From positions 2,572,001-2,636,000 of the forward strand of contig NZ_CP133781.1 in the NCBI RefSeq assembly GCF_034350045.1: a stretch of 64,000 nucleotides of DNA, given 5' to 3'. This document shows, piece by piece, positions 1 through 64,000 of this stretch. The notes under the pieces are model-generated. The model worked only from the letters and a program-made list of their open reading frames with translations, was not told the origin of the DNA and searched no databases. The translations under genes were made by a program, and so were the position numbers. How positions within the stretch are numbered: position 1 is the first letter of the stretch; the number at the start of each line of letters is the position of its first letter. Source of the DNA: Pseudomonas sp. CCI4.2. GTDB taxonomy: Bacteria > Pseudomonadota > Gammaproteobacteria > Pseudomonadales > Pseudomonadaceae.

Positions 1-897
1 GTCTTCGCGAAATTCTTTGTTCGCCACTGCTTCCAACAGATTCTTGTTGGTCGCGGCAATTACCCGAACATCAACTTTGCGCTCACGGGAGTCGCCCACC
101 GGCTCGATCACCCGTTCTTGCAGGGCGCGCAAAATCTTTGCTTGCAGCGCTAAGGGCATGTCGCCGACTTCATCCAAAAACAACGTGCCTTTGTCAGCCT
201 GCATAAAGCGCCCGACCCTATCCGCCACTGCGCCGGTAAAAGCCCCTTTGCGATGACCGAACATTTCGCTTTCGAGCAAACCTTCCGGGATCGCTGCGCA
301 GTTGACTGCGATAAAGGGTTTGCCGGCACGGTTGCCGTGCTTGTGAATCGCACGAGCAACCATCTCTTTGCCAGTGCCGCTTTCGCCGGTCAGCAGAATC
401 GTCGCGTTGCTGTCACGCACGGAGTCCACCGCTTGCAGTACGAGACGAAAGGCCGGGCTTTCACCTACCAGACTGTCGATTTGCTGGTGTTGATCGAGTT
501 CGGCACGCAGGCGTGTGTTGTCACGCAGGATGTCGCGAAACTGCAGCGCTTTGTTGACGGTGATGTCCAGTTCGTCGATGTCGAACGGTTTGCTGATGTA
601 ATCAAAAGCGCCATTGCGCATTGATTGCACGGCGTTTTTTACCGTGCTGTAGGCGGTCATGACGATGACTGGCAAGTCTGGGTAGCGAACTTTTATTTCC
701 GCCAACAACTGCGGTCCGTCCATCCCAGGCATACGCCAATCGCTGATCACCAGATCAATTTCTTCGCGTTCGAGTACGGCCAGGGCATGCAGGCCATTGC
801 CGGCGGTAAACACTTGAATCTCGCCTTGGCTCAGCGCCGACGCCAACAAATCACAGAGTTTGGGTTCATCGTCGACCACCAGTACGTTATGACTCAT
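1..897 (-). CDS. Sigma-54-dependent response regulator, NtrC family (partial)
   Basis: This is the N-terminal 299 residues of an NtrC-type activator; the gene runs off the left edge. The receiver domain (about 1-120) has the acidic DDE at 9-11, the phospho-acceptor D53 in SDWRMPG and the conserved lysine in ISKP. The AAA+ domain shows Walker A GESGTGKE, the sigma-54 contact loop GAFTGA and Walker B TLFLDEVGDMP. The end of the AAA+ domain and the C-terminal DNA-binding helix lie outside the window. The start ATG overlaps the stop of the upstream kinase by ATGA, so the pair is co-translated. It should activate a sigma-54 promoter when phosphorylated by the neighbouring kinase. The signal and target genes are not evident. 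Confidence 0.93.
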   Translation of the reverse strand, partial: MSHNVLVVDDEPKLCDLLASALSQGEIQVFTAGNGLHALAVLEREEIDLVISDWRMPGMDGPQLLAEIKVRYPDLPVIVMTAYSTVKNAVQSMRNGAFDYISKPFDIDELDITVNKALQFRDILRDNTRLRAELDQHQQIDSLVGESPAFRLVLQAVDSVRDSNATILLTGESGTGKEMVARAIHKHGNRAGKPFIAVNCAAIPEGLLESEMFGHRKGAFTGAVADRVGRFMQADKGTLFLDEVGDMPLALQAKILRALQERVIEPVGDSRERKVDVRVIAATNKNLLEAVANKEFRED

Positions 898-2645
898 GCC
901 AGGCCTCCGTCATGGGCGGGCAGGTAAAGATTGAATGTTGCTCCGGCCCCCACTTGACTGACGCACTCTACCCGGCCGTCATGGTTGTCCATAATCGAGT
1001 AAACCTTCGCCAAGCCCAATCCAGTACCGGAGGCCTTGGTGGTGACGAAAGGATTGAAAATACGCTCGATCATGTCGGATTCAACACCTTGGCCGCTGTC
1101 GGCAATGCTGATGATTGTAGTTTCCTGATCAGAGGAGAGGTCAATCGTCAGTGTCCCGCCGCCAGGCATGGCATCAATCGCATTAAGGACCAAGTTCAGA
1201 CAGGCTTGAGTCAATTGTCGGGAGTCCGCATAAATCGTGGAGTTGGGGTCGTGTTCGATGATCTCTGCGTCGATATTATGGGTCGACAACTCCGGTGCGC
1301 AGAACCCCAGCAGGTCCTCCAGCAGTGGCTTGGCCAATTGTGTCGAGCGCATCGGCGGACTGGGTTTGGCGAAATCCAGAAACTCGGTAATTAGGTCGTT
1401 GATCCGAGTGACTTCGGAAATAACGTATTCCAGATGGCGCATGTCGGTTTCGGGCAGCGATGCGCGACGGTGCAGCAACTGGGTGGCCGTTTTGATGATG
1501 CCCAGTGGATTTCGGATTTCGTGCGCCAGGCCCATGGCCACTTCGCCCAGTGCATGCAGACGGTCGCGGCGGCGTAGCTGAGCTTCCAGATGCTGAAGCT
1601 CTTTCAGGCGTTCGGTCATGTGGTTGAAGGTCGCGCTCAGCTCAGCGATCGCATCGCTGCCAACCACTTCAACCCGCTGCCGATAGTCACCGGCCGTCAC
1701 TGCTCGCACGCCTTCGGAGAGTTTGCGCAAAGGCCCGGTCAGGCGTCGGGAAATCAACCAGCCGACACTCAATGACAACACCGAGCCCAGCAACAGAATA
1801 GCCAGGAACAAGTTGGTCTGGTTGACCAGCCCGACCAGCGTCGTGTGGCGCAACAGGCCACTGAAAATGATGCCTTGTAGCTCGCCGTTGTCATTGAAAA
1901 TAGGCGTATACAGGCCGGAGTAGGCGCTTGTGGATTGTTCGCTGGGCTCTTTGGTGTCACGTAGGATCTGTTCGATTCGGCGTGGGACGATAGCTGGGTG
2001 ATTCATGAAGCGCTGGGTCGAGAAAATCTCGCTGAAACCTCCAGCGTCGTTCATGTACAGACGCAGGTCGAGGGAGTGCACGTCGGCCACGCTGGTGAGA
2101 AAACTGCTGTCCAGGTAGGTCCCGATCAGCAATTCATAATCGACGCCATCCTGAGTGGACTGATACGTCGAGACCACGACACCGGCGAATACGCTGCCGT
2201 TATGGATGGTTTGCAGCACCGCGTTAGGGGCGAGGCTGATCTGATCGATGATATTGTCGGAAACCGTGGAAAACACCACTTTGTGGTCTTTGCTGCGAAT
2301 CAAGGCGACCACGTCGATGCCCATGGCATTGGCGAGATCGGAGGTTAATTTGTTGTGTCGAGGTGACGAGGGCGCGGAGGGGCGGGTGTTTTGCAGGAAC
2401 AGTTGCGAAACCCTGGAGTTGTCGCGCTGGATTTCGCTGATTTCGTCCTGGACGATCCGGGTTGATTCTTGCAGCCAGATCCGAACGTTACTTTCAAAAA
2501 TCTGCGACAGCGTGGTCGCTGCGAGTTCGGCAGCGATCATCGTCGGAATTACGCTGACCAGCCAGAACGCTAGTACCAGTTTGCGCTGCAAGGTCCAGCG
2601 CGATAGCGAAAAAGGTTGCTGGGAGGAACGGAATTCTTCGGTCAT
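894..2645 (-). CDS. Membrane sensor histidine kinase, partner of the adjacent NtrC-type regulator
   Basis: A 583-residue sensor kinase. A first membrane helix (about 24-46) is followed by a roughly 220-residue periplasmic sensing region, a second helix (LFLAILLLGSVLSLSVGW) and a HAMP domain. The HisKA box contains LAHEIRNPLG, with the phospho-histidine near residue 370. The ATPase domain has N box NLVLNAIDAMPGGG, G1 DSGQGV and G2 GTGLGL. The gene is the first of a two-gene unit with the response regulator (4-base overlap). It follows the hydrolase/aminotransferase operon on the same strand after a 173-base gap that may hold its promoter. The ligand cannot be deduced; the periplasmic part looks like a Cache/PAS-type sensor by length only. 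Confidence 0.93.
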   Translation of the reverse strand: MTEEFRSSQQPFSLSRWTLQRKLVLAFWLVSVIPTMIAAELAATTLSQIFESNVRIWLQESTRIVQDEISEIQRDNSRVSQLFLQNTRPSAPSSPRHNKLTSDLANAMGIDVVALIRSKDHKVVFSTVSDNIIDQISLAPNAVLQTIHNGSVFAGVVVSTYQSTQDGVDYELLIGTYLDSSFLTSVADVHSLDLRLYMNDAGGFSEIFSTQRFMNHPAIVPRRIEQILRDTKEPSEQSTSAYSGLYTPIFNDNGELQGIIFSGLLRHTTLVGLVNQTNLFLAILLLGSVLSLSVGWLISRRLTGPLRKLSEGVRAVTAGDYRQRVEVVGSDAIAELSATFNHMTERLKELQHLEAQLRRRDRLHALGEVAMGLAHEIRNPLGIIKTATQLLHRRASLPETDMRHLEYVISEVTRINDLITEFLDFAKPSPPMRSTQLAKPLLEDLLGFCAPELSTHNIDAEIIEHDPNSTIYADSRQLTQACLNLVLNAIDAMPGGGTLTIDLSSDQETTIISIADSGQGVESDMIERIFNPFVTTKASGTGLGLAKVYSIMDNHDGRVECVSQVGAGATFNLYLPAHDGGLA

Positions 2646-2818
2646 CGGTTATCGATCATCAACGTTCGCTTATCGGAGCAGCCATGCCAGGTTGTAATCG
2701 TTCCGAAGAACGGCGAGCGTTGCCAGCCTCGCCCCACTCATTCAGCGCCCCGTACAAGCAGCCATGGTAATGACTGCTGGGAAAACTGAAAGAAACATGG
2801 GCGATGAGCATGGTGGTA

Positions 2819-3694
2819 TCAGGCTATTTGTCGCTGATCGTTTAAAGGGACCGTTGCAGTAGGCAATTGTTCTATCACGTGGTCAATGAAGTCCGCGCTC
2901 AATGTAATCACTTTTCGATATTGCAGGTCCACGGTGATCATGTGATAGCAGTTATCCAGCATCACTTTTGTGACAGGACCACCTAAATGTTTCTCGCAAT
3001 AATCTGCGTTCCAGCGACTGGTGATGTCGTCTTCGATGGAATGCAAGATCAGTGCAGGCGCTTTGACTGAACGCATGCCTTTCTTGACCACGGCTACCAG
3101 ACGATGCAGTTCGCGCACGTTAATGCCCGACATCGTCAACAACCCGGCATTGCTGCTTTCACCGGCTTTCATCTGACGTTCAACAATGGCGCGCAAGCGA
3201 GCGTCTTTGATGCCGTACGGCGAGGTTTCGTTAAAGCGGCACAAGTGCACGCCAAACGGAATGGCCATCAGCAACGGTGTCAATACCGCAGCTTTAGGCA
3301 TGTTCCAGCCGTCATAGCGCAACGTGGTCGAGTACAGCATCAAACCGGCCACTTGCCCCGGATGTTCGGCCGCCATGTGCATGGACAATACAGCGCCCAT
3401 GGACAACCCGCCGACAAACACCTGTTCGTGTCGTTGGCGAATGCCGACAAACGTTTTACGCGCGCTTTCGTACCAGTCTTTCCAGCCGGTGGCTTGCAGA
3501 TCGGCGTTGTCACCGCAATGCCCGGCAAGCGTGGGCACGTAAACCGTGTACCCCCGCTTGGCTAGGCCTTGGGCCACCCGACGGAGTTCCGTCGGGGTGC
3601 CGGTCAGGCCGTGGATCAACAACACCGCGACCGGGCCACTGCCGAGAACGAAACTGGCGTTACCTTCGCCCATATCGATCTCTGGCAGGTTCAC
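2819..3694 (-). CDS. Alpha/beta hydrolase (carboxylesterase/lipase-like)
   Basis: A 291-residue soluble alpha/beta hydrolase. The nucleophile elbow GLSMG puts the catalytic serine at residue 98. The oxyanion segment is LLIHGLTGTP near 25-34. A likely acid lies in HSIEDDITS and the histidine in NCYHMITVD, completing the triad. The length and HGLTGTP opening resemble the Est30-like carboxylesterase group. There is no signal peptide, so it should be cytoplasmic. Its start overlaps the stop of the class III aminotransferase by 4 bases, placing it third in an operon with that enzyme and an HAD phosphatase. The substrate is unknown. Confidence 0.88.
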   Translation of the reverse strand: MNLPEIDMGEGNASFVLGSGPVAVLLIHGLTGTPTELRRVAQGLAKRGYTVYVPTLAGHCGDNADLQATGWKDWYESARKTFVGIRQRHEQVFVGGLSMGAVLSMHMAAEHPGQVAGLMLYSTTLRYDGWNMPKAAVLTPLLMAIPFGVHLCRFNETSPYGIKDARLRAIVERQMKAGESSNAGLLTMSGINVRELHRLVAVVKKGMRSVKAPALILHSIEDDITSRWNADYCEKHLGGPVTKVMLDNCYHMITVDLQYRKVITLSADFIDHVIEQLPTATVPLNDQRQIA

Positions 3695-5085
3695 CGCTTC
3701 ATTGCCCGATGCAGCAGCCGGTCGAGGAGGGCGATGCCCAAGTCGATTTCTGCGTAGCTGATTTCCAGCGACGGAGCCAGGGTGATAACGTTTTTGTAGT
3801 AGCCGCCCACGTCGAGAATCAGGCCAAGTTTCTTGCCGTCGATTTCGATGTCGCCCTTCATGCCTTCATCAACCATGAAGTCGAGGGTGGCTTTGTCTGG
3901 CGTGAAGCCGTCTGGACCACAGATTTCTGCACGCAGTGCCAAGCCCAGGCCATCGACGTCGCCGATGATCGGGTAGCGCTTTTGCAGGTCTTGCAGGCCA
4001 GCCAGGAAGTACTTGCCCTTTTCCATGACCATCGCGCCGTAATCGACTTCGGAGGTCATTTTGAACATTTCCAGACCTACCGCCGTACCCAGTGGGTTGG
4101 AGGCAAAGGTGGAGTGGGTCGATCCAGGTGGGAAGATCGTTGGGTTGATCAACTCTTCACGTGCCCAAATGCCGCCTAGTGGGTTGAGGCCGTTGGTCAA
4201 TGCTTTACCGAAGACGATAACGTCTGGTTTGACGTCGAAGTGCTCGATGGACCACAGCTTGCCGGTGCGGTAGAAACCCATCTGGATTTCGTCGACAACC
4301 ATCAAGATGCCGTGCTGATCCAGCACTTGTTTGAGTTCTTTGTAGAAGTTCATTGGCGGAATAACGTAACCGCCGGTGCCTTGAATGGGCTCGACGTAGA
4401 ACGCTGCGTATTCGCACTGGTTGGTTTTAGGATCCCAGACGCCGTTGTACTCAGTTTCGAACAGGCGGGCGAACTGCTGAACGCAGTAGCTGCCATATTC
4501 TTCTTTGGTCATGCCTTTCGGGCCACGGAAGTGGTACGGGAAAGGAACGAACTGAGCGCGCTCGCCGAAATGGCCGTAGCGGCGACGGTAGCGATAGCTC
4601 GAGGTGATCGAGGATGCGCCCAGCGTACGGCCGTGGTAGCCGCCTTCGAAAGCAAACATCAGGCTTTTGCCGTTGCTCGCGTTACGCACTACTTTCAAGG
4701 AGTCTTCGATGGACTGCGAACCGCCGACGTTGAAGTGAACGCGACCGTCCATGCCGAATTTCTTCTTGGCATCGACCGCGATCATTTCCGACAGCTCGAT
4801 TTTGCCGCGGTGCAGGTATTGGCTGGCAATCTGCGGCATCGAATCGATCTGTGCCTTGAGGGCATTGTTCAAGCGTGGGTTGGCGTAACCGAAGTTAACG
4901 GCCGAGTACCACATTTGTAGATCGAGGTAAGCCTGGTCGCTGGTGTCGTAAACGTACGAACCTTCACAGCGGTTGAAGATCCGTGGTGGATCGATGTAGT
5001 GAACGGTGTCGCCGAAAGAGCAATATTTCGCTTCCTTTTCCAGAAGAATCTGGTCTTCGGGGGTAGCGATACGGATATCAGACAT
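3691..5085 (-). CDS. Class III PLP-dependent aminotransferase
   Basis: A 464-residue fold-type I, class III (omega) aminotransferase. PLP-binding features include the GGSQSIEDSLK segment, EGGYHGRT, VVDEIQMGFYRTG and the Schiff-base lysine in FGKALTNG. The start at MSDIRIAT was chosen because an AGGA ribosome site lies just upstream and the family begins here. A longer reading frame upstream is the overlapping HAD gene in another frame. The gene overlaps the HAD phosphatase by 8 bases and the hydrolase by 4, so the three form an operon. No pathway is recognised. Related class III enzymes act on 4-aminobutyrate, ornithine derivatives or phospho-amines, and the phosphatase neighbour makes a phosphorylated substrate possible. 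Confidence 0.92.
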   Translation of the reverse strand: MSDIRIATPEDQILLEKEAKYCSFGDTVHYIDPPRIFNRCEGSYVYDTSDQAYLDLQMWYSAVNFGYANPRLNNALKAQIDSMPQIASQYLHRGKIELSEMIAVDAKKKFGMDGRVHFNVGGSQSIEDSLKVVRNASNGKSLMFAFEGGYHGRTLGASSITSSYRYRRRYGHFGERAQFVPFPYHFRGPKGMTKEEYGSYCVQQFARLFETEYNGVWDPKTNQCEYAAFYVEPIQGTGGYVIPPMNFYKELKQVLDQHGILMVVDEIQMGFYRTGKLWSIEHFDVKPDVIVFGKALTNGLNPLGGIWAREELINPTIFPPGSTHSTFASNPLGTAVGLEMFKMTSEVDYGAMVMEKGKYFLAGLQDLQKRYPIIGDVDGLGLALRAEICGPDGFTPDKATLDFMVDEGMKGDIEIDGKKLGLILDVGGYYKNVITLAPSLEISYAEIDLGIALLDRLLHRAMKR

Positions 5086-5776
5086 GGTGGAAGAGTTCCT
5101 GCTGTTCAAGAGGGAGGCTGTGTGCGCGGGCCGGTTCGCTGTGAGGCAAGCGGGCGAGCAGGGCCGGTAAATCGGCGAACGTATCGAAGCGGGCATATGG
5201 GATGCCATTGCGTTCGCAATGTTCAGCCAAGCGATCCTTGGCAAATACGAAGTCAGCGGTCCCGGCGACGCACATATCGGATTGACCGTCGCCGATCACC
5301 AATATGCGTTTGCCAGAAGGCGCGGATTTGCATTTGCAGTTGCCGGATGCAGCACGGCAGGCGTCGCTGGAATATGGAAATTCTATGCGCCAGCTATCAG
5401 GACCGACCTGACGCAAGCGGTTGGCAATGATCGGCAGCAGCGGCGCATTGTTACGCGACAAAATGCGAGCGATGCCCTGTTCAATGCCGTCACTCACGAT
5501 GTCCAGCGTGGCGCCGAGGCCCGTCACCAGCTCAACGAAATCGGGAAACGCCGGGTCAATGCCGACGGTGTCGAAATAACCCAGAAGCTCGTTCGGCGTG
5601 GCTTTAACCATTGCCAATTGACGGCTCAGACATTCTCGCGAACCGATCTTGCCGGACAGCCATTCGTCTTCGATGGCTTCCCAGCTTCGATCAGCGAAAC
5701 GTTCCAGGATGTTATCTATCGCGTCAGTCTGGGTGACGGTCCCATCGAAATCACACACGATATGCCAATGCATCAT
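5078..5776 (-). CDS. HAD-superfamily phosphatase, MtnX/SerB-like
   Basis: A 232-residue HAD hydrolase. Motif I is CDFDGTVTQTD near residue 8, motif II is the serine of IVSDG, and motif III/IV is VIGDGQSDMC. The cap region and length resemble the HAD-IB group (SerB, MtnX, PHOSPHO1-like). A cluster CKCKSAP sits between motifs II and III. The start at the MMHW methionine pair was chosen because the core HAD fold begins there and upstream residues look non-coding. It is the first gene of the three-gene operon and overlaps the aminotransferase start by 8 bases. It probably removes phosphate from a small metabolite; the substrate is unknown. Confidence 0.85.
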   Translation of the reverse strand: MMHWHIVCDFDGTVTQTDAIDNILERFADRSWEAIEDEWLSGKIGSRECLSRQLAMVKATPNELLGYFDTVGIDPAFPDFVELVTGLGATLDIVSDGIEQGIARILSRNNAPLLPIIANRLRQVGPDSWRIEFPYSSDACRAASGNCKCKSAPSGKRILVIGDGQSDMCVAGTADFVFAKDRLAEHCERNGIPYARFDTFADLPALLARLPHSEPARAHSLPLEQQELFHHV

Positions 5777-6019
5777 CTGCAGGTGCCTACTTAAAAGTGA
5801 GAGCGCTCTTTGCGCTTGCACTGAGGTAGAGCATAGACTGTGCCAATACGAATAATAGTCGCCCAAGGCCCAATGTTGAGAGGGGCAGCGACAGAGAGGG
5901 TAAATGCATCGGGTGGGCAAGCTACAATTTTTGTAGCTTGCTACAAACAACATAAGTGCTTGCGTGTCAGATCCGTGCAGGGATTGACTCACGTAGGCTC
6001 AATTAGTTCGAGAAAGTTC

Positions 6020-6820
6020 ATGCCCTTAGTTCCCTTCAATCGCCGCGTTCGCTCGGTCCTTACCGGCTTTGCAGTGTTCGCCTGCGCTATCAGCTTCAGT
6101 GCGCAGGGCTATGCCCAAGCCATTACTGGCGATCTAGGCGCGGGGATCGGCTATAAGCCCAGTGATCCAACTGGCGTCCGTTATGACGTCGATTTTTTTC
6201 CTTACATGGATCTGGATTGGGGCGATGTGGGGTTGAGTTCCGATGACGGCCTGAACTGGAAGGCCTTCAAATATAAGGGCTGGAGCGTTGGCCCGTTCGC
6301 CAATTACGTACCCGGTCGTACCTCTGAGGGTTCGTTGCGCGGTTTGCGTGATGTATCCGGTATGGGTGAGTTCGGTGGCTTTGTGCAGTACAGCCCTGCT
6401 GATTTCTGGCGGGTGTTCGCGCAAATGGGTCGCGCGGTTGGCGGCAGCGATGGCCAGGGTGGCGTGCTCGGTCGGGTCGGTGGCGAGCTAGGTTATCCGT
6501 TGGGTCTGGGGGTCATTGGCGACACCGAAGTGGTAGCCCATTACGCAGACGGTCGCCAAGCACAGACATTTTTCGGCGTAAGTGCTCAAGAAGCCCAGGC
6601 TTCAGGTATTCAGGCCTACAACGCCAGCGGCGGTCTGCAGAAAGTTGCGCTAACTCAAAGTCTGCAAATTCCGCTGGCTGACGGCTGGTCGTTATTGACC
6701 AGCGCTACATGGACTCACTTGACCAACTCAGCGGCCGACAGCTCTATCGTCAGAGAGAAGGGCGATGACAACCAAACTGAAGTCAACGTCGCCGTGGCTT
6801 ATCACTTTAAAGGGCTTTAG
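6020..6820 (+). CDS. MipA/OmpV family outer-membrane protein
   Basis: A 266-residue protein with an N-terminal signal peptide (RRVRSVLTGFAVFACAIS, predicted cleavage after a YAQA-type site near residue 36). Alternating hydrophobic/aromatic strands follow, ending in YHFKGL, with aromatics near the C-terminus as expected for an outer-membrane beta-barrel. The GAGIGYKPSDPTG opening and SAATWTHLTNS-like end fit the MipA/OmpV family (scaffold for murein hydrolases or small porin). The methionine at 6020 was chosen because the signal peptide starts there. The gene stands alone, divergent from the HAD operon, and ends at a strong hairpin facing the convergent transporter genes. Confidence 0.85.
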   Translation: MPLVPFNRRVRSVLTGFAVFACAISFSAQGYAQAITGDLGAGIGYKPSDPTGVRYDVDFFPYMDLDWGDVGLSSDDGLNWKAFKYKGWSVGPFANYVPGRTSEGSLRGLRDVSGMGEFGGFVQYSPADFWRVFAQMGRAVGGSDGQGGVLGRVGGELGYPLGLGVIGDTEVVAHYADGRQAQTFFGVSAQEAQASGIQAYNASGGLQKVALTQSLQIPLADGWSLLTSATWTHLTNSAADSSIVREKGDDNQTEVNVAVAYHFKGL

Positions 6821-6834
6821 ATCCGCGACTACTG

Positions 6835-6858
6835 AAGGAGCCAACACGTTGGCTCCTT
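6835..6858. terminator. Perfect 10-bp hairpin between convergent genes
   Basis: An inverted repeat AAGGAGCCAA-CACG-TTGGCTCCTT (10-bp perfect stem, 4-base loop) lies 14 bases after the OmpV-like gene and 11 bases after the end of the convergent transporter gene. No T-run follows on either strand, so it may be a bidirectional stop or a minimal member of the AGGAGCCAAC palindrome family found elsewhere in the window. Confidence 0.6.
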
Positions 6859-6869
6859 GGATCTAGCGA

Positions 6870-7262
6870 TCACGCCTCTTGTTTTCCGTCCGCCAGCAAC
6901 ACGATGCCGCCGATGATCACGCACACGCCTAGCCAATGCAGAGCGCTGATGCTTTCGCCCAGGCCCAGCCAAGAACCCAGCAGCACCACCACAAACACCA
7001 GCGAGCTCAGCGGAAAAGCCAATGACAACTTGCTGCTGCGCAAAATCAGCATCCAGGTCAGAAAAGAGCCGATGTAGCAGAAAATCGCCACCATCACCGC
7101 GACGCTGGTCACGGCTGCCAGCAACCAGTTCACGCCAAATGGGATGGAGGCGAGGCCGTCGCCACCCACTTTCAACGACAGCTGTGCGCCGCTTTCGAAC
7201 GCGATCAGCAGTACCCAAAGCATCACGCTGGCCCCGCGGCCTTCAATCCAATTGTTTGTCAT
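6870..7262 (-). CDS. Small four-helix DMT/EamA-type transporter subunit
   Basis: A 130-residue membrane protein with four predicted helices (AVMVAIFCYIGSFLTW, FPLSSLVFVVVLLGSW, LHWLGVCVIIGGIVLL and an N-terminal one), the size of an SMR/half-EamA protein. The motif LSLAFPLSSLVFVVVLLGSWLGLGE is typical of the second half of drug/metabolite transporters. The start at MTNNWIEG was chosen because upstream residues overlap the partner gene. It follows a similar 124-residue gene after 7 bases, so the two probably form a heterodimer, as in ArnE/ArnF or paired SMR proteins. The substrate is unknown. Confidence 0.8.
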   Translation of the reverse strand: MTNNWIEGRGASVMLWVLLIAFESGAQLSLKVGGDGLASIPFGVNWLLAAVTSVAVMVAIFCYIGSFLTWMLILRSSKLSLAFPLSSLVFVVVLLGSWLGLGESISALHWLGVCVIIGGIVLLADGKQEA

Positions 7263-7269
7263 AACGACC

Positions 7270-7644
7270 TCATGCTCCCGTGCCGCAAACCAGCATGACG
7301 CCGGCAGTGATGACCAGTGTGCCCAACCAGCGCCGACGGCTGACGGTCTCACCCAGCACCAGCCGACCGCCGAGTACCACGCCGCAGTAACTCAGGCTGA
7401 TGGCTGGAAATACCAAGCTGAGCGGCGCCAGTGACAGCACTTCCAACCAGGCAACGAACAGCACCGCATAGCAACTAACACCGCACCACAAGAGCGGGGC
7501 CCCGGCGATCTGTCGCCAGAAAGTACTCAGCCGAAAGCCACCGACGTGTTCCGGTAAACGATCGAGGCCGAGCTTGAAAGCAATTTGGCCAATGACATCG
7601 AGAGCGATGCACAGCGCGATTAGCAGCATCACGGAAGGGGTCAA
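7270..7644 (-). CDS. Small four-helix DMT/EamA-type transporter subunit (partner)
   Basis: A 124-residue four-helix protein (LLIALCIALDVIGQIAFKLGLD, then LWCGVSCYAVLFVAWLEVLS, LVFPAISLSYCGVVLGGRLVLGE and LGTLVITAGVMLVCGTGA). It is the first gene of a two-gene unit with the 130-residue homologue. The likely start is TTG at 7644, preceded by GGAG with an 8-base spacing; the ATG at 7629 has no ribosome site. The ArnF/SMR-like SLAPLSLVFP(A)ISLSY segment is where these proteins line the translocation path. Probably an exporter or flippase of small amphiphilic compounds. Confidence 0.78.
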   Translation of the reverse strand: MTPSVMLLIALCIALDVIGQIAFKLGLDRLPEHVGGFRLSTFWRQIAGAPLLWCGVSCYAVLFVAWLEVLSLAPLSLVFPAISLSYCGVVLGGRLVLGETVSRRRWLGTLVITAGVMLVCGTGA

Positions 7645-7778
7645 GGGTGCGGCTCCAAGAAGTTGGCCCGAGGTAATGCAAGGGGTGGGCCACAGTTGAA
7701 TTGCAAAACTGGCTGCGCAGCAGTCGTAAAATCAGCAACTCGATTCTTTCAGTTGAAACCGAAGGCAGCCAATTGCGA

Positions 7779-7963
7779 CCGCCACGTGTTCGACACTGCG
7801 CCGTAGCGCAGCAAACTGGGTAGCACTTTGTGTGGTTCGAGGTTGCAGGGTGTCAAGAAGGAAGCCTTCCCGAATAAATTCGGTCCCACAGTTTTTGGCG
7901 CTGCACAGATCTTTGTAGGAGCTGCCGAAGGCTGCGATTAGTCCGAAGGACTTTCGCCAACAA
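7779..7963 (-). repeat. Copy A of a ~185-bp mosaic repeat (inverted relative to 18714-18899)
   Basis: Read on the minus strand, this block matches the plus-strand block at 18714-18899 over its full length with scattered mismatches. It carries in order TTGGCGAA, GTCCTTCGGAC, GCAGCCTTCGGCAGCTCCTACA, a GTGGGACCGAAT/ATTCGGGA palindrome, GACACCCTGC and AACCACACAA. It lies in the 459-base gap between the transporter pair and aauR. The rest of the gap shows no coding signal. Confidence 0.85.
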
Positions 7964-8103
7964 GAGTATCTACAGAACGCAAGAACGACCAAAAAGTTGG
8001 CTGCTATAGATAGTCGCCCCCCCGCAGCAACTTCAGCACCCACAAATACAGTTTAACTACTTAAATTCAATGAGATATGCGGTGTTTGATAACGGCTGGG
8101 CAA

Positions 8104-9447
8104 TCAACCCAGCCCGTATTTTTTCACTTTATCGAACAGGGTGGTCTTGGCCATGCCCAGTTCTTGGCTGGCCTGGCTAAGGTTGCCACCGCTGCGTTGC
8201 AAGGCGTCGGTCAACAGGTTTTTTTCGAAGGTTTCGACCGCTTCAGCGAAGTCCAGGCTGCTGCTGGCAGTGTTGGTGCCCGACTTTTTGAACGCCGGTA
8301 GACCCAGCGCGTAACGCTCGGCGACGTTGCGCAGCTCCCTGACGTTGCCCGGCCATTCATGGGTCATAAGGGTCGACAGCGTCTGGCGGTCCAATTCCGG
8401 TGTTTCGCGATCGAAGCGTAACGACGATACCTGCAAGAAGTGCTCGAACAATTGCAGGATGTCTTCTCGTCGCTCACGTAAGGGCGGGAGTTCCAGTGTC
8501 ACCACATTTAGCCGGTAGTATAGGTCGCTGCGAAACTGACTGGCTTTGCTTAATTCATCCAGGTCGGATTTGGTCGCGGCGATGACCCGGCAATCCACCG
8601 CCAGGCTTTGATTCGAGCCCAGCCGCTCCAGAGTTCGTTCCTGCAATACCCGCAGCAGTTTGATTTGCAGGTTCAGCGGCATGCTTTCCACTTCATCGAG
8701 AAACAACGTGCCGTTGTGCGCGTGCTCGATCTTGCCGATCCGTCGTTTGCCGGCGCCAGTAAACGCGTTGGCCTCGTGGCCAAAAATTTCGCTTTCGAAC
8801 AGGCTCTCTGGCAGACCGCCGCAATTGAGTGCGACGAACTGCTGGGTATGGCGACGACTGAAATCATGCAGGCAGCGGGCAACCAATTCCTTACCGGTGC
8901 CGGTTTCACCTTCGATCAGCACGTTGGCCGAGGTGTCGGCGACATTGGCGATCAATGCCCGCAAATTCTGCATGGCGGGGGAGCGTCCGATGATCCGCCC
9001 CTCCAACAAGCTGCGTCCGGCCAGTTGTCGGCGCAGCGACCACACTTCACGCGCCAGACCACGCTGCTCCAACGCACGTCGCGCCACTTCAACCAAGCGT
9101 TCAGGGGAAAAGGGTTTTTCCATGAAATCGTAAGCGCCATCGCGCATCGCATTGACGGCCATTGAAATGTCGCCGTGCCCGGTGATGAGCACCACCGGCA
9201 GGCTCGGGTCCCGGGCCTTGAGCCGGGTCAATAACTCCAAGCCGTCGATGCCGGGCAAGCGAATATCGCTAATGACAATACCGGCAAAATTGTCGCCGAT
9301 TCGGGCCAGCGCTTCCTCGGCACTGCCGACACCTTCGCTGCGGATGTCTTCCAGCGCCAACGCTTGCTGGCAACCCAGCAGCACGTGCGGGTCATCTTCG
9401 ACAATCAGAACGGTCAGCTCGCTGTTCATGCTTCCAGGCTCATTCAT
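8104..9447 (-). CDS. aauR: AauR, sigma-54-dependent response regulator for acidic amino acids
   Basis: A 447-residue NtrC/DctD-type activator. The receiver domain has the phospho-acceptor aspartate in ISDIRLPG and lysine in MEKPF. The AAA+ domain has Walker A GETGTGKE and Walker B TLFLDEVESMP. The sigma-54 loop reads NAFTGA rather than GAFTGA. A Fis-type helix-turn-helix ends the protein (NLSQASQELGMAKTTLFDKV). The start at 9447 overlaps the aauS stop as ATGA and has GGAG upstream; MNSEL at 9429 is an alternative. In P. putida and P. aeruginosa the homologous pair controls uptake and use of glutamate and aspartate, and the aat transporter genes adjoin here. Confidence 0.92.
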   Translation of the reverse strand: MNEPGSMNSELTVLIVEDDPHVLLGCQQALALEDIRSEGVGSAEEALARIGDNFAGIVISDIRLPGIDGLELLTRLKARDPSLPVVLITGHGDISMAVNAMRDGAYDFMEKPFSPERLVEVARRALEQRGLAREVWSLRRQLAGRSLLEGRIIGRSPAMQNLRALIANVADTSANVLIEGETGTGKELVARCLHDFSRRHTQQFVALNCGGLPESLFESEIFGHEANAFTGAGKRRIGKIEHAHNGTLFLDEVESMPLNLQIKLLRVLQERTLERLGSNQSLAVDCRVIAATKSDLDELSKASQFRSDLYYRLNVVTLELPPLRERREDILQLFEHFLQVSSLRFDRETPELDRQTLSTLMTHEWPGNVRELRNVAERYALGLPAFKKSGTNTASSSLDFAEAVETFEKNLLTDALQRSGGNLSQASQELGMAKTTLFDKVKKYGLG

Positions 9448-11357
9448 ATCAATTGGGCTCCACGAGGCTTGGGAACAGTAAGCAGCGGCAGGCTGAGGAC
9501 AAAGGTCGTGCCGCCGCTGAGTGGATGCTCCGCGCTGAGAGTGCCACCTGCCGCAGCGGCAAGACTGGCGGAAAGGGTCAATCCAAGCCCTAGACCGTGA
9601 TCGCCCGGCTTGGTGGTAAAGAACGGTTCGAACAAATGCTTGCGTGCTTCGGAGTCGATGCCGTGGCCGTTGTCCCGCACGAACAGGCGGTAACGGCCGT
9701 CGGCCATTTCGCCTTCCAGCCACAACTCAGGCTGCGGTTTGCCGTGCATGGCGTCCAACGCGTTACCCATCAGGTTGACCAGGATTTGTTCTAGACGCGT
9801 CTGATCGATCTTCAGCGCCACGTTGTCGTAATGCTCATGCAGCTGCAGATGGAAATTTTCCAACCGGCCACCGAGTATTTGCAGTGCGGCGGCGACTGCC
9901 AAGCCCAAAGAGGCTTGGCCCTGATCATCACCGCGTCGAGCGAAGGCGCGCAGGCTGGCGGTTATTCGGCCCATGCGATCTACCAGATCGTTGATGGTCC
10001 GCAAATTAGTGCTGGCCGTGTCCAGAGCCCCGCGCTCAATGAACCGAACAGTGTTGCCGGACAAGGTGCGCAGGGCGGCCAACGGTTGGTTGAGTTCATG
10101 GGCGATGCTGGTGGACATCTGGCCGATGGCCGCCAGTTTGCCGGCCTGGACCAGTTCATCCTGAGCTCGGCGCAAGGTGTCTTCCGCTTGGCGTCGCTCC
10201 CGAATCTGACTTTTCAGACGTTCGTTACTGGCGCGCAAATCCGCCGTGCGTTCGGCGATCTTGCGTTCAAGTTCGTCATTGGCGGCTTGCAGCGCTTCGC
10301 GGGCAGCAAGCCGGGTGGCGATGACTTTGCGCCGCTCGTTCCATGCAATCAGCAAAAACGCCACCAGCGCACAGGCCACCGCCACCAACATCCCTTGGCG
10401 TGCGGCTTCGCTTTGCAACTCTTCCAGCGGCGTCAGCAAGGTCAAGTGCCAAGGCGTGTCGGCCAGTTGAGTAGTCTGTGCCAGGTAACTGACCTGGGTG
10501 TGCTCGTGATCGACGCTGCTGTTGGCAGGGAAGGTCAGTTTCTCCGTCCCTTCGGTCAGCGGCTCCCGGGCCAATGGCACCAGTTCGTTGAGCGGCCACC
10601 AGTAATATTGCAGGCTGCGGGCAAGGCGCTCTTTGATTTCAGGCGTCAGCGGGCGAACCGACTTGAGCCTGCGCGCCGGATCGCTCGACAGGATAATGAT
10701 GCCGTTCTCGTCGGTGACATAGGCCTCCAGGCGCGCGCGCTGCCAGCGTTCTTCCAGTGCTTCGAGGCGAACCTTGATCACTGCCACTCCGATGATTTTG
10801 CCTTGCTCTTCCAACCCGTGGGCCAGGTAATAACCTGGCTCGCCAGTGGTAGTGCCGATTCCGTAAAAACGCCCCGGCAGACCGCGCACGGCATCCTGAA
10901 AATAAGCACGGAACGACAGGTCTTCCCCCAGATAGCTGTCGGCGTCGCGCCAGTTGCTGGTGGCGAGTACTCGGCCGGTGGTGTCGAGCACGTAAATCGC
11001 CCGACTGCGGCTGCGGCGATTTAGCCCTTCGAGGTAGTCATTGACGTTCTGGCGGAGTTCCGGCGTCGGGTCATTGAGCAGGCGTGAAACGCTGGACTCG
11101 AGTTCGAGCACGCTCGGCAAGTAGGTGTAGCGGTTGATTTCGCTTTCGACCGTGCGGGCGTGAAGCTCCAGCTGACGCTGGCCATTTTCACTCAGGGCTT
11201 TTACGCCATTGCGCTCACTGACCAGATAGCTGACGTAGCCCAGCGCGACCATCAGCAGCATGATCAGCGGGGGAATGAACAGATGGCGTATCAGGCGGGG
11301 TTTCACGGCAAGTGATGGCGGGGGCGCGCGATAGGATTCGGGGTCGCATTTCATCAC
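9444..11357 (-). CDS. aauS: AauS, DctB-type sensor histidine kinase
   Basis: A 637-residue membrane kinase of the DctB type. A membrane helix (LFIPPLIMLLMVALGYVSYLV) is followed by a periplasmic double-Cache sensor (to about 320), a second helix (GMLVAVACALVAFLLIAW) and a coiled linker. The HisKA box is IAHELNQPLAALRTL with histidine near 410. The ATPase domain has N box NLMGNALDAM, G1 DNGHGID and G2 GLGLGLTL. Its stop overlaps the aauR start. It is the last member of the aat locus, 63 bases after aatP, and presumably senses acidic amino acids and phosphorylates AauR. Confidence 0.92.
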   Translation of the reverse strand: MMKCDPESYRAPPPSLAVKPRLIRHLFIPPLIMLLMVALGYVSYLVSERNGVKALSENGQRQLELHARTVESEINRYTYLPSVLELESSVSRLLNDPTPELRQNVNDYLEGLNRRSRSRAIYVLDTTGRVLATSNWRDADSYLGEDLSFRAYFQDAVRGLPGRFYGIGTTTGEPGYYLAHGLEEQGKIIGVAVIKVRLEALEERWQRARLEAYVTDENGIIILSSDPARRLKSVRPLTPEIKERLARSLQYYWWPLNELVPLAREPLTEGTEKLTFPANSSVDHEHTQVSYLAQTTQLADTPWHLTLLTPLEELQSEAARQGMLVAVACALVAFLLIAWNERRKVIATRLAAREALQAANDELERKIAERTADLRASNERLKSQIRERRQAEDTLRRAQDELVQAGKLAAIGQMSTSIAHELNQPLAALRTLSGNTVRFIERGALDTASTNLRTINDLVDRMGRITASLRAFARRGDDQGQASLGLAVAAALQILGGRLENFHLQLHEHYDNVALKIDQTRLEQILVNLMGNALDAMHGKPQPELWLEGEMADGRYRLFVRDNGHGIDSEARKHLFEPFFTTKPGDHGLGLGLTLSASLAAAAGGTLSAEHPLSGGTTFVLSLPLLTVPKPRGAQLI

Positions 11358-11378
11358 AGTCGTCCGGGACCGACCAGC

Positions 11379-11408
11379 GTCCGTGCCGCAATCAGTGCGG
11401 GCACGGAC
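11379..11408 (-). terminator. Hairpin between aatP and aauS
   Basis: GTCCGTGC(C) pairs with (G)GCACGGAC around an 11-12 base loop directly after the aatP stop. It lacks a U-run, so it may only attenuate read-through from the aat operon into aauS-aauR or protect the 3' end. Confidence 0.5.
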
Positions 11409-11420
11409 AGCCGGGATTGC

Positions 11421-12155
11421 TTAGTGCTGCAGAATCTTGGCGAGGAATTGCTGGGCACGCTCGGAGCGAGCGGTCACATCCCCAAAGAATTCTTCTTTTT
11501 CACAATCTTCGACAATTGACCCTTGGTCCATGAAGATTACTCGGTTAGCCACTTTACGGGCGAAGCCCATTTCGTGGGTTACGCACATCATGGTCATCCC
11601 TTCTTGGGCCAATTGCACCATGACGTCGAGCACTTCGTTGACCATTTCCGGGTCAAGCGCCGAGGTGGGTTCGTCGAACAGCATCACTACCGGATCCATG
11701 GCCAACGCACGGGCAATCGCCACGCGCTGTTGTTGGCCGCCAGACAGTTGTCCCGGATGCTTATTGGCGTGGGCCGACAGACCGACCCGTTCCAACAGTT
11801 TCAGGCCTTTATCGGTGGCTTCTTCTTTGCTGCGGCCGAGGACTTTAATCTGGGCGATGGTCAGGTTTTCAACGATGGACAGGTGCGGGAACAGCTCGAA
11901 ATGCTGGAACACCATGCCGACCCGAGAACGCAGTTTTGGCAGGTTGGTCTTTGGGTCGGCGATGGAGGTGCCGTCGACAATCACGTCACCTTTCTGGAAC
12001 GGTTCCAGCGCGTTCACGCACTTGATCAGCGTCGATTTGCCAGAGCCCGAAGGACCGCAAACCACCACTACTTCACCTTTTTTGACTTCGGTGCTGCAAT
12101 TGGTGAGCACCTGAAAGTCGCCATACCACTTGTTGATATTTTTGATGGAAATCAT
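11421..12155 (-). CDS. aatP: Glutamate/aspartate ABC transporter ATP-binding protein AatP
   Basis: A 244-residue polar amino acid ABC ATPase (GltL type). Walker A is [10 protein letters not shown]-loop [10 protein letters not shown], signature LSGGQQQR, Walker [16 protein letters not shown] and H-loop VTHEMGFA. It energises uptake of acidic amino acids with AatQ, AatM and AatJ at the inner membrane. The start overlaps the aatM stop by 4 bases. It is the last gene of aatJ-Q-M-P and ends at a hairpin. Confidence 0.95.
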
Positions 12156-12817
12156 ACGGCGAACCTTTTTTGCAGACGCTTCACCAGCTGCGAGGCGGCA
12201 AAGCTGATCACGAAATACACCAGACCGGCGAAGATCAGGAACTCATTGGAGCGGCCAATGATGTCGCCACTGGAGCGTGAGGCGTTCAGGAAATCGACCA
12301 AGCCAACGGTGTAAACCAGCGAGGTGTCCTGAAACAAGATGATGCTCTGCTGCAACAGCAGCGGGGTCATCTTGCGAAACGCCTGAGGCAGGATGATCAA
12401 ACGCATCATTTGCCCGTAGTTCATGCCTAGCGCCTGGGCTGCACCCATTTGTCCCTTGGGAATGGCTTGAACCCCGGCCCGAACGATTTCGCAGAAGTAC
12501 GCGGCCTCGAACATCATGAAAGCGATTAAGCATGAGGTGAACGCGCCGATGGGGGTGTCTTGGCCGGTGATCCAGCGCAGCACGAACGGCACGGCCAGAT
12601 AAAACCAAGTGATCACCAACAGCAGCGGGATCGAGCGAAAGTAGTTTACGTAAGCGCCGGCGAATCGCGCCGCCAGTTTGCTTGACGATAACCGCATCAG
12701 CGCCAGAATCGTGCCCAGCGCAACACCACCAATAACCCCCAGCACCATCAGCTGCAGGGTCATGATCATGCCGTTCCACATGCCAGGCAGCGCGGGAATA
12801 ATTCCACTGAAATCCAT
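12152..12817 (-). CDS. aatM: Glutamate/aspartate ABC transporter permease AatM
   Basis: A 221-residue permease of the HisMQ/GltK type with about five membrane helices. The EAA loop is [33 protein letters not shown]. The conserved ATPase-contact G is in that loop. It starts one base inside the aatQ stop (TAATG), so translation is coupled. It pairs with AatQ to form the channel of the acidic amino acid importer. Confidence 0.94.
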
Positions 12818-13563
12818 TATTTACCCCCCAAAGAGATCAGTCCGGGCACCGCGACTTTCTTCTCGATCAGGCGCATCAGCAGCATCAGGCTCATGTTCAG
12901 GGTGAAGTAGATCAAGGTTGCCAAGGTGAACGCTTCGAACAAGTTGGCCGAGAACTCGGCGGTCTGCTTGGTCTGCGCGAGCAGCTCCATCAGGCCGATC
13001 AACGAAGCCACAGACGAGTTTTTGAACACGTTCAGGAATTCAGAGGTCAGCGGCGGAATGATGATGCGGTAAGCCTGGGGCAGCAGCACATTCCAGTAGA
13101 TCTGTGGCAGCTTGAAACCCATGGCCCTGGCAGCGGACTCCTGGCCACGGGGCAACGCTTGAATGCCGGTGCGCACTTGTTCGCAAACCCGTGCAGCAGT
13201 GAACAGACCCAAACACACCACGACGCTCAGAAAAGCCGAGGTCGTTGGGTTCAAGTCCTGCTTGTACCATTCCTGCAGATTGGCAGGCAGCAGATCCGGC
13301 ACCAGGAAGTACCAGATAAACAGCTGCACCAGCAGCGGAACGTTGCGGAAAATTTCCACGTAAACCGTGGCAATGCCCGATACCCAACGGTTCGGCACAG
13401 TTCGCATGACGCCGAGCACAGAGCCCAGCAACAGCGCGATTATCCAGGCGACGACGGCAATTGCGATGGTCCAACCCAGGCCGGTCAGGTACCAGTCCAG
13501 GTAGATCTCGTTGCCGATGCCGGTGGACTTGAGGAATACGCCCCAGTCCCAGTTGTAATTCAT
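12817..13563 (-). CDS. aatQ: Glutamate/aspartate ABC transporter permease AatQ
   Basis: A 248-residue inner-membrane permease (GltJ type). The N-terminus MNYNWDWGVF is characteristic of this family. The EAA loop is IQALPRGQESAARAMGFKLPQIYWNVLLPQAYR. It follows the aatJ gene after a 76-base gap that holds a hairpin, which would lower permease expression relative to the binding protein. It functions with AatM. Confidence 0.94.
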   Translation of the reverse strand: MNYNWDWGVFLKSTGIGNEIYLDWYLTGLGWTIAIAVVAWIIALLLGSVLGVMRTVPNRWVSGIATVYVEIFRNVPLLVQLFIWYFLVPDLLPANLQEWYKQDLNPTTSAFLSVVVCLGLFTAARVCEQVRTGIQALPRGQESAARAMGFKLPQIYWNVLLPQAYRIIIPPLTSEFLNVFKNSSVASLIGLMELLAQTKQTAEFSANLFEAFTLATLIYFTLNMSLMLLMRLIEKKVAVPGLISLGGK

Positions 13564-13595
13564 TCAGGTTTCCCCTCCTTTCGAACGATTCAAAA

Positions 13596-13621
13596 CCCGA
13601 GCGCGCGTTGGCGCCCTCGGG
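13596..13621 (-). terminator. Intercistronic hairpin between aatJ and aatQ
   Basis: On the minus strand CCCGAG(GGCGC) pairs with (GCGCG)CTCGGG and is followed by TTTT. It sits between the periplasmic binding protein gene and the permease genes of one operon. This suits a partial terminator or an mRNA-stabilising hairpin that keeps the binding protein in excess. Confidence 0.65.
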
Positions 13622-13639
13622 TATTGGATGAGCCGGTGC

Positions 13640-14554
13640 TTAGATTTTTACGTCTGGAGCTGGCTTGTCGGTAGGGGTGGCGATCAGCGCTTTGAGTTGG
13701 TCGCTCATCGGGAACATCAGGTTCAAGCCCTTAGGCGGGATCGGCTGAGTGAACCACTTGTTGTAAATGGTGTTGATTTCGCCAGAAGCGAAGGTGGCCT
13801 TAATGGCGTCATCCACGGCTTTCTTGAACGGGGCGTCTTCTTTGCGGACCATGCAGCCGTAGATTTCGTATGATTGCGGCACACCGGTCACCGCCCAATC
13901 AGCGGGCGTCCGGGCTTTGGCCATTTCACCGGCGAGCAGGGCGTCATCCATCATGAACGCGACAGCACGACCGGATTCCAGCATCTGGAACGATTCGCCG
14001 TGGTCTTTAGCGGAGATCACATTCATGCCCATCTGCTTGTCAGCGTTCATTGCTTTGAGGATGCGCTCGGACGTGGTGCCCGCAGTGGTCACGACGTTCT
14101 TGCCTTTAAGGTCAGCGAAGTCCTTATAGACGGAGTCTTTTTTCGACAACAGGCGCGTGCCGATTTCGAAAATCCCGACCGAGAAGTCGACCTGTTGCCC
14201 GCGTTCAGCGTTGTTGGTAGTGGAACCACATTCAACGTCCACCGTGCCGTTCTGCACCAGCGGGATACGGGTTTGCGACGTGACCAGGTTGTACTTGACC
14301 TTCAGGTCCGGCATGTCCAGGTCTTTCTTGATGGCTTCAACGATTTTCAGTTGGATATCGTGGGAGTAGCCAACCGGAACGCCGGAAGCATCCGCCAAAT
14401 ATGAAAAAGGAATCGAGCTATCACGGTGTCCGAGGGTGATGGTGCCGGACTCTTTGATTTTCTTCAGTGTGCCTGTGAGTTCGGCAGCGAAAACTGGAGT
14501 GCTAATCAGAGCGGCAGCGATTGCTGCGCCCAAAAGATGGGGAACGATGCGCAT
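13640..14554 (-). CDS. aatJ: Glutamate/aspartate-binding periplasmic protein AatJ
   Basis: A 304-residue solute-binding protein (GltI family). A signal peptide MRIVPHLLGAAIAAALISTPVFA is cleaved before AELTGTLKK. The mature part shows family signatures ITLGHRDSSIPFSY, VECGSTTNNAERGQQVDFS and GTTSERILK. Two cysteines (VECGS and YGCMVRK) match the disulfide of GltI-like proteins. It captures glutamate and aspartate in the periplasm for AatQMP. A sigma-54 promoter and two AauR-type sites lie upstream. Confidence 0.95.
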   Translation of the reverse strand: MRIVPHLLGAAIAAALISTPVFAAELTGTLKKIKESGTITLGHRDSSIPFSYLADASGVPVGYSHDIQLKIVEAIKKDLDMPDLKVKYNLVTSQTRIPLVQNGTVDVECGSTTNNAERGQQVDFSVGIFEIGTRLLSKKDSVYKDFADLKGKNVVTTAGTTSERILKAMNADKQMGMNVISAKDHGESFQMLESGRAVAFMMDDALLAGEMAKARTPADWAVTGVPQSYEIYGCMVRKEDAPFKKAVDDAIKATFASGEINTIYNKWFTQPIPPKGLNLMFPMSDQLKALIATPTDKPAPDVKI

Positions 14555-14676
14555 CAGTGAATCCTCGACTTTGTTTTTTTTGTGGGACCGACAGGGGCGG
14601 TCCGCTTACAGAGCGAATGCTCTAACGGCGGCCCAATCAGGGGCGCGCTGCGATCAATGCATTCAACGAAAGGTGT

Positions 14677-14696
14677 AGAGCATGACTCGTGCCACA
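14677..14696 (-). promoter_or_regulatory. Sigma-54 promoter of aatJ
   Basis: The minus strand reads TGGCACG-AGTC-ATGCT, with the invariant GG and GC exactly 10 bases apart (GG at 14693-14692, GC at 14681-14680). This is one mismatch from the sigma-54 consensus TGGCACG-N4-TTGCW. It lies about 125 bases upstream of the aatJ ATG. The adjacent aauR encodes a sigma-54 activator. Confidence 0.85.
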
Positions 14697-14769
14697 TGTA
14701 GGTCGTGGGTTATCTATATGATTTATAAGGGTATATTTTGTTTTTGTGCGCGAGAGGGTTGAGCTGGTG

Positions 14770-14783
14770 TCCGGTAAACCGAA
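14770..14783. promoter_or_regulatory. AauR-type upstream activating site, distal copy 1
   Basis: TCCGGTAAACCGAA differs at one base from the TTCGG-N4-CCGAA palindrome described for AauR in P. putida. It lies about 80 bases upstream of the sigma-54 promoter, a normal enhancer distance. Confidence 0.75.
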
Positions 14784-14800
14784 CCAACGGTTGTTGGGTG

Positions 14801-14814
14801 TTCGGAAAACCGAA
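14801..14814. promoter_or_regulatory. AauR-type upstream activating site, distal copy 2
   Basis: TTCGGAAAACCGAA is a perfect TTCGG-N4-CCGAA palindrome, centred 31 bases (about three helical turns) from the first site, so two AauR dimers could bind the same DNA face. Confidence 0.82.
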
Positions 14815-14835
14815 TGGTTTGAGGAGGGGTTAGCC

Positions 14836-14860
14836 CAGCCTCCCCGTTGCGGGAAGGCTG
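14836..14860 (-). terminator. Hairpin after glpD
   Basis: CAGCCT-CCCCG-TTG-CGGG-AAGGCTG folds into an imperfect GC-rich stem 10 bases after the glpD stop. It lacks a strong U-run. It would separate glpD transcription from the AauR enhancer sites just beyond. Confidence 0.55.
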
Positions 14861-14870
14861 TCAGGTATAT

Positions 14871-16409
14871 TTACGCCGCTTCAATACTGGTTTTATGGCG
14901 CGCGACGGTATTGAGATAGGTTTGCACGCGCTGCTGTTCTTCTGGCGTAGTGAACAGGCCCAACTTGCTGCGGCGCCAAAGGATGTCTTGCGCGCTCAAG
15001 GCCCACTCCTCGCTGCATAGGTAGTCAACCTCGCGGGTATACAGCCCACCTCCGAGGTGTTCGCCCATGTTGGCAAGCGTTTGCACACCTTCGACCAAGC
15101 GCCAGCTGCGGGTGCCGTAGGTGCGAGCCCAGCGACGGGCGACTTCGGTGGGCAGCCAGTCAAAGCGCGTTCTTAATTCGTTAGTCAGCGCTTGGAGTGA
15201 ACCCATGTCTTCACCCCCTGGCAGGCTGGCAGTGGCCGTCCATTTGGGTTTCATCTGCGGGAAGAACGGTGCAAGTTCCGCCAGGGCCGACTCGGCCAGC
15301 TTGCGGTAGGTGGTCAACTTGCCGCCAAACACCGAGAGAATCGGTGCCTCTTCCTTACTGCCCGACAGCGACAGGGTGTAGTCACGTGTGATCGCTGACG
15401 GGTTGTCAGACTCGTCGTTACACAGCGGACGAACACCGGAGTAGGTGCGCAGGATATCGCTGCGGCTCAGCTGCTTTTTGAAGTGCTCATTGACCACATT
15501 AAGCAGGTAATCGATCTCCCCCTCGGTGATGGACACCGCGCTTGGATCGCCTTGGTATTCGCGGTCAGTGGTGCCAATGATCGTAAAGCGTTCCAAGTAC
15601 GGAATCGCGAAAACGATACGCTGATCTTCGTTTTGCAGGATGAACGCGTTTTCGCCGTCGTACAGGCGGGGCACGATCAAATGGCTGCCCTGAATCAGGC
15701 GAATGCCGTACGGCGACGTAAGTTTCAAGTCGTCGCGAATGAACTTGGCAACCCAGGGCCCTGCCGCGTTAACCAGCGCTTTGGCTTGAATTGAAAACAG
15801 ACTGCCATCGGCCCGCTGCATATTCAGGAGCCACAGACCTTTGCTGCGACGGGCATTGATACAACGGGTTTGCGTATGAACATGCGCGCCGTTTTCCCGG
15901 GCGGCCATGGCGTTGAGCACCACAAGCCGCGCGTCATCGACCCAGCAGTCAGAGTATTCAAAGCCCCGGGTGATGCTGGCGTTGAGCGGACTGTCGGCGC
16001 CAAAACGCAGGCTGCGCGAGGCTGGCAGCTTTTCCCGCTTACCCAAGTGATCATACAGAAACAGCCCGGCACGGATCATCCACGCCGGGCGCAAGTGCGG
16101 ACGATGTGGCAGCACGAAGCGCATCGGCTTGACGATGTGCGGGGCTTTAGCCAACAACACTTCACGCTCGGCGAGGGATTCGCGCACCAGGCGGAATTCG
16201 TAATGCTCAAGGTAGCGCAGGCCCCCGTGGATCAGCTTGCTGCTGGCCGAGGAGGTATGGCTGGCCAAGTCATCTTTTTCGCAAAGGAACACTGACAAAC
16301 CGCGACCGGCTGCGTCTGCCGCAATCCCGACACCATTGATCCCACCACCAATCACGGCGATGTCGTAAGCCTCGGAAGGCGGTAGCACGGGCAAGGAAGA
16401 GTTGGGCAT
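14871..16409 (-). CDS. glpD: Aerobic glycerol-3-phosphate dehydrogenase GlpD
   Basis: A 512-residue FAD-dependent enzyme that oxidises sn-glycerol-3-phosphate to dihydroxyacetone phosphate and passes electrons to ubiquinone at the inner membrane. The N-terminal FAD fold is YDIAVIGGGINGVGIAADAAGRG. The following KDDLASHTSSASSKLIHGGLRYLE is the GlpD family signature, and the substrate region includes GVRPLC. It belongs to the glp regulon with glpR, glpK and glpF on the same strand, but an IS3-family element and repeats separate it from glpR. A GlpR-like operator lies upstream, so it has its own promoter. Confidence 0.96.
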   Translation of the reverse strand: MPNSSLPVLPPSEAYDIAVIGGGINGVGIAADAAGRGLSVFLCEKDDLASHTSSASSKLIHGGLRYLEHYEFRLVRESLAEREVLLAKAPHIVKPMRFVLPHRPHLRPAWMIRAGLFLYDHLGKREKLPASRSLRFGADSPLNASITRGFEYSDCWVDDARLVVLNAMAARENGAHVHTQTRCINARRSKGLWLLNMQRADGSLFSIQAKALVNAAGPWVAKFIRDDLKLTSPYGIRLIQGSHLIVPRLYDGENAFILQNEDQRIVFAIPYLERFTIIGTTDREYQGDPSAVSITEGEIDYLLNVVNEHFKKQLSRSDILRTYSGVRPLCNDESDNPSAITRDYTLSLSGSKEEAPILSVFGGKLTTYRKLAESALAELAPFFPQMKPKWTATASLPGGEDMGSLQALTNELRTRFDWLPTEVARRWARTYGTRSWRLVEGVQTLANMGEHLGGGLYTREVDYLCSEEWALSAQDILWRRSKLGLFTTPEEQQRVQTYLNTVARHKTSIEAA

Positions 16410-16466
16410 CTGGCGGCCTCTTTGTTCTAGAGTTTAAAACGTGGCTGAACGGCGAATCCGAACACT

Positions 16467-16486
16467 TATGTTCAATTTCGAAAATC
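16467..16486. promoter_or_regulatory. GlpR-like operator upstream of glpD
   Basis: TATGTTCAAT-TTCGAAAATC matches the E. coli GlpR operator consensus (WATKYTCGWW and its inverse) at 18 of 20 positions. It is 58 bases before the glpD start. It lies on the glpD side of the IS element, so the operator is preserved. Confidence 0.65.
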
Positions 16487-16604
16487 ATAGCGCAATAAAC
16501 ACAGGACGGCCAGTCGACATCTATTGAAAATATCGATCAAGGAGTGGGGTAAAGGAACAAAATCGAACATTTTGGAAGCGAGGGATTGGGCGTTGTCACT
16601 CCTC

Positions 16605-16690
16605 TGTAGGAGCCAACGTGTTGGCGAAGGACATTGCGCGGTGTGTCAAGCAAACCACATCAAGCCTTTTCGTCAACACGTTGGCTCTTA
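16605..16690. repeat. Palindromic extragenic repeat, AGGAGCCAAC family
   Basis: An outward arm TGTAGGAGCCAACGTGTTGGCGAAG is matched 37 bases later by an inverted arm CTTTTCGTCAACACGTTGGCTCTTA, forming a long imperfect hairpin. The same arms recur at 55546, 58520 and 61185. It lies between glpD and the IS element. Together with the rest of 16410-16816 it shows no coding sequence. Confidence 0.82.
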
Positions 16691-16882
16691 TCAAACTACT
16701 TTTTAATCTTTTAAAAGCAATGGGTTGGCGCTGAGTTTTGTGTGTACATCCGGCATTTGTGGGGGCTGAAATTATGGTTTCGCTTTTACAGCGAGGAACC
16801 TTTTTCAAACGCCCTCCGTGTCAGGCTACCTGTCGCCCCTGTTGATTGACTCTTTCATTCAAGGGGGCGAAGGTGAATATCA

Positions 16883-17374
16883 ATGTCCAAGCGTTATGAC
16901 GAAGACTTCAAAGACTGGGTTGTTCTGCAAATGATGCCACCGCTCAATCGTTCTGTTGCAGAGCTTGCGGGCACGCTCAATCTCCTTCCGAAGTCGCTAC
17001 GAGCATGGAGACAAATGGCTAGAGATAAAGGTTCGATTGTTCCCGGGAACGGGAAGACCAGCTACCAATGGTCCAGCGCTGATAAGTTTAACGCGGTCAT
17101 GGAAACTGCACCGTTGAGCGAGGTGGAGATCTCTCAATACTGTCGAATTAAAGGCATCTACCCTGAACAAATCCAGGAATGGAGGGTGATGTGCCAAAAC
17201 GCCAATACGGTGGTAGACCTGGACCCCAATGGGGTCAAAAGCGCCGAACAACGACGTATCAAGGTACTTGAGCGTAAATTGCTCAAGTCCGATGCCGGAC
17301 TTGCGGAGGCAGTGGCGTTGCTGGAACTCAGAAAAAAAGCCAATGCGATTTGGGGCGAGGACAAGGAAGAATGA
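16883..17374 (+). CDS. IS3-family transposase OrfA
   Basis: A 163-residue OrfA. The N-terminal helix-turn-helix (YDEDFKDWVVLQMM through SVAELAGTLNLLPKSLRAWR) resembles the IS3 OrfA DNA-binding domain. A second HTH-like segment (EVEISQYCRIKGIYPEQIQEWR) follows. The C-terminus (RIKVLERKLLKSDAGLAEAVALLELRKK) is a leucine-zipper-like helix used for multimerisation. It overlaps orfB, which lies in the -1 frame, as ATGA. A run of seven A sits in the codons for KK near the end. Confidence 0.85.
   Translation: MSKRYDEDFKDWVVLQMMPPLNRSVAELAGTLNLLPKSLRAWRQMARDKGSIVPGNGKTSYQWSSADKFNAVMETAPLSEVEISQYCRIKGIYPEQIQEWRVMCQNANTVVDLDPNGVKSAEQRRIKVLERKLLKSDAGLAEAVALLELRKKANAIWGEDKEE
17332..17338 (+). promoter_or_regulatory. 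A7 slippery heptamer for -1 frameshifting in the IS transposase
   Basis: The A AAA AAA heptamer is in register with the orfA codons AGA-AAA-AAA. OrfB is in the -1 frame and is open from this point onward, so a -1 slip would yield an OrfAB fusion, the active transposase of IS3 elements. The downstream ATGA overlap with AAGGAAGA offers independent OrfB translation. Confidence 0.65.
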
Positions 17375-18411
17375 TCAACGCCTCTGATCGCATGCACGCG
17401 ATGAAACTGATAGCAGAAGCGGTAATAGGAGGCTCCCGGCGGTTTAGGGCCTGTAACGAGTTAGGGCTAAGCCTGCGCACCGTTCAACGCTGGAAACACG
17501 CTGACTGTGATGGACGATCGTTAACTCAAAGGGCGCCTCCGTCGAACAAGCTTAGTGAGGTCGAGCGTCAGGCGGTACTTGATGCCGCCAATAAGGACGG
17601 CTACGCCAGCCTTACCCCGCATCAAATTGTTCCCAAGCTCGCAGACGAGGGTATCTACCTTGCATCGGAGTCGACGTTTTACCGCGTATTGAAAGCCGCT
17701 AATCAAAACGTGCGACGTGGCCGTGCCAAAGCCCCCAAACGTCGCGTACTGACGACGCATCGCGCTGACGGACCTAACCAGGTCTGGTGTTGGGATATCA
17801 CTTGGCTGCCGAGTACGGTTAGAGGTCGTTTCTTCTACTGGTACATGGTCAAAGACGTTTACAGCCGAAAGCTGGTCGCTAATGAAGTGCATGATGTGGA
17901 GAGCTCTGAGCACGCGTGTGAATTGCTCAGAAAGGGATGCTTACGTGAGCACACGGCAGGTAATCCGCTGGTTCTGCACTCGGATAACGGCTGCATCATG
18001 AGAGGCACGTTATTACGCGAAAGCATGGTTGCACTAGGTGTTGAGCCGTCCTTTAGCAGGCCTCGTGTTAGCAACGATAACGCTTATGCTGAAGCGCTTT
18101 TTCGTACTGCGAAGTACTGTCCGCTCTGGCCAGACCAGCAGTTTGATAACCTCAACGAGGCAAGGCTTTGGGTGCAACAGTTCGTCGAGTGGTACAACGA
18201 GGATCATCGCCACAGCGCCCTGAAGTACGTGACGCCTAACGAGCGTCACGACGGCAAATCAACAGCATTGCTACAGGCTAGAGAAATACTTTATGAAAAT
18301 GCCAAAGCAGAGAATCCAAGCCGCTGGAGTACTCGTACACGTAACTGGAAGCTCTCTGACGAGGTGTACTTAAACCCAGAGCGGCCTGATGTTAGAGCGG
18401 CAAGGGCCTAA
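17371..18411 (+). CDS. IS3-family transposase OrfB (DDE integrase)
   Basis: A 346-residue catalytic subunit. An HTH_21-like region (EVERQAVLDAANKDGYASLTPHQIVPKLADEG) precedes the rve integrase core. The catalytic triad is D in CWDITWLP, D in LHSDNG and E in NAYAEALF, with exactly 35 residues between the second D and E (DD35E). The C-terminus has the usual WYNEDHRHSALKYVTPNERH. The ATG at 17371 overlaps the orfA stop and is preceded by AAGGAAGA. Confidence 0.9.
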   Translation: MINASDRMHAMKLIAEAVIGGSRRFRACNELGLSLRTVQRWKHADCDGRSLTQRAPPSNKLSEVERQAVLDAANKDGYASLTPHQIVPKLADEGIYLASESTFYRVLKAANQNVRRGRAKAPKRRVLTTHRADGPNQVWCWDITWLPSTVRGRFFYWYMVKDVYSRKLVANEVHDVESSEHACELLRKGCLREHTAGNPLVLHSDNGCIMRGTLLRESMVALGVEPSFSRPRVSNDNAYAEALFRTAKYCPLWPDQQFDNLNEARLWVQQFVEWYNEDHRHSALKYVTPNERHDGKSTALLQAREILYENAKAENPSRWSTRTRNWKLSDEVYLNPERPDVRAARA

Positions 18412-18447
18412 CATCAGAGGTACCAAGGCGACAGGTACCTTGACGCG

Positions 18448-18700
18448 CGCCGAACGCCAAAAAGGTCCCGTCAAAAGGGCTTGCCCCACCATGCGGGCCC
18501 TCGCTTAGGCTCGGTCTTCCCTCACTCCGGCGTTGCTCCGGGGGTCGCCGTGAGCGGCCGTCCCTGGCCGCGCACGGCTTACTCGGCATCCTTGCCTCGT
18601 CACCCCCTGCGCAACACCTGCGTTCGGCCGCATGGTTTCACGGGGCCTCTTTCCGTAATTTGATATTCAATTCACGGGCGATCTACAGGCGGGCGACCAT
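18448..18700. other. GC-rich segment of unknown nature beside the IS
   Basis: About 250 bases directly right of the IS with no convincing gene. It is GC-rich with several local palindromes (GGGCCC, CGGCCG, CCCCGGAG-type) and ends abruptly in AT-rich GTAATTTGATATTC. It looks like a dispersed non-coding repeat or a relic of an older insertion. Only short reading frames exist and none has a ribosome site. Confidence 0.45.
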
Positions 18701-18713
18701 ATGTAGGAGCCAA

Positions 18714-18899
18714 TTGTTGGCGAAGGTCCTTCGGACCTGATCGCAGCCTTCGGCAGCTCCTACAAAAATCTGTGCAGCGACAACATCTGTGGGACCGAAT
18801 TTATTCGGGAAGGCTTCAGTCCTGACACCCTGCGACCTCAAACCACACAACGTGCCAACCAGTTTGCTGCGCGACAGCGCAGCGTCGAAGACGTGGCAG
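18714..18899 (+). repeat. Copy B of the ~185-bp mosaic repeat
   Basis: This block matches the minus strand of 7779-7963 in order and spacing. It begins TTGTTGGCGAAGGTCC and contains GCAGCCTTCGGCAGCTCCTACA, a GTGGGACCGAAT/ATTCGGGA palindrome, GACACCCTGCGACCTCAA and AACCACACAACG. It ends 16 bases before the 3' end of glpR. Confidence 0.85.
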
Positions 18900-18915
18900 A
18901 CCCTCCTACAGAAGC

Positions 18916-19671
18916 TCAAACCACCTCAAGTCGAATCTTGTACTGGGTCAACAACTGCATCAGGGCGGGCACCGGCGCGTGGTCGGTCACCAAGCAATCG
19001 ATCAGACTGATCGGACCCAGGCGGACCATGGCGTTTCGTCCGAATTTGCTGGAGTCAGCGGCCAATATCACCTGCCGGGCGTTGGCAATGATCGCTTGGG
19101 AAACCCGCACTTCCTGGTAATCGAAGTCCAGCAGGCTGCCGTCTTCATCGATGCCGCTGATGCCGACCAAGGCGAAGTCGACTTTGAACTGGTTGATGAA
19201 GTCGACACTGGCCTGGCCGACCACGCCGCCGTCGCGACGTACGTTGCCGCCTGCCAACAGGACTTCGAAGTCGTCCTTGGCGCTGAGGATTGAAGCAACG
19301 TGCAAGTTATTGGTGATGATCTTCAGGTTGTTGTGACTCAACAACGCTCGAGCGATGGATTCGGTGGTGGTGCCGATATTGATGAACAGCGAGGCGTGAT
19401 CCGGTATCTGCGCAGCGATCGCCTCGGCAATGCGCTGTTTCTCGTCGCGCATCTGGTCCGCGCGCATGGCGTAAGCCGTGTTCTCGATGCTTGAGTCATA
19501 GGCCGCGCCGCCGTGGTAGCGGCGCAACAGATTCATTTCCGCCAGTTGATTGATATCTCGGCGAATGGTTTGCGGGGTTACGACAAACAGCTGAGCCATT
19601 TCTTCGATACTTACGTAGCCGCGTTCCCGAACCAATTCGAGAATTTGCTGCTGACGGGGAGGCAGATTCAT
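18916..19671 (-). CDS. glpR: Glycerol regulon repressor GlpR (DeoR family)
   Basis: A 251-residue DeoR-family repressor. The N-terminal helix-turn-helix is [27 protein letters not shown], followed by the family RRYHGGA. The C-terminal sugar-phosphate sensor contains [14 protein letters not shown] and NNLHVASIL. The effector in this family is glycerol-3-phosphate. The start [11 protein letters not shown] has AGGAAA upstream. It follows glpK after 105 bases that include a small CAGGCA/TGCCTG hairpin. It should repress glpFK and glpD through the operators at 22309 and 16467. Confidence 0.93.
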
Positions 19672-19776
19672 TGTTTTGATTTTCCTGTCTGGCTGCCATT
19701 CAAATGGCGTCCATGATGCCGCAGGCAACTAGTGCCTGTCAGCCGGAAACTCAACCTGCCCCCGTACGGGCCTTGA

Positions 19777-21300
<1,524 letters not shown>

Positions 21301-21316
21301 CTAATGAATGGGTTTT

Positions 21317-22186
21317 TCAAAAACTGGCTGGAGCGTTATCCACAACTGCCTTGGGTGCTCGCGGTTTCTCAGCGACAGGTGCGCTAGGGAGGTAACGAGC
21401 AATCAGGCCGCGATAACCCGCAGCGCCTAGGCAGGCACCCAGGATCGGCGCCACGATTGGAATCAGAAAGTACGGAATCTCCCGGCCGCCGGTGAAGGCC
21501 ATCTCGCCCCAGCCAGCGAAGAATGTCATCAGCTTAGGCCCGAAATCCCGCGCAGGGTTCATCGCGAACCCTGTGAGTGGCCCCATCGAACTGCCGATTA
21601 CTGCAATCAGTAGCCCAATCAATAGGGGCGCCATTGGGCCTCTTGGCAAGCCGTTGTTGTCGTCGGTCAAGGACATGATTACGCACATCAGGATCGCGGT
21701 AATAACGAGTTCGACCAGAAACGCCTGTCCGGTGGAGATGGCAGGGTTAGGGTACGTCGAGAAAATCGAGGCTAATTCGAGGCTGGCTTGACTGCCGCGA
21801 ATCATGTGATGAGTGTGTTCGAAATCGAAAAACAAGCTGATGTACAGTCCGTAGACAAGCGCTGCGGCGCAGAAGGCCCCTGCTACTTGCGCAATGATGT
21901 AAAACGGTAATTTTCTCTTTTCGAAATTACCGAATATACACAGTGCGATGCTGACAGCAGGATTGAGGTGGGCTCCGGAAACGCCGGCGGTCATGTAGAT
22001 CGCCAAGCTGACGCCTACTCCCCAGATGATGCTGATTTCCCACAGGCCAAAGCTGGCACCAGCGACCTTGAGCGCTGCAACACAACCTGTTCCGAAAAAG
22101 ATCAACAGCGCGGTGCCCATAAACTCTGCGATGCATTGCCCCGTTAGCGTAGGTGCCTGAGGCAGTGGCTGATTAGCCGTGGTCAT
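21317..22186 (-). CDS. glpF: Glycerol uptake facilitator GlpF (aquaglyceroporin)
   Basis: A 289-residue MIP-family channel with six membrane helices. The two half-helix signatures are SGAHLNPAVS and TGFAMNPARDFGPK; the D after NPAR is typical of glycerol channels. The start at MTTANQPLPQ is preceded by AAGGGGA, and residues upstream are non-coding. The C-terminal tail is alanine/proline-rich. First gene of glpFK. Confidence 0.96.
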   Translation of the reverse strand: MTTANQPLPQAPTLTGQCIAEFMGTALLIFFGTGCVAALKVAGASFGLWEISIIWGVGVSLAIYMTAGVSGAHLNPAVSIALCIFGNFEKRKLPFYIIAQVAGAFCAAALVYGLYISLFFDFEHTHHMIRGSQASLELASIFSTYPNPAISTGQAFLVELVITAILMCVIMSLTDDNNGLPRGPMAPLLIGLLIAVIGSSMGPLTGFAMNPARDFGPKLMTFFAGWGEMAFTGGREIPYFLIPIVAPILGACLGAAGYRGLIARYLPSAPVAEKPRAPKAVVDNAPASF

Positions 22187-22308
22187 GAAAATCCCCTTAT
22201 TTTTGTTTTTCTCGAACGTTGTCAGATGATCAGCAACATTCACTTTTTGTCTTGGGAGGAGAAACCCCATCTCCTCACAGGTTACGAACTTGGACCAGAT
22301 TAATTCCG

Positions 22309-22330
22309 ATTTATTCGTTAACGAAAAAAT
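22309..22330. promoter_or_regulatory. GlpR-like operator upstream of glpF
   Basis: ATTTATTCGTT-AACGAAAAAAT is a 22-base palindrome with a single mismatch, containing perfect TTCGTTAACGAA. It fits the GlpR half-site pattern well in both arms. It is 123 bases before the glpF start. The rest of 22187-22573 shows no gene and also holds the promoter of the divergent ybaK-like gene. Confidence 0.62.
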
Positions 22331-22573
22331 ATAGACAATAAAGAACGCTGTCAAAGGTCGAAAGTGAACCATCAACCGCTTTATGACTGGCTGTCATGAA
22401 GACGTTGCTGGTTAATGCGTAAGAAAGATCTTTTTGTCTGTGTCAGCCCCTTCAAAGCATTTGAGTGTGAATGCTGACATAGGCTGAAATTCGCCGTTGA
22501 TGCAGTCTTTTAGCGGCAGATGTCTTAAAGTGTGCGCAACAACTTCACGTCCAACCACCCTATGGAGAGCTGC

Positions 22574-23044
22574 ATGACACCCGCGTTGGATTTATTAAAA
22601 AAAGTTCGGGCTGAGCACCATATTCACAGTTACGAGCACGACCCCAAGGCGGCGTCTTATGGGTTGGAGGCGGCGCAAGAGCTTGGATTGGAACCGGCTC
22701 GGGTGTTCAAGACCCTCTTGGCAGCCACTGAAAAGGGCGAACTGTTGGTTGCCGTGGTTCCGGTGTCGGGTACGTTGGACCTCAAGGCGCTGGCCCACGC
22801 TGCTGGTGCCAAAAAAACCGAAATGGCTGATCCGGCCGCCGCTCAGCGTGCGACGGGCTACTTGTTAGGCGGCATTAGCCCACTGGGGCAGAAAAAGCGT
22901 TTGCGTACGTTTATTGATCAATCGGCGCAGCCTTTTGCCACGGTATTTGTCAGCGCCGGTCGTCGCGGTCTTGAGGTAGAGCTTTCGGCTGCAGTGTTGG
23001 CCGAACATACCCACGGTGTTTTTGCCGAGATTGGTCGTCCGTAA
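22574..23044 (+). CDS. ybaK: Cys-tRNA(Pro)/Cys-tRNA(Cys) deacylase YbaK
   Basis: A 156-residue YbaK/EbsC protein that hydrolyses mischarged Cys-tRNA(Pro). It shows the family pattern with VFKTLLA near residue 41, the LVAVVPVSGTLDLKALA strand and GYLLGGISPLGQKKRL, where the glycine loop forms the active site. The start MTPALDLLKK has GGAG upstream. It stands alone and is divergent from glpF. A CCACAGA/TCTGTGG hairpin follows the stop. Confidence 0.93.
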   Translation: MTPALDLLKKVRAEHHIHSYEHDPKAASYGLEAAQELGLEPARVFKTLLAATEKGELLVAVVPVSGTLDLKALAHAAGAKKTEMADPAAAQRATGYLLGGISPLGQKKRLRTFIDQSAQPFATVFVSAGRRGLEVELSAAVLAEHTHGVFAEIGRP

Positions 23045-23150
23045 CGCGCTGTATGGTCGATGACCACAGATTCTGTGGCTGGCGGCACACTCAGTTGAAG
23101 TGCATGCTTGGTGTCAAATAACGATTCGAATACATCAGGGAAGTGATGGT

Positions 23151-23933
23151 ATGCAGCTTGAATTTCATCAGGTCGACGCGTTTAGCGAGCACCCGTTCAG
23201 TGGCAACCCGGCGATGGTTTACCGGCTCGACAGCTGGCTGTCAGATGAGCTGATGCAAAACATTGCTGCCGAACACAATTTGGCAGAAACCGCGTTTTTG
23301 GTTCGCGAAGGCCTGGGTTGGCACATCCGCTGGTTCACACCCTCCACCGAGGTTCCGCTGTGCGGCCATGCCACATTGGCCGCCGCCCACGTGCTGTTCG
23401 AGGTTTATAGTGATTCAGCGGAGCGCATCGATTTTATCGGCAAGGCCGGGGCGCTGAGCGTTACGCGGGAAGGTGATCGACTTGTATTGGATTTTCCGGC
23501 CATGGTTCCGACCAGTGCAGCGGTAACCATTGAGCTTGAGCGGGCGCTGGGGGTGGACATTGTCGATGTCTATGGCTCAGTGGAGTTGATGGTTGTGCTG
23601 GAGTCCGAACAGGCGGTTCGAGATTGCGAGCCAGACATGGCTGCACTGATCCGTCTGCCTTGGCCGGGGGTGATTGTGACCGCAAGGGGCGAAACTCATG
23701 ACTTCGTTTCTCGCTACTTCGCGCCGGCCATTGGTGTTCCTGAAGATCCTGTGACGGGCTCGACGCACTGTTCACTGATTCCGTATTGGTCGAGCCGGCT
23801 GGGCAAACTCAGCCTGAGCGCTTACCAATGCTCGACCCGTGGCGGCGAACTGTTTTGCCGTCTGGAAGGCGACCGCGTAAAGATTGGCGGTCATGCGAGA
23901 TTGGTCGCAAGTGGGAAATTGTTGTTGGGGTGA
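23151..23933 (+). CDS. PhzF-family isomerase/epimerase-like protein
   Basis: A 260-residue PhzF-fold protein. The family opening FHQVDAFSEHPFSGNPAMV and the catalytic glutamate in HNLAETAFL are present. The paired motifs TPSTEVPLCGHATLAAAHVLF and GVPEDPVTGSTHCSL mark the two halves of the diaminopimelate-epimerase-like fold. The ATG at 23151 has AGGGAAG upstream. No phenazine genes are nearby, so this is a housekeeping PhzF-like enzyme (YddE type) of unknown substrate. Confidence 0.9.
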   Translation: MQLEFHQVDAFSEHPFSGNPAMVYRLDSWLSDELMQNIAAEHNLAETAFLVREGLGWHIRWFTPSTEVPLCGHATLAAAHVLFEVYSDSAERIDFIGKAGALSVTREGDRLVLDFPAMVPTSAAVTIELERALGVDIVDVYGSVELMVVLESEQAVRDCEPDMAALIRLPWPGVIVTARGETHDFVSRYFAPAIGVPEDPVTGSTHCSLIPYWSSRLGKLSLSAYQCSTRGGELFCRLEGDRVKIGGHARLVASGKLLLG

Positions 23934-23973
23934 GGTTTTCAGTCATGAAGGATGTGTGAAGACTCGCATCACC

Positions 23974-24051
23974 GTGGGAGCGAATTCATTCGCGAATGGC
24001 TTGGCGCGGTGTGTCAGATTTACCGCTTCCCGAATGAATTCGGTCCCACAT
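23974..24051. repeat. Inverted pair of GTGGGACCGAATTCATTCGGGA-type palindromes
   Basis: An arm CGTGGGAGCGAATTCATTCGCGAA and, 30 bases later, the inverted arm TTCCCGAATGAATTCGGTCCCACA form a REP doublet between convergent genes. A further half element AGTTGGCTCCTACAGG of the other repeat family is at 24081-24096. Confidence 0.85.
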
Positions 24052-24105
24052 ATTCCCGGCATGACTTGATGGACTTCACCAGTTGGCTCCTACAGGGCGC
24101 GGTGT

Positions 24106-25143
24106 TTATACCTGAAACACTACTAGCGTCTGTTCCTTCACTCGAATCCCCACTGCTTCACCCGGACGATAATCGCAGCGGCTTGGTAATAGCGCTTCAA
24201 GCGGCGCGCCGGATGGCAAGCGCAGTCGGTAAAGCGCCGACGCGCCCTGAAAGGTCTTGCTAACGACCACTGCCTTTATCGGGCTGTCCGGCGCATCTAC
24301 GATATCGTCCGGGCGCAGCAGTATGTCGACGGCAGTGCCAATAGCGAAAGTGCCCTGACAGTGCAACACACCCAGTTCCGATTGCACCCATCCTGTATCG
24401 ATAACCTGACCGCGAACAAAATAGCCCTGCCCAATGAAGCTGGCGACAAAGGGCGTTAGCGGGGCGTTATACAGGGTGTACGGTGTAGCCCACTGCTCTA
24501 GGCGACCTTCGTTGAAGACTCCTACTTGATCGCTGACAGCAAACGCTTCTTCTTGGTCGTGGGTCACCAGAACAGCACTGGTGCCCCGAGCTTTGAGGAT
24601 GTCGCGGACTTCGTGGCTGAGTCGGCGACGCAATTCACCGTCCAGGTTGGAGAAGGGTTCATCGAGTAGCAACAGTTGCGGTTCGGGTGCCAGGGCCCGG
24701 GCCAAGGCAACCCGCTGTTGTTGACCGCCGGACAGCTCATGCGCAAAGCGTTTACCCAACGAGCCAAGGTTGACCAGCTCGAGTAATTCATCGGTGACAG
24801 CGTTAATTCGCGGGTGGTTGCGAATGCCGAATCCAACGTTGGCCGCGACGCTCAAATGGGGGAACAGTGCGTAATCTTGGAAAACCATGCCGATCCGACG
24901 TTTCTCCGGCGCCAGGGTAAAACCGGCTCGGGAAATCACTTCACCATTTAGGGTGATGTCGCCCTCAAGCAGCGGTTCAAAACCGGCAATGGCGCGCAGC
25001 GTTGTTGTCTTGCCGCAACCGGAAGAGCCCAGCAAACATCCGATATCACCCGCATTGATGTGCAGACTGAGCGCCTGCACCACGGGTTGACCCTGATAGC
25101 CACAGGCCAGGTTTCGCAGGCTCAACAGTGCCGGCTGACTCAT
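24106..25143 (-). CDS. Orphan ABC transporter ATP-binding protein, FbpC/PotA-like
   Basis: A 345-residue ABC ATPase with a C-terminal TOBE-type domain. Walker A is [11 protein letters not shown]-loop [10 protein letters not shown], signature LSGGQQQR, Walker [13 protein letters not shown] and H-loop [14 protein letters not shown]. From about 240 to the end, TOBE-like strands match the ferric/sulfate/polyamine importer class. Its start overlaps the argF stop by ATGA, so it is co-expressed with arginine synthesis. No permease or binding protein is next to it. It may serve a distant transporter. Confidence 0.88.
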
Positions 25144-26063
25144 TCGCTGCGGTAGGCTGGCTTGACCAGAAACTCAAGCAGCGCTTTTTGCGCGTGCAGG
25201 CGGTTTTCAGCTTGGTCCCAAGGGACGGCGCGGGGGTCATCAAGTAGGTCAAGGCTGATCTCCTCACCACGATGTGCCGGTAAACAATGCATGAACAGCA
25301 CGTCTTTAGCGGCTAGATCGAGTAGTTCACGGGTGACTTGATACGGTGCGAACAAGGCCAGGCGATTGGCGGTCTCTTCTTCTTGGCCCATGGAGGTCCA
25401 AACGTCGGTGCTGACCAGGTGCGCGCGGGCAACGGCTTGCCGAGGGTCACGCACAACGCTGACCCGATCACCGGCCAGTGCCAGAAAAGCTGGGCTAGGT
25501 TCGTAGCCTTCAGGGCAGGCAACGCGCAACTGGAAGTCGAATTTGATCGCCGCTTCTATATAGCTGTTGCACATGTTGTTGCCGTCGCCGATCCAGGCCA
25601 CGGTCTTGCCTTGAATCGAGCCTCGATGCTCCAGGAAGGTTTGCATGTCCGCCAGCAATTGGCAGGGGTGCAGGTCGTCGGACAGACCATTGATGACCGG
25701 AACGCTGGAGTGGGCGGCGAATTCGATCAGGTTGCTGTGGGCAAAAGTACGAATCATGACCGCATCGACCATACGCGACATGACCCGAGCGCCATCGCCG
25801 ATAGGCTCGCCGCGACCCAGTTGGGTGTCTCTTGGGGACAAAAAGATCGCCTGTCCGCCGAGTTGGATCATGCCCGCTTCAAAAGAAACACGCGTCCGAG
25901 TCGAAGATTTCTCGAAGATCATTCCGAGAACCCGGTTTTTTAGCGGCTCGAAAAGTACGCCGCGATTTCGCAGGTCCTTCAGCTCTACGCCGCGACGAAT
26001 CACACTGGCCAGCTCTTGCGGCGTGTAATCCATCATGGAGAGAAAGTGCCTTGCGCTCATCAT
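25140..26063 (-). CDS. argF: Ornithine carbamoyltransferase, anabolic (ArgF)
   Basis: A 307-residue enzyme converting ornithine and carbamoyl phosphate to citrulline. The carbamoyl-phosphate site is [10 protein letters not shown], with [11 protein letters not shown] and the ornithine/cysteine loop [10 protein letters not shown]. The start is the first of two ATGs (MMSARH) with AAGG 7 bases upstream. Its length fits the anabolic rather than the catabolic (ArcB) form. It is the first gene of a unit with the ABC ATPase. A candidate ArgR half-site lies upstream. Confidence 0.96.
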
Positions 26064-26185
26064 TAACTACCTTTTTGCAACAGACCGCAGATACTCTAAG
26101 CCGGGTTTTATCGGGAAAACGGGCGAGACCTGCGGCGAAAGCCGCACGGGGCGACGAATAGGGAAGGCGCGATGGTATAAGCAAA

Positions 26186-26201
26186 TGTCGCGTATTGCCA
26201 A
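26186..26201 (+). promoter_or_regulatory. Candidate ArgR half-site upstream of argF
   Basis: TGTCGC-GTATTGCC-AA fits the Pseudomonas ArgR half-site pattern TGTCGC-N8-AA. It is about 125 bases before argF, whose P. aeruginosa counterpart is ArgR-regulated. Only one good half-site is seen. The rest of the 328-base gap to the next gene shows nothing else recognisable. Confidence 0.35.
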
Positions 26202-26391
26202 TAGCGAGCTAACTTCAACATGTTGGGGGCATTTGTACACTGTGGCCCCGCGCTTTGGCAATTCGTGCAGATCTTGTAATAGTGACATTCCGTAACGTGG
26301 GTTATGTATCGAGGCTTTGTCCGGTGCGTACCATTTCCTAAACAGCCGCGCTGAGTTATAAAGGTTGCTTGCTCACAGAGGGGCTAGGGGA

Positions 26392-26682
26392 ATGGAATCT
26401 AAAGAACAGCAACTAACGGAACTGCTCGGGCACACCGCCCGCACATTGACGCATCTCACAGCATCAATGACGTCGATGTCGTTTGAGTTGTTGCGCAGTA
26501 AGGATGAAGTGACCCGAATGGCTGGCAAGCACATGATTGATCGCATGGCGACTATCAGCGCCGGGCTTGATGATCATTGGCGTTTAATCGGCGAACTTAC
26601 CGGTGTCCACATTGCTCAGGAACAGATCGAAACCGTGCATGAGCTGCAAAACACGCTCAAGGCGGTCGTGCTGCTGACTTAA
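26392..26682 (+). CDS. Small conserved hypothetical protein (helical)
   Basis: A 96-residue soluble, mostly helical protein with no signal peptide or membrane segment. The ATG at 26392 is preceded by GAGGGGCTAGGGGA. Heptad-like hydrophobics (LTELLGHTARTLTHLTASMTSM) suggest a helical bundle or coiled coil. It lies divergent from argF, a position where P. aeruginosa also has a small uncharacterised gene (PA3536, from memory). No function can be assigned. Confidence 0.75.
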   Translation: MESKEQQLTELLGHTARTLTHLTASMTSMSFELLRSKDEVTRMAGKHMIDRMATISAGLDDHWRLIGELTGVHIAQEQIETVHELQNTLKAVVLLT

Positions 26683-26817
26683 GCACCAGTGGTGAGCATT
26701 GGTCCGCCTGATGCCGCCCGATTCACACGACAAACGTCTCTGGCGTAGTTGTGCTTCAAACGCCATAGTTTTGTTTCCGCGATCGTCTAGGTCGTTCATA
26801 ACAAAATGAGACTGGCG

Positions 26818-28926
26818 ATGACCAAGACTCTCCACCACCGTGCCTGCCATCTGTGTGAAGCTATCTGTGGCTTGACCATCGAGACCACCACGCAAGAAGG
26901 TGCCGACACCCGGATTACTTCCATCAAGGGTGACGCTCTGGACAGTTTCAGTCGCGGCCACATCTGCCCCAAGGCGGTGGCGCTGCAAGACATCCAAAAC
27001 GACCCTGATCGCCTTCGGCAGCCCATGCTCCGTGTCGGCACGCAATGGCAGCCCATCGAGTGGCAAGCAGCATTCGAGCTGGTGGCTGAGCGTCTGTTTT
27101 CAATTCAGCAGCGCGATGGTCAAAACGCAGTGGCGGTTTATCAGGGCAACCCCAGCGTTCACAACTATGGGTTGATGACCCACAGCAATTATTTTCTTGG
27201 GTTGTTGAAAACCCGCAATCGGTTTTCTGCTACTTCTGTCGACCAACTGCCGCATCACCTGACCAGCTATTTGATGTATGGCCACGGCCTTTTGCTGCCG
27301 ATTCCTGATATTGATCACACCGACTTCATGCTGATTCTGGGCGGCAATCCGCTGGCCTCGAACGGCAGCATCATGACCGTCCCGGACGTCGAGAAGCGAC
27401 TGAAAGCTATTCAGGCGCGGGGTGGCAAGGTGGTGGTGGTCGACCCTCGTCGCAGCGAAACGGCAGCGATTGCCGATCAACACTTGTTCGTGCGCCCCGG
27501 CGGCGATGCAGCGTTGTTGTTTGGTTTGCTCAATACGTTATTTGAAGAAAACTTGACCCGCACCAGCCACGTGCCAGTGGATGGGTTGGACGTGGTGCGC
27601 CAGTCAATAAGCCATTTGAATGCTGAAGCCATGAGCTCACGCTGCGGTGTGCCCGCCGAGCAGATTCGCCAACTGGCGCGGGACTTCGCTGCGGCAGACA
27701 AAGCGGTGTGTTATGGCCGGATGGGTATTTCCACCCAGGCGTTTGGCACGCTGTGTCATTGGTTGGTACAACTGATCAACCTGGTGACGGGCAATCTCGA
27801 CCGGGTGGGCGGCGCCCTGTGTACGGAACCGGCGGTGGACCTCGTTGCGTCCACATCAGGCGGTCATTTCAATCGCTGGCAAAGTCGCGTGTCGGGGTTG
27901 CCTGAGTACGCCGGTGAATTGCCGGTCTCCGCATTGGCGGAAGAAATGCTGAGCGAGGGGGAAGGGCAGGTCCGCGCGCTGATCACTGTGGCCGGCAATC
28001 CTGTGCTGTCGACGCCCAACGGTCGAAAGCTGGAACAGGCGTTGGACGGTTTGGAGTTCATGCTCAGCATTGACCTGTACATCAACGAAACCACGCGCTA
28101 CGCCGACCTGATTCTGCCATCGACATCGGCATTGGAAAACGATCATTACGACACGACCTTTAATATGTTCGCCGTGCGCAATGTCACCCGGTTCAATCGC
28201 GCCATTCTGGAAAAGCCGGAAGGAGCGTTGCATGACTGGGAGATTTTTGTCGGTTTGGCCCAAGCGTTCGCCGCCAGAGCCGAGCGTGAGCTGAAACCTA
28301 CGATACCGCCGTCACAAATGATCGACAGAGGGTTGCGTGCAGGGTTGTATGGCGACACCTCTGAACACAGGCTTTCCTTGGACGCGTTGCGTGATCACCC
28401 GCACGGTCTGGACTTGGGGCCACTCAAACCTAATTTGGCGTTGCGCTTGAAAACCGCCAACCAGCGCATTCAGGCAGCGCCGCAGGTCATACTTGCCGAT
28501 CTGGCGAGATTCGCCGCGGTCGAGGCACCTCAGGCCGGGGAACTCCTGCTCATTGGTCGTCGCCATGTGCGCAGCAACAATTCCTGGATGCACAACTACC
28601 ACCGGTTGGTGAAAGGTAAGCCACGGCATCAACTGCTTATGCACCCCGACGACTTGATCAGCCGGGGGTTGATCGATGGGCAGTGGGTCCGAGTCAGCTC
28701 GAGGGTCGGAGCGGTTGAGGTGCAGGTCCTCGGCAGTGCCGAGATGATGCCGGGCGTGGTCAGTCTGCCCCATGGTTGGGGGCACGCACGCCCAGGGGTG
28801 CAGATGGTGATTGCCGGTAATCAGCCAGGTGTGAGCGCCAATGACTTGACCGATGAGCGCCAATTGGACACGCTGTCCGGCAATGCCGCGCTGAATGGCG
28901 TACCGGTCCAGGTTGCCGCAGCGTGA
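26818..28926 (+). CDS. Molybdopterin-dependent oxidoreductase with an N-terminal 4Fe-4S site
   Basis: A 702-residue member of the DMSO-reductase/formate-dehydrogenase-like superfamily. The N-terminal cluster motif is CHLCEAICGL followed by GHICPKAV (four cysteines). The bis-MGD core includes GNPSVHNYG, LILGGNPLASNGS, VVVVDPRRSETA and the C-terminal MopB_CT fold from about 560. There is no Tat signal, so it is cytoplasmic. At the usual molybdenum-ligand region no cysteine or selenocysteine is visible (ATSVDQLPHH). The start at MTKTLHH was preferred over the ATG 12 bases earlier because of GAG spacing. It is a single gene upstream of grxD. The substrate is unknown. Confidence 0.88.
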   Translation: MTKTLHHRACHLCEAICGLTIETTTQEGADTRITSIKGDALDSFSRGHICPKAVALQDIQNDPDRLRQPMLRVGTQWQPIEWQAAFELVAERLFSIQQRDGQNAVAVYQGNPSVHNYGLMTHSNYFLGLLKTRNRFSATSVDQLPHHLTSYLMYGHGLLLPIPDIDHTDFMLILGGNPLASNGSIMTVPDVEKRLKAIQARGGKVVVVDPRRSETAAIADQHLFVRPGGDAALLFGLLNTLFEENLTRTSHVPVDGLDVVRQSISHLNAEAMSSRCGVPAEQIRQLARDFAAADKAVCYGRMGISTQAFGTLCHWLVQLINLVTGNLDRVGGALCTEPAVDLVASTSGGHFNRWQSRVSGLPEYAGELPVSALAEEMLSEGEGQVRALITVAGNPVLSTPNGRKLEQALDGLEFMLSIDLYINETTRYADLILPSTSALENDHYDTTFNMFAVRNVTRFNRAILEKPEGALHDWEIFVGLAQAFAARAERELKPTIPPSQMIDRGLRAGLYGDTSEHRLSLDALRDHPHGLDLGPLKPNLALRLKTANQRIQAAPQVILADLARFAAVEAPQAGELLLIGRRHVRSNNSWMHNYHRLVKGKPRHQLLMHPDDLISRGLIDGQWVRVSSRVGAVEVQVLGSAEMMPGVVSLPHGWGHARPGVQMVIAGNQPGVSANDLTDERQLDTLSGNAALNGVPVQVAAA

Positions 28927-29036
28927 GCTTCATCAGTCGATGGTCGACAGGGAGAGGCCGAGCGTAGCGCTCGGGTTTCCGCTACAATGCGCGACCGTGC
29001 CGACATCTGAGTCGGAAAGTTCAGCCGAGGTGTTCC

Positions 29037-29378
29037 ATGGATATCATCGAAACGATCAAAGAGCAGATCAACGCCAACACCGTTCTGCTTTACATGAAAG
29101 GCTCTCCGAATGCGCCACAGTGTGGTTTTTCGGCAAAGGCTTCGCAGGCATTGATGGCGTGTGGCGAGAAGTTCGCTTACGTCGATATTCTGCAGAACCC
29201 GGAAATTCGCGCCAACCTGCCTAAATATGCTAACTGGCCAACCTTTCCACAGCTGTGGGTTGGTGGTGAATTGGTCGGCGGCAGCGACATCATCACCGAG
29301 CTGTTTGCCAGCGGTGATCTGCAAACCCAAATCAAGGATGCAACGGTCAAGGCAGCTGCTGAAAAAGCAGACGCTTGA
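29037..29378 (+). CDS. grxD: Monothiol glutaredoxin Grx4
   Basis: A 113-residue monothiol glutaredoxin. The active site CGFS follows MKGSPNAPQ. The glutathione-binding segments KYANWPTFPQLWVGGELVGGSDI are complete. Family members carry and deliver 2Fe-2S clusters and pair with BolA proteins. A C-terminal alanine/lysine tail (AAAEKADA) is slightly longer than usual. A strong bidirectional terminator separates it from bfr. Confidence 0.95.
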   Translation: MDIIETIKEQINANTVLLYMKGSPNAPQCGFSAKASQALMACGEKFAYVDILQNPEIRANLPKYANWPTFPQLWVGGELVGGSDIITELFASGDLQTQIKDATVKAAAEKADA

Positions 29379-29477
29379 TAACCCGTTGTTGGTGGCCTGC
29401 CCCGTTTACGGGCAGGTTCGCTTGCCAGTGGCCTGAAACGGTGTAACCGATACGCCGAACTCAACCAGCAAGCATGA

Positions 29478-29517
29478 AAAAGCCCCGCTCTCGACTGTCG
29501 AGATGCGGGGCTTTTTT
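29478..29517. terminator. Bidirectional Rho-independent terminator
   Basis: AAAAGCCCCGC-TCTCGA-CTG-TCGAGA-T-GCGGGGCTTTTTT: a long, nearly perfect stem with U-runs in both directions, serving grxD (+) and bfr (-). Confidence 0.93.
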
Positions 29518-29534
29518 CGTTAAGCGAAGGTGTA

Positions 29535-30005
29535 TCAGTCGCCCATTTGCGATTGCAGGTAGTTCTCGATGCCGACTTTATCGATCAGGCCCAGTTGGGT
29601 TTCCAGCCAGTCGATGTGTTCTTCCTCGGACTCGAGAATGTCTTCGAGCAAATCGCGGCTGCCAAAATCGCCGACGACTTCAAAGTGTGCGATGGCGGCT
29701 TTAAGGTCGATCAGCGCTTTCTGCTCGATCTTGAGATCGCACTCGATCATTTCTTTGGTGTGCTCACCGATCAGGATTTTGCCCAGCTCTTGCAAGTTAG
29801 GCAGGCCTTCAAGGAACAGAATGCGTTTGATCAATTTATCGGCGTGCTTCATCTCGTCGATAGATTCGTGATATTCGTGCTCGCCGAGCTTTTTCAGCCC
29901 CCAGTCTTGGTACATGCGGGCATGCAAGAAATACTGATTGATGGCGACCAGCTCGTTTCCGAGGATCTTATTGAGATGCTGGATGACTGTAATGTCGCCT
30001 TTCAT
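29535..30005 (-). CDS. bfr: Bacterioferritin (haem-binding)
   Basis: A 156-residue bacterioferritin subunit; 24 form an iron-storage shell. The haem axial ligand Met52 is present (SIDEM). Ferroxidase ligands E18, E51 and H54, and the second set in [10 protein letters not shown] (E127, H130 by alignment), are intact, so it is of the active BfrB type. The start [13 protein letters not shown] is canonical, and residues upstream are not conserved. The bfd gene lies just upstream on the same strand behind a terminator; Bfd reduces core iron for release. Confidence 0.96.
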
Positions 30006-30160
30006 ATCGAATGCCTGCCGTTCTAAATCTGAATAAGATGCAAGTTTGGGCTGCACTGTAAATGCTGTCAAACCTAAGTTGTTGAATAATAAGTAGTTTA
30101 AATACAAATAAGAATGTTTGAGTTCCGCATCTTGATACTAAGCGATTGAAATGCAGGCAT

Positions 30161-30186
30161 AAAAAAACCGGACACACGGTCCGGTT
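30161..30186 (-). terminator. Rho-independent terminator of bfd
   Basis: AACCGGA/TCCGGTT stem followed on the minus strand by a seven-base T-run, 17 bases after the bfd stop. Confidence 0.88.
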
Positions 30187-30202
30187 CTTCAAAACTATAG
30201 TG

Positions 30203-30421
30203 TCAAGCGGCTGAATATTCTGCCGGGTAAGCCATCCCGACTTGACTACTTTGCAACGCGGTCAGCGTGTCACGCACGACTTCTTTGGCGAATGAAGCGC
30301 ATTTTCCACATTTGCTGGCAACGCCCAATGTTTGGCGGACGTCGCGGTAACTGCAGCAACCTTCCAGGATCGCATCCCGGATTTGCCCATCAGTAACACC
30401 TTGGCAGAGGCATACATACAT
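30203..30421 (-). CDS. bfd: Bacterioferritin-associated ferredoxin Bfd
   Basis: A 72-residue 2Fe-2S ferredoxin of the BFD/NifU-middle fold. Cluster cysteines are C4 and C6 (MYVCLCQGVTDGQI) and the later pair in SKCGKCASF. Bfd docks on BfrB and passes electrons to the haem to mobilise stored iron. In P. aeruginosa it is induced by iron starvation. A Fur-box-like sequence lies 40-66 bases upstream of the start. Confidence 0.95.
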   Translation of the reverse strand: MYVCLCQGVTDGQIRDAILEGCCSYRDVRQTLGVASKCGKCASFAKEVVRDTLTALQSSQVGMAYPAEYSAA

Positions 30422-30460
30422 AAAGTGAGAACCGTCGTTGGTGGTGACTCAATGCCGGGG

Positions 30461-30487
30461 ATACTAATGTTAATGAGAATGCTTGTC
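30461..30487. promoter_or_regulatory. Possible Fur box upstream of bfd
   Basis: ATACTAATGTTAATGAGAATGCTTGTC contains overlapping AATGAGAAT/ATGTTAAT hexamers resembling degenerate Fur repeats (NATWAT units). The match is imperfect, and the main support is that bfd is a known Fur target in related species. Confidence 0.4.
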
Positions 30488-30604
30488 AAAACAACTTTCA
30501 TTGAGAAGCCGTGTAATTTCTTCCTGCCGACGAACGGACATGGTCGACAACCGCTACAAAAAACCGACCACTGGGGGCCGGTTGATTAACGTGCATGATC
30601 GGAA

Positions 30605-31285
30605 TCAGTCGTTGAAGTCTTCCCAGCCACCCATCTGTTTCCAGCGGTTGACGATGCCACAGAACAGATCAGCGGTTTTTTCGGTGTCGTAGCGGGCCGA
30701 GTGCGCTTCACGGCCGTCAAAGTCGATGTCAGCGGCCTGACAGGCTTTGGCCAATACGGTTTGACCGTACGCCAAACCTGCAAGGGTCGCGGTGTCGAAA
30801 CTGGAGAACGGGTGAAACGGGTTGCGCTTCATGTCCATGCGGGTAACGGCCGCATTCAAGAAGCCCAGGTCAAAGCTTGCGTTGTGTCCGACCAGAATGG
30901 CGCGCTTGCAGCCATTCGCCTTTAGCGCTTTACGCACGCCACGGAAAATGTCGGTTAAGGCGACTTCTTCGCTGACGGCCATGCGCAACGGGTGATCCAG
31001 CTTGATGCCGGTGAACTCCAGTGCTGCGGCTTCGACGTTTGCGCCTTCGAACGGCTCCACCCGGAAGAAGTAAGTGTGTTCAGGGAACACAAAACCTTTT
31101 TCGTCCATGCCGATGGTGACAGCGGCAATTTCCAGTAGAGCGTCCGTCGCCGAGTTGAAACCACCCGTTTCTACATCGATAACGACCGGCAGGTAGCCGC
31201 GGAAGCGGGCCGCCATAGGGTGCCTGGAACCGCCCCCTCCGCCGCTATGACCTTCCTGTTCGTCGTCGAAATGATCTTCGCTCAC
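30605..31285 (-). CDS. rnt: Ribonuclease T
   Basis: A 226-residue DEDDh 3'-5' exonuclease that trims tRNA and other stable RNA 3' ends. Exo I is VVIDVETGG, Exo II is [10 protein letters not shown] and Exo III is [11 protein letters not shown]. The N-terminus has a Gly/His-rich extension ([13 protein letters not shown]) ahead of [14 protein letters not shown], where many homologues start. The start overlaps the pyrC stop by 4 bases, so the two are co-translated, as in P. aeruginosa. Confidence 0.95.
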
Positions 31286-32328
31286 GCGTTTTCCTCAAGC
31301 AGGCGCCAGCGCAGTTTTTCACCGGCGCGCAGCGGAATTACGGACAGCTCGCCAAATGGCAGGCTGGTGGGTGCGGTCCATTCGTCACGGACCAGCGTTA
31401 TGGTGTCGCGGTTGCTTGCCAGGCCGTAAAACGCCGGGCCGTGCATGCTGGCGAAGCCTTCCAGCTTGTCCAGTGCGTTACGCAGTTCAAAGGCCTCGGC
31501 GTAAAGCTCGATGGCCGCGTAAGCGGTATAGCAACCGGCACAGCCACACGCCGCTTCTTTGGCGTGTTGGGCGTGCGGGGCAGAATCGGTGCCCAGGAAA
31601 AACTTCGTGCTGCCACTGGTGGCGGCGTCGAGCAATGCTTGCTGGTGAATATTGCGCTTGAGAACCGGCAGGCAGTAAAGGTGCGGGCGAATGCCACCGA
31701 CTAGCATGTGATTGCGGTTGTAAAGCAGGTGATGCGCCGTAATCGTTGCACCCACATTGGCTGAGGCTTCGTGGACGAACTGTACGGCCTCGTGGGTGGT
31801 GATGTGCTCGAAGACTACTTTCAACGTGGGAAAGCGCTCCACAACGCGACCCAGATGTTCATCGATGAACATCTTTTCGCGGTCGAACACGTCGACTTCA
31901 CCGCGCGTCACTTCGCCGTGGACCAGAAGTGGCAAGCCGACCTCCGCCATGGCTTCCAGCGCCGGAAAAATCTTGTCGATGCTGGTGACGCCTGAGTCGG
32001 AGTTGGTGGTCGCTCCGGCTGGATACAGTTTTGCAGCGTGAACGAAACCACTGGCCTTGGCCGCGTGGATATCCTGCGGCTGTGTCAGGTCGGTCAGATA
32101 AAGCACCATTAACGGCTCAAAACGACTGCCGGCCGGGCGCGCAGCGAGGATGCGCTGGCGATAGGCATCAGCTTCCTGAGCATTGCGAACCGGGGGTACC
32201 AGGTTGGGCATGATAATGGCGCGGCCAAAAGTGCGCGCTACGTCAGCAACGGTGTGAGGCAAAACAGCTCCATCGCGGAGATGAATGTGCCAGTCGTCGG
32301 GACGCAGAAGGGTCAGGCGATCGGACAT
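31282..32328 (-). CDS. pyrC: Dihydroorotase PyrC
   Basis: A 348-residue type II dihydroorotase of pyrimidine synthesis, interconverting carbamoyl-aspartate and dihydroorotate. Zinc ligands WHIHLRDG, the carboxylated lysine in [17 protein letters not shown] and the catalytic aspartate FLGTDSAPH are all present. The start [13 protein letters not shown] is canonical; a longer open frame upstream to 32781 lacks conservation and overlaps the divergent motY. Confidence 0.96.
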
Positions 32329-32455
32329 TGGGGATTCCAGGCGGGTCAAACTCGCTGGGAATGCTACCGGAAAACACTCATACGAGCACTCGCTATCAAG
32401 TTTTCCGGGAACTAACCGATAGCCAGACGTATGCAGTTTTCTAGTGGAGCCTCCC

Positions 32456-33361
32456 GTGCGCCAACGATATTTAGCCTTGCTCAGTGTGTTTGCCAGTTTG
32501 CCGGCAGTGGCTATTACGTTCCAGACACGTCTGGAAAGTATCGAATGGAAAGTCGAAGGCGATAAGTTTGAGTGTCGCCTGACCCAACCCATCACCGATT
32601 TCGGTGCTGGCGAATTCGTCCGTCGTGCGGGAGAACAAGCCACATTCCGAATTAAGGCCAGCGGTGGAATGCTGGGTTCAGGTTCCGCCACACTGCTCGC
32701 TGCGGCCGCCCCTTGGCAGCCCGGTCGTGGTGACGTAAACCTTGGTGCTGTCAGGGTGAATAACAGCACAATTCCGTTCAATTCCTCCCAAGGGCAAGCA
32801 GGCGGGTTACTTGCAGGGTTGATGGAAGGTCGCAGCCCAGTGATCCGTCATCATGGGCAGGGCGGCAGCGTGATGGAAATTCGCTTGTTACCCGTGCGGT
32901 TTGCCAAAGCGTTCAGCGATTACCAGGCATGTACCGCCAAGCTGCTGCCCAAGAACTACGAACAGGTCAAGCAAGCGCAGATAGGCTTTCCGGGTAAAGA
33001 TGCCGATCTTGACGCTCACGCGCGGGCCCAGCTACAAGTTATTGCTGATTTCCTGAAGGCCGACCCTACGGTGAATCACATCGAACTCGACGGCCATTCC
33101 GACAACAGCGGGAATCGATTGACCAACCGGGACATGTCACGCCGCCGAGCGCTGGCGGTGATGGATTTCTTCACGGCCCAAGGCGTTCCCGAGAAGCAGA
33201 TCACCATGCGGTTTCATGGCGAACGCTATCCTTTGGCACCTAACACCAACGCGGCCAATCGCTCGCGCAACCGACGAGTCACCGTTCAATTGGATCGGTT
33301 GCCACCGGACGATAAAGCCCCGTCAGTGGTTGCAGCGGGATCGGCTGCCGCTACGTCGTAA
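32456..33361 (+). CDS. motY: MotY, flagellar T-ring protein with OmpA-like domain
   Basis: A 301-residue periplasmic protein. It starts at GTG 32456 with GGAG seven bases upstream and has a signal peptide ([18 protein letters not shown]). The N-terminal half ([26 protein letters not shown]) matches the MotY stator-anchoring domain. The C-terminal half (about 185-290) is an OmpA-type peptidoglycan-binding domain with [11 protein letters not shown] and [12 protein letters not shown]. It connects stator units to the outer flagellar ring in polarly flagellated bacteria. The position divergent from pyrC matches P. aeruginosa PA3526. The tail is alanine-rich. Confidence 0.92.
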
Positions 33362-33490
33362 TCGGCTGCGACTGATGCCCCGCTCGACATTAACTGTCGC
33401 TTGGTCGTCACAAGCTGTCGCGCCTCTGTAAAGCCATCGGTTTGAGCGGTAGAATCCTTCGCTTTGCGTACAACCCGGTGGAGTGAAGGC

Positions 33491-34708
33491 ATGGCGGACG
33501 TAAACAAGGTAGTTCTCGCGTATTCCGGTGGCTTGGATACTTCGGTAATCCTCAAGTGGCTGCAGGACACGTATAACTGCGAAGTAGTGACATTCACGGC
33601 TGACCTGGGTCAAGGCGAAGAAGTCGAGCCCGCACGCGCGAAGGCGCAGGCCATGGGCGTTAAAGAAATCTATATCGATGACCTGCGCGAGGAATTCGTG
33701 CGTGATTTCGTGTTCCCGATGTTCCGCGCAAACACCGTCTACGAAGGCGAGTACCTGCTGGGTACGTCTATTGCGCGTCCGCTGATTGCCAAGCGTCTGA
33801 TCGAAATCGCCAACGAAACCGGCGCGGACGCCATTTCCCATGGCGCCACTGGCAAAGGCAACGACCAGGTTCGTTTCGAACTGGGTGCGTATGCGCTTAA
33901 GCCCGGCGTTAAAGTCATTGCCCCTTGGCGTGAATGGGACTTGCTGTCACGTGAAAAGCTCATGGATTACGCCGAGAAGCACAACATCCCGATTGAGCGT
34001 CACGGGAAGAAAAAGTCGCCGTACTCGATGGATGCGAACCTGCTGCACATCTCCTATGAAGGCGGCGTGCTGGAAGACACCTGGACCGAGCACGAAGACG
34101 ACATGTGGCGTTGGACCAAGTCTCCCGAGGACGCGCCGAACGTCGCCACTTACCTTGAGCTGACCTATCGCAACGGCGACATCGTCGCGCTCGATGACGT
34201 GGAAATGTCACCTGCAACTGTTTTGGCGACCCTGAACCGTATCGGTGGCGAAAACGGTATCGGTCGGTTGGATATCGTCGAAAACCGTTATGTGGGCATG
34301 AAGTCCCGTGGTTGCTACGAGACGCCGGGCGGCACCATCATGCTGCGCGCTCACCGCGCCATCGAATCGATCACCTTGGACCGCGAAGTGGCTCACCTCA
34401 AGGATGAGCTGATGCCGAAGTACGCCAGCCTGATCTACACCGGCTACTGGTGGAGCCCTGAGCGCCTGATGCTGCAACAAATGATCGATGCGTCGCAGGC
34501 TCATGTTAACGGCGTGGTTCGTCTGAAGCTCTATAAAGGCAACGTCATCGTCACCGGCCGTAAGTCTGATGAGTCGCTGTTCGACGCTACCATTGCCACC
34601 TTTGAAGAAGATGGCGGTGCCTATAACCAGGCCGACGCAGCCGGCTTCATCAAGCTGAACGCTCTGCGCATGCGGATCGCGGCTAACAAAGGCCGCAAGC
34701 TGTTCTGA
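33491..34708 (+). CDS. argG: Argininosuccinate synthase ArgG
   Basis: A 405-residue enzyme joining citrulline and aspartate with ATP. The PP-loop [14 protein letters not shown], the [15 protein letters not shown] citrulline/aspartate region and [11 protein letters not shown] are canonical. The start [14 protein letters not shown] has GGAG/GAAGG upstream. It stands alone and ends at a strong terminator. With argF it supplies the last steps but one of arginine synthesis. Confidence 0.97.
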
Positions 34709-34718
34709 CCCCCTGCGG

Positions 34719-34753
34719 CCCCCTCTTGCGCGCCGCTCAGGCGCGCAGGGGGG
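34719..34753 (+). terminator. Terminator of argG
   Basis: CCCCTCTTGCGCGC pairs with GCGCGCAGGGGGG around a short loop, followed by CGTTGTTTATAT. It begins 11 bases after the argG stop. Confidence 0.8.
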
Positions 34754-34764
34754 CGTTGTTTATA

Positions 34765-35400
34765 TCAAATAAACAACACCTCACTTGTAGTGATCGATAC
34801 AAGCGCGAAAGTATGAATGTGTTTGAGGGTCTTTGAAAATTCACTGACCCGTGCGACCAATTCTCCATCGTTGACAACATCACTTCGGCAGCTCAGTAAT
34901 ACAATCAATTGTGTTGATCGAACGTCATTGCGCCGACGCTCGTTGTCAGTGTGCAACAGCGACATCAGGTGGATGACGTCCTCTTTGCACGAGAGGGGAC
35001 CGCCATACGCTATTTCTATTTCGTCGGTGGGGTGCAGTAGCAGTTTGGAGTGAGACCGCAAGTGTCCCGCTCTTTGGGATGTTGGGCACGTTGATACAGA
35101 GCGATGGAGTGGAGGCTTTATTGGTTGAACAGTCGACAGCTCGGATTTTTTGAATACCTTTAGAAAGTTCTTTTCATTGGAGAAGTCTGAAGGCCCGTAC
35201 AGGACTTTATAGTTAAAATTCAATGTCAGAAAAAACAAAGAAGTTAACACTGACGGAAAGACAATCAGGAACCAAACGTAGATACGCTGATTGCTCTCAT
35301 CCAAAAAAGGCAGCGCGGTGGCTGCCGATGCCTCGGACAGCGCCGCAAACAGTGCGATGACACTGACCGGGTTCATTCCGTTGACTGAAGCTTTGATCAT
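34765..35400 (-). CDS. Two-helix membrane protein of unknown function
   Basis: About 211 residues (start MIKASVNG; an ATG 21 bases earlier is possible; neither has a good ribosome site). Two hydrophobic helices (VSVIALFAALSEASAATALPF and IYVWFLIVFPSVLTSLFFLTLNF) are followed by NYKVLYGPSDFSNEKNFLK. That PSDF..E..FL segment, as I recall, recurs in uncharacterised two-helix bacterial proteins. The remaining roughly 130 residues are cytoplasmic, with EIEIAYGGPLSCKEDVIHLMSLL and a final hydrophobic FALVSITTSEVLFI. Lower GC than the flanks suggests an accessory gene. Confidence 0.6.
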   Translation of the reverse strand: MIKASVNGMNPVSVIALFAALSEASAATALPFLDESNQRIYVWFLIVFPSVLTSLFFLTLNFNYKVLYGPSDFSNEKNFLKVFKKSELSTVQPIKPPLHRSVSTCPTSQRAGHLRSHSKLLLHPTDEIEIAYGGPLSCKEDVIHLMSLLHTDNERRRNDVRSTQLIVLLSCRSDVVNDGELVARVSEFSKTLKHIHTFALVSITTSEVLFI

Positions 35401-35502
35401 GGTTATTACTCGATAACGCATAAGTGCAGGGCAATGACTCTTTAAACGTAAGCGGGAGAGGAATGCAATAAACAGTTCGTCATGTGGGTATGTTTATAGG
35501 CA

Positions 35503-36063
35503 TCACTCACCCGGTAGTGCGTCGGGCGACGGTGTGTCTTTCATTTGCTTAAATTCGAAGCGATAGTCTCGACCGATCTCCCATACTTGGCGAACGCTCA
35601 AATTCAGTTTTTGTGCGATCTCAAGCGCGGTGTAACCTAGGCTGGAATAATGCATGGCGTGGCCGGCGACCCTGTCGTCAACCGCATCAGGGTCGCGCAG
35701 CCCTTCTGTTCTAGCGCCGCGAACGGGCCGGCTATAGGAGATTTTCAGTCCTTGTTCTCCTGCCATTCGCCGGACATCTTTTTTTGTCATTCGCAGCGAG
35801 TATTGCAAGGAGCTAACCCCAGCACCCTTGGCGACCAGGTTTTTTAAAAGTTCGATTTTTTTAAGGGCATCTTCCTCAGTCTCAATCGGCGGGTTTTTAG
35901 GGGGCAATGATTCGGCAGAGAATTCGGCTGTTTCTCCAAGGGGCACTACATTGATAACACCTCCTCGTTGAATGTACTGTTCCACCGCAGTATCAAGGTC
36001 GAGTTTAGGTTTAGACTTTGATGGCGACGAGGTGCGTGAGTCTTTGTTATTAGTCACGAGCAT
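35503..36063 (-). CDS. Putative DNA- or RNA polymerase-binding regulator with an HTH
   Basis: A 186-residue soluble protein (start MLVTNNKDS, AGG just upstream). A Ser/Lys-rich disordered N-terminus is followed by LDLDTAVEQYIQRGGVINVVPLGE, which resembles the RGG-containing segment of the Pseudomonas RNA-polymerase-binding protein SutA. An acidic linker then leads to a coiled segment and two HTH-like units: SLRMTKKDVRRMAGEQGLKI and YTALEIAQKLNLSVRQVWEIGRDY. It lies in the AT-rich accessory pocket. Function is unknown; a transcriptional role is inference from the HTH and the SutA resemblance. Confidence 0.6.
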   Translation of the reverse strand: MLVTNNKDSRTSSPSKSKPKLDLDTAVEQYIQRGGVINVVPLGETAEFSAESLPPKNPPIETEEDALKKIELLKNLVAKGAGVSSLQYSLRMTKKDVRRMAGEQGLKISYSRPVRGARTEGLRDPDAVDDRVAGHAMHYSSLGYTALEIAQKLNLSVRQVWEIGRDYRFEFKQMKDTPSPDALPGE

Positions 36064-37324
36064 GTACCTGTTTAAAAGTGGAAATAAGCGAATTCGCTGG
36101 ATGAAGCGCACAGCGTATCGACCCGCTGGAAGGCGGTAACAGTGAAGCTCTGGGCTGGCCAGATTAAATGGGCGAGCTCTATCGGCTCGGTTAAATCCAG
36201 GCAGAGGGCGATTTTTTGACAAAAAACGGCGGGTCAATAAATCCAGTATTAGGGGTTCTGATAAGCACTTGAATGAAAGTTATTGAAGTGGCTGTCGATA
36301 AAAAGTAACGAGTGGTAATAGGATTTGCAAGTAAAAACGGCAGATTAGATAAATTGTATTGTCGATGTCTTTGGCTTCTTACATGGAGGTGGCAAGTCTT
36401 CTCCATGTGTCGTAGTCCATTTCCTTTTTGTCTGGTTGAGGCTAGCTAGAATGTAGGGAATAGCATTAACTCATTGGCGGACGAGCCTTAGGTGCAGGTA
36501 TTCGGTATTTTTTTCGCTGTGCTAACAACAAATTGACTCGACCTGGCTGGTCGCTATTTGAGTTTTTTCTTTTACGTGCTGGCTCTTATTTACTAAAATA
36601 CGAGGCGGAATTTTCTGGGAATCTTGGCGGGATCGACAGCCGTTTGATTCGGATAATATGTCGAACTGTTCTCATGCTGATTCGTAGGAAAATTCGTATG
36701 GGAATGTAGTACATCTCTTGTAACCAAGCGTGGAATTAATAGGCCTTGTTTAAAGGTATAGTTTGCGTTCTGGATCTACAGATGCTCGGATGGAATTAGT
36801 AATAATTCTTTGAACGTTATCCTGTGGTATGTCAGACAATTCGACTTATTCTTCGTACAAGAGAGAGCGACGAAATCCTGAGGGTCCAGTCGTACCGATG
36901 TAGCGTCGGCCAGTTTTGGTTCGATAGAAGAAATCGAGACTGGAGCCCTTTCAAAAAAAACATCGGCCAGTGGCCATGCGCCTGCGCTTACCTATGTTCC
37001 CAATGGGAATTACGGCAAGCGCTGAACAGTCTAAAGGGAGTTGGGGATATGCTTGACGGAACGAAAAAAATTATATTGCTTGAATCAAACTGCATTGAAG
37101 CACCAAAAGGAGCTGCAACTATTTCTTACGGTCCTGTAGCAAGTCAGTCGTCAGTAAACCAGAAAAATATCATGCACCTGAGTGTTTTTGTAGGATATAT
37201 CTGTCGTATTTGTAGGAAAGGTCTCTGTCTGTTAGTCCTCGGAGGGGTGCGCCATGCAAAGCACTAAACGACTAGGCTATTGTGCTGGCTCTGAAAAATC
37301 GAACAGCGAAAATTGGACTTGCTC
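36064..37324. other. AT-rich 1.26-kb region without a convincing gene
   Basis: Clearly lower GC than the flanking core genes, with long A/T runs. The only sizeable frame (plus strand, 36824-37267) lacks a ribosome site, has odd composition (many Cys, Arg, Trp) and matches nothing I recognise. The region could hold promoters for the divergent HTH protein and the BvgA-like regulator, or an unrecognised small RNA. I see no terminator-like hairpin with a U-run. Confidence 0.5.
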
Positions 37325-37951
37325 ATGAATAAAGTGCTGATCGTGGATGATCACCCCGTCATTAGACTTGCTGTACGCATGTTAATGGAGCGTCATGGCT
37401 ATGAAGTCGTCGCGGAAACGGATAACGGCGTGGACGCCTTGCAACTTGCTCGCGAGCATTTACCCGATATCGTCATTCTTGACATCGGAATACCAAAATT
37501 GGACGGTCTGGAGGTAATCACTCGTCTGTCAGCGATGACGCTTCCTTTCAGAGTGTTAATACTGACGTCTCAAGCCCCAGGTCACTTTTCCATGCGATGC
37601 ATGCAAGCGGGGGCAGCTGGATATGTGTGCAAGCAACAGGATTTGACCGAATTGCTGAGTGCAATAAAGGCTGTGCTATCGGGGTACAGCTATTTCCCTA
37701 ACCAGGCATTACACACCGTTCGTTCGAGCCTGGGAAACGCCAGCGAGGCAGATATGGTTGATCGGCTTTCGGGCCGGGAGATGATGGTTCTTCAGCAGTT
37801 GGCGTGTGGGAAGACCAATAAGGAAATAGCCGACGGGATGTTTCTCAGTAACAAAACTGTCAGTACGTACAAGACCCGTCTGTTGTTAAAGCTCAACGCC
37901 CGCTCGTTGGTGGACTTGATTGAGCTCGCTCAGCGAAACGGATTGGTTTGA
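37325..37951 (+). CDS. BvgA/EvgA-type response regulator, LuxR-family output (orphan)
   Basis: A 208-residue NarL/FixJ-type regulator. The receiver has the acidic pair DD with phospho-aspartate in VILDIGIPKLDGLEV and lysine in GYVCKQQDL. The LuxR-type HTH is LSGREMMVLQQLACGKTNKEIADGMFLSNKTVSTYKTRLLLKLNARSLVDLI. IPKLDGLEVI, GYVCK and MFLSNKTVSTYKTRLL are close to Bordetella BvgA. No BvgS-like kinase is in the window. The ATG at 37325 was preferred over an upstream TTG. It ends at a strong hairpin. Confidence 0.9.
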   Translation: MNKVLIVDDHPVIRLAVRMLMERHGYEVVAETDNGVDALQLAREHLPDIVILDIGIPKLDGLEVITRLSAMTLPFRVLILTSQAPGHFSMRCMQAGAAGYVCKQQDLTELLSAIKAVLSGYSYFPNQALHTVRSSLGNASEADMVDRLSGREMMVLQQLACGKTNKEIADGMFLSNKTVSTYKTRLLLKLNARSLVDLIELAQRNGLV

Positions 37952-38003
37952 GAGGATTTGGAGGGGAACACAAGATGGATGCCAAATCCTGTTCCCCATT
38001 ACG

Positions 38004-38033
38004 GTAAAGCCCCTCGAAGACGAGAGGCTTTAC
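38004..38033 (+). terminator. Hairpin after the BvgA-like gene
   Basis: GTAAAGCCCCTCG-AAGA-CGAGAGGCTTTAC forms a 12-13 bp stem with one bulge, 52 bases after the stop. No U-run follows, so it may act as a symmetric stop for this gene and the convergent small gene. Confidence 0.6.
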
Positions 38034-38074
38034 CTCGCGTTCGTCAGGTCGCGGCCAATGGGTAAACCATAGGC

Positions 38075-38257
38075 TTACAGGTCGAAATCGTAATCGGCCA
38101 ATCGCCGCTGCAAGCGTCGTTCTTCCAACATATTGTCGATGGTGCGACGTTTGCTCAAATTGGTTTTCGCGGTTTCCACGGGTGGCTGTGTGTCATCGTC
38201 CGCGTCAACTGCAACGAAATCGTCGTCCTCGTCCAGCTGCTCTTTGCCAGTGCTCAT
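38075..38257 (-). CDS. PA3496-family small acidic protein
   Basis: A 60-residue protein with an acidic N-terminus (EDDDFVAVDADDD) and a basic C-terminus (SKRRTIDNMLEERRLQRRLADYDFDL). The RRxIDxMLEERRLxRxLxDYDFDL tail is the hallmark of the PA3496 family, which sits next to nth in pseudomonads and is described as a putative envelope-integrity factor. It has its own 105-base leader after nth. Exact function is unknown. Confidence 0.82.
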   Translation of the reverse strand: MSTGKEQLDEDDDFVAVDADDDTQPPVETAKTNLSKRRTIDNMLEERRLQRRLADYDFDL

Positions 38258-38362
38258 AAAGTGACTCCAGGCTTAGGCTGTCGTTGGCGGACCTTATAGC
38301 GGCAATTGTTGGCTGGGTAAAAAAGATTTTTTCAATCGATTACCTCAAAACAAGACTATTAC

Positions 38363-39001
38363 TCAATCGTCAGACGTTTTTGCCTTGAATTCGCACAGAT
38401 CTTCGATCCTGCAACTGCCACAGCGGGGCTTGCGGGCCTGGCAGACATAGCGTCCGTGAAGGATCAGCCAATGATGGGCGTCGAGCAGGAAATCTTTAGG
38501 CACAAATTTCATTAGCTGCCTCTCTACTTCAACGACATTTTTGCCCGGCGCTATGCCGGTGCGATTGCTCACCCGGAAAATATGCGTGTCCACGGCCATG
38601 GTCAATTGGCGAAAGGCAGTATTGAGCACTACGTTTGCCGTTTTACGACCTACGCCCGGCAGCGCTTCAAGTTCTTCCCGAGTCTGAGGTACTTGGCTGT
38701 GGTGTCGTTCCACCAGAAGGCGGCAGGTCTCGATGACGTTTTTAGCTTTGGCGTTGTAAAGACCAATGGTTTTTATGTAATCGCAAAGCCCGGCAACCCC
38801 TAGGTCGTAAATAGCTTGTGGGGTGTTTGCCACCGGGTAAAGACGTGCAGTGGCCTTGTTGACGCTGACATCAGTCGCTTGGGCCGAGAGAATCACGGAA
38901 ATCAATAATTCAAAAGACGAGCTATAAGCCAGCTCTGTTTTAGGTTCCGGGGTGTCTTCCCGCAGGCGACGGAAAATTTCCAGGCGTTTTGCGGCGTTCA
39001 T
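38363..39001 (-). CDS. nth: Endonuclease III (Nth)
   Basis: A 212-residue bifunctional DNA glycosylase/AP lyase for oxidised pyrimidines. The helix-hairpin-helix LPGVGRKTANVVLN carries the catalytic lysine, and the aspartate is in AVDTHIFRV. The C-terminal 4Fe-4S loop is CQARKPRCGSCRIEDLC. The start overlaps the rnfE-like stop by 4 bases, so it is the last gene of the rnf-like operon, as in E. coli rsx-nth. Confidence 0.97.
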   Translation of the reverse strand: MNAAKRLEIFRRLREDTPEPKTELAYSSSFELLISVILSAQATDVSVNKATARLYPVANTPQAIYDLGVAGLCDYIKTIGLYNAKAKNVIETCRLLVERHHSQVPQTREELEALPGVGRKTANVVLNTAFRQLTMAVDTHIFRVSNRTGIAPGKNVVEVERQLMKFVPKDFLLDAHHWLILHGRYVCQARKPRCGSCRIEDLCEFKAKTSDD

Positions 39002-39666
39002 GGGTGCAGCGTTTCCTTGGCGGTGGAGGATTGATTGGTGTTCTCGGCACCGGCCGGTCGGATTTTAATCCGCCTATCAGCCCGGTAATTGTTCGCGGCA
39101 AGAAGCAATCCCAAGAGGATTAACCCGCCAGGGGTCAGCAGCGCCAAGTGGGCGCCCTCCGGCAGCATCTGTATCTCCCAGTGCGTTGCGCGAGCACCGA
39201 ATAGCCACTGAGCGTGGCTGAACAGTGTGCCGTTGCCCAAGAACTCACGGAACAGGGCGAGTACCACCATCAAGGCACTGAATCGAGCGATCAGAGGGCG
39301 ACCGCGGCGCAGCACGTCCACGGCAGTGCGTGAGTCGTTGCTCAGCACGCAATAAATGCCTAACAAAGGAAGGTAAATCCCCAACCCTTGATAAAGGGCC
39401 AATGCATACGCTTGTAGTACCAGCTCAGAACAGCTGACAAGCGAAGCAGCTAGCAACGCGCTGGCGAGGAGTTCGGCGCTGGGCGTCAATAGTTGGCGTA
39501 TCCGTGCAATCAGCACGGCGTGCACGCCAACAACGACCCACAGCACCATCAGCAACCCCAGTGCCAGGGCAAAAGAGTCGGTAACGCCCAGAAGGGGCGT
39601 CAAGCTCAGGGGGCCGAGCAGGGCATGAATACAAGGTCGATTAACCTGTTGCACGGGATGAGTCAT
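38998..39666 (-). CDS. rnfE: RnfE-like membrane subunit
   Basis: A 222-residue RnfE/NqrD-type membrane protein with about six helices. LQAYALALYQGLGIYLPLLGIYC and REFLGNGTLFSHAQWLFG are family signatures. The conserved cysteine in the first half (LGLCPLL in true RnfE) is Thr here (LSLTPLLGV), whereas the second (IYC) remains. The C-terminus is a polar tail. It overlaps rnfG and nth by 4 bases each. In Rnf, RnfA and RnfE together hold an intramembrane 2Fe-2S cluster; here most of its ligands are missing. Confidence 0.85.
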   Translation of the reverse strand: MTHPVQQVNRPCIHALLGPLSLTPLLGVTDSFALALGLLMVLWVVVGVHAVLIARIRQLLTPSAELLASALLAASLVSCSELVLQAYALALYQGLGIYLPLLGIYCVLSNDSRTAVDVLRRGRPLIARFSALMVVLALFREFLGNGTLFSHAQWLFGARATHWEIQMLPEGAHLALLTPGGLILLGLLLAANNYRADRRIKIRPAGAENTNQSSTAKETLHP

Positions 39667-40286
39667 GGGGGCGTACCCGACGGGAGCGCCATGAGTAGTG
39701 CCCGATAAGCGTCGAAGAAACGCAATGTGCTACGAATGGCGCCGACGGTTGCCCGAGAGGTGATGGTCGCGCCAGCGATTTGGTCGAAGTCGCCGTGATC
39801 TTTCGTTAATGCCCATTCTGACTCGGGAGGATCAGTGAGAGAGCGGCCGATAAAACGCTTGAGCCAGGCCGGTTCAGTCACGAGGCGGGCGCCAATGCCG
39901 GGGGTCTCGTTGTGCTTGAGGACTTTGACGCCGAGCAACTGGCCGTCTATCGACACGGCGATCAGTAACTCGATGGGGGCAGAATAACCTTGAGCCTGGC
40001 TATGAAACAGAACCGCACTGGGCTTGCCCCCTTTCGTCGCAAGATAACCGGCGATCACTGCATGGGTGTCGGCGGTGCGCTCAGGCAGCGACAGCGGGTG
40101 TTGTAACGGTTGATTATCGTAACTGTCAGGAGGCATAACCGATAAAAAGGCTTGAGCTTGAGCCGCCTCCTGCGCCGCACTGATTTGCAGTGCTGCCGCT
40201 TGCTGCAGCGCGATCGTCAGCCCAATGCCCAAACCCGCAAGCAAGACGATAACTAACGCGCTTAACCATCTCGCCTGCTTGGTCAT
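39663..40286 (-). CDS. rnfG: RnfG-like FMN-binding subunit
   Basis: A 207-residue protein with one N-terminal membrane helix (WLSALVIVLLAGLGIGLTIAL) and a periplasmic FMN-binding domain. The covalent flavin motif is DQIAGATITSRATVG; the acceptor threonine is retained, though the preceding Ser of SGAT is Ala. GVKVLKHNETPGIGARLV is a second signature. Starts with the 4-base overlap to rnfD. Expected to carry a phosphoester-linked FMN in the periplasm. Confidence 0.88.
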   Translation of the reverse strand: MTKQARWLSALVIVLLAGLGIGLTIALQQAAALQISAAQEAAQAQAFLSVMPPDSYDNQPLQHPLSLPERTADTHAVIAGYLATKGGKPSAVLFHSQAQGYSAPIELLIAVSIDGQLLGVKVLKHNETPGIGARLVTEPAWLKRFIGRSLTDPPESEWALTKDHGDFDQIAGATITSRATVGAIRSTLRFFDAYRALLMALPSGTPP

Positions 40287-41320
40287 GGCGTGGCTCCCGT
40301 TTTTTTTGTCTCGCTGTCGGGCTTCGAGCGTTCCAGGCGCTCCAAAGTGGGGACGGCCAGATTCATGAGCAGTACTGCAAACGCGACGCCGTCGGGGTAG
40401 CTGCCCCATGTGCGAATCAGGTAAGTGATTACCCCCACCCCAATCCCGAACAGCAACCGCGCACGCGGACTTTTGGGGCCGGACACGGGTTCGGTCACGA
40501 TAAAAAATGCGCCGAGCATGCTCGCACCGGTCAGCAGATGGAACAGCGGCGACCCGTGAGAGTCAGAGCCTGAACCGTTCCAGCACAGCAGGCTGATAAT
40601 AAACAGGCTGCCCAACATTCCCACGGGTGCGTGCCACGTAAACACGCGTTGCCGAAGCAGGAAGGCGCCGCCGGCTAAGAACCCCAGATTGAGCCACTCG
40701 GCACCCCGGCCCCCGAATCGGCCAAACGATGGATTACTGGCAAACAACTCCTCAACAGTGAGGCTTTTATTGATCCGCAATGCATCCAGTGCTGTGGCTT
40801 GGGCCCACGCATCGGGCGGTGCTGCCAAACCAAGGTTCACACCGAAGATCTGTTGCAGGCCGCCCAATAGATTCAGGCCGTGTGGGGCTGGCCAGTGGCT
40901 CATGTGCTGGGGAAAAGACACCAGCGCCATCGCGTAGCCGAGCATGGCCGGATTAAACGGATTTTTACCGATTCCGCCGAACAGATGCTTGCCGAACAGT
41001 AGGGCAAAACCGGTCGCCACCAGCGTCAACCACCACGGTGAATACGGCGGGAGAGCAAGCGCCAGGAGGGTGGCGCTGACCAGCGCACTGCCGTCGCTTA
41101 AGCTCGGCTTGAGCGGCAGCTGGCGCAATGTAAGCACCGCGGCTTCCACGGCCAGCGCCATGCTCGCGGCCAGGAGCCAGCTGATCACGATTCCCCAACC
41201 GTAAAACCATAGCAACGTCAGCGCCCCGGGTAACGTCGCGAGTAATACCAGCGTCATGGTTTTCTGCAGGCCGTCGCTGACCTTCTCGACGGTGTCGGGC
41301 AAGGCTTCAGGCGTTGGCAT
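40283..41320 (-). CDS. rnfD: RnfD-like FMN-binding membrane subunit
   Basis: A 345-residue membrane protein of the RnfD/NqrB family with about ten helices. [20 protein letters not shown] and [21 protein letters not shown] are signatures. The flavin-attachment threonine is retained in [10 protein letters not shown]. The start MPTPEALPD lies inside the end of rnfB (14-base overlap), so there is no room for rnfC, which normally sits between rnfB and rnfD. The N-terminal ~25 residues are cytoplasmic. Confidence 0.9.
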
Positions 41321-42173
41321 GCGCGCTGACCTGGGTGTGTGCCTGGGCCGCAGATTCAAGAAAAATCAGGGTTTGCTCGGCGGCTTCGAACTCGCGCTGC
41401 AACACCACCAGTTGTTCTTGTTGTTCCCGGGTAGGTGGGTGACCAAAGGCTTTTAACGATTTATTTAATTGTGCGCGGCTCATCGCCAGGGCGATCTTGG
41501 CTTTTTTCAGCGCCTGATCAGTGGCCGCTGCTTTTTGCGCACGTATTCGTTCAATGGCGGACTGCACCGGGCTCGGTACTGTTTCCTGGGCTGCACTCAC
41601 CTGAGCCGTGCGCTGCACACGCGCCAGACGTTCGGCTTGGCGCTGCTCTTCTTCGCGGCGCAATCGATCATTTCGCACTTCGAAGCGGCGGCGGGCGTGG
41701 TCGCGTTTTATGCGCCGAGCCTGTTGCTGTTTATCGCTAACGGCCAAGCCGCCCACAACAGGCACTACCCCGGAAAGCGGCAGTGGGTGCATTTCGATGC
41801 AGTCCACCGGACACGGAGCTACGCACAAATCGCAACCGGTGCATTCATTAATGATTACGGTGTGCATCAGCTTCGCCGCGCCGAGGATAGCGTCCACCGG
41901 ACAAGCCTGAATGCATTTGGTACAGCCAATGCATTCCGCTTCCCGGATAAACGCAATCTGCGCCGGTGCCGGGCCGCGCTCAAGGTCCAATTGCACCACT
42001 GGAACGTTCAGTAGCCGAGCAAGCGAGGCAATGGTTTCGTCGCCACCGGGTGGACATTTGTTGATGGCTTCACCGCTGGCGATGCCTTCGGCGTAGGGCT
42101 TGCAACCGGGATGGCCGCACTTGCCGCATTGCGTTTGTGGCAGCAGCACATCAATAGTTTGGATCAGGTTCAT
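41307..42173 (-). CDS. rnfB: RnfB-like iron-sulfur subunit, anchorless and with a coiled-coil tail
   Basis: A 288-residue protein. It opens directly with the 4Fe-4S domain ([26 protein letters not shown]), lacking the N-terminal membrane helix of usual RnfB. Two ferredoxin clusters follow ([16 protein letters not shown] and [18 protein letters not shown]), with all cysteines present. From about 145 to the end is a long Arg/Gln/Ala/Glu-rich helical extension, roughly half the protein, resembling the tails more often seen on RnfC. Starts by ATGA overlap with rnfA. Confidence 0.88.
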
Positions 42174-42757
42174 GGCTTGATCAGCCCGCTGAAACCAAGA
42201 AAAGCCAGGCCCATCAAACCCGCGCTGATTAACTGGATCGGTAAGGCACGAAAAGGCAACGGGACGTCCTGGGTTTGAATCCGTTGTTGAAGATCATGAA
42301 ACAGGCTCAAAACCAGCCAAAATCCCAACCCCGAGCCGATGCTCAGCGCCAGCGCGTAGAGCATGCCCTTGTCGGGCTGAGTGCTTAACAACGCAAGCCC
42401 GAGGATACCGGCGTTGCTCACTAGCAGCAGTTGAAATCCGTCGAACGACAACCGGGGGAACAGTCGCGATAGCGCTGACACGCAGGGCTTTATCGCCATT
42501 ACGCTGACTGGCAGGAATACGAACAACCTTAGATACCCCAGTTCCAACGGCACCAGTACCGAGTGGTACAGCAGGTAGTTGAGCAGCGTGCTGCAAAACA
42601 TCACCCAGACGGTCGCCATCCCCAGCGCATGAAGTTGCACCCGAGTAATACAGGGTTCGCGGCTGGTATTGATTACGGGATCGACGCCCAACGGCCACTG
42701 CAATACAACGTTATTGATCAGGGCAGCGCTGATGAGCGTGAGAATGAAATCGGTCAT
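42170..42757 (-). CDS. rnfA: RnfA-like membrane subunit lacking cluster cysteines
   Basis: A 195-residue RnfA/NqrE-type protein with six helices ([55 protein letters not shown] and so on; ending [19 protein letters not shown]). The two cysteines that bind the RnfA/RnfE 2Fe-2S cluster are replaced: LGLCPFMG becomes LGVDPVIN and TTNCAVLG becomes VSNAGILG. It is the first gene of the operon, following a gap with the metG terminator. Confidence 0.86.
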
Positions 42758-42837
42758 GGGTGTGCCGGGTGAGCGAACAGGCAGAGGGTCCCTAAAGAAG
42801 ATAGTAGCCAGCAAAAAACACGGCTACTTCTTGCGCG

Positions 42838-42871
42838 AAAAAGCCCACGAACGGCGATGTTCGTGGGCTTT
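42838..42871 (-). terminator. Rho-independent terminator of metG
   Basis: AAAGCCCACGAAC-GGCGAT-GTTCGTGGGCTTT, a perfect 13-bp stem followed on the minus strand by a T-run, 9 bases after the metG stop. It separates metG from the rnf-like operon. Confidence 0.95.
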
Positions 42872-42880
42872 GCGTCAAGC

Positions 42881-44923
42881 TTACTTGATTCGTTGCCCCG
42901 GCTTGGCGCCGCTGTCCGGGCTGAGCAGGTAGATTTCTTCGCCGCCAAGCCCAGCGGCCATCACCATGCCTTCAGAAATGCCGAAGCGCATTTTGCGTGG
43001 CTTGAGGTTGGCAATCATCATCGTCAGGCGCCCTTCCAGTTCAGTCGGATTCGGGTAGGCGCTCTTGATGCCGGAGAAGACATTGCGTTGTTCGTCGCCA
43101 ATGTCCAAGGTCAAACGCAGCAGCTTGTCAGCGCCTTCAACGTGTTCAGCCTTGAGAATCAGGGCCACTCGAAGGTCCACAGCGGCGAACGCATCAAAGT
43201 CGATTTCGGCGGCCAGCGGCTCTTTGACCAACTCACCGTTGCCTTGCGGCGCAACCGAGGTATCGCTGGCAGTCAGGTCTTCTTTCGAGGCGTCGCTCAT
43301 GGCTTGTACTTTTACCGGATCGATTCGGGTCATCAGCGGCAGGAACGGGTTGAGCTGATGATTACTCAGCAGCGTCAGGTGATCGTCCCAGGTCAGCGGC
43401 GCGACGTTGAGGAATTTCTCAGCATCGGCAGCCAACAGCGGTAGTACCGGCTTGAGGAAAATCACCAGTTGGCGGAACAGATTGATGCCCAAGGCGCAAA
43501 CGGCCTGGACTTCATCTTGTTTGCCTTCTTGCTTGGCCAGTGACCACGGCGCTTTGTCGGCGATATAGGCGTTGGCGCGATCGGCAAGGCCCATGATTTC
43601 GCGCATGGCCCTGGCAAAGTCCCGCGCTTCATACGCTTCAGCAATGCAGGGCGCGGCTGCGAGAAACGCTTCGGTCAGTTCCGGCGCGGCGTTGCCTGCA
43701 ACCAGCACGCCTGCGTTGCCCTTATGAATGAAACCGGCGCAGCGGCTGGCAATGTTGACCACTTTGCCGATCAGGTCCGAGTTGACCTTCTGTACGAAGT
43801 CTTCAAGGTTCAGGTCCAGGTCATCGACGCCACGGCTGAGCTTGGCCGCGTAGTAATAGCGCAGGTATTCCGGCGGCAGGTTGTCCAGATACGTGCGGGC
43901 TTTGATGAACGTCCCGCGGGATTTCGACATTTTCTGGCCATTAACGGTCAGGTAGCCGTGGACATTGATCCCGGTTGGCTTACGCAAACCCGCGCCTTCA
44001 AGCATGGCCGGCCAGAACAGGGCGTGGAAGTTGACGATGTCCTTGCCAATGAAATGGTACAGCTCAGTGGTGGAATCCTTGGCCCAATAGGCGTCGAAGT
44101 CCAGATCAGGGCGGCGTGCGCAGAGATTCTTGAAACTGGCCATGTAGCCAATCGGCGCGTCTAGCCACACGTAGAAGTATTTGCCTGGTTCGCCTGGAAT
44201 TTCGAAACCGAAATACGGTGCATCGCGGGAGATGTCCCACTGTTGAAGTCCTGCATCCAGCCATTCGGAAATTTTGTTCGCAACGGCCTCTTGTAGCGTG
44301 CCACTGCGAGTCCAGCTTTTCAGCATGGCGTCGAAGTCGGGCAGATTGAAGAAAAAGTGCTGCGACTCTTTCAGAACCGGCGTGGCCCCGGAAATGGCCG
44401 ATTTCGGATTTTTCAGGTCAGTTGGCGCGTAGGTCGCACCGCATTTTTCGCAGTTGTCGCCGTATTGATCTTCAGTGCCACACTTTGGGCACGTGCCCTT
44501 GATGAAGCGATCGGCCAGGAACATCAGTTTTTCCGGGTCGAAATACTGGGTGATCGAGCGCGTGGCGATGTGCCCGGCATCACGCAGTCGGGTGTAGATC
44601 ATGCTCGACAGCTCGCGGTTTTCGTCCGAGTGCGTCGAGTGAAAATTATCGAAGTCCACTAGGAAGTCGGCAAAGTCGGCGCTGTGTTCAGCCTTAACGT
44701 TGGCGATCAGTTGTTCCGGGGTGATCCCTTCTTTTTCAGCACGCAGCATGATTGCCGAGCCGTGAGCGTCGTCCGCGCAGACATAGATGCACTGATTGCC
44801 GCGATGCTTTTGGAAGCGCACCCACATATCGGTCTGGATGTACTCAAGCATATGGCCAAGGTGAATTGAACCATTGGCATAGGGCAGGGCGCTGGTGACG
44901 AGAATCTTGCGTGGCTCGGACAT
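42881..44923 (-). CDS. metG: Methionyl-tRNA synthetase
   Basis: A 680-residue class I synthetase. The HIGH motif is HLGH in [12 protein letters not shown], and KMSKSRGT is intact. A four-cysteine zinc knuckle ([17 protein letters not shown]) and a C-terminal tRNA-binding (EMAP-II/Arc1p-like) domain from about 575 are present, so it is the long dimeric form. Divergent from mrp/apbC. Confidence 0.97.
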
Positions 44924-45111
44924 GGGGCTCGGCTATTTGAAGTGGAACGGAGATCGGCCACTATAAAGGTCCGGGCGATATTTTTCACCCCGCGGACACA
45001 TATTGCTCATCCCTATTGGGCGGCTAGGTGCTCGGCGAAAGCATGCCGAGGCGCTGCATAAGGCGTAGGATAGCCGCCTGTTTTACTCAGTCATTATTAT
45101 CGGGAGTAGCC

Positions 45112-46206
45112 ATGAGCGCCGTTAATCGCGCAGCGGTGGAAGCCGTTCTTCGCCAATATACCGACCCTTATTTGAATCAGGATCCTGTCAGCGCTGGCTG
45201 TGTCCGCGGCATCGACATCCAGGGTGATCGCGTCAGCGTGCAGCTGGAACTGGGTTATGCCGCCGGCTTGTTCAAAAATGGCTGGGCGCAAATGCTGCAA
45301 ATCGCCCTCGAAGGGCTCGACGGTGTGTCGTCGGCCAAGGTCGACGTCCGCTGTGTGATTTCTGCGCACAAGGCCCAGGAACAAATACCGGGCCTGGCCA
45401 ATGTGAAAAACATTGTGGCCGTGGCGTCGGGTAAAGGTGGGGTGGGCAAATCCACGACGGCGGCGAACCTGGCCCTGGCGTTGTCTCGGGAAGGCGCACG
45501 CGTGGGCATGCTTGACGCGGACATCTACGGCCCGAGCCAAGGTGTGATGTTCGGCATTGCCGAGGGCACACGGCCGAAGATTAAGGATCAAAAGTGGTTC
45601 GTGCCCATCGAATCCCACGGCATCCAAGTGATGTCCATGGCGTTTCTGACGGACGACAACACGCCGATGGTCTGGCGCGGGCCGATGGTATCCGGTGCCT
45701 TGTTGCAGTTGATTACGCAAACGGCCTGGGATGACCTGGATTATTTGGTCATCGATATGCCGCCAGGCACCGGTGATATTCAACTGACGCTAGCGCAGAA
45801 AGTCCCGGTGGCGGGCGCTGTGATTGTCACCACGCCGCAGGATCTGGCTTTGCTGGACGCGAAGAAGGGCGTGGAGATGTTCCGTAAGGTCAACATTCCG
45901 GTGTTGGGCGTGGTGGAAAACATGGCCGTTCACATCTGCTCCAACTGCGGCCACGCAGAGCACCTCTTCGGTGAGGGTGGCGGCGAGAAGCTGGCGGCCC
46001 AATACGATGTGGAGCTGTTGGCGTCGTTGCCATTGTCCATGCTGATTCGCGAGCAGGCGGACGGCGGCAAGCCAACGGTCATCGCTGAGCCTGAAAGTCA
46101 GATCGCGATGGTGTATCAAGAGCTGGCGCGGCACGTAGGCGCGCGGATCGTCTTGCAAGAAGCTCAGTCACAAGCCATGCCGAGCATCACCGTTAGCGAC
46201 GATTGA
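45112..46206 (+). CDS. apbC: Iron-sulfur cluster carrier protein Mrp/ApbC
   Basis: A 364-residue ParA/MinD-type P-loop protein. An N-terminal DUF59/SufT-like domain (to about 85) precedes the deviant Walker A GKGGVGKSTTAANL. DADIYGPSQG, the VIDMPPGTGD Walker B region and the cluster-binding HICSNCGHAEHLF (CxxC) follow. It assembles and transfers Fe-S clusters. The start MSAVNRAAVE has GGGAG upstream. Divergent from metG, an arrangement conserved in gamma-proteobacteria. Confidence 0.95.
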   Translation: MSAVNRAAVEAVLRQYTDPYLNQDPVSAGCVRGIDIQGDRVSVQLELGYAAGLFKNGWAQMLQIALEGLDGVSSAKVDVRCVISAHKAQEQIPGLANVKNIVAVASGKGGVGKSTTAANLALALSREGARVGMLDADIYGPSQGVMFGIAEGTRPKIKDQKWFVPIESHGIQVMSMAFLTDDNTPMVWRGPMVSGALLQLITQTAWDDLDYLVIDMPPGTGDIQLTLAQKVPVAGAVIVTTPQDLALLDAKKGVEMFRKVNIPVLGVVENMAVHICSNCGHAEHLFGEGGGEKLAAQYDVELLASLPLSMLIREQADGGKPTVIAEPESQIAMVYQELARHVGARIVLQEAQSQAMPSITVSDD

Positions 46207-46222
46207 GTTTTCTACACAAAGC

Positions 46223-46285
46223 TTCGCGAATGAATTCGCTCCCACAGAGTTATGCGATCCCTGCGGGACTGAATTCATTCGGGAA
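46223..46285. repeat. Inverted pair of CCGAATTCATTCGG-type palindromes
   Basis: TTCGCGAATGAATTCGCTCCCACA and, 15 bases on, TGCGGGACTGAATTCATTCGGGAA form a REP doublet between convergent apbC and the cold-shock gene. Confidence 0.83.
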
Positions 46286-46344
46286 GGATTGATGCGCTAT
46301 GTCCGGCACGCCGCGCCTATCTACATAAACGACAGGCGTAAAAA

Positions 46345-46368
46345 AACCTCGCTTTTAAGGGCGAGGTT
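46345..46368. terminator. Bidirectional Rho-independent terminator
   Basis: AACCTCGC/GCGAGGTT stem with A-run on the left and TCTTTTT on the right; terminates apbC (+) and the cold-shock gene (-). Confidence 0.92.
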
Positions 46369-46391
46369 CTTTTTAAGCGAATAAGGACAAG

Positions 46392-46601
46392 TTAGATAAC
46401 TTGAACTTCTTCAGCTTGCATGCCTTTCTGGCCGCGGGTAGCGACGAAAGAGACCTGTTGGCCTTCTTTCAGGCTTTTGAAGCCGTCAGATTGGATTGCT
46501 TTGAAGTGAACGAACAGGTCGTCACCCGATTGTGGAGTGATGAAGCCGAAGCCTTTTTCATCGTTGAACCACTTAACGGTACCAGTTTGGCGATTAGACA
46601 T
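46392..46601 (-). CDS. Cold-shock domain protein (CspA/CapB type)
   Basis: A 69-residue OB-fold nucleic acid chaperone. RNP1 (KGFGFI) and RNP2 (LFVHF) motifs are perfect, with [17 protein letters not shown] and the [12 protein letters not shown] tail. The gene has a long (about 150-base or more) leader typical of cold-shock mRNAs. In Pseudomonas this product is called CapB or CspD-like; which cannot be settled by eye. Confidence 0.94.
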
Positions 46602-46922
46602 GGTGTATCTCCTTGGACAAAGTTAACTGCGACTCAGGAAAAGCCCTGGCCGAGACTGAGTGCAAAGAGCAGGAAAAATTCTTGGAGATGGTTGGATCGA
46701 AATTCAACATCGTGTAGAGATTCTCAGTGACACAAGCAACACAGTGGCGCCACCTTAACGCGTTTTTTGGAACGTGCCAATGGTCTGTTCACGATTATTT
46801 ACTTTCGTGACTAACGGGCTATAGCAGACAGGCGGTTTGGGCCACCAGAGTCTTTGAACCCAAGGGCCTGGCCCGGTAAGATGCCGGACAGATTTTTCTA
46901 GCTCGCTATTCAGGACACCGCC
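46602..46922. other. Leader of the cold-shock gene and promoter region of dcd
   Basis: A 321-base intergenic region between divergent csp and dcd. The csp side probably contains a long structured 5' untranslated region. Nothing else coding is seen; dcd has AGGACACC before its ATG. Confidence 0.5.
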
Positions 46923-47489
46923 ATGAGTATCAAATCGGACAAGTGGATTCGCCGCATGGCGCAAGAACACGCAATGATCGAGCCGTTCGTAGAGCGTCAG
47001 GTACGGGGCGAAGGCGCTAACCGATTGATTTCCTACGGTGTATCCAGCTATGGCTACGACGTGCGTTGTGCCGCTGAATTCAAGGTGTTTACCAACATCA
47101 ACTCGGCGACCGTCGACCCAAAAAACTTCGATGAAAAAAGCTTTGTTGATGTGACCAGCGACGTCTGCATCATCCCGCCGAACTCGTTTGCACTGGCCCG
47201 CACCGTCGAATATTTCCGTATTCCGCGCAATGTGCTGACCATCTGTCTGGGAAAAAGCACTTACGCTCGCTGCGGAATCATCGTCAACGTGACCCCACTT
47301 GAGCCTGAATGGGAAGGTCACGTCACTCTGGAATTCTCGAATACCACGACCTTGCCGGCGAAAATCTACGCGAACGAAGGAGTGGCACAGATGCTTTTCC
47401 TGGAATCCGACGAAGAGTGCGAAATCTCCTACAAAGACCGTGGCGGCAAGTATCAAGGTCAGCGTGGCGTGACCCTTCCACGTACCTGA
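46923..47489 (+). CDS. dcd: dCTP deaminase
   Basis: A 188-residue trimeric dCTP deaminase producing dUTP for thymidylate synthesis. Conserved blocks [45 protein letters not shown] and [15 protein letters not shown] include the catalytic glutamate. The start [11 protein letters not shown] is canonical. Stands alone between csp and the repair genes. Confidence 0.96.
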
Positions 47490-47594
47490 TAACCATTGAT
47501 CAGGCAGCGAGGGAATTAGTCTTCTGATCGGCACTCTATTGACTGAACTGTTCGGGCTCGCCCCCATTGAGTCAGACTATTTTCAGGAGTGCCT

Positions 47595-47801
47595 ATGAAG
47601 ACGTATACGAAGCCCATCGTTCCTCCGGCGGACTTACACAACAATCATGTGGGGCTGCTGGCGTGGTCGCTGCTCGCGCCGCCACAGATCAATATGGTAG
47701 GCGGAATCCCTGGTCAGCCTGGGCCTGATACCCCGATGCAACCTACAGAGCCCGGCGAGCCAACGCTACCGGATCAGCCTCCACCTGCGCCGGTTGCTTG
47801 A
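47595..47801 (+). CDS. Small proline-rich hypothetical protein
   Basis: A 68-residue protein, start MKTYTKPIVPPADLH with CAGGAG upstream. A short ordered part (NNHVGLLAWSLLAPPQINMVGG) precedes a Pro/Gly/Glu-rich tail (GQPGPDTPMQPTEPGEP..PPPAPVA). No signal peptide or membrane helix. Function not recognised; the good ribosome site and codon use favour a real gene. Confidence 0.6.
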   Translation: MKTYTKPIVPPADLHNNHVGLLAWSLLAPPQINMVGGIPGQPGPDTPMQPTEPGEPTLPDQPPPAPVA

Positions 47802-47813
47802 TTGGCAGGCCGT

Positions 47814-48470
47814 TCATAGCGCCCGCCACACGGCCCCGTCACCGACGATAAAAATCTGGCTGGCGACGTCGGGTTTTATCTCCATGCCTCCCGTAAAGGC
47901 TCCGAAGGCCGGCAGCACGGCGATTCGCTCTTTTATGTAAAAACACGCCAGTCGCAGGCTTTGTCGACCGTTTCCCTGGAGCCGATAAACCGGATGGACG
48001 TGACCCGCCAGTACCGTGTGCGTTGGATGTGCATCCGGTTCGTGCTGTAGCGCGAACGGCCCGAGCAACAAGGGTTCTGACACAACCTCAAAACCCCAAT
48101 CGACGGGCGGGTCACCGGCGCGTAGATCGTGATTGCCGCGAATCAATACAATGCGCAACGCTTCGTGGCGCAACCTCCATTCCCGCAACGCCGCCAATGT
48201 CGCGGCCGCTCGCGAGCCTGGCGCATGAAAAAAATCGCCCAAAAAAATCAGGTGCTCGGACGGGTAACGCTCAAGCAGCGCGTCTATTCGTTGCAAGTTG
48301 CTGTGGGTGGTCCCTCGGGGCACCGGTTGCCCGAGTTTTCGGTAGGCGGCAGCTTTGCCGAAATGCGCATCGGCAATCATCAACACTCGCAAGGCCGGGT
48401 AGTAGATCGCCTTGTCTGCCAGCAGCCACAATTGCGCCCCTGCCAGTTCTATTGGGTAATGGGGCGTCAT
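47814..48470 (-). CDS. pdeM: Ligase-associated metallophosphoesterase PdeM
   Basis: A 218-residue calcineurin-like phosphoesterase. Metal-binding motifs are [28 protein letters not shown] and GHVHP. It is the MPE component (Mn-dependent DNA endonuclease) of the bacterial LHR-MPE-EXO-LIG repair cluster described in P. putida. Its start overlaps the helicase stop by 4 bases, so the two are co-translated. The ligase and exonuclease partners are 4.7 kb away. Confidence 0.92.
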
Positions 48471-50962
48471 GAGTTGAGCTCAGACCCGGCGGCTTTCTCC
48501 AGATCACGGACCATTCGGGCGATGCGGTCAGCGAGTTTTTCCGACGTCAGACTCTCACGAAAACGCTCCACCAGCAGCGGAAAGGCCAGCGGTGTTGGTC
48601 GCTTGATCCTGTGTACATCGAGCGTGCGCTGATTAATCCGCTCCAATGAGCGTTCGAGTCGATCGACGTCCAGTTCCTGGCGCAAGACTTCTTCCTGGGC
48701 TTGGGTCAGCAATAGATTGCCCGCGTCGTACTGCTTGAAAACCTCAAAAAACAAACCGCTGGACGCCTGCAACTGCCGCGCGCTTTTGGGTGCGCCGGGG
48801 TAGCCGGAAAATACCAAGCCGGCGATTCGGGCGATCTCCCGAAAGCGTCGAAGGGCCAACTCACCCGCATTCAGACTGGCGAGAATGTCCGTCAGCAAAT
48901 GTTCTCGATTGAACACGTCGGCGCCCAGTTCTTCAACCCAATCCACTTCCGTTGCGCTAAGCAGCTCGAACCCATAATCGTTAACGGCGATGGAAAACGT
49001 CAGCGGTCGATGGCGGCTCAAGCGCCAAGCCAGAAGGCTCGCCAGTCCCAGATGCACATGGCGTCCGGCGAACGGGTACAGAAAAAGATGCCAGCCCTCT
49101 CGGGACTTAAGCACCTCAGCCAATAACGTGTGCTGTCGGGGCAATCCGGACCACTTTTGCTGCACCTCCAACAGTGGGCGTACGGCGTGCATTTCCGGGC
49201 TGCCGAACTCGCCCCGAGCCGCCTCGTCAAATTGGTTGACCACGGCATCCGCCAGCTCGCTGGACAACGGCATTCGTCCGCCATTCCAGCGCGGGACGGC
49301 GGCTTTTTTGCCGGTGGCACGCCGCACATAAGCGGTCATATTCTCCACGCGCACCAGCTCCAGCAGGCGGCCGCCAAACAGAAAACCGTCCCCGGGTTTC
49401 AAACGCGCTATGAAACCTTCCTCAACCGTGCCCAAGGCGCGACCACCGCCGCCCTTGCTCCAATACTTCACGTTGATGCTGGCATCGCTGACGATGGTGC
49501 CGATGCTCATGCGATGGCGCCGGGCAAGACGTGCGTCAGGAACGCGCCAGACGCCGTGATCGTCCGGTTCTGCGCGGCGGTAATCGGGGTAAGCGGTGAG
49601 GGAGTGGCCGCCATGCCGAACAAAGGCCAGCGCCCATTGCCATTCTTCCTCCGTCAGGTCGCGGTAGGCCCAAGCGCTGCGGACCTCCGTCAGCAAATCA
49701 TCAGGCCGAAAACCGCCACCGAGGGCCATGCTCACCAAGTGTTGGACCAATACGTCCAGTGGCTTGTGCGGCGAGTCCCGAGGTTCGATTCGCCTCGCGG
49801 CCACGGCGTTGCGAGCGGCTGCAGCCTCCACCAACTCCAAACTGTGGGTCGGCACTAAGGTCACTCGCGACGGGCGACCGGGCGCATGCCCTGAACGACC
49901 GGCACGCTGCATCAAGCGCGCAACACCTTTAGCCGAGCCGATTTGCAGGACGCGCTCCACCGGCAGAAAATCCACGCCCAGATCAAGACTGGACGTACAC
50001 ACCACCGCTTTCAGATGGCCCTCCTTGAGGCTCATCTCAACCCAATCGCGCACTTCTCGGGCCAGTGAGCCGTGATGCAAAGCGATCAGTCCGGCCCAAT
50101 CAGGGCGCGCGTCTAGCAACGCGTGATACCAGATCTCTGACTGTGCGCGGGTATTTGTGAACAGCAGGCATCTGGCGCAGCTGTCTACTTCAGCAACCAC
50201 CTGCGCCAGCATGCTCAATCCCATGTGCCCGGCCCATGGGAAACGTTCGATGGAAGGGGGCAGCAGCGTGTCGACGATCAAGTCTTTGCTAACGTTGCCC
50301 TGGACGTTGACCCCCGCGTCGCCGAGCAGAACCTGTTGAGCATAAGCTTGATTGCCCAATGTCGCGGAAACACCCCACACGATCAGTGGTGGATTCCAGC
50401 GCCGGAGCCTTGCCAGCGCCAGTTGCAATTGCACGCCGCGCTTGTTGCCAATCAGCTCGTGCCATTCGTCAACCACCACCATGCGCACGGTGGACAGCGT
50501 TGCGTGGGCGTCTTCGCGGGTCAGTAGCAGGGTTAGGCTTTCTGGGGTGGTAATCAGCACACTGGGCAGTCGTCGACTTTGCTTGGCGCGTTCGCTGCTG
50601 CTGGTGTCACCGGTGCGCAGGCCGACACTCCAGGGAATGTTCAAATCCAGCAGCGGCGCTTGCAGGGCGCGGGCAGTGTCGGCCGCTAGGGCGCGCATCG
50701 GTGTGATCCACAGCACACTTAACGGCGCTGGAGGTGGCTTACGTTTACTCGGTTTGTCGGCGGCGAGAGGCAAGGTGGCGTGGGCGAATCTATTCAGTGC
50801 CGCGAACCACACCGCGTAGGTTTTACCCGCGCCGGTACTGGCATGCAGCAAACCCGATTCACCGCGTTTAACCGCTGCCCAGACTTCTTTTTGAAACGCA
50901 AAAGGTGTCCAGCCGCGAGCAGAGAACCATCGTCGAGCGAAATCGCTAGGAGTTGTGCTCAT
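48467..50962 (-). CDS. Ligase-associated DEXH-box DNA helicase (Lhr-Core type)
   Basis: An 831-residue superfamily 2 helicase without the long C-terminal extension of full-length Lhr. Walker A is [13 protein letters not shown], motif [11 protein letters not shown], motif III SATLG, and motif [12 protein letters not shown]. The winged-helix and Lhr-specific domain follow (to about 800). It translocates 3'-5' on single-stranded DNA and unwinds RNA:DNA hybrids in the family. It is the first gene of the pair with pdeM; repeats and a basic amino acid transporter operon lie upstream. Confidence 0.93.
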
Positions 50963-51046
50963 GCCGCGCTGGATGCTCTGAGTGGCTTAATTCAGAGACA
51001 GCGAGGATTGGGGATTAGTTTTGTGCCTGGACGGCCGATAAACCGC

Positions 51047-51112
51047 TTCCCGAATGAATTCGGTCTCACAGGGGGGCCGAGATTTGCCTGTGGGACCGAA
51101 TTCATTCGGGAA
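51047..51112. repeat. Inverted pair of CCGAATTCATTCGG-type palindromes
   Basis: TTCCCGAATGAATTCGGTCTCACA and TGTGGGACCGAATTCATTCGGGAA, an almost perfect head-to-head pair separated by 18 bases, in the gap between hisP-like and lhr genes that are on the same strand. Confidence 0.87.
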
Positions 51113-51136
51113 TGTCGCGACGCGTATCAGCTGCTG

Positions 51137-51901
51137 TTACTTCAAATTCCCACTCAAAAACTGGCGCAGTCGATCACTTTGCGGGTTGCCCAAGACTTCG
51201 TCCGGGTGTCCTTGTTCTTCCACCAAGCCCTGGTGCAGGAACATCACCTGATTGGATACTTTGCGCGCGAAGCTCATTTCGTGGGTCACCATGATCATGG
51301 TGCGACCTTCTTCAGCCAGGCCCTGAATCACTTTCAGCACTTCACCCACCAGCTCCGGGTCAAGGGCCGAGGTGGGTTCGTCGAACAGCATCACCTCGGG
51401 TTCCATCGCCAATGCCCGTGCAATCGCCACGCGCTGTTGTTGGCCGCCAGAAAGGAAAGCGGGGTATTGCTCGGCGACGCGAGCCGGCAGCCCCACTTTG
51501 TCGAGGTACTTGCGCGCACGTTCTTCAGCTTCGCGTTTGCTGACGCCAAGTACACGACGCGGGGCCATGGCGACGTTTTCCAGTACGGTCATATGGCTCC
51601 ACAAATTAAAATGCTGAAACACCATCGCCAGCCGGGTGCGGATGCGCTGCAATTCAGCCGAATCGGCGACGCGCATGCCATGCCGGTCGGAGACCATGCG
51701 AATTTGTTGGCCGTCCAGGCTCATGGCGCCATCGTTCGGCGTTTCGAGAAAGTTGATGCAGCGCAAGAACGTGCTTTTACCCGAACCGCTGGCGCCGATA
51801 AGGCTGATCACATCGCCGGTATTGGCCTTGAGCGACACGCCTTTGAGCACTTCGTTGTCGCCGTAGCTTTTGTGCAGGCTATCAATGGTCAGTTTGTACA
51901 T
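51137..51901 (-). CDS. hisP: Basic amino acid ABC transporter ATP-binding protein (HisP/AotP type)
   Basis: A 254-residue ABC ATPase. Walker A GASGSGKST, Q-loop FQHFNLWSHM, signature LSGGQQQR, Walker [15 protein letters not shown] and H-loop VTHEMSFA. FNLWSHMTVLENV and the C-terminal QSDRLRQFLSGNLK are typical of HisP/AotP. It ends the five-gene operon; a 12-base gap separates it from the AstE-like gene. Predicted role: lysine/arginine/ornithine/histidine import. Confidence 0.92.
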   Translation of the reverse strand: MYKLTIDSLHKSYGDNEVLKGVSLKANTGDVISLIGASGSGKSTFLRCINFLETPNDGAMSLDGQQIRMVSDRHGMRVADSAELQRIRTRLAMVFQHFNLWSHMTVLENVAMAPRRVLGVSKREAEERARKYLDKVGLPARVAEQYPAFLSGGQQQRVAIARALAMEPEVMLFDEPTSALDPELVGEVLKVIQGLAEEGRTMIMVTHEMSFARKVSNQVMFLHQGLVEEQGHPDEVLGNPQSDRLRQFLSGNLK

Positions 51902-51913
51902 GCCGTGCAGTCC

Positions 51914-53032
51914 TTAAGGAGAGAGCAGGTAACCGCTACGGTAGGCTTCGGTGCCTGCAACGTGAGCGATGACCATGCCGGCGGTTGCCATGCGTCGCAC
52001 GGAGCGCGCGTACAACAAACCGGGATTAAGAGTGTGGATCGGCGTTACCAGATCGGTGATCGGATCGATGATTTCAGCAATCAGCTGTCCGGCTTCCAGG
52101 TATTCGCCAGGCAAGGCACAAAACACCAGCAAACCACCCACGGGTGTTTCTACCGGCTCAACGGCTGCCAGTGGCGTTGCCGGGTATAGCAGCTCCGGCA
52201 GCAGCGTTGGTTCCCCGGCAATAACGCCGAAGTGCATGAGGTAGTTGATGAGTGCCTGACAGTCGCGACTGGCCAACGCGTGGCTAACATCGCACTGGCC
52301 GCGAAGCTCAAGGGTCACCGAAAAACTGCCCATTGGAATCTCGAAGCGTCCATCAAAGCGTTGCTGTAACTGCCACCAGAGCAGCGTGAAACATTCATCG
52401 AACGACTGGCCGCCAGAATCGGTGGCCAACAGGCTGGCCTGAGCGCCCAGGTAGCGCGACAGCGGTTCGACCAAGGACCAGGCTTCTGGAGTGGTGTAAA
52501 TATGTTCCACGGCTTCGAAGTCACAATGCAGGTCCAGCACCATGTCAGCGTCACACGCAAGCGTTTGCAGGGTGAGGCGCTGGGACTGCAGTTGAGTGCT
52601 GGCGACCTGCGCTTTCAACGCCGAGCGTAAACTGCTGCGGATCAATTCGAGATTGCGTTGTGGATCGTCGCCGAGCTGGGCTTCGACGTCATCCCCGACC
52701 TGTTGGCTGAGGTCTAGGAATCGGCGGTTGAAATTGTGCCCACTCTCCAGTTCATAGCGGCCCAGCGGGATGTCCATCAGCACTTGTTCGAGGCCGATGG
52801 GATTGGCCACCGGGACCACGACGATTTCGCCCAGCAGTCGCCCGGCGTTTTCCAGTTCAGCCAGCCGTTGTTTGACGTACCAGGCCACCAACATGCCGGG
52901 CAATTCGTCCGCATGCAGCGACGCCTGAATATAGACCTTGCGACCCGCATGCTCGGGGCCGTAATGAAAGCTGTGGATCTGCCGCGCGGTTCCCGGCAAA
53001 GGGGCGAGCATCTCGTGGGTTTGGTGGCGCAT
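51914..53032 (-). CDS. AstE/aspartoacylase-like metallopeptidase within the ABC operon (AotO type)
   Basis: A 372-residue M14-like protein (AstE/AspA family). The zinc motif IQASLHADELPGM (HxxE), the substrate arginine region GHNFNRRFLDLS and the second histidine in LDLHCDF are present; the C-terminal strand domain is complete. It lies between the permease and ATPase genes. The same position in the P. aeruginosa aot operon is held by aotO. Its in vivo substrate is not known; one may suppose an acylated amino acid. Start MRHQTHEMLAP was chosen over a longer frame that shadows the permease gene. Confidence 0.85.
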   Translation of the reverse strand: MRHQTHEMLAPLPGTARQIHSFHYGPEHAGRKVYIQASLHADELPGMLVAWYVKQRLAELENAGRLLGEIVVVPVANPIGLEQVLMDIPLGRYELESGHNFNRRFLDLSQQVGDDVEAQLGDDPQRNLELIRSSLRSALKAQVASTQLQSQRLTLQTLACDADMVLDLHCDFEAVEHIYTTPEAWSLVEPLSRYLGAQASLLATDSGGQSFDECFTLLWWQLQQRFDGRFEIPMGSFSVTLELRGQCDVSHALASRDCQALINYLMHFGVIAGEPTLLPELLYPATPLAAVEPVETPVGGLLVFCALPGEYLEAGQLIAEIIDPITDLVTPIHTLNPGLLYARSVRRMATAGMVIAHVAGTEAYRSGYLLSP

Positions 53033-53040
53033 AAAGTGTC

Positions 53041-53751
53041 CTAGTGAGCCGGGCCGAGAAAGGCCAGCCAGCGGCGCTCGGCCAACCGGAACAGGCCAAC
53101 CAAGGCAAAAGTGACAGTCAAGTATATGAGTGCGGCTATACCGAAAGACTGGAACGTCAAGAATGTCGCTGAGTTGGCATCCCTTGCGACCTTGAGAATG
53201 TCCGGCACGGTAGCGGTGAACGCCACGGTGGTCGAATGCAGCATCAAGATGACTTCGTTGCTGTAGAACGGCAGCGAGCGGCGCAGGGCTGACGGCATGA
53301 TCACGTAGGCATAAAGTTTCCAGCCGGTGAGGCCGAAGGCTTTGGCCGCTTCGACTTCGCCGTGAGCCATGCTGCGGATCGACCCGGCAAAAATCTCGGT
53401 GGTGTAAGCGCAGGTGTTCAACGCGAACGCGAGAATGGTGCAGTTCATGGCGTCGCGGAAAAACACATCGAGCAACGGCTGTGCACGAATCGCCGCGAGG
53501 CTGTAAATGCCGGTGTAGCAAATCAGCAGTTGGATATACAGCGGTGTTCCACGAAACAGGTAGGTGTAGAACTGCACCGGCAAGCGGATCCAGAACTTGG
53601 GTGAAACCCTGGCGATCGACAGCGGAATCGACACCACAAAACCAATGGCGATAGAGGCGCTCAGCAGCCACATGGTCATTGCCAGACCGGTGATGTGTTG
53701 GCCGTCGCTATAGAGGAAGGGCCGCCAATACTCTTGAAGAAGTTCGATCAT
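53041..53751 (-). CDS. hisM: Basic amino acid ABC transporter permease (HisM type)
   Basis: A 236-residue permease with about five helices. The EAA loop reads IRSMAHGEVEAAKAFGLTGWKLYAYVIMPSALRR and RGTPLYIQLLICYTG is a HisM signature. The start overlaps the hisQ-like stop by 4 bases. Confidence 0.93.
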   Translation of the reverse strand: MIELLQEYWRPFLYSDGQHITGLAMTMWLLSASIAIGFVVSIPLSIARVSPKFWIRLPVQFYTYLFRGTPLYIQLLICYTGIYSLAAIRAQPLLDVFFRDAMNCTILAFALNTCAYTTEIFAGSIRSMAHGEVEAAKAFGLTGWKLYAYVIMPSALRRSLPFYSNEVILMLHSTTVAFTATVPDILKVARDANSATFLTFQSFGIAALIYLTVTFALVGLFRLAERRWLAFLGPAH

Positions 53752-54476
53752 CGTTGTGCCTCCCGGCTACCAGCGGCATAACGTCGTTCAGCCCAGCGCA
53801 GGACAATGTTCGAAGCGCTGGTGATCAGTAGGTAAATCAGCGCAGCCACGACTAGAAAGTAGAACAGCTCGTAGGTGCTTTTGCCCGCGTCTTGAGAGGC
53901 CTTGACCAGATCGGCGAGGCCAATGATCGAGACCAGTGCAGTGGCTTTGAGGATCACCATCCAGTTATTACCGATACCTGGCAGTGCGAAACGCATCATT
54001 TGCGGGAATACCACCACGCGAAACCGTTGGCTGCGGGTCAAGCCATACGCGGTGGCGGCTTCAACTTGGCCGCGAGGCACGGAAAGAATGGCGCCCCGGA
54101 AGGTTTCGGTGAAATAGGCGCCGTAGATAAACCCCAGGGTGATCACCCCGGCGGCGAACGGGTCGATTTCGATGTAATCCCAGTCCATCATTTCAGTGAA
54201 GCTGGTGAGCCAGGTTTGCAGGCTGTAGAAAATCAACAGCATCAGCACCAAGTCGGGCACGCCGCGGATCAAGGTGGTGTAGACCTGCGCGGGTATACGC
54301 AGCGCACGCAGACTGGACAATTTGCAGCTGGCGCCGATCAAGCCGAGGATCACGGCGACCAGCAGCGACAGAATTCCTAATTGGATGGTCATCCAGGTCC
54401 CTTGGAGCAGCAGGGGGCCAAAGCCTCTCAAGCTGAGGGCAGATAAACCAAGGTATTGCAGCCATTCGTCGAGCAT
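53748..54476 (-). CDS. hisQ: Basic amino acid ABC transporter permease (HisQ type)
   Basis: A 242-residue permease. The EAA loop is ILSVPRGQVEAATAYGLTRSQRFRVVVFPQMMR, and GVPDLVLMLLIFYSLQ is a HisQ signature. It follows the binding-protein gene across an intrinsic terminator-like hairpin, and is coupled to hisM. Confidence 0.93.
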   Translation of the reverse strand: MLDEWLQYLGLSALSLRGFGPLLLQGTWMTIQLGILSLLVAVILGLIGASCKLSSLRALRIPAQVYTTLIRGVPDLVLMLLIFYSLQTWLTSFTEMMDWDYIEIDPFAAGVITLGFIYGAYFTETFRGAILSVPRGQVEAATAYGLTRSQRFRVVVFPQMMRFALPGIGNNWMVILKATALVSIIGLADLVKASQDAGKSTYELFYFLVVAALIYLLITSASNIVLRWAERRYAAGSREAQR

Positions 54477-54501
54477 GGATCAAGCCTTTTGCGGTCAAAA
54501 A

Positions 54502-54551
54502 AACGCCCATCGAAACGGGTGACGGATTCTCACCTGAAATCGATGGGCGTT
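54502..54551 (-). terminator. Attenuator-like terminator between binding-protein and permease genes
   Basis: TCGATGGGCGTT / AACGCCCATCGA perfect 12-bp stem with a long loop, followed on the minus strand by seven T. It sits 6 bases after the binding-protein stop within the operon, so most transcripts would end here. Confidence 0.88.
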
Positions 54552-54557
54552 GGGATG

Positions 54558-55340
54558 TTATTTACCGCTATACAGGTTCAGATCACCAAAGTGTTTTTTC
54601 TGGATTTCTTCGTATTTACCGTCAGCGTGTAACGCTTTGATACCTTTATCCAACAGTGCTTTGAGGTCTTTGTTACCTTTCGAGATACCAACGGCCGTTT
54701 TTGCTGGCAGCAGTGGATCAGTGATTGGCTTGGAAACTTCAAAACCAGCGCCTGCTGGTGACTTCAGAAAGCCCAGTTGGGCTTGCAGCATGTCTTGTAC
54801 GGAAGCATCAAGACGACCGGAAGTCAGGTCAGCGTAAACCTGATCCTGGTTGGCGTAGGCCTTGGTGGTCACACCAGCTTTGTCCAGAACGGCTTTGGCA
54901 TAGGCTTCTTGAATCGTGCCTTGCTCATAGCCCACGGTCTTGCCTTTCAGGGTTGCCGGGTCGGAAGTGACGCCAGAACCTTTCTTGAAGACCAACGACG
55001 TTGGACCGGAAAACAGTTCGCTTGAGAAGTCGATAACCTTCTCACGGGCCTCTGTAACGGTCATCGACGAGATAACGCCGTCGAATTTGTTGGCTTTCAA
55101 GCCTGGGATCATGCCGTCGAAATCGCTTTCAACCCATTTGCATTTCACTTTCAGCTCGGCGCAAATCGCATTGCCCAGATCGATATCGAAGCCTACCAGG
55201 CTGCCATCGGCTGCTTTTGATTCGAAAGGTGCATAAGAAGGATCGACGCCGAAGCGTAATTCCTTGTATTCCTTGGCCATTGCACTACCAGCGGCCAGAC
55301 AAATAGCCAATGCGGAAAGGGTCAGCCATGCTTTTTTCAT
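54558..55340 (-). CDS. Basic amino acid-binding periplasmic protein (HisJ/ArgT type)
   Basis: A 260-residue solute-binding protein. A signal peptide MKKAWLTLSALAICLAAGSAMA precedes KEYKELRFGVDPSYAPFE. Family markers are GFDIDLGNAICAELKVKCKWVESDFDGMIPGLK, with the Cys pair of HisJ/LAO proteins, and SSMTVTEAREKVIDFS. Expected ligands are lysine, arginine, ornithine or histidine. It begins the operon. The 340-base upstream region to the ligase gene holds its promoter and one palindromic repeat. Confidence 0.93.
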   Translation of the reverse strand: MKKAWLTLSALAICLAAGSAMAKEYKELRFGVDPSYAPFESKAADGSLVGFDIDLGNAICAELKVKCKWVESDFDGMIPGLKANKFDGVISSMTVTEAREKVIDFSSELFSGPTSLVFKKGSGVTSDPATLKGKTVGYEQGTIQEAYAKAVLDKAGVTTKAYANQDQVYADLTSGRLDASVQDMLQAQLGFLKSPAGAGFEVSKPITDPLLPAKTAVGISKGNKDLKALLDKGIKALHADGKYEEIQKKHFGDLNLYSGK

Positions 55341-55545
55341 TGATCAGTCCTTAAAACCAAAATGAGCGTTGGGAACACGCGGATCTCTTGCTACCGGCAA
55401 GCGCCAGACGGTAAGAAGATAGCAATATTTGAACCAAAGAGACGAACGTGCGTTTTAAATGTACAGAGTTGTCGCAATCATGACTTTAGTGCTGAAACGC
55501 CCTGCTGGGGCGGGGAAACCTCGAACGCCAAGCATGAAACGATAC

Positions 55546-55622
55546 GGTAGGAGCAACGGGTTGGCGAGGCGACCTATCAGGCAAACTGCGTTCGCCCTGT
55601 CGTCAACAAGTTAGCCCCTACA
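55546..55622. repeat. Palindromic extragenic repeat, AGGAGCCAAC family
   Basis: GGTAGGAGCAACGGGTTGGCGAGGCG pairs with the inverted CCTGTCGTCAACAAGTTAGCCCCTACA after 24 bases. It is in the non-coding gap (55341-55680) between the binding-protein gene and the ligase gene. Confidence 0.82.
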
Positions 55623-55680
55623 GAAATGCGCTCATGCACAGAAATGGCGCGCTCAAAAATAAGCGCACTAAAATAGCGCA

Positions 55681-57402
55681 TCACGCTTGGCTGAGCAAAT
55701 CTTGTAGCGTCGATAAGCTGTCAGCCTCAGCCACTGATTTATCGTGGCGCCAGCGCAGCATCCTGGGGAAACGCACCGCAATCCCGCTTTTGTGCCGTTT
55801 CGACAAGGCGATCCCTTCAAAACCCAGTTCAAACACGAGGCTCGGGGTCACGCTGCGCACCGGGCCGAATTTTTCCACTGTGGTTTTACGGACAATTGCA
55901 TCGACCTTGCGCATCTCTTCATCGGTCAGCCCGGAATAGGCTTTGGCGAACGGAACCAACATTCGTTCGCTGGCGTCGGGCGGCCCGTCCCAGACAGCGA
56001 AGGTGTAATCGCTGTACAGACTGGCGCGTCGACCGTGGCCGCGCTGGGCGTAGATCAACACGGCGTCGACGCTGAATGGATCGACTTTCCATTTCCACCA
56101 AACGCCCATGTCTTTGGTGCGACCCACGCCATATAACGCATCGCGCGCCTTGAGCATCATGCCCTCGACGCCGAGGCTGCGGGACGCTTCGCGTTGCCGG
56201 CCGAGGTCCATCCAGTCGCAACCCACCAGCACCGGCGACTCCAGCAAGACCGGGCTCTGGCATTCATGGAGCAATGCTTCGAGCTGGGTACGCCGTTCGT
56301 GTTGAGGACGGCTGCGCCAATCATGGCCTTGCCACTCCAGCAGGTCGTAGGCGAGAACCACTACCGGCACGTCCTGCAAAATCTTCTTACCTAATGTCTT
56401 GCGGCCGATCCGCTGCTGCAGCAAAGCGAAAGGTTGCACGGAGGGCTGAGCGGCGTCCCCGGTTTCGGGTGGTCCCAAGGCAAACGCCTCATCACCTTTT
56501 AGTTTTAGTTCGACTGCAGGCGCTTTCCAGACGACGATTTCGCCGTCGATCACTGTCCCGTCCGGCAAGCGCTGGCTGAGGCTGTGCAGTTCCGGGAAGC
56601 GATCGGTCACCAGTTCTTCGCCACGGGACCAGATCCATAAACGACCCTCGCGCTTGACCAATTGCGCGCGGATTCCGTCCCACTTCCATTCCACTTGCCA
56701 GGCTTCACACGGACCGAGCAGCGTTTCGAATTGATCCACCGGTTGCTGCAGGGAGTGAGCGAGGAAAAATGGATAGGGCTGGCCACCGCGCTGGGCGTGT
56801 TCATCGTCGGACTCAGCGGCAATCAGCTTGAGGTAACCCTCGGCGCTGGGCCTGTGGGAAAGGTCGGTGTAACCCACCAGACGTTGGGCCACGCGCTTGC
56901 TGTCGATGTTAGCCAATGAAGCAAGCGCGCGGGTTACCAGCAGTTTAGAAACGCCCACTCTGAAACTGCCGGTAATCAATTTGATGCAGACCATCAGGCT
57001 AACGCGGTCGAGCTGCGCCCAATACCCTTCAAGCCGCACCGCCAGTTCTTCAGGTGGCAGGCCGCGTAACGGTAACAAATAGTCTTCCATCCACGTCGCC
57101 AGGCCCGCATCAGAGCTGTGCCGAACCTCGGGAAGAATCAATGAAAGCGTCTCAGCCAAGTCGCCCACGGCTTGATAACTTTCCTCAAACAACCACTCAG
57201 GCAAGCCGGAAAGGGCCATCGCCTGTTCGCGCAGCAACCGAGTCGGCACCAATTGCCGAGGTCGGCCGCCGGACAGAAAGTACACAGCCCACGCGGCATC
57301 TTCAGGTGTGGCGGCAAGAAAGTAATCGCATAATGCGGCCAGCTTGGCGTTGCTCGACGTGGTGGCATCCAGGCGAGAATACAGGGCAGCGAAGGCTTTC
57401 AT
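55681..57402 (-). CDS. ATP-dependent DNA ligase of the LHR-MPE-EXO-LIG cluster
   Basis: A 573-residue ATP-dependent ligase. The N-terminal DNA-binding domain (to about 200) precedes the nucleotidyltransferase core: motif I EWKWDGIRAQ (AMP-lysine), motif III DGTVIDGEIVVW, motif IV GVEGMMLKARDALY and motif V WWKWKVDP. An OB domain with motif VI-like GIAVRFPRMLRWR follows. Its size and domain order fit the LIG component of the repair cluster, not LigD. The start MKAFAALYSRL lies inside the annotated end of the exonuclease gene (101-base overlap), which appears to result from loss of the exonuclease stop. Confidence 0.93.
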   Translation of the reverse strand: MKAFAALYSRLDATTSSNAKLAALCDYFLAATPEDAAWAVYFLSGGRPRQLVPTRLLREQAMALSGLPEWLFEESYQAVGDLAETLSLILPEVRHSSDAGLATWMEDYLLPLRGLPPEELAVRLEGYWAQLDRVSLMVCIKLITGSFRVGVSKLLVTRALASLANIDSKRVAQRLVGYTDLSHRPSAEGYLKLIAAESDDEHAQRGGQPYPFFLAHSLQQPVDQFETLLGPCEAWQVEWKWDGIRAQLVKREGRLWIWSRGEELVTDRFPELHSLSQRLPDGTVIDGEIVVWKAPAVELKLKGDEAFALGPPETGDAAQPSVQPFALLQQRIGRKTLGKKILQDVPVVVLAYDLLEWQGHDWRSRPQHERRTQLEALLHECQSPVLLESPVLVGCDWMDLGRQREASRSLGVEGMMLKARDALYGVGRTKDMGVWWKWKVDPFSVDAVLIYAQRGHGRRASLYSDYTFAVWDGPPDASERMLVPFAKAYSGLTDEEMRKVDAIVRKTTVEKFGPVRSVTPSLVFELGFEGIALSKRHKSGIAVRFPRMLRWRHDKSVAEADSLSTLQDLLSQA

Positions 57403-58429
57403 GCCGGGACCTCATGGGATTCGGGGGGCCGAGTGCGAGGTCTTCGTCGTCGCCGTATTCAGTGCTGAACCCCTGAGCATCCAAGCCTTTTTCGCGCAGA
57501 TAGCGTACCAATACGTTGACCGAACCATGGGTCACCATCACCCGCTCGGCGCCAGTTTGTTCAATAGCCCACAGTAACCCTGGCCAGTCGGCATGGTCCG
57601 AGAGCACAAAGCCCCGATCCACGCCACGCCGACGTCGAGTGCCGCGCAACATCATCCAGCCACTGGCAAATGCATCGCTGAGATCACCAAAACGCCGCAT
57701 CCAGGTGCTGCCGCCGGCAGAGGGCGGAGCGAGAATCAATGCTCGGCGCAATAACGGGTCGGTCTTTTTAAAGTCGCCTGCGTAATGGGTTTCGGGAATA
57801 CGAACACCGGCTTCGCGGTAGACCCGGTTCAGCGGTTCAATGGCGCCGTGGACCAGAATCGGACCGATGTCGGGATCAATGCCGTGCAGAATTCGCTGGG
57901 CTTTGCCGAAGGAATAACAGAACAACACACTGGCTTTGCCTAGCTCGATATTGCCGCGCCACCATTGGTTGACGTCAGCAAAGATCTCGGCCTGAGGCTG
58001 CCAGCGATAGATCGGCAGGCCGAAGGTGGATTCGGTGATGAAGGTGTGACAACGCACCGGTTCGAATGGCGCGCACGTGCCATCGGGCTCGACTTTGTAA
58101 TCCCCCGAAGCGACCCATGTTTCGCCTTGATACTCGAGCCGAACCTGCGCCGAGCCGAGCACGTGCCCGGCCGGATGCAGGCTCAGTGTCACGCCGTGGT
58201 GGATGATTTTTTCGCCGTAATTCAGGGTTTGCAGGTTGATGTCCTGCCCCAGTCGCGCCCGTAAAATGCCTTCGCCGGGCGCCGCCGCCAGGTAATGGTG
58301 GTTGCCGGTACGCGCGTGATCGCCATGACCATGGGTGATGACAGCACGCTCTACCGGGCGCCAAGGGTCGATATAAAAATCTCCCGGCGGGCAATACAAA
58401 CCTTCGGGGCGCGCGATAACAACGTCCAT
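57302..58429 (-). CDS. Ligase-associated metallo-beta-lactamase exonuclease, C-terminus frameshifted
   Basis: A 375-residue MBL/beta-CASP-type nuclease (EXO of the repair cluster). Metal motif THGHGDHARTGNHH, HPAGHVLGSAQV, ASGDYK and the C-terminal SDHADWPGLL and VMVTHGS are present. After EYGDDEDLALGPP the sequence (NPMRSRHESLRC...) is simply the ligase start region read in another frame. One extra C in the C6 tract at 57423-57428 would instead give GPPESHEVPA and a stop overlapping the ligase ATG as ATGA, the layout expected for this pair. So the true gene probably ends near 57399, and about 30 residues are read-through. Confidence 0.9.
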   Translation of the reverse strand: MDVVIARPEGLYCPPGDFYIDPWRPVERAVITHGHGDHARTGNHHYLAAAPGEGILRARLGQDINLQTLNYGEKIIHHGVTLSLHPAGHVLGSAQVRLEYQGETWVASGDYKVEPDGTCAPFEPVRCHTFITESTFGLPIYRWQPQAEIFADVNQWWRGNIELGKASVLFCYSFGKAQRILHGIDPDIGPILVHGAIEPLNRVYREAGVRIPETHYAGDFKKTDPLLRRALILAPPSAGGSTWMRRFGDLSDAFASGWMMLRGTRRRRGVDRGFVLSDHADWPGLLWAIEQTGAERVMVTHGSVNVLVRYLREKGLDAQGFSTEYGDDEDLALGPPNPMRSRHESLRCPVFSPGCHHVEQRQAGRIMRLLSCRHT

Positions 58430-58519
58430 GGGATGACCAGAGCAATGGGCTTGTTAGTTATGAGGCGGCCGGTGGGAGGAAGTTCGCAACGTTGATATAT
58501 CGCGTTCGTCGCACGCCAT

Positions 58520-58599
58520 TGTAGGAGATAACTTGTTGGTGAGGCGATTTCACCTGACACACCGTATCAAGCCTCTCGCCAACAAGTTGGGTCATACAG
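58520..58599. repeat. Palindromic extragenic repeat, AGGAGCCAAC family (diverged)
   Basis: TGTAGGAGATAACTTGTTGGTGAGGCG and inverted GCCTCTCGCCAACAAGTTGGGTCATACAGG; between exo and quiP, which are on the same strand. Confidence 0.82.
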
Positions 58600-58624
58600 G
58601 GGTCTCAAAAAGCTAAAAGGTGCC

Positions 58625-61102
58625 TTACTTCCCTGGCGTTAGCGTTAACCGTGCCTTGCCGTAGGCCCGTTCCAGGTTCTGCGGTTGCATCGGTATCGTC
58701 GTGTATTGCCCTTTGAGCCAGGGATCGATGCCGTCAGCGTAATGCGGGCTGGCCGGGTTGCCGGATTGGCCTGCGCTGTTTTGACTCATCATCGGCTCAG
58801 GTTGACCGAAGTCGATGATGATCCGCATGGCCGGTGTCAGCACGGTGTCGAAGTTTTGACCCCACGCATAAGCTGCCGAATTGATCGTGCTGTGATCACC
58901 TCCCGCTGGAATCGGACTGCGATTGGCCATTTGGGCGTTTTTCGCGGACCAGGTGTAGCGGTGCAGTTTGCCCCACTGCCAAGCCTTGTGATCAGCACCC
59001 AACTGGCTGTCGCCTGCGGTTATTGCGGCGGCCAGGCTGCGGGCGAGGATGGTTGGCTTGTCTTCTTTTTGCGGGGTTTTGATGTCATCCCAATACGGGC
59101 TGTCTTCGCGGCCCAGCAGGTGGTCTGCTTGCGCGGAGTAGGTGAAGCGGGCGTTTTCAACCAGCGCTTTCCAGGCCGGGCTGGTTTCCGGGCCCAGTTC
59201 GTCAAGGAAGATCTGCTTGGCGCTTTCTTGCAGGAACAGCTCGTACATCGCGGCGTCGGAAGAGGTTGTCGATAACTTGCCGTCGAAGGCGATCAAGCGG
59301 GCCAAGGCTTCTTGAGCCTTGCCGCGATCAGCCGCAGGCAGCGCATCGATGGCCTGTTTCAGCGGCTGGGCCATGCCAGGTGCCTGGAACATCTTCTTCA
59401 GCTTGGCGGCAAACGTCGTGGATTGGTCGTATTGCATGGCAATCATACTGCGGCTGTCTTGTTTGTCGGCGTTCAACAAATCAGCAACGCGTTCGGCGCG
59501 CTCCGGGTAGTTCCAGGAGTTGGACAGCTGCATGCCGTAGCCTTTCTGCATGGTGCGTTGGTTGGCGGTGCCAATCCAGCCTTGCCGTGGGTCCTGATCG
59601 TACGGATGCAGCATCGAGTCGGCGTAACCGTCCCAATCATAATGGCTGTCCCAGCCCGGCGATGGCAGCAAGCCTAAACCTTCGCGGCGGTTCGGGAAGC
59701 GTCCGGTGACTTGCCAGCCGACATGTTGGGCATCGGCGAACACAATGTTCAGGGCCATGGCACGAATTTCACGGATGGCGTCCGAGGCTTTGTCGACGTT
59801 TTGTGCGCGGGACAGGTTAAAGAACGCGTCCATGCTCTTGTCGTCTTTGAAGTCGGGTGTTTGCAGCGCCAGACCCAACCCGTTGCTCAATTGAACCGAT
59901 TGCTCTGGGCTGCTGCGCTCGCCCAGCGCGCTGTTGAGCAGTGGGCCGTGGCGGGTTTCGTAAATGGTTTCGCGAACCGCCCGCTCGCCTTTGATGAAGA
60001 ACGTTTCGTTGCGCACCGAGGCCGGTTGCCACTTGCCGTCTACCAGATAGAGCAGCGTGTTGTTTTCGCGTTTGAGTTTCTCCAGAAATACGTCTTGGTT
60101 ATCACCCATCGCTGTGGTCAAGCCCCAAGCCAGCTTGCCGTTGAAGCCAGACAGGATCAGCGGTAGGCCCGCGATGGACATCCCGGCCGCTTCAAATTTG
60201 GGGGCGCGGATCTGCACAAAACTCCACGCCGACGGTAAGGCGGCGGGCAGGTGCATATCGTTAGCCAGCAAACTTTTTCCGCTGCGGCTGCGCTGGGGAG
60301 CGACCACCCAGTTGTTCGAGGCCGCAACGCCGAGCATGTTCAGGTCGGACAGCTGCAGGGCGACCTTATTCAAATCACCCAGACCGGGGATTTGGCTCAG
60401 GTTCAGGCCTTTGAGTTTGTCGGTTTCGGCGACCGGCAGTTCTTCGTCAGGGTAGGTCGGGATCAGCCAGGCGAGTTTCTCCGCGCCGACCTTTTGCGCC
60501 AACACCAGCGACGAGAGCTCCTGTTGCAGGTTTACCGACATGCCGAAGTTCAGCAGGCTGAAAATCAGCGCCGAATCCTCAGGCTTCCAATATTCGGGGC
60601 GGTAACCGGCTGCCGTCAAATCGGCGGGCAGCTTGTCGCGATAACGAAACAGGTAGGCGTTGACGCCGCGTGCATAGACTTCGAAGAACCGTTTGAGGCG
60701 TGGCGATGAGCTGTTGTAAAGCTCACTGGCACTTTTCTTCAAGTTGACCGAACGCATGAAACGGTCAATTTCCAAGGCGCTGGGGCCTTCCAGTTCGGCC
60801 AATCGGCCTTGGGCGAGCAGGCGCATGCTGACCATTTGGCTGATGCGGTCGCTGGCGTGCACATAACCCAGGGTGAACAGCGCGTCATGAAAAGTATTGC
60901 TCTCGATCAGCGGCATACCGAGGTTGTTGCGGCGCACTGAGACGTTCTGCGCCAACCCTTTGATCGGAAACACACCACTGGACGGTGGCAGTGTATCGCT
61001 GCTGCCGCCGCCGAGCTGGCAACCACTCAAACTCAGGACACTGACCACTGCTGCGGCAACGCCGAACCGGGGAATAAAATTAAAAAGGGCTGGCGAGGCC
61101 AT
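58625..61102 (-). CDS. quiP: Acyl-homoserine lactone acylase QuiP (penicillin acylase family)
   Basis: An 825-residue Ntn hydrolase precursor. The start [14 protein letters not shown] has AGGAG upstream. The signal region ends in a lipobox-like LSLSGCQ. The alpha chain, a spacer, and the beta chain starting at the autocatalytic serine in [29 protein letters not shown] are recognisable. It closely follows P. aeruginosa QuiP (PA1032) in memory-level comparison, e.g. [12 protein letters not shown] and [13 protein letters not shown]-type ends. Such enzymes cut the amide of long-chain AHL signals, quenching quorum sensing or using AHL as carbon. It is a single gene. Confidence 0.9.
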
Positions 61103-61184
61103 GGCAAAGCTCCTGCGAGGGCTGACGTTTTTTGATGGCGCTACGTTAGTGAGCGGGCACGCCACACGCAAGCAGCAATACCTC

Positions 61185-61276
61185 TGCAGGAGCCAACGTG
61201 TTGGCGAGGCGTTTGACGCGGTCCGCGTGAAACAATGCGGCGCGGCTTACATCGCTAACACGTTGGCTTCTACAGG
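61185..61276. repeat. Palindromic extragenic repeat, AGGAGCCAAC family
   Basis: TGCAGGAGCCAACGTGTTGGCGAGGC pairs with inverted ATCGCTAACACGTTGGCTTCTACAGG; the interior also holds GCGGTCCGCG. It lies upstream of quiP and just after the SEC-C gene. Confidence 0.84.
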
Positions 61277-61287
61277 CATTTAGTTGA

Positions 61288-61494
61288 TCAAGCGCCGTGG
61301 CACTTTTTGAATTTTTTCTCGCTGCCGCAGGGGCAAGGATCATTGCGGCCGACGTCTTTCAGGGTGTTGCGCACGGGCTCTTGTGGTGCGTGGCCGCAAT
61401 CTGGGCCGTGGACGTGAGCGTGTTGGTGGTCGTGGTGCTGATGATCGTGGTCGTGGGCGCAGTCAGGGCCGTGAACGTGGGTTTCCTGGTTCAT
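61288..61494 (-). CDS. Histidine-rich SEC-C motif protein
   Basis: A 68-residue protein. The N-terminal half is a His/Asp repeat ([30 protein letters not shown]) able to bind Zn or Ni. The C-terminus is a SEC-C zinc finger ([19 protein letters not shown]), as at the end of SecA. The start MNQETHVHG has GGAG upstream; a longer frame lacks support. A small metal-binding or SecB/ribosome-associated adaptor is possible. It is one of two SEC-C genes within 1.4 kb. Confidence 0.8.
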
Positions 61495-61608
61495 CAAGGT
61501 CTCTCCGGAATAATTGGCGCGAATTATCTCGCCAATACGTGTCCGGTGCACGCATTCAAACCAGAATTATCGGCCATACTTGCACCTTGTGCCGTTGGAG
61601 CCTGTCCG

Positions 61609-62145
61609 ATGAACCTCTATGAAATCGTCTTTAGTGGTCAGATTGTGCCCGGTGCGCTACGAGAGCGGGTCGAGGCAAACCTGATCACGTTGTTCCACGC
61701 CGATGAGCAGCGTATCGCGTTGTTGTTCTCAGGGCGGCGTCTGGTGCTCAAAAACAACCTCGATCAGGCCGCCGCGTTTAAGTACCGCTCGACCCTTGAG
61801 CGCGCCGGGGCGATTGTCGAGATAGTCGACATGCACCTCGACATGGAAGAAGTGGAACTGGCGCCACCGCCGGATGCTCCAGGTTTCTTCCGTCCTGCGC
61901 AGGTTAACCGTCGACTGCAGGTCGCACCGCGCGACGCCTATATGGCTGCATTTGTGGACGTGGATGCGCCCAATTATTCAGTCGCTGAAGTAGGGAGCGC
62001 GCTGCAAGAGCCAAAAGCCCCTGCGCCCGCACCCCGTCTTGACCTTTCGCAAATGAGTCTGGCTCCGGTGGGAAGTGACCTGCATGAGATCAAAAAACCA
62101 CCCGCCGGCCCGGCGCCCGACACCTCACATCTAAAACTCTGCTGA
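61609..62145 (+). CDS. Conserved hypothetical protein with an N-terminal alpha/beta domain
   Basis: A 178-residue soluble protein. The first 75 residues (MNLYEIVFSGQIVPGALRE through GAIVEIVDM) form a compact alpha/beta unit with VEANLITLFHADEQRIALLFSGRRLVLKNN. The remainder is proline-rich and probably disordered (PPPDAPGFF, APAPAPRLDLSQMSLAPVGSDL, PPAGPAPDTSHLKLC). It resembles proteins in which a short N-terminal RNA/peptide-binding-like module is followed by a linker. Function unknown. Confidence 0.72.
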   Translation: MNLYEIVFSGQIVPGALRERVEANLITLFHADEQRIALLFSGRRLVLKNNLDQAAAFKYRSTLERAGAIVEIVDMHLDMEEVELAPPPDAPGFFRPAQVNRRLQVAPRDAYMAAFVDVDAPNYSVAEVGSALQEPKAPAPAPRLDLSQMSLAPVGSDLHEIKKPPAGPAPDTSHLKLC

Positions 62146-62159
62146 GTCCATCGGTCGGG

Positions 62160-62633
62160 CTACGCGAGATAACCCGCACAGCATTTTTTGAATTTTTGCT
62201 CACTGCCGCAGGGGCACGCATCGTTGCGTCCTGCCTTGAGCGGCGCCGTGGGATCGATGAAATACCAGCGGCCTTGATTTTGGACGAATGCCGAGCGCTC
62301 ACGATGGCTGTGTTCCCCTGCACCGTCGTGCCAGCGCGCGACGAAGGTCACGAAGGCATGCTCGGGTTTGCCGCCAAATACCTCGACGTGCTCCACGCCC
62401 AACCCTAGCCACGTGCTTCGCGCGCTCCAATCGCTGATGGACTGGCGGTCCAGGCTGGCTTGCTGCGCAGGCAGCGTCGTGCTCACCAAATAATCGATCA
62501 GCCCCAGCACGTAAGCGCTGTAACGCGAGCGCATCAACGCTTCTGCGCAGGGGGCGGGCAACCCGCCGTGATAATGCCCACAGCAGGCGTCCAGCAAATT
62601 TCCGCTGCCGCAGGGGCAGATCGCATTCGTCAT
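62160..62633 (-). CDS. YchJ-family protein (SEC-C and NTF2-like)
   Basis: A 157-residue YchJ/UPF0225-type protein. An N-terminal [13 protein letters not shown] finger, an NTF2-like central domain ([28 protein letters not shown]) and a C-terminal SEC-C finger ([20 protein letters not shown]) are in the standard order. Start [11 protein letters not shown] is canonical. It is 3 bases after the DUF6231-like gene and convergent with the hypothetical at 61609. Confidence 0.92.
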
Positions 62634-62635
62634 GG

Positions 62636-63133
62636 CTACCACCAATACTTGCCAAAATTCTCCGGATTGGCCCAAAACTTCGCGTTCAGCCAATCGGGGA
62701 CTTGTTTATAGTCACGCAGGTCGTAGGTGTACAGCGTCAGGACCTGCTCGTCTCGGGCAAAGCGTTCGCTGGCTTGCAATGCCAAGGAATAGAAGTCGGT
62801 ATCTTGCCAGCCACACGCGTGCAGATCGGCTAATACGGCGATACGACTTGCGTTCAAATTACGGATCCCGCCCAGCAACTCTAACCCGGTGCGTTTGGGC
62901 AGGTGCTCCAGGCAATCCAGCGCCAGCGCCAGGTCAAAGCGTTGTGCGGCTAGCGCTGGCGGCAATGGGCCGGGCGTGGCGTGGGCTAATTCGGTACCTG
63001 GATGAGCCGCTAAAAATGCTTCAAGCGCAGGGAAACTGCCGGCGCCGATCAACAACAAGCGTTTAGGGGCGTATCGATCCAGCAATGCGGCCAGCGCTTG
63101 CTGCGGCGTGCGCGTAGAAAAGCCATCAGTCAT
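62636..63133 (-). CDS. DUF6231-like protein, methyltransferase-related fold
   Basis: A 165-residue protein with an SAM-methyltransferase-like core: [16 protein letters not shown] (glycine loop), [15 protein letters not shown] (acidic turn) and [14 protein letters not shown]-terminal segment [18 protein letters not shown] is rich in aromatics. It is small for a methyltransferase and may lack activity. Forms a unit with the YchJ-like gene. Confidence 0.8.
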
Positions 63134-63301
63134 CGAAATTCCTCAATTGAGCTGCAAGACTAGCGTGCCGTGACGTATTGGCCTAGCCCTGACGGCGCTG
63201 CTTCATCCGCAGCTTTTATGATGGCTAATTGGCGGACTGTGGAACTGACGTCTTTACTCCCACTGCATCGGTTTGGACCGATCCCATAGGAGATGAAGTC
63301 A

Positions 63302-64000
63302 ATGAGTATGATTCGGGTGGCGTTACCTTTGATCCTGGTGACCAGTCTGTTGACTGGATGCGCGGGTTTGCAAAAGACCGATTGGCCTAAATGTGCCGCA
63401 GTCGGCGGGGTGGCTGGTGCCGGACTGGGGGCAATTCAGAATGCAACCTATGCCGGTTGGGGTGTGTTGATCGGCGGCGGTGTGGCAGCGGCGTATTGCT
63501 GGGTACATGGCGATGGCGACGAAGATGGCGACGGCGTGCCGGACAGCCGCGACAAGTGCCCAGGTACGCCTAAAGGTGTCAGTGTCGACGCCAATGGTTG
63601 CCCACCTGTTGTAGCACCAGCAGCGACCGAACCTACAGTGGTTGAAGAAGTCGTTGTGGTCAAAGAAGAGACGATCGTGATCAATGACGTCTACTTCAAG
63701 TTCGATTCGGCGCAATTAACGGCGGCAGACAAACAGAAACTTGATCTGATCAGTACCCGTCTGAAACGCGAAGCACCGAGCGCCCAGTTGCGCGTCAGTG
63801 GTCATACCGACAGCGTTGGCAGCGACAAGTACAACAAAACCCTCTCGCAAAAACGCGCGAAGTCGGTGACCGACTATCTGGTCAGCACTGGCATCGCGCG
63901 CAGCAGTTTTGTGGCAGTTGTCGGTGAAGGCGAAAGCCGACCTGTGGCCGATAACAAAACAGCCGAAGGGCGAGCACTGAATCGTCGCGTAGAGATCAAA
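63302..64000 (+). CDS. OmpA-family lipoprotein (partial)
   Basis: The first 233 residues of an outer-membrane lipoprotein; the stop is beyond the window. A lipobox LLTGCAG follows MSMIRVALPLILVTSLL. A glycine-rich membrane-associated stretch, a calcium-binding thrombospondin-type-3 repeat (DEDGDGVPDSRDKCPGTP) and an OmpA C-like peptidoglycan-binding domain (VYFKFDSAQL..VSGHTDSVGSDKYN..LNRRVEIK) are in order. This is the common OprF-like/OmpA lipoprotein architecture of pseudomonads. A putative longer frame upstream is not supported. Confidence 0.92.
   Translation, partial: MSMIRVALPLILVTSLLTGCAGLQKTDWPKCAAVGGVAGAGLGAIQNATYAGWGVLIGGGVAAAYCWVHGDGDEDGDGVPDSRDKCPGTPKGVSVDANGCPPVVAPAATEPTVVEEVVVVKEETIVINDVYFKFDSAQLTAADKQKLDLISTRLKREAPSAQLRVSGHTDSVGSDKYNKTLSQKRAKSVTDYLVSTGIARSSFVAVVGEGESRPVADNKTAEGRALNRRVEIK

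Follow-up and report, generated by a model that had tools for sequence, protein, structure and literature searches.

A genus-wide rnfC-less Rnf-type operon of Pseudomonas lacks three of the four intramembrane [2Fe-2S] ligands and retains the flavin-attachment threonines of RnfD and RnfG

The closest described systems to the operon analysed here are RnfABCDGE/RsxABCDGE, the Na+-NQR and the Nqr/Rnf-like complexes. Solved structures place the riboflavin of RnfD nearer the cytoplasm and its FMN nearer the periplasm, the pumping models begin with reduction of the RnfA/E cluster, and two of the three models shown pass Na+ through RnfD/NqrB (passages and a figure legend of the review PMC12174285). 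The ligands given for the C. tetanomorphum complex include RnfA Cys25, RnfA Cys113 and RnfE Cys26 (a passage of PMC9588780). In E. coli, RsxABCDGE together with RseC and ApbE reduces SoxR (passages of PMC11729352 and PMC12174285). The Nqr/Rnf-like systems, as outlined in parts of Meheust et al. 2021 (PMC8238504) and of a 2024 preprint (PMC10979944), combine an NqrB/RnfD domain fused to a NAD-binding domain (PF03116-PF00175) with a G-like subunit, lack the NqrB/RnfD flavinylation Thr, and are found primarily in Actinobacteria and candidate phyla; a one-way RnfD/NqrB-RnfG/NqrC flavin path was proposed for them.

In the window, that is, the whole stretch of 64,000 nucleotides of Pseudomonas sp. 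CCI4.2 DNA that was analysed, the genes rnfA-B-D-G-E-nth are all located on the minus strand and neighbouring genes overlap (Table 1). An earlier reading of this DNA from the sequence alone had described this gene order, a 14-base overlap of rnfB and rnfD and the absence of rnfC, and the coordinates agree on each point, rnfB running straight into rnfD. The upstream open reading frame encodes, judging by its translation, what we take to be metG, and a metG homologue flanks 109 of 112 rnfC-less loci. RnfB, RnfD and RnfG scored above the NCBIfam cut-offs (TIGR01944, TIGR01946 and TIGR01947), and RnfA (109.7 bits against TIGR01943, cut-off 229.3) and RnfE (78 bits against TIGR01948, cut-off 213.4) fell far short of theirs. 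The RnfD model spans residues 17-334 of the 346 translated, with no NAD-binding C-terminal domain. None of the window genes adjoining the operon was recognisable as encoding a periplasmic acceptor.

Table 1. Features of the rnfC-less operon and its upstream neighbour (positions in the window).
Feature	Position	Strand	Remark
nth (endonuclease III)	38363..39001	-	final gene of conserved block
rnfE	38998..39666	-	222 aa; first cluster cysteine lost, second kept
RnfE Cys106 codon	39349..39351	-	ligand still present (= Cys109)
RnfE Thr23 codon	39598..39600	-	position of ligand Cys26
rnfG	39663..40286	-	207 aa
RnfG Thr174 codon	39765..39767	-	predicted covalent FMN site, motif DQIAGATIT
rnfD	40283..41320	-	345 aa; ATG overlaps rnfB end by 14 bases
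RnfD Thr codon	40793..40795	-	predicted covalent FMN site, motif DAWAQAT
rnfB	41307..42173	-	288 aa; N-terminal membrane helix absent, cluster cysteines retained
rnfA	42170..42757	-	195 aa; both [2Fe-2S] cysteines gone
RnfA Ala116 codon	42410..42412	-	position of second ligand Cys (113 or 114), from alignments
RnfA Asp26 codon	42680..42682	-	position of first ligand Cys (25 or 26), from alignments
metG	42881..44923	-	upstream neighbour, locus marker; name presumed from translation

With RnfABCDGE/RsxABCDGE the window operon has in common the order A, B, D, G, E before nth, the covalent-FMN threonines, the RnfB cluster cysteines and an ApbE in the genome. It differs by lacking RnfC (the NAD+/FMN/2x[4Fe-4S] module), the RnfB membrane helix, the RnfA Glu, any RseC match and all but one of the four [2Fe-2S] ligands. 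The B, C, D and E core of the Na+-NQR is homologous, and ApbE and the same four cysteine positions are shared, whereas the window operon has no NqrF or NqrA, has lost the cysteines and includes an RnfB-type ferredoxin; the operon proteins scored far below the cut-offs of TIGR01937 to TIGR01940. From the Nqr/Rnf-like systems the operon is distinguished by the keeping of RnfA, RnfE and the RnfD Thr, and by the absence of the NAD domain. The best model for the window RnfB was that of the soluble RnfB/RsxB found beside nth (NF005415, PRK06991; 248.9 bits, below the cut-off of 281), from which it differs in being encoded together with A, D, G and E in one operon.

No rnfC above the TIGR01945 cut-off was found in the 5.57 Mb genome, the best match (E 7e-15) being below it. 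TIGR01945 matches at least this strong were present in all 199 Pseudomonas genomes, and those listed at that weak strength span approximately profile positions 76-278 of 435. The lone PF13375 match in the genome was rejected as RnfC, as its translation reads as a biotin-domain carboxylase, and with both searches an RnfC elsewhere in this genome was rejected. The absence of rnfC supports the RnfC-independence that had been proposed for the complex.

Three of the four intramembrane [2Fe-2S] ligands are substituted in the window proteins (RnfA Asp26, RnfA Ala116 and RnfE Thr23), and RnfE Cys106 is retained. The replacements in RnfA were found by alignment to E. coli K-12 RsxA and solved RnfA/NqrE chains and that in RnfE by alignment to E. 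coli K-12 RsxE and solved RnfE chains, in accordance with the sequence-only reading. The objection that the cysteines might be intact but shifted was rejected at the sequence level, since the motifs aligned without gaps to the solved chains. RnfA does have cysteines elsewhere; the alignment column richest in them has Cys in 50 of 111 rows. AlphaFold models, built on shallow alignments and of modest confidence (mean pLDDT 68 for RnfA and 74 for RnfE), served for fold identity only, and their best PDB matches were RnfA and RnfE chains. After removal of rows L099 (RnfA missing) and L111 (RnfE missing), Cys occupied RnfA 26, RnfA 114 and RnfE 26 (E. coli numbers) in 8/8 aligned full loci and 0/111 rnfC-less loci. 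All four cysteine motifs were also found, by a pattern check, in the remaining 16 full-Rnf genomes, so that the ligand cysteines are present in 24/24 full loci and the co-occurrence of cysteine loss and rnfC loss, which the sequence-only reading had put up for testing, holds across Pseudomonas. Recurrence of these substitutions throughout the genus shows that they are not due to chance.

Loss of rnfC alone was rejected as the general cause of the cysteine loss on the evidence of loci L134 and L135 (one genus, class sample). No rnfC lies between their B and D genes, and their genomes gave only weak TIGR01945 matches (E about 1e-24); in both loci the cysteine motifs of RnfA and RnfE persist, as does the helix of RnfB, and both genomes have RseC. 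Such class-sample exceptions were chosen by reading two lists, middling-match genomes (e.g., G308, G333, G425) being left out.

The rnfC-less operon is a genus-wide variant. An Rnf-type RnfD was found in 137 of 199 Pseudomonas genomes, 24 with a full Rnf at the locus and 113 without rnfC there. In a FastTree tree of RnfD only, in which many forks are open, the full Rnf of the genus was the nearest group to the rnfC-less form; five of eight full loci have the same neighbours as rnfC-less loci. A single origin of the rnfC-less branch is the simplest reading of this tree. By this tree and these neighbours the window complex is a descendant of Rnf, yet it falls outside the Rnf working definition. 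Literature searches, judged mostly from titles and the openings of abstracts, found no report of this variant.

The 13 conserved RnfB cysteines were present in 95 of 96 rows, the remaining row being gapped. In the window RnfB the membrane helix is lost, the TIGR01944 match starting at profile position 36. Between the stop codon of rnfA and the codon for the first Cys of RnfB there are 140 nt in 8/8 full loci and 65 nt or less in 94/95 rnfC-less loci. The description of the complex as flavin-only in the sequence-only reading stands for the membrane core (D, G, A and E) and does not hold for RnfB, which keeps its cluster cysteines.

The flavin-attachment Thr of RnfD and RnfG, which the same reading had considered kept, was retained in the alignments. 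Among the rnfC-less loci the predicted FMN residue of RnfD was Thr in 111/112 and Ser in 1/112, and that of RnfG Thr in 109/112 and Ser in 3/112. ApbE was encoded in 137/137 genomes with an Rnf-type RnfD versus 13/62 others (raw counts, kinship ignored), and two ApbE genes are present in the genome of the window. Positions invariant in E. coli plus eight full loci were conserved in 90% or more of the rnfC-less loci at 83/137 sites in RnfD, 34/70 in RnfG, 22/126 in RnfA and 13/88 in RnfE. RnfD, the candidate for the Na+ route, is the best-kept subunit here, an observation running counter to a non-pumping complex; as its conserved acidic residues are also mostly kept, a claim of no pumping rests on the lost cluster. 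RnfA and RnfE are likewise kept and constrained, which runs counter to a pure scaffold, and they may do more.

RseC (PF04246) was found in 24/24 full-Rnf genomes and in 1/175 others, and the window genome, with 0 matches, lacks this partner of the SoxR-reducing Rsx system. Five genomes run counter to the rule: G123 is rnfC-less yet has RseC; G022 has no PF04246 match and carries a second Rnf (L138, L246) that is complete and whose cysteines are intact; G264 gave an RnfC match at E 1.4e-87 and lacks RseC; G431 has RseC with D and G only in the stretch fetched (L133); and G255 has a PF04246 match with five stops and no RnfC over the threshold. An extra Rnf of the G022 kind could presumably be nif-linked. 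With these few exceptions RseC tracks the cluster-bearing Rnf form, and we hypothesise that its role is to serve the cluster of RnfA/E.

We consider the chances about even that the operon encodes a 'half-Rnf', in which RnfD and RnfG would form a non-pumping flavin wire linking the cytoplasmic face of the membrane to the periplasm, its donor, acceptor and direction being inferred. The ancestor would have been an rnfABCDGE-nth operon at the metG locus, and the branch leading to rnfC-less Pseudomonas would have lost rnfC, the RnfB anchor, three of the four RnfA/RnfE [2Fe-2S] ligands and RseC. With these losses the first electron path, from RnfB over the RnfA/E cluster to RnfG, is broken; the second, from riboflavin and FMN of RnfD to FMN of RnfG, is kept together with the flavin transferase ApbE. 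Electrons would most likely flow outwards, to a periplasmic acceptor, RnfA and RnfE would be a remodelled scaffold, and soluble RnfB may serve as one cytoplasmic donor to RnfD, for which others can substitute. A broader proposal joins two claims: that Pseudomonas derived an all-flavin transmembrane wire from an ion-pumping Fe-S/flavin machine, the rnfB-less RnfADGE being free of any iron-sulfur cluster; and that RseC, because it was lost together with the RnfA/E ligands, inserts or repairs the intramembrane [2Fe-2S] cluster of Rnf as the counterpart of NqrM in NQR, beyond its being a transcription regulator. Taken jointly, these are put forward tentatively, and we would sooner doubt than back them.

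The distribution of rnfB bears on two other explanations. As 16/112 rnfC-less loci lack rnfB, a further difference from RnfABCDGE/RsxABCDGE, the gene is dispensable to the rest of the operon. By subtraction, 52/199 genomes have rnfB without an Rnf-type rnfD; 20/20 opened loci of these had the arrangement metG-rnfB-nth with no match to A, D, G or E, rnfB always adjoining nth. Given rnfB-less loci and rnfB-only genomes, RnfB need not be the donor. Like NqrB, which hands electrons from riboflavin to ubiquinone (a passage of PMC12174285), RnfD might instead exchange electrons with the quinone pool at a place close to its riboflavin, RnfB being unrelated to the membrane part. This is rather unlikely, since rnfB accompanies rnfD in 97/113 rnfC-less genomes and the two N-terminal amphipathic helices of the NqrB quinone site are reportedly absent from RnfD (same review, in part). 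The rnfB-only loci also suit a system in which soluble RnfB is the working end, reducing SoxR or Fe-S proteins as in E. coli Rsx, and is kept reduced by the membrane part; with RnfC and the cluster path to RnfB both missing, RseC absent and 16 loci having the membrane part without rnfB, this is very unlikely.

The remaining explanations turn on RnfA and RnfE. A remodelled site, in which RnfE Cys106, RnfA Asp26 and other residues bind a single metal or a different cluster, electrons or ions still crossing RnfA/RnfE in a complex that is still an Rnf-type pump, would account for the retention of the RnfE Cys106 equivalent in 107/111 rnfC-less loci and the presence of RnfA Asp26 in 87/111, for a Cys at RnfE Cys79 of the window in 101/111 (8/8 in full loci), and for new near-invariant RnfA residues (Trp147, Asp155 and Pro173, 110/111 each). 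It is nonetheless an unlikely one, as the 24 loci without Asp26 vary at that residue (Gln, Ala, Glu, Gly, Thr, Asn, Pro or gap) while the RnfE Cys mostly stays, RnfA Glu89, the counterpart of NqrE Glu95 in the alignment, is gone from 111/111, and RseC is absent. A decaying, functionless remnant is extremely improbable: dN/dS medians of 0.10-0.23 (up to 115 close pairs, L120 left out) indicate purifying selection in all subunits, all five genes are present in 95/112 rnfC-less loci and ApbE is always present alongside RnfD. These outweigh the higher evolutionary rates of RnfA and RnfE (median identities of 0.53 and 0.39 within rnfC-less loci versus 0.92 and 0.78 within the eight full loci), the repeated further losses, Rnf-type RnfD missing from 62/199 genomes, and locus L120, where rnfB, rnfD and nth are split over frames.

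A large natural group without three of the ligands sets the two electron routes of Rnf apart and suggests that RnfD and RnfG can persist as one half of the machine when the pumping half is gone. The variant offers a genetic handle on the individual roles of RnfA/E, RnfB and RseC, and operons named rnf or rsx that lack RnfC should not be annotated as ferredoxin:NAD+ oxidoreductase.

The genome holding the window consists of a single contig of 5,565,001 bases. As the sequence-only reading had claimed, rnfA-rnfB-rnfD-rnfG-rnfE-nth follow metG in this order as overlapping genes of the minus strand, and the gene coordinates gave the same 14-base overlap of rnfB with rnfD. The window RnfB, RnfD and RnfG passed their subfamily cut-offs; RnfA and RnfE failed theirs. 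The search of the complete genome for rnfC that this reading had proposed gave nothing over the cut-off of the RnfC profile TIGR01945, and the sole PF13375 match in the genome was by its reading a biotin-domain enzyme, not RnfC. The same genome contains two genes for the flavin transferase ApbE and no RseC/MucC match.

The genus sample comprised 199 genomes of one genus, drawn evenly out of a larger group. RnfC over cut-off was found in 30 genomes, an RnfA-like match in 144, RnfB (E < 1e-10) in 173 and RnfD in 140, 137 of which were counted as Rnf-type after weak, NqrB-level matches in G001, G147 and G164 (E 2e-20 to 3e-12) were set aside. By subtraction (n = 199), 121 genomes have both RnfB and RnfD, 16 have RnfD alone, 52 RnfB alone and 10 neither. 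Of the 137 genomes with Rnf-type RnfD, 24 carry a full Rnf at the locus; the other 113 do not, and the genome of the window is one of these. RnfC over cut-off was present elsewhere in six of the 113 (G021, G022, G057, G072, G093, G103). Five of these six were opened: the RnfC loci of G057, G093, G103 and G072 contained C and D only (L241, L242, L244, L245), and G022 carries a second complete Rnf (L246; also L138), its main locus being rnfC-less and an RseC match absent. In the stretches L241-L245, from five Pseudomonas genomes, rnfC stands beside a divergent rnfD at a separate locus, and the 16 kb read there held no match to A, B, G or E. Named genomes were scanned with an RnfA query derived from rnfC-less loci, which biases the result to that form; the best 80 of 250 relatives were all Pseudomonas, including P. 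fluorescens, P. frederiksbergensis, P. mandelii, P. migulae, P. jessenii, P. gingeri and P. brassicacearum. None of these 80 had rnfC. In 79 the set A, B, D, G, E, nth was complete; the remaining contig, L139, is short and shows A, B and D.

The invariant [2Fe-2S] ligands are, according to Vitt et al., RnfA Cys25 and Cys113 and RnfE Cys26 and Cys109 (PMC9588780), and a 2025 review describes the cluster held by these cysteines as helping to pass electrons to RnfG (PMC12174285). At the four places the window has Asp and Ala in RnfA and Thr and Cys in RnfE, in agreement with the sequence-only reading. The RnfA motifs aligned ungapped with solved RnfA/NqrE chains of C. tetanomorphum, A. woodii, A. 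vinelandii and V. cholerae, and the RnfE motifs with those of A. vinelandii and C. tetanomorphum. Among 120 fetched loci (112 rnfC-less, 8 full), 111 of the 112 rnfC-less ones were alignable for RnfA (L099 lies at a contig end) and 111 for RnfE (L111 has no RnfE match). The proposed comparison across Pseudomonas bore out the co-occurrence of Cys loss with rnfC loss: RnfA 26, RnfA 114 and RnfE 26 are Cys in 8/8 full and 0/111 rnfC-less loci, with 3 of the 111 rows gapped in the RnfA 26 column. RnfE 109 is Cys in 8/8 and 107/111 of the aligned loci, respectively. An RnfA on another contig of the L099 genome (L264) also lacks both cysteines. In a pattern check, each of the remaining 16 full-Rnf genomes had all four cysteine motifs and an RnfB with a hydrophobic N-terminus.

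RnfB has Cys at 13 of the 14 E. coli cysteine positions in 95 of 96 rows, the remaining row being gapped; the fourteenth, Cys66, is missing in full Rnf as well. The distance from the rnfA stop to the first RnfB Cys codon is 140 nt in 8/8 full loci and 41–65 nt in 94/95 rnfC-less loci, the outlier L096 having 217 nt; the membrane anchor of RnfB is gone from the rnfC-less loci. An rnfB-less A-D-G-E arrangement was found in 16 loci (L089, L090, L100, L103-L111, L113-L116; L111 without an RnfE match), and comparison of the loci shows rnfB to be dispensable. Pro replaces Ala ahead of the RnfD FMN threonine in 14 of these 16. All 20 stretches fetched from genomes having RnfB without Rnf-type RnfD (L219-L238) have the order metG-rnfB-nth and gave no match to A, D, G or E, a stand-alone RnfB being retained next to nth.

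The FMN threonine, which the sequence-only reading had noted as kept in the window, is present in 111 of 112 rnfC-less loci in RnfD and in 109 of 112 in RnfG, the others having Ser. ApbE was found in 137/137 genomes with Rnf-type RnfD versus 13/62 others, a comparison uncorrected for kinship. RnfA Glu89, which aligns with V. cholerae NqrE Glu95, a residue important for Na+ uptake, is kept in 0/111 rnfC-less loci. RnfA has near-invariant residues unlike those of full Rnf (Trp147, Asp155 and Pro173, each in 110/111), and RnfD Asp289 (E. coli numbering) is Glu in 111/112.

Conservation and selection in the Rnf proteins and Nth. Positions kept gives, out of the residues that do not vary between E. 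coli and the 8 full loci, the number conserved in 90% or more of rnfC-less loci; dN/dS values are medians over close pairs (rnfC-less, 108 to 115 pairs per gene; full, 12 pairs).
Protein	Positions kept	dN/dS, rnfC-less	dN/dS, full
RnfA	22/126	0.228	0.091
RnfB		0.105	0.072
RnfD	83/137	0.098	0.178
RnfG	34/70	0.203	0.252
RnfE	13/88	0.216	0.162
Nth		0.025	

These ratios indicate that the rnf genes of rnfC-less loci are maintained by selection, that on RnfA being relaxed or redirected. In one locus (L120) rnfB, rnfD and nth are broken over several frames, which may be an assembly error or real decay. The rnfC-less form required one change in a tree built from 122 RnfD rows, and rnfB loss four, at least three of the four being forced by well-supported branches. 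A metG homologue was present in 109/112 rnfC-less and 5/8 full stretches; the two forms occupy the same locus. The forms ABCDGE, ABDGE, ADGE and B alone thus all occur at one locus.

In the wider class sample of 274 genomes, RnfC exceeded the cut-off in 158 and RnfD matched in 180. Reading the two lists for a strong RnfD (E < 1e-50) with no strong RnfC gave seven genomes, all of which were opened, and no cysteine-less form beyond Pseudomonas was seen in their loci. The contig stops near rnfD or within rnfC in L130, L132 and L136; in L131 and L133 the fetched stretch has an rnfD-rnfG pair and no match to A, B, C or E; L134 (G291) and L135 (G412) are rnfC-less A-B-D-G-E-nth loci in which the cluster cysteines are intact and RnfB has its membrane helix, and both genomes have RseC.

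RseC (PF04246) was found in 25/199 genus genomes, namely all 24 with full Rnf at the locus and the rnfC-less G123. Among 65 consecutive class genomes (G199-G263), with RnfC presence set by our own threshold, it was found in 35/35 with RnfC and 1/30 without, that match containing five stops. In 15 more class genomes, picked by hand, RseC exceeded the cut-off in G291, G412, G431, G351, G360, G413 and G419, was absent from G415, G264, G470, G341, G369, G454 and G425, and in G374 gave a match below cut-off with a stop. In G291 and G412 RseC tracks the cysteines rather than an operon RnfC, because rnfC is missing from the operon yet the cysteines and RnfB helix are kept. Counter to the general pattern stand G022 (a second complete Rnf, no RseC match), G264 (an RnfC match, no RseC), G123 (rnfC-less, RseC present) and G431 (D and G alone in its stretch, RseC present). 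RseC has been described as interacting with RsxB and RsxD and as able to carry an oxygen-sensitive Fe-S cluster in its N-terminal domain (PMC11729352); autotrophy of C. ljungdahlii needs RseC, read there as a regulator (PMC9124969), and in NQR insertion of the matching cluster seems to require NqrM (PMC12174285). We infer that RseC is linked to the RnfA/E cluster.

Comparison of the proteins and genomes shows that RnfC, three cluster ligands, the RnfB anchor and RseC were lost, and that both FMN sites and ApbE were retained. In such a complex RnfA/E would lack the [2Fe-2S] cluster and serve as a scaffold, and no ions would be pumped. The working path would comprise the riboflavin and FMN of RnfD with the FMN of RnfG, electrons probably moving outward. 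It would resemble the Nqr/Rnf-like systems (PMC8238504, PMC10979944) in the one-way path proposed for them, but is made of other parts.
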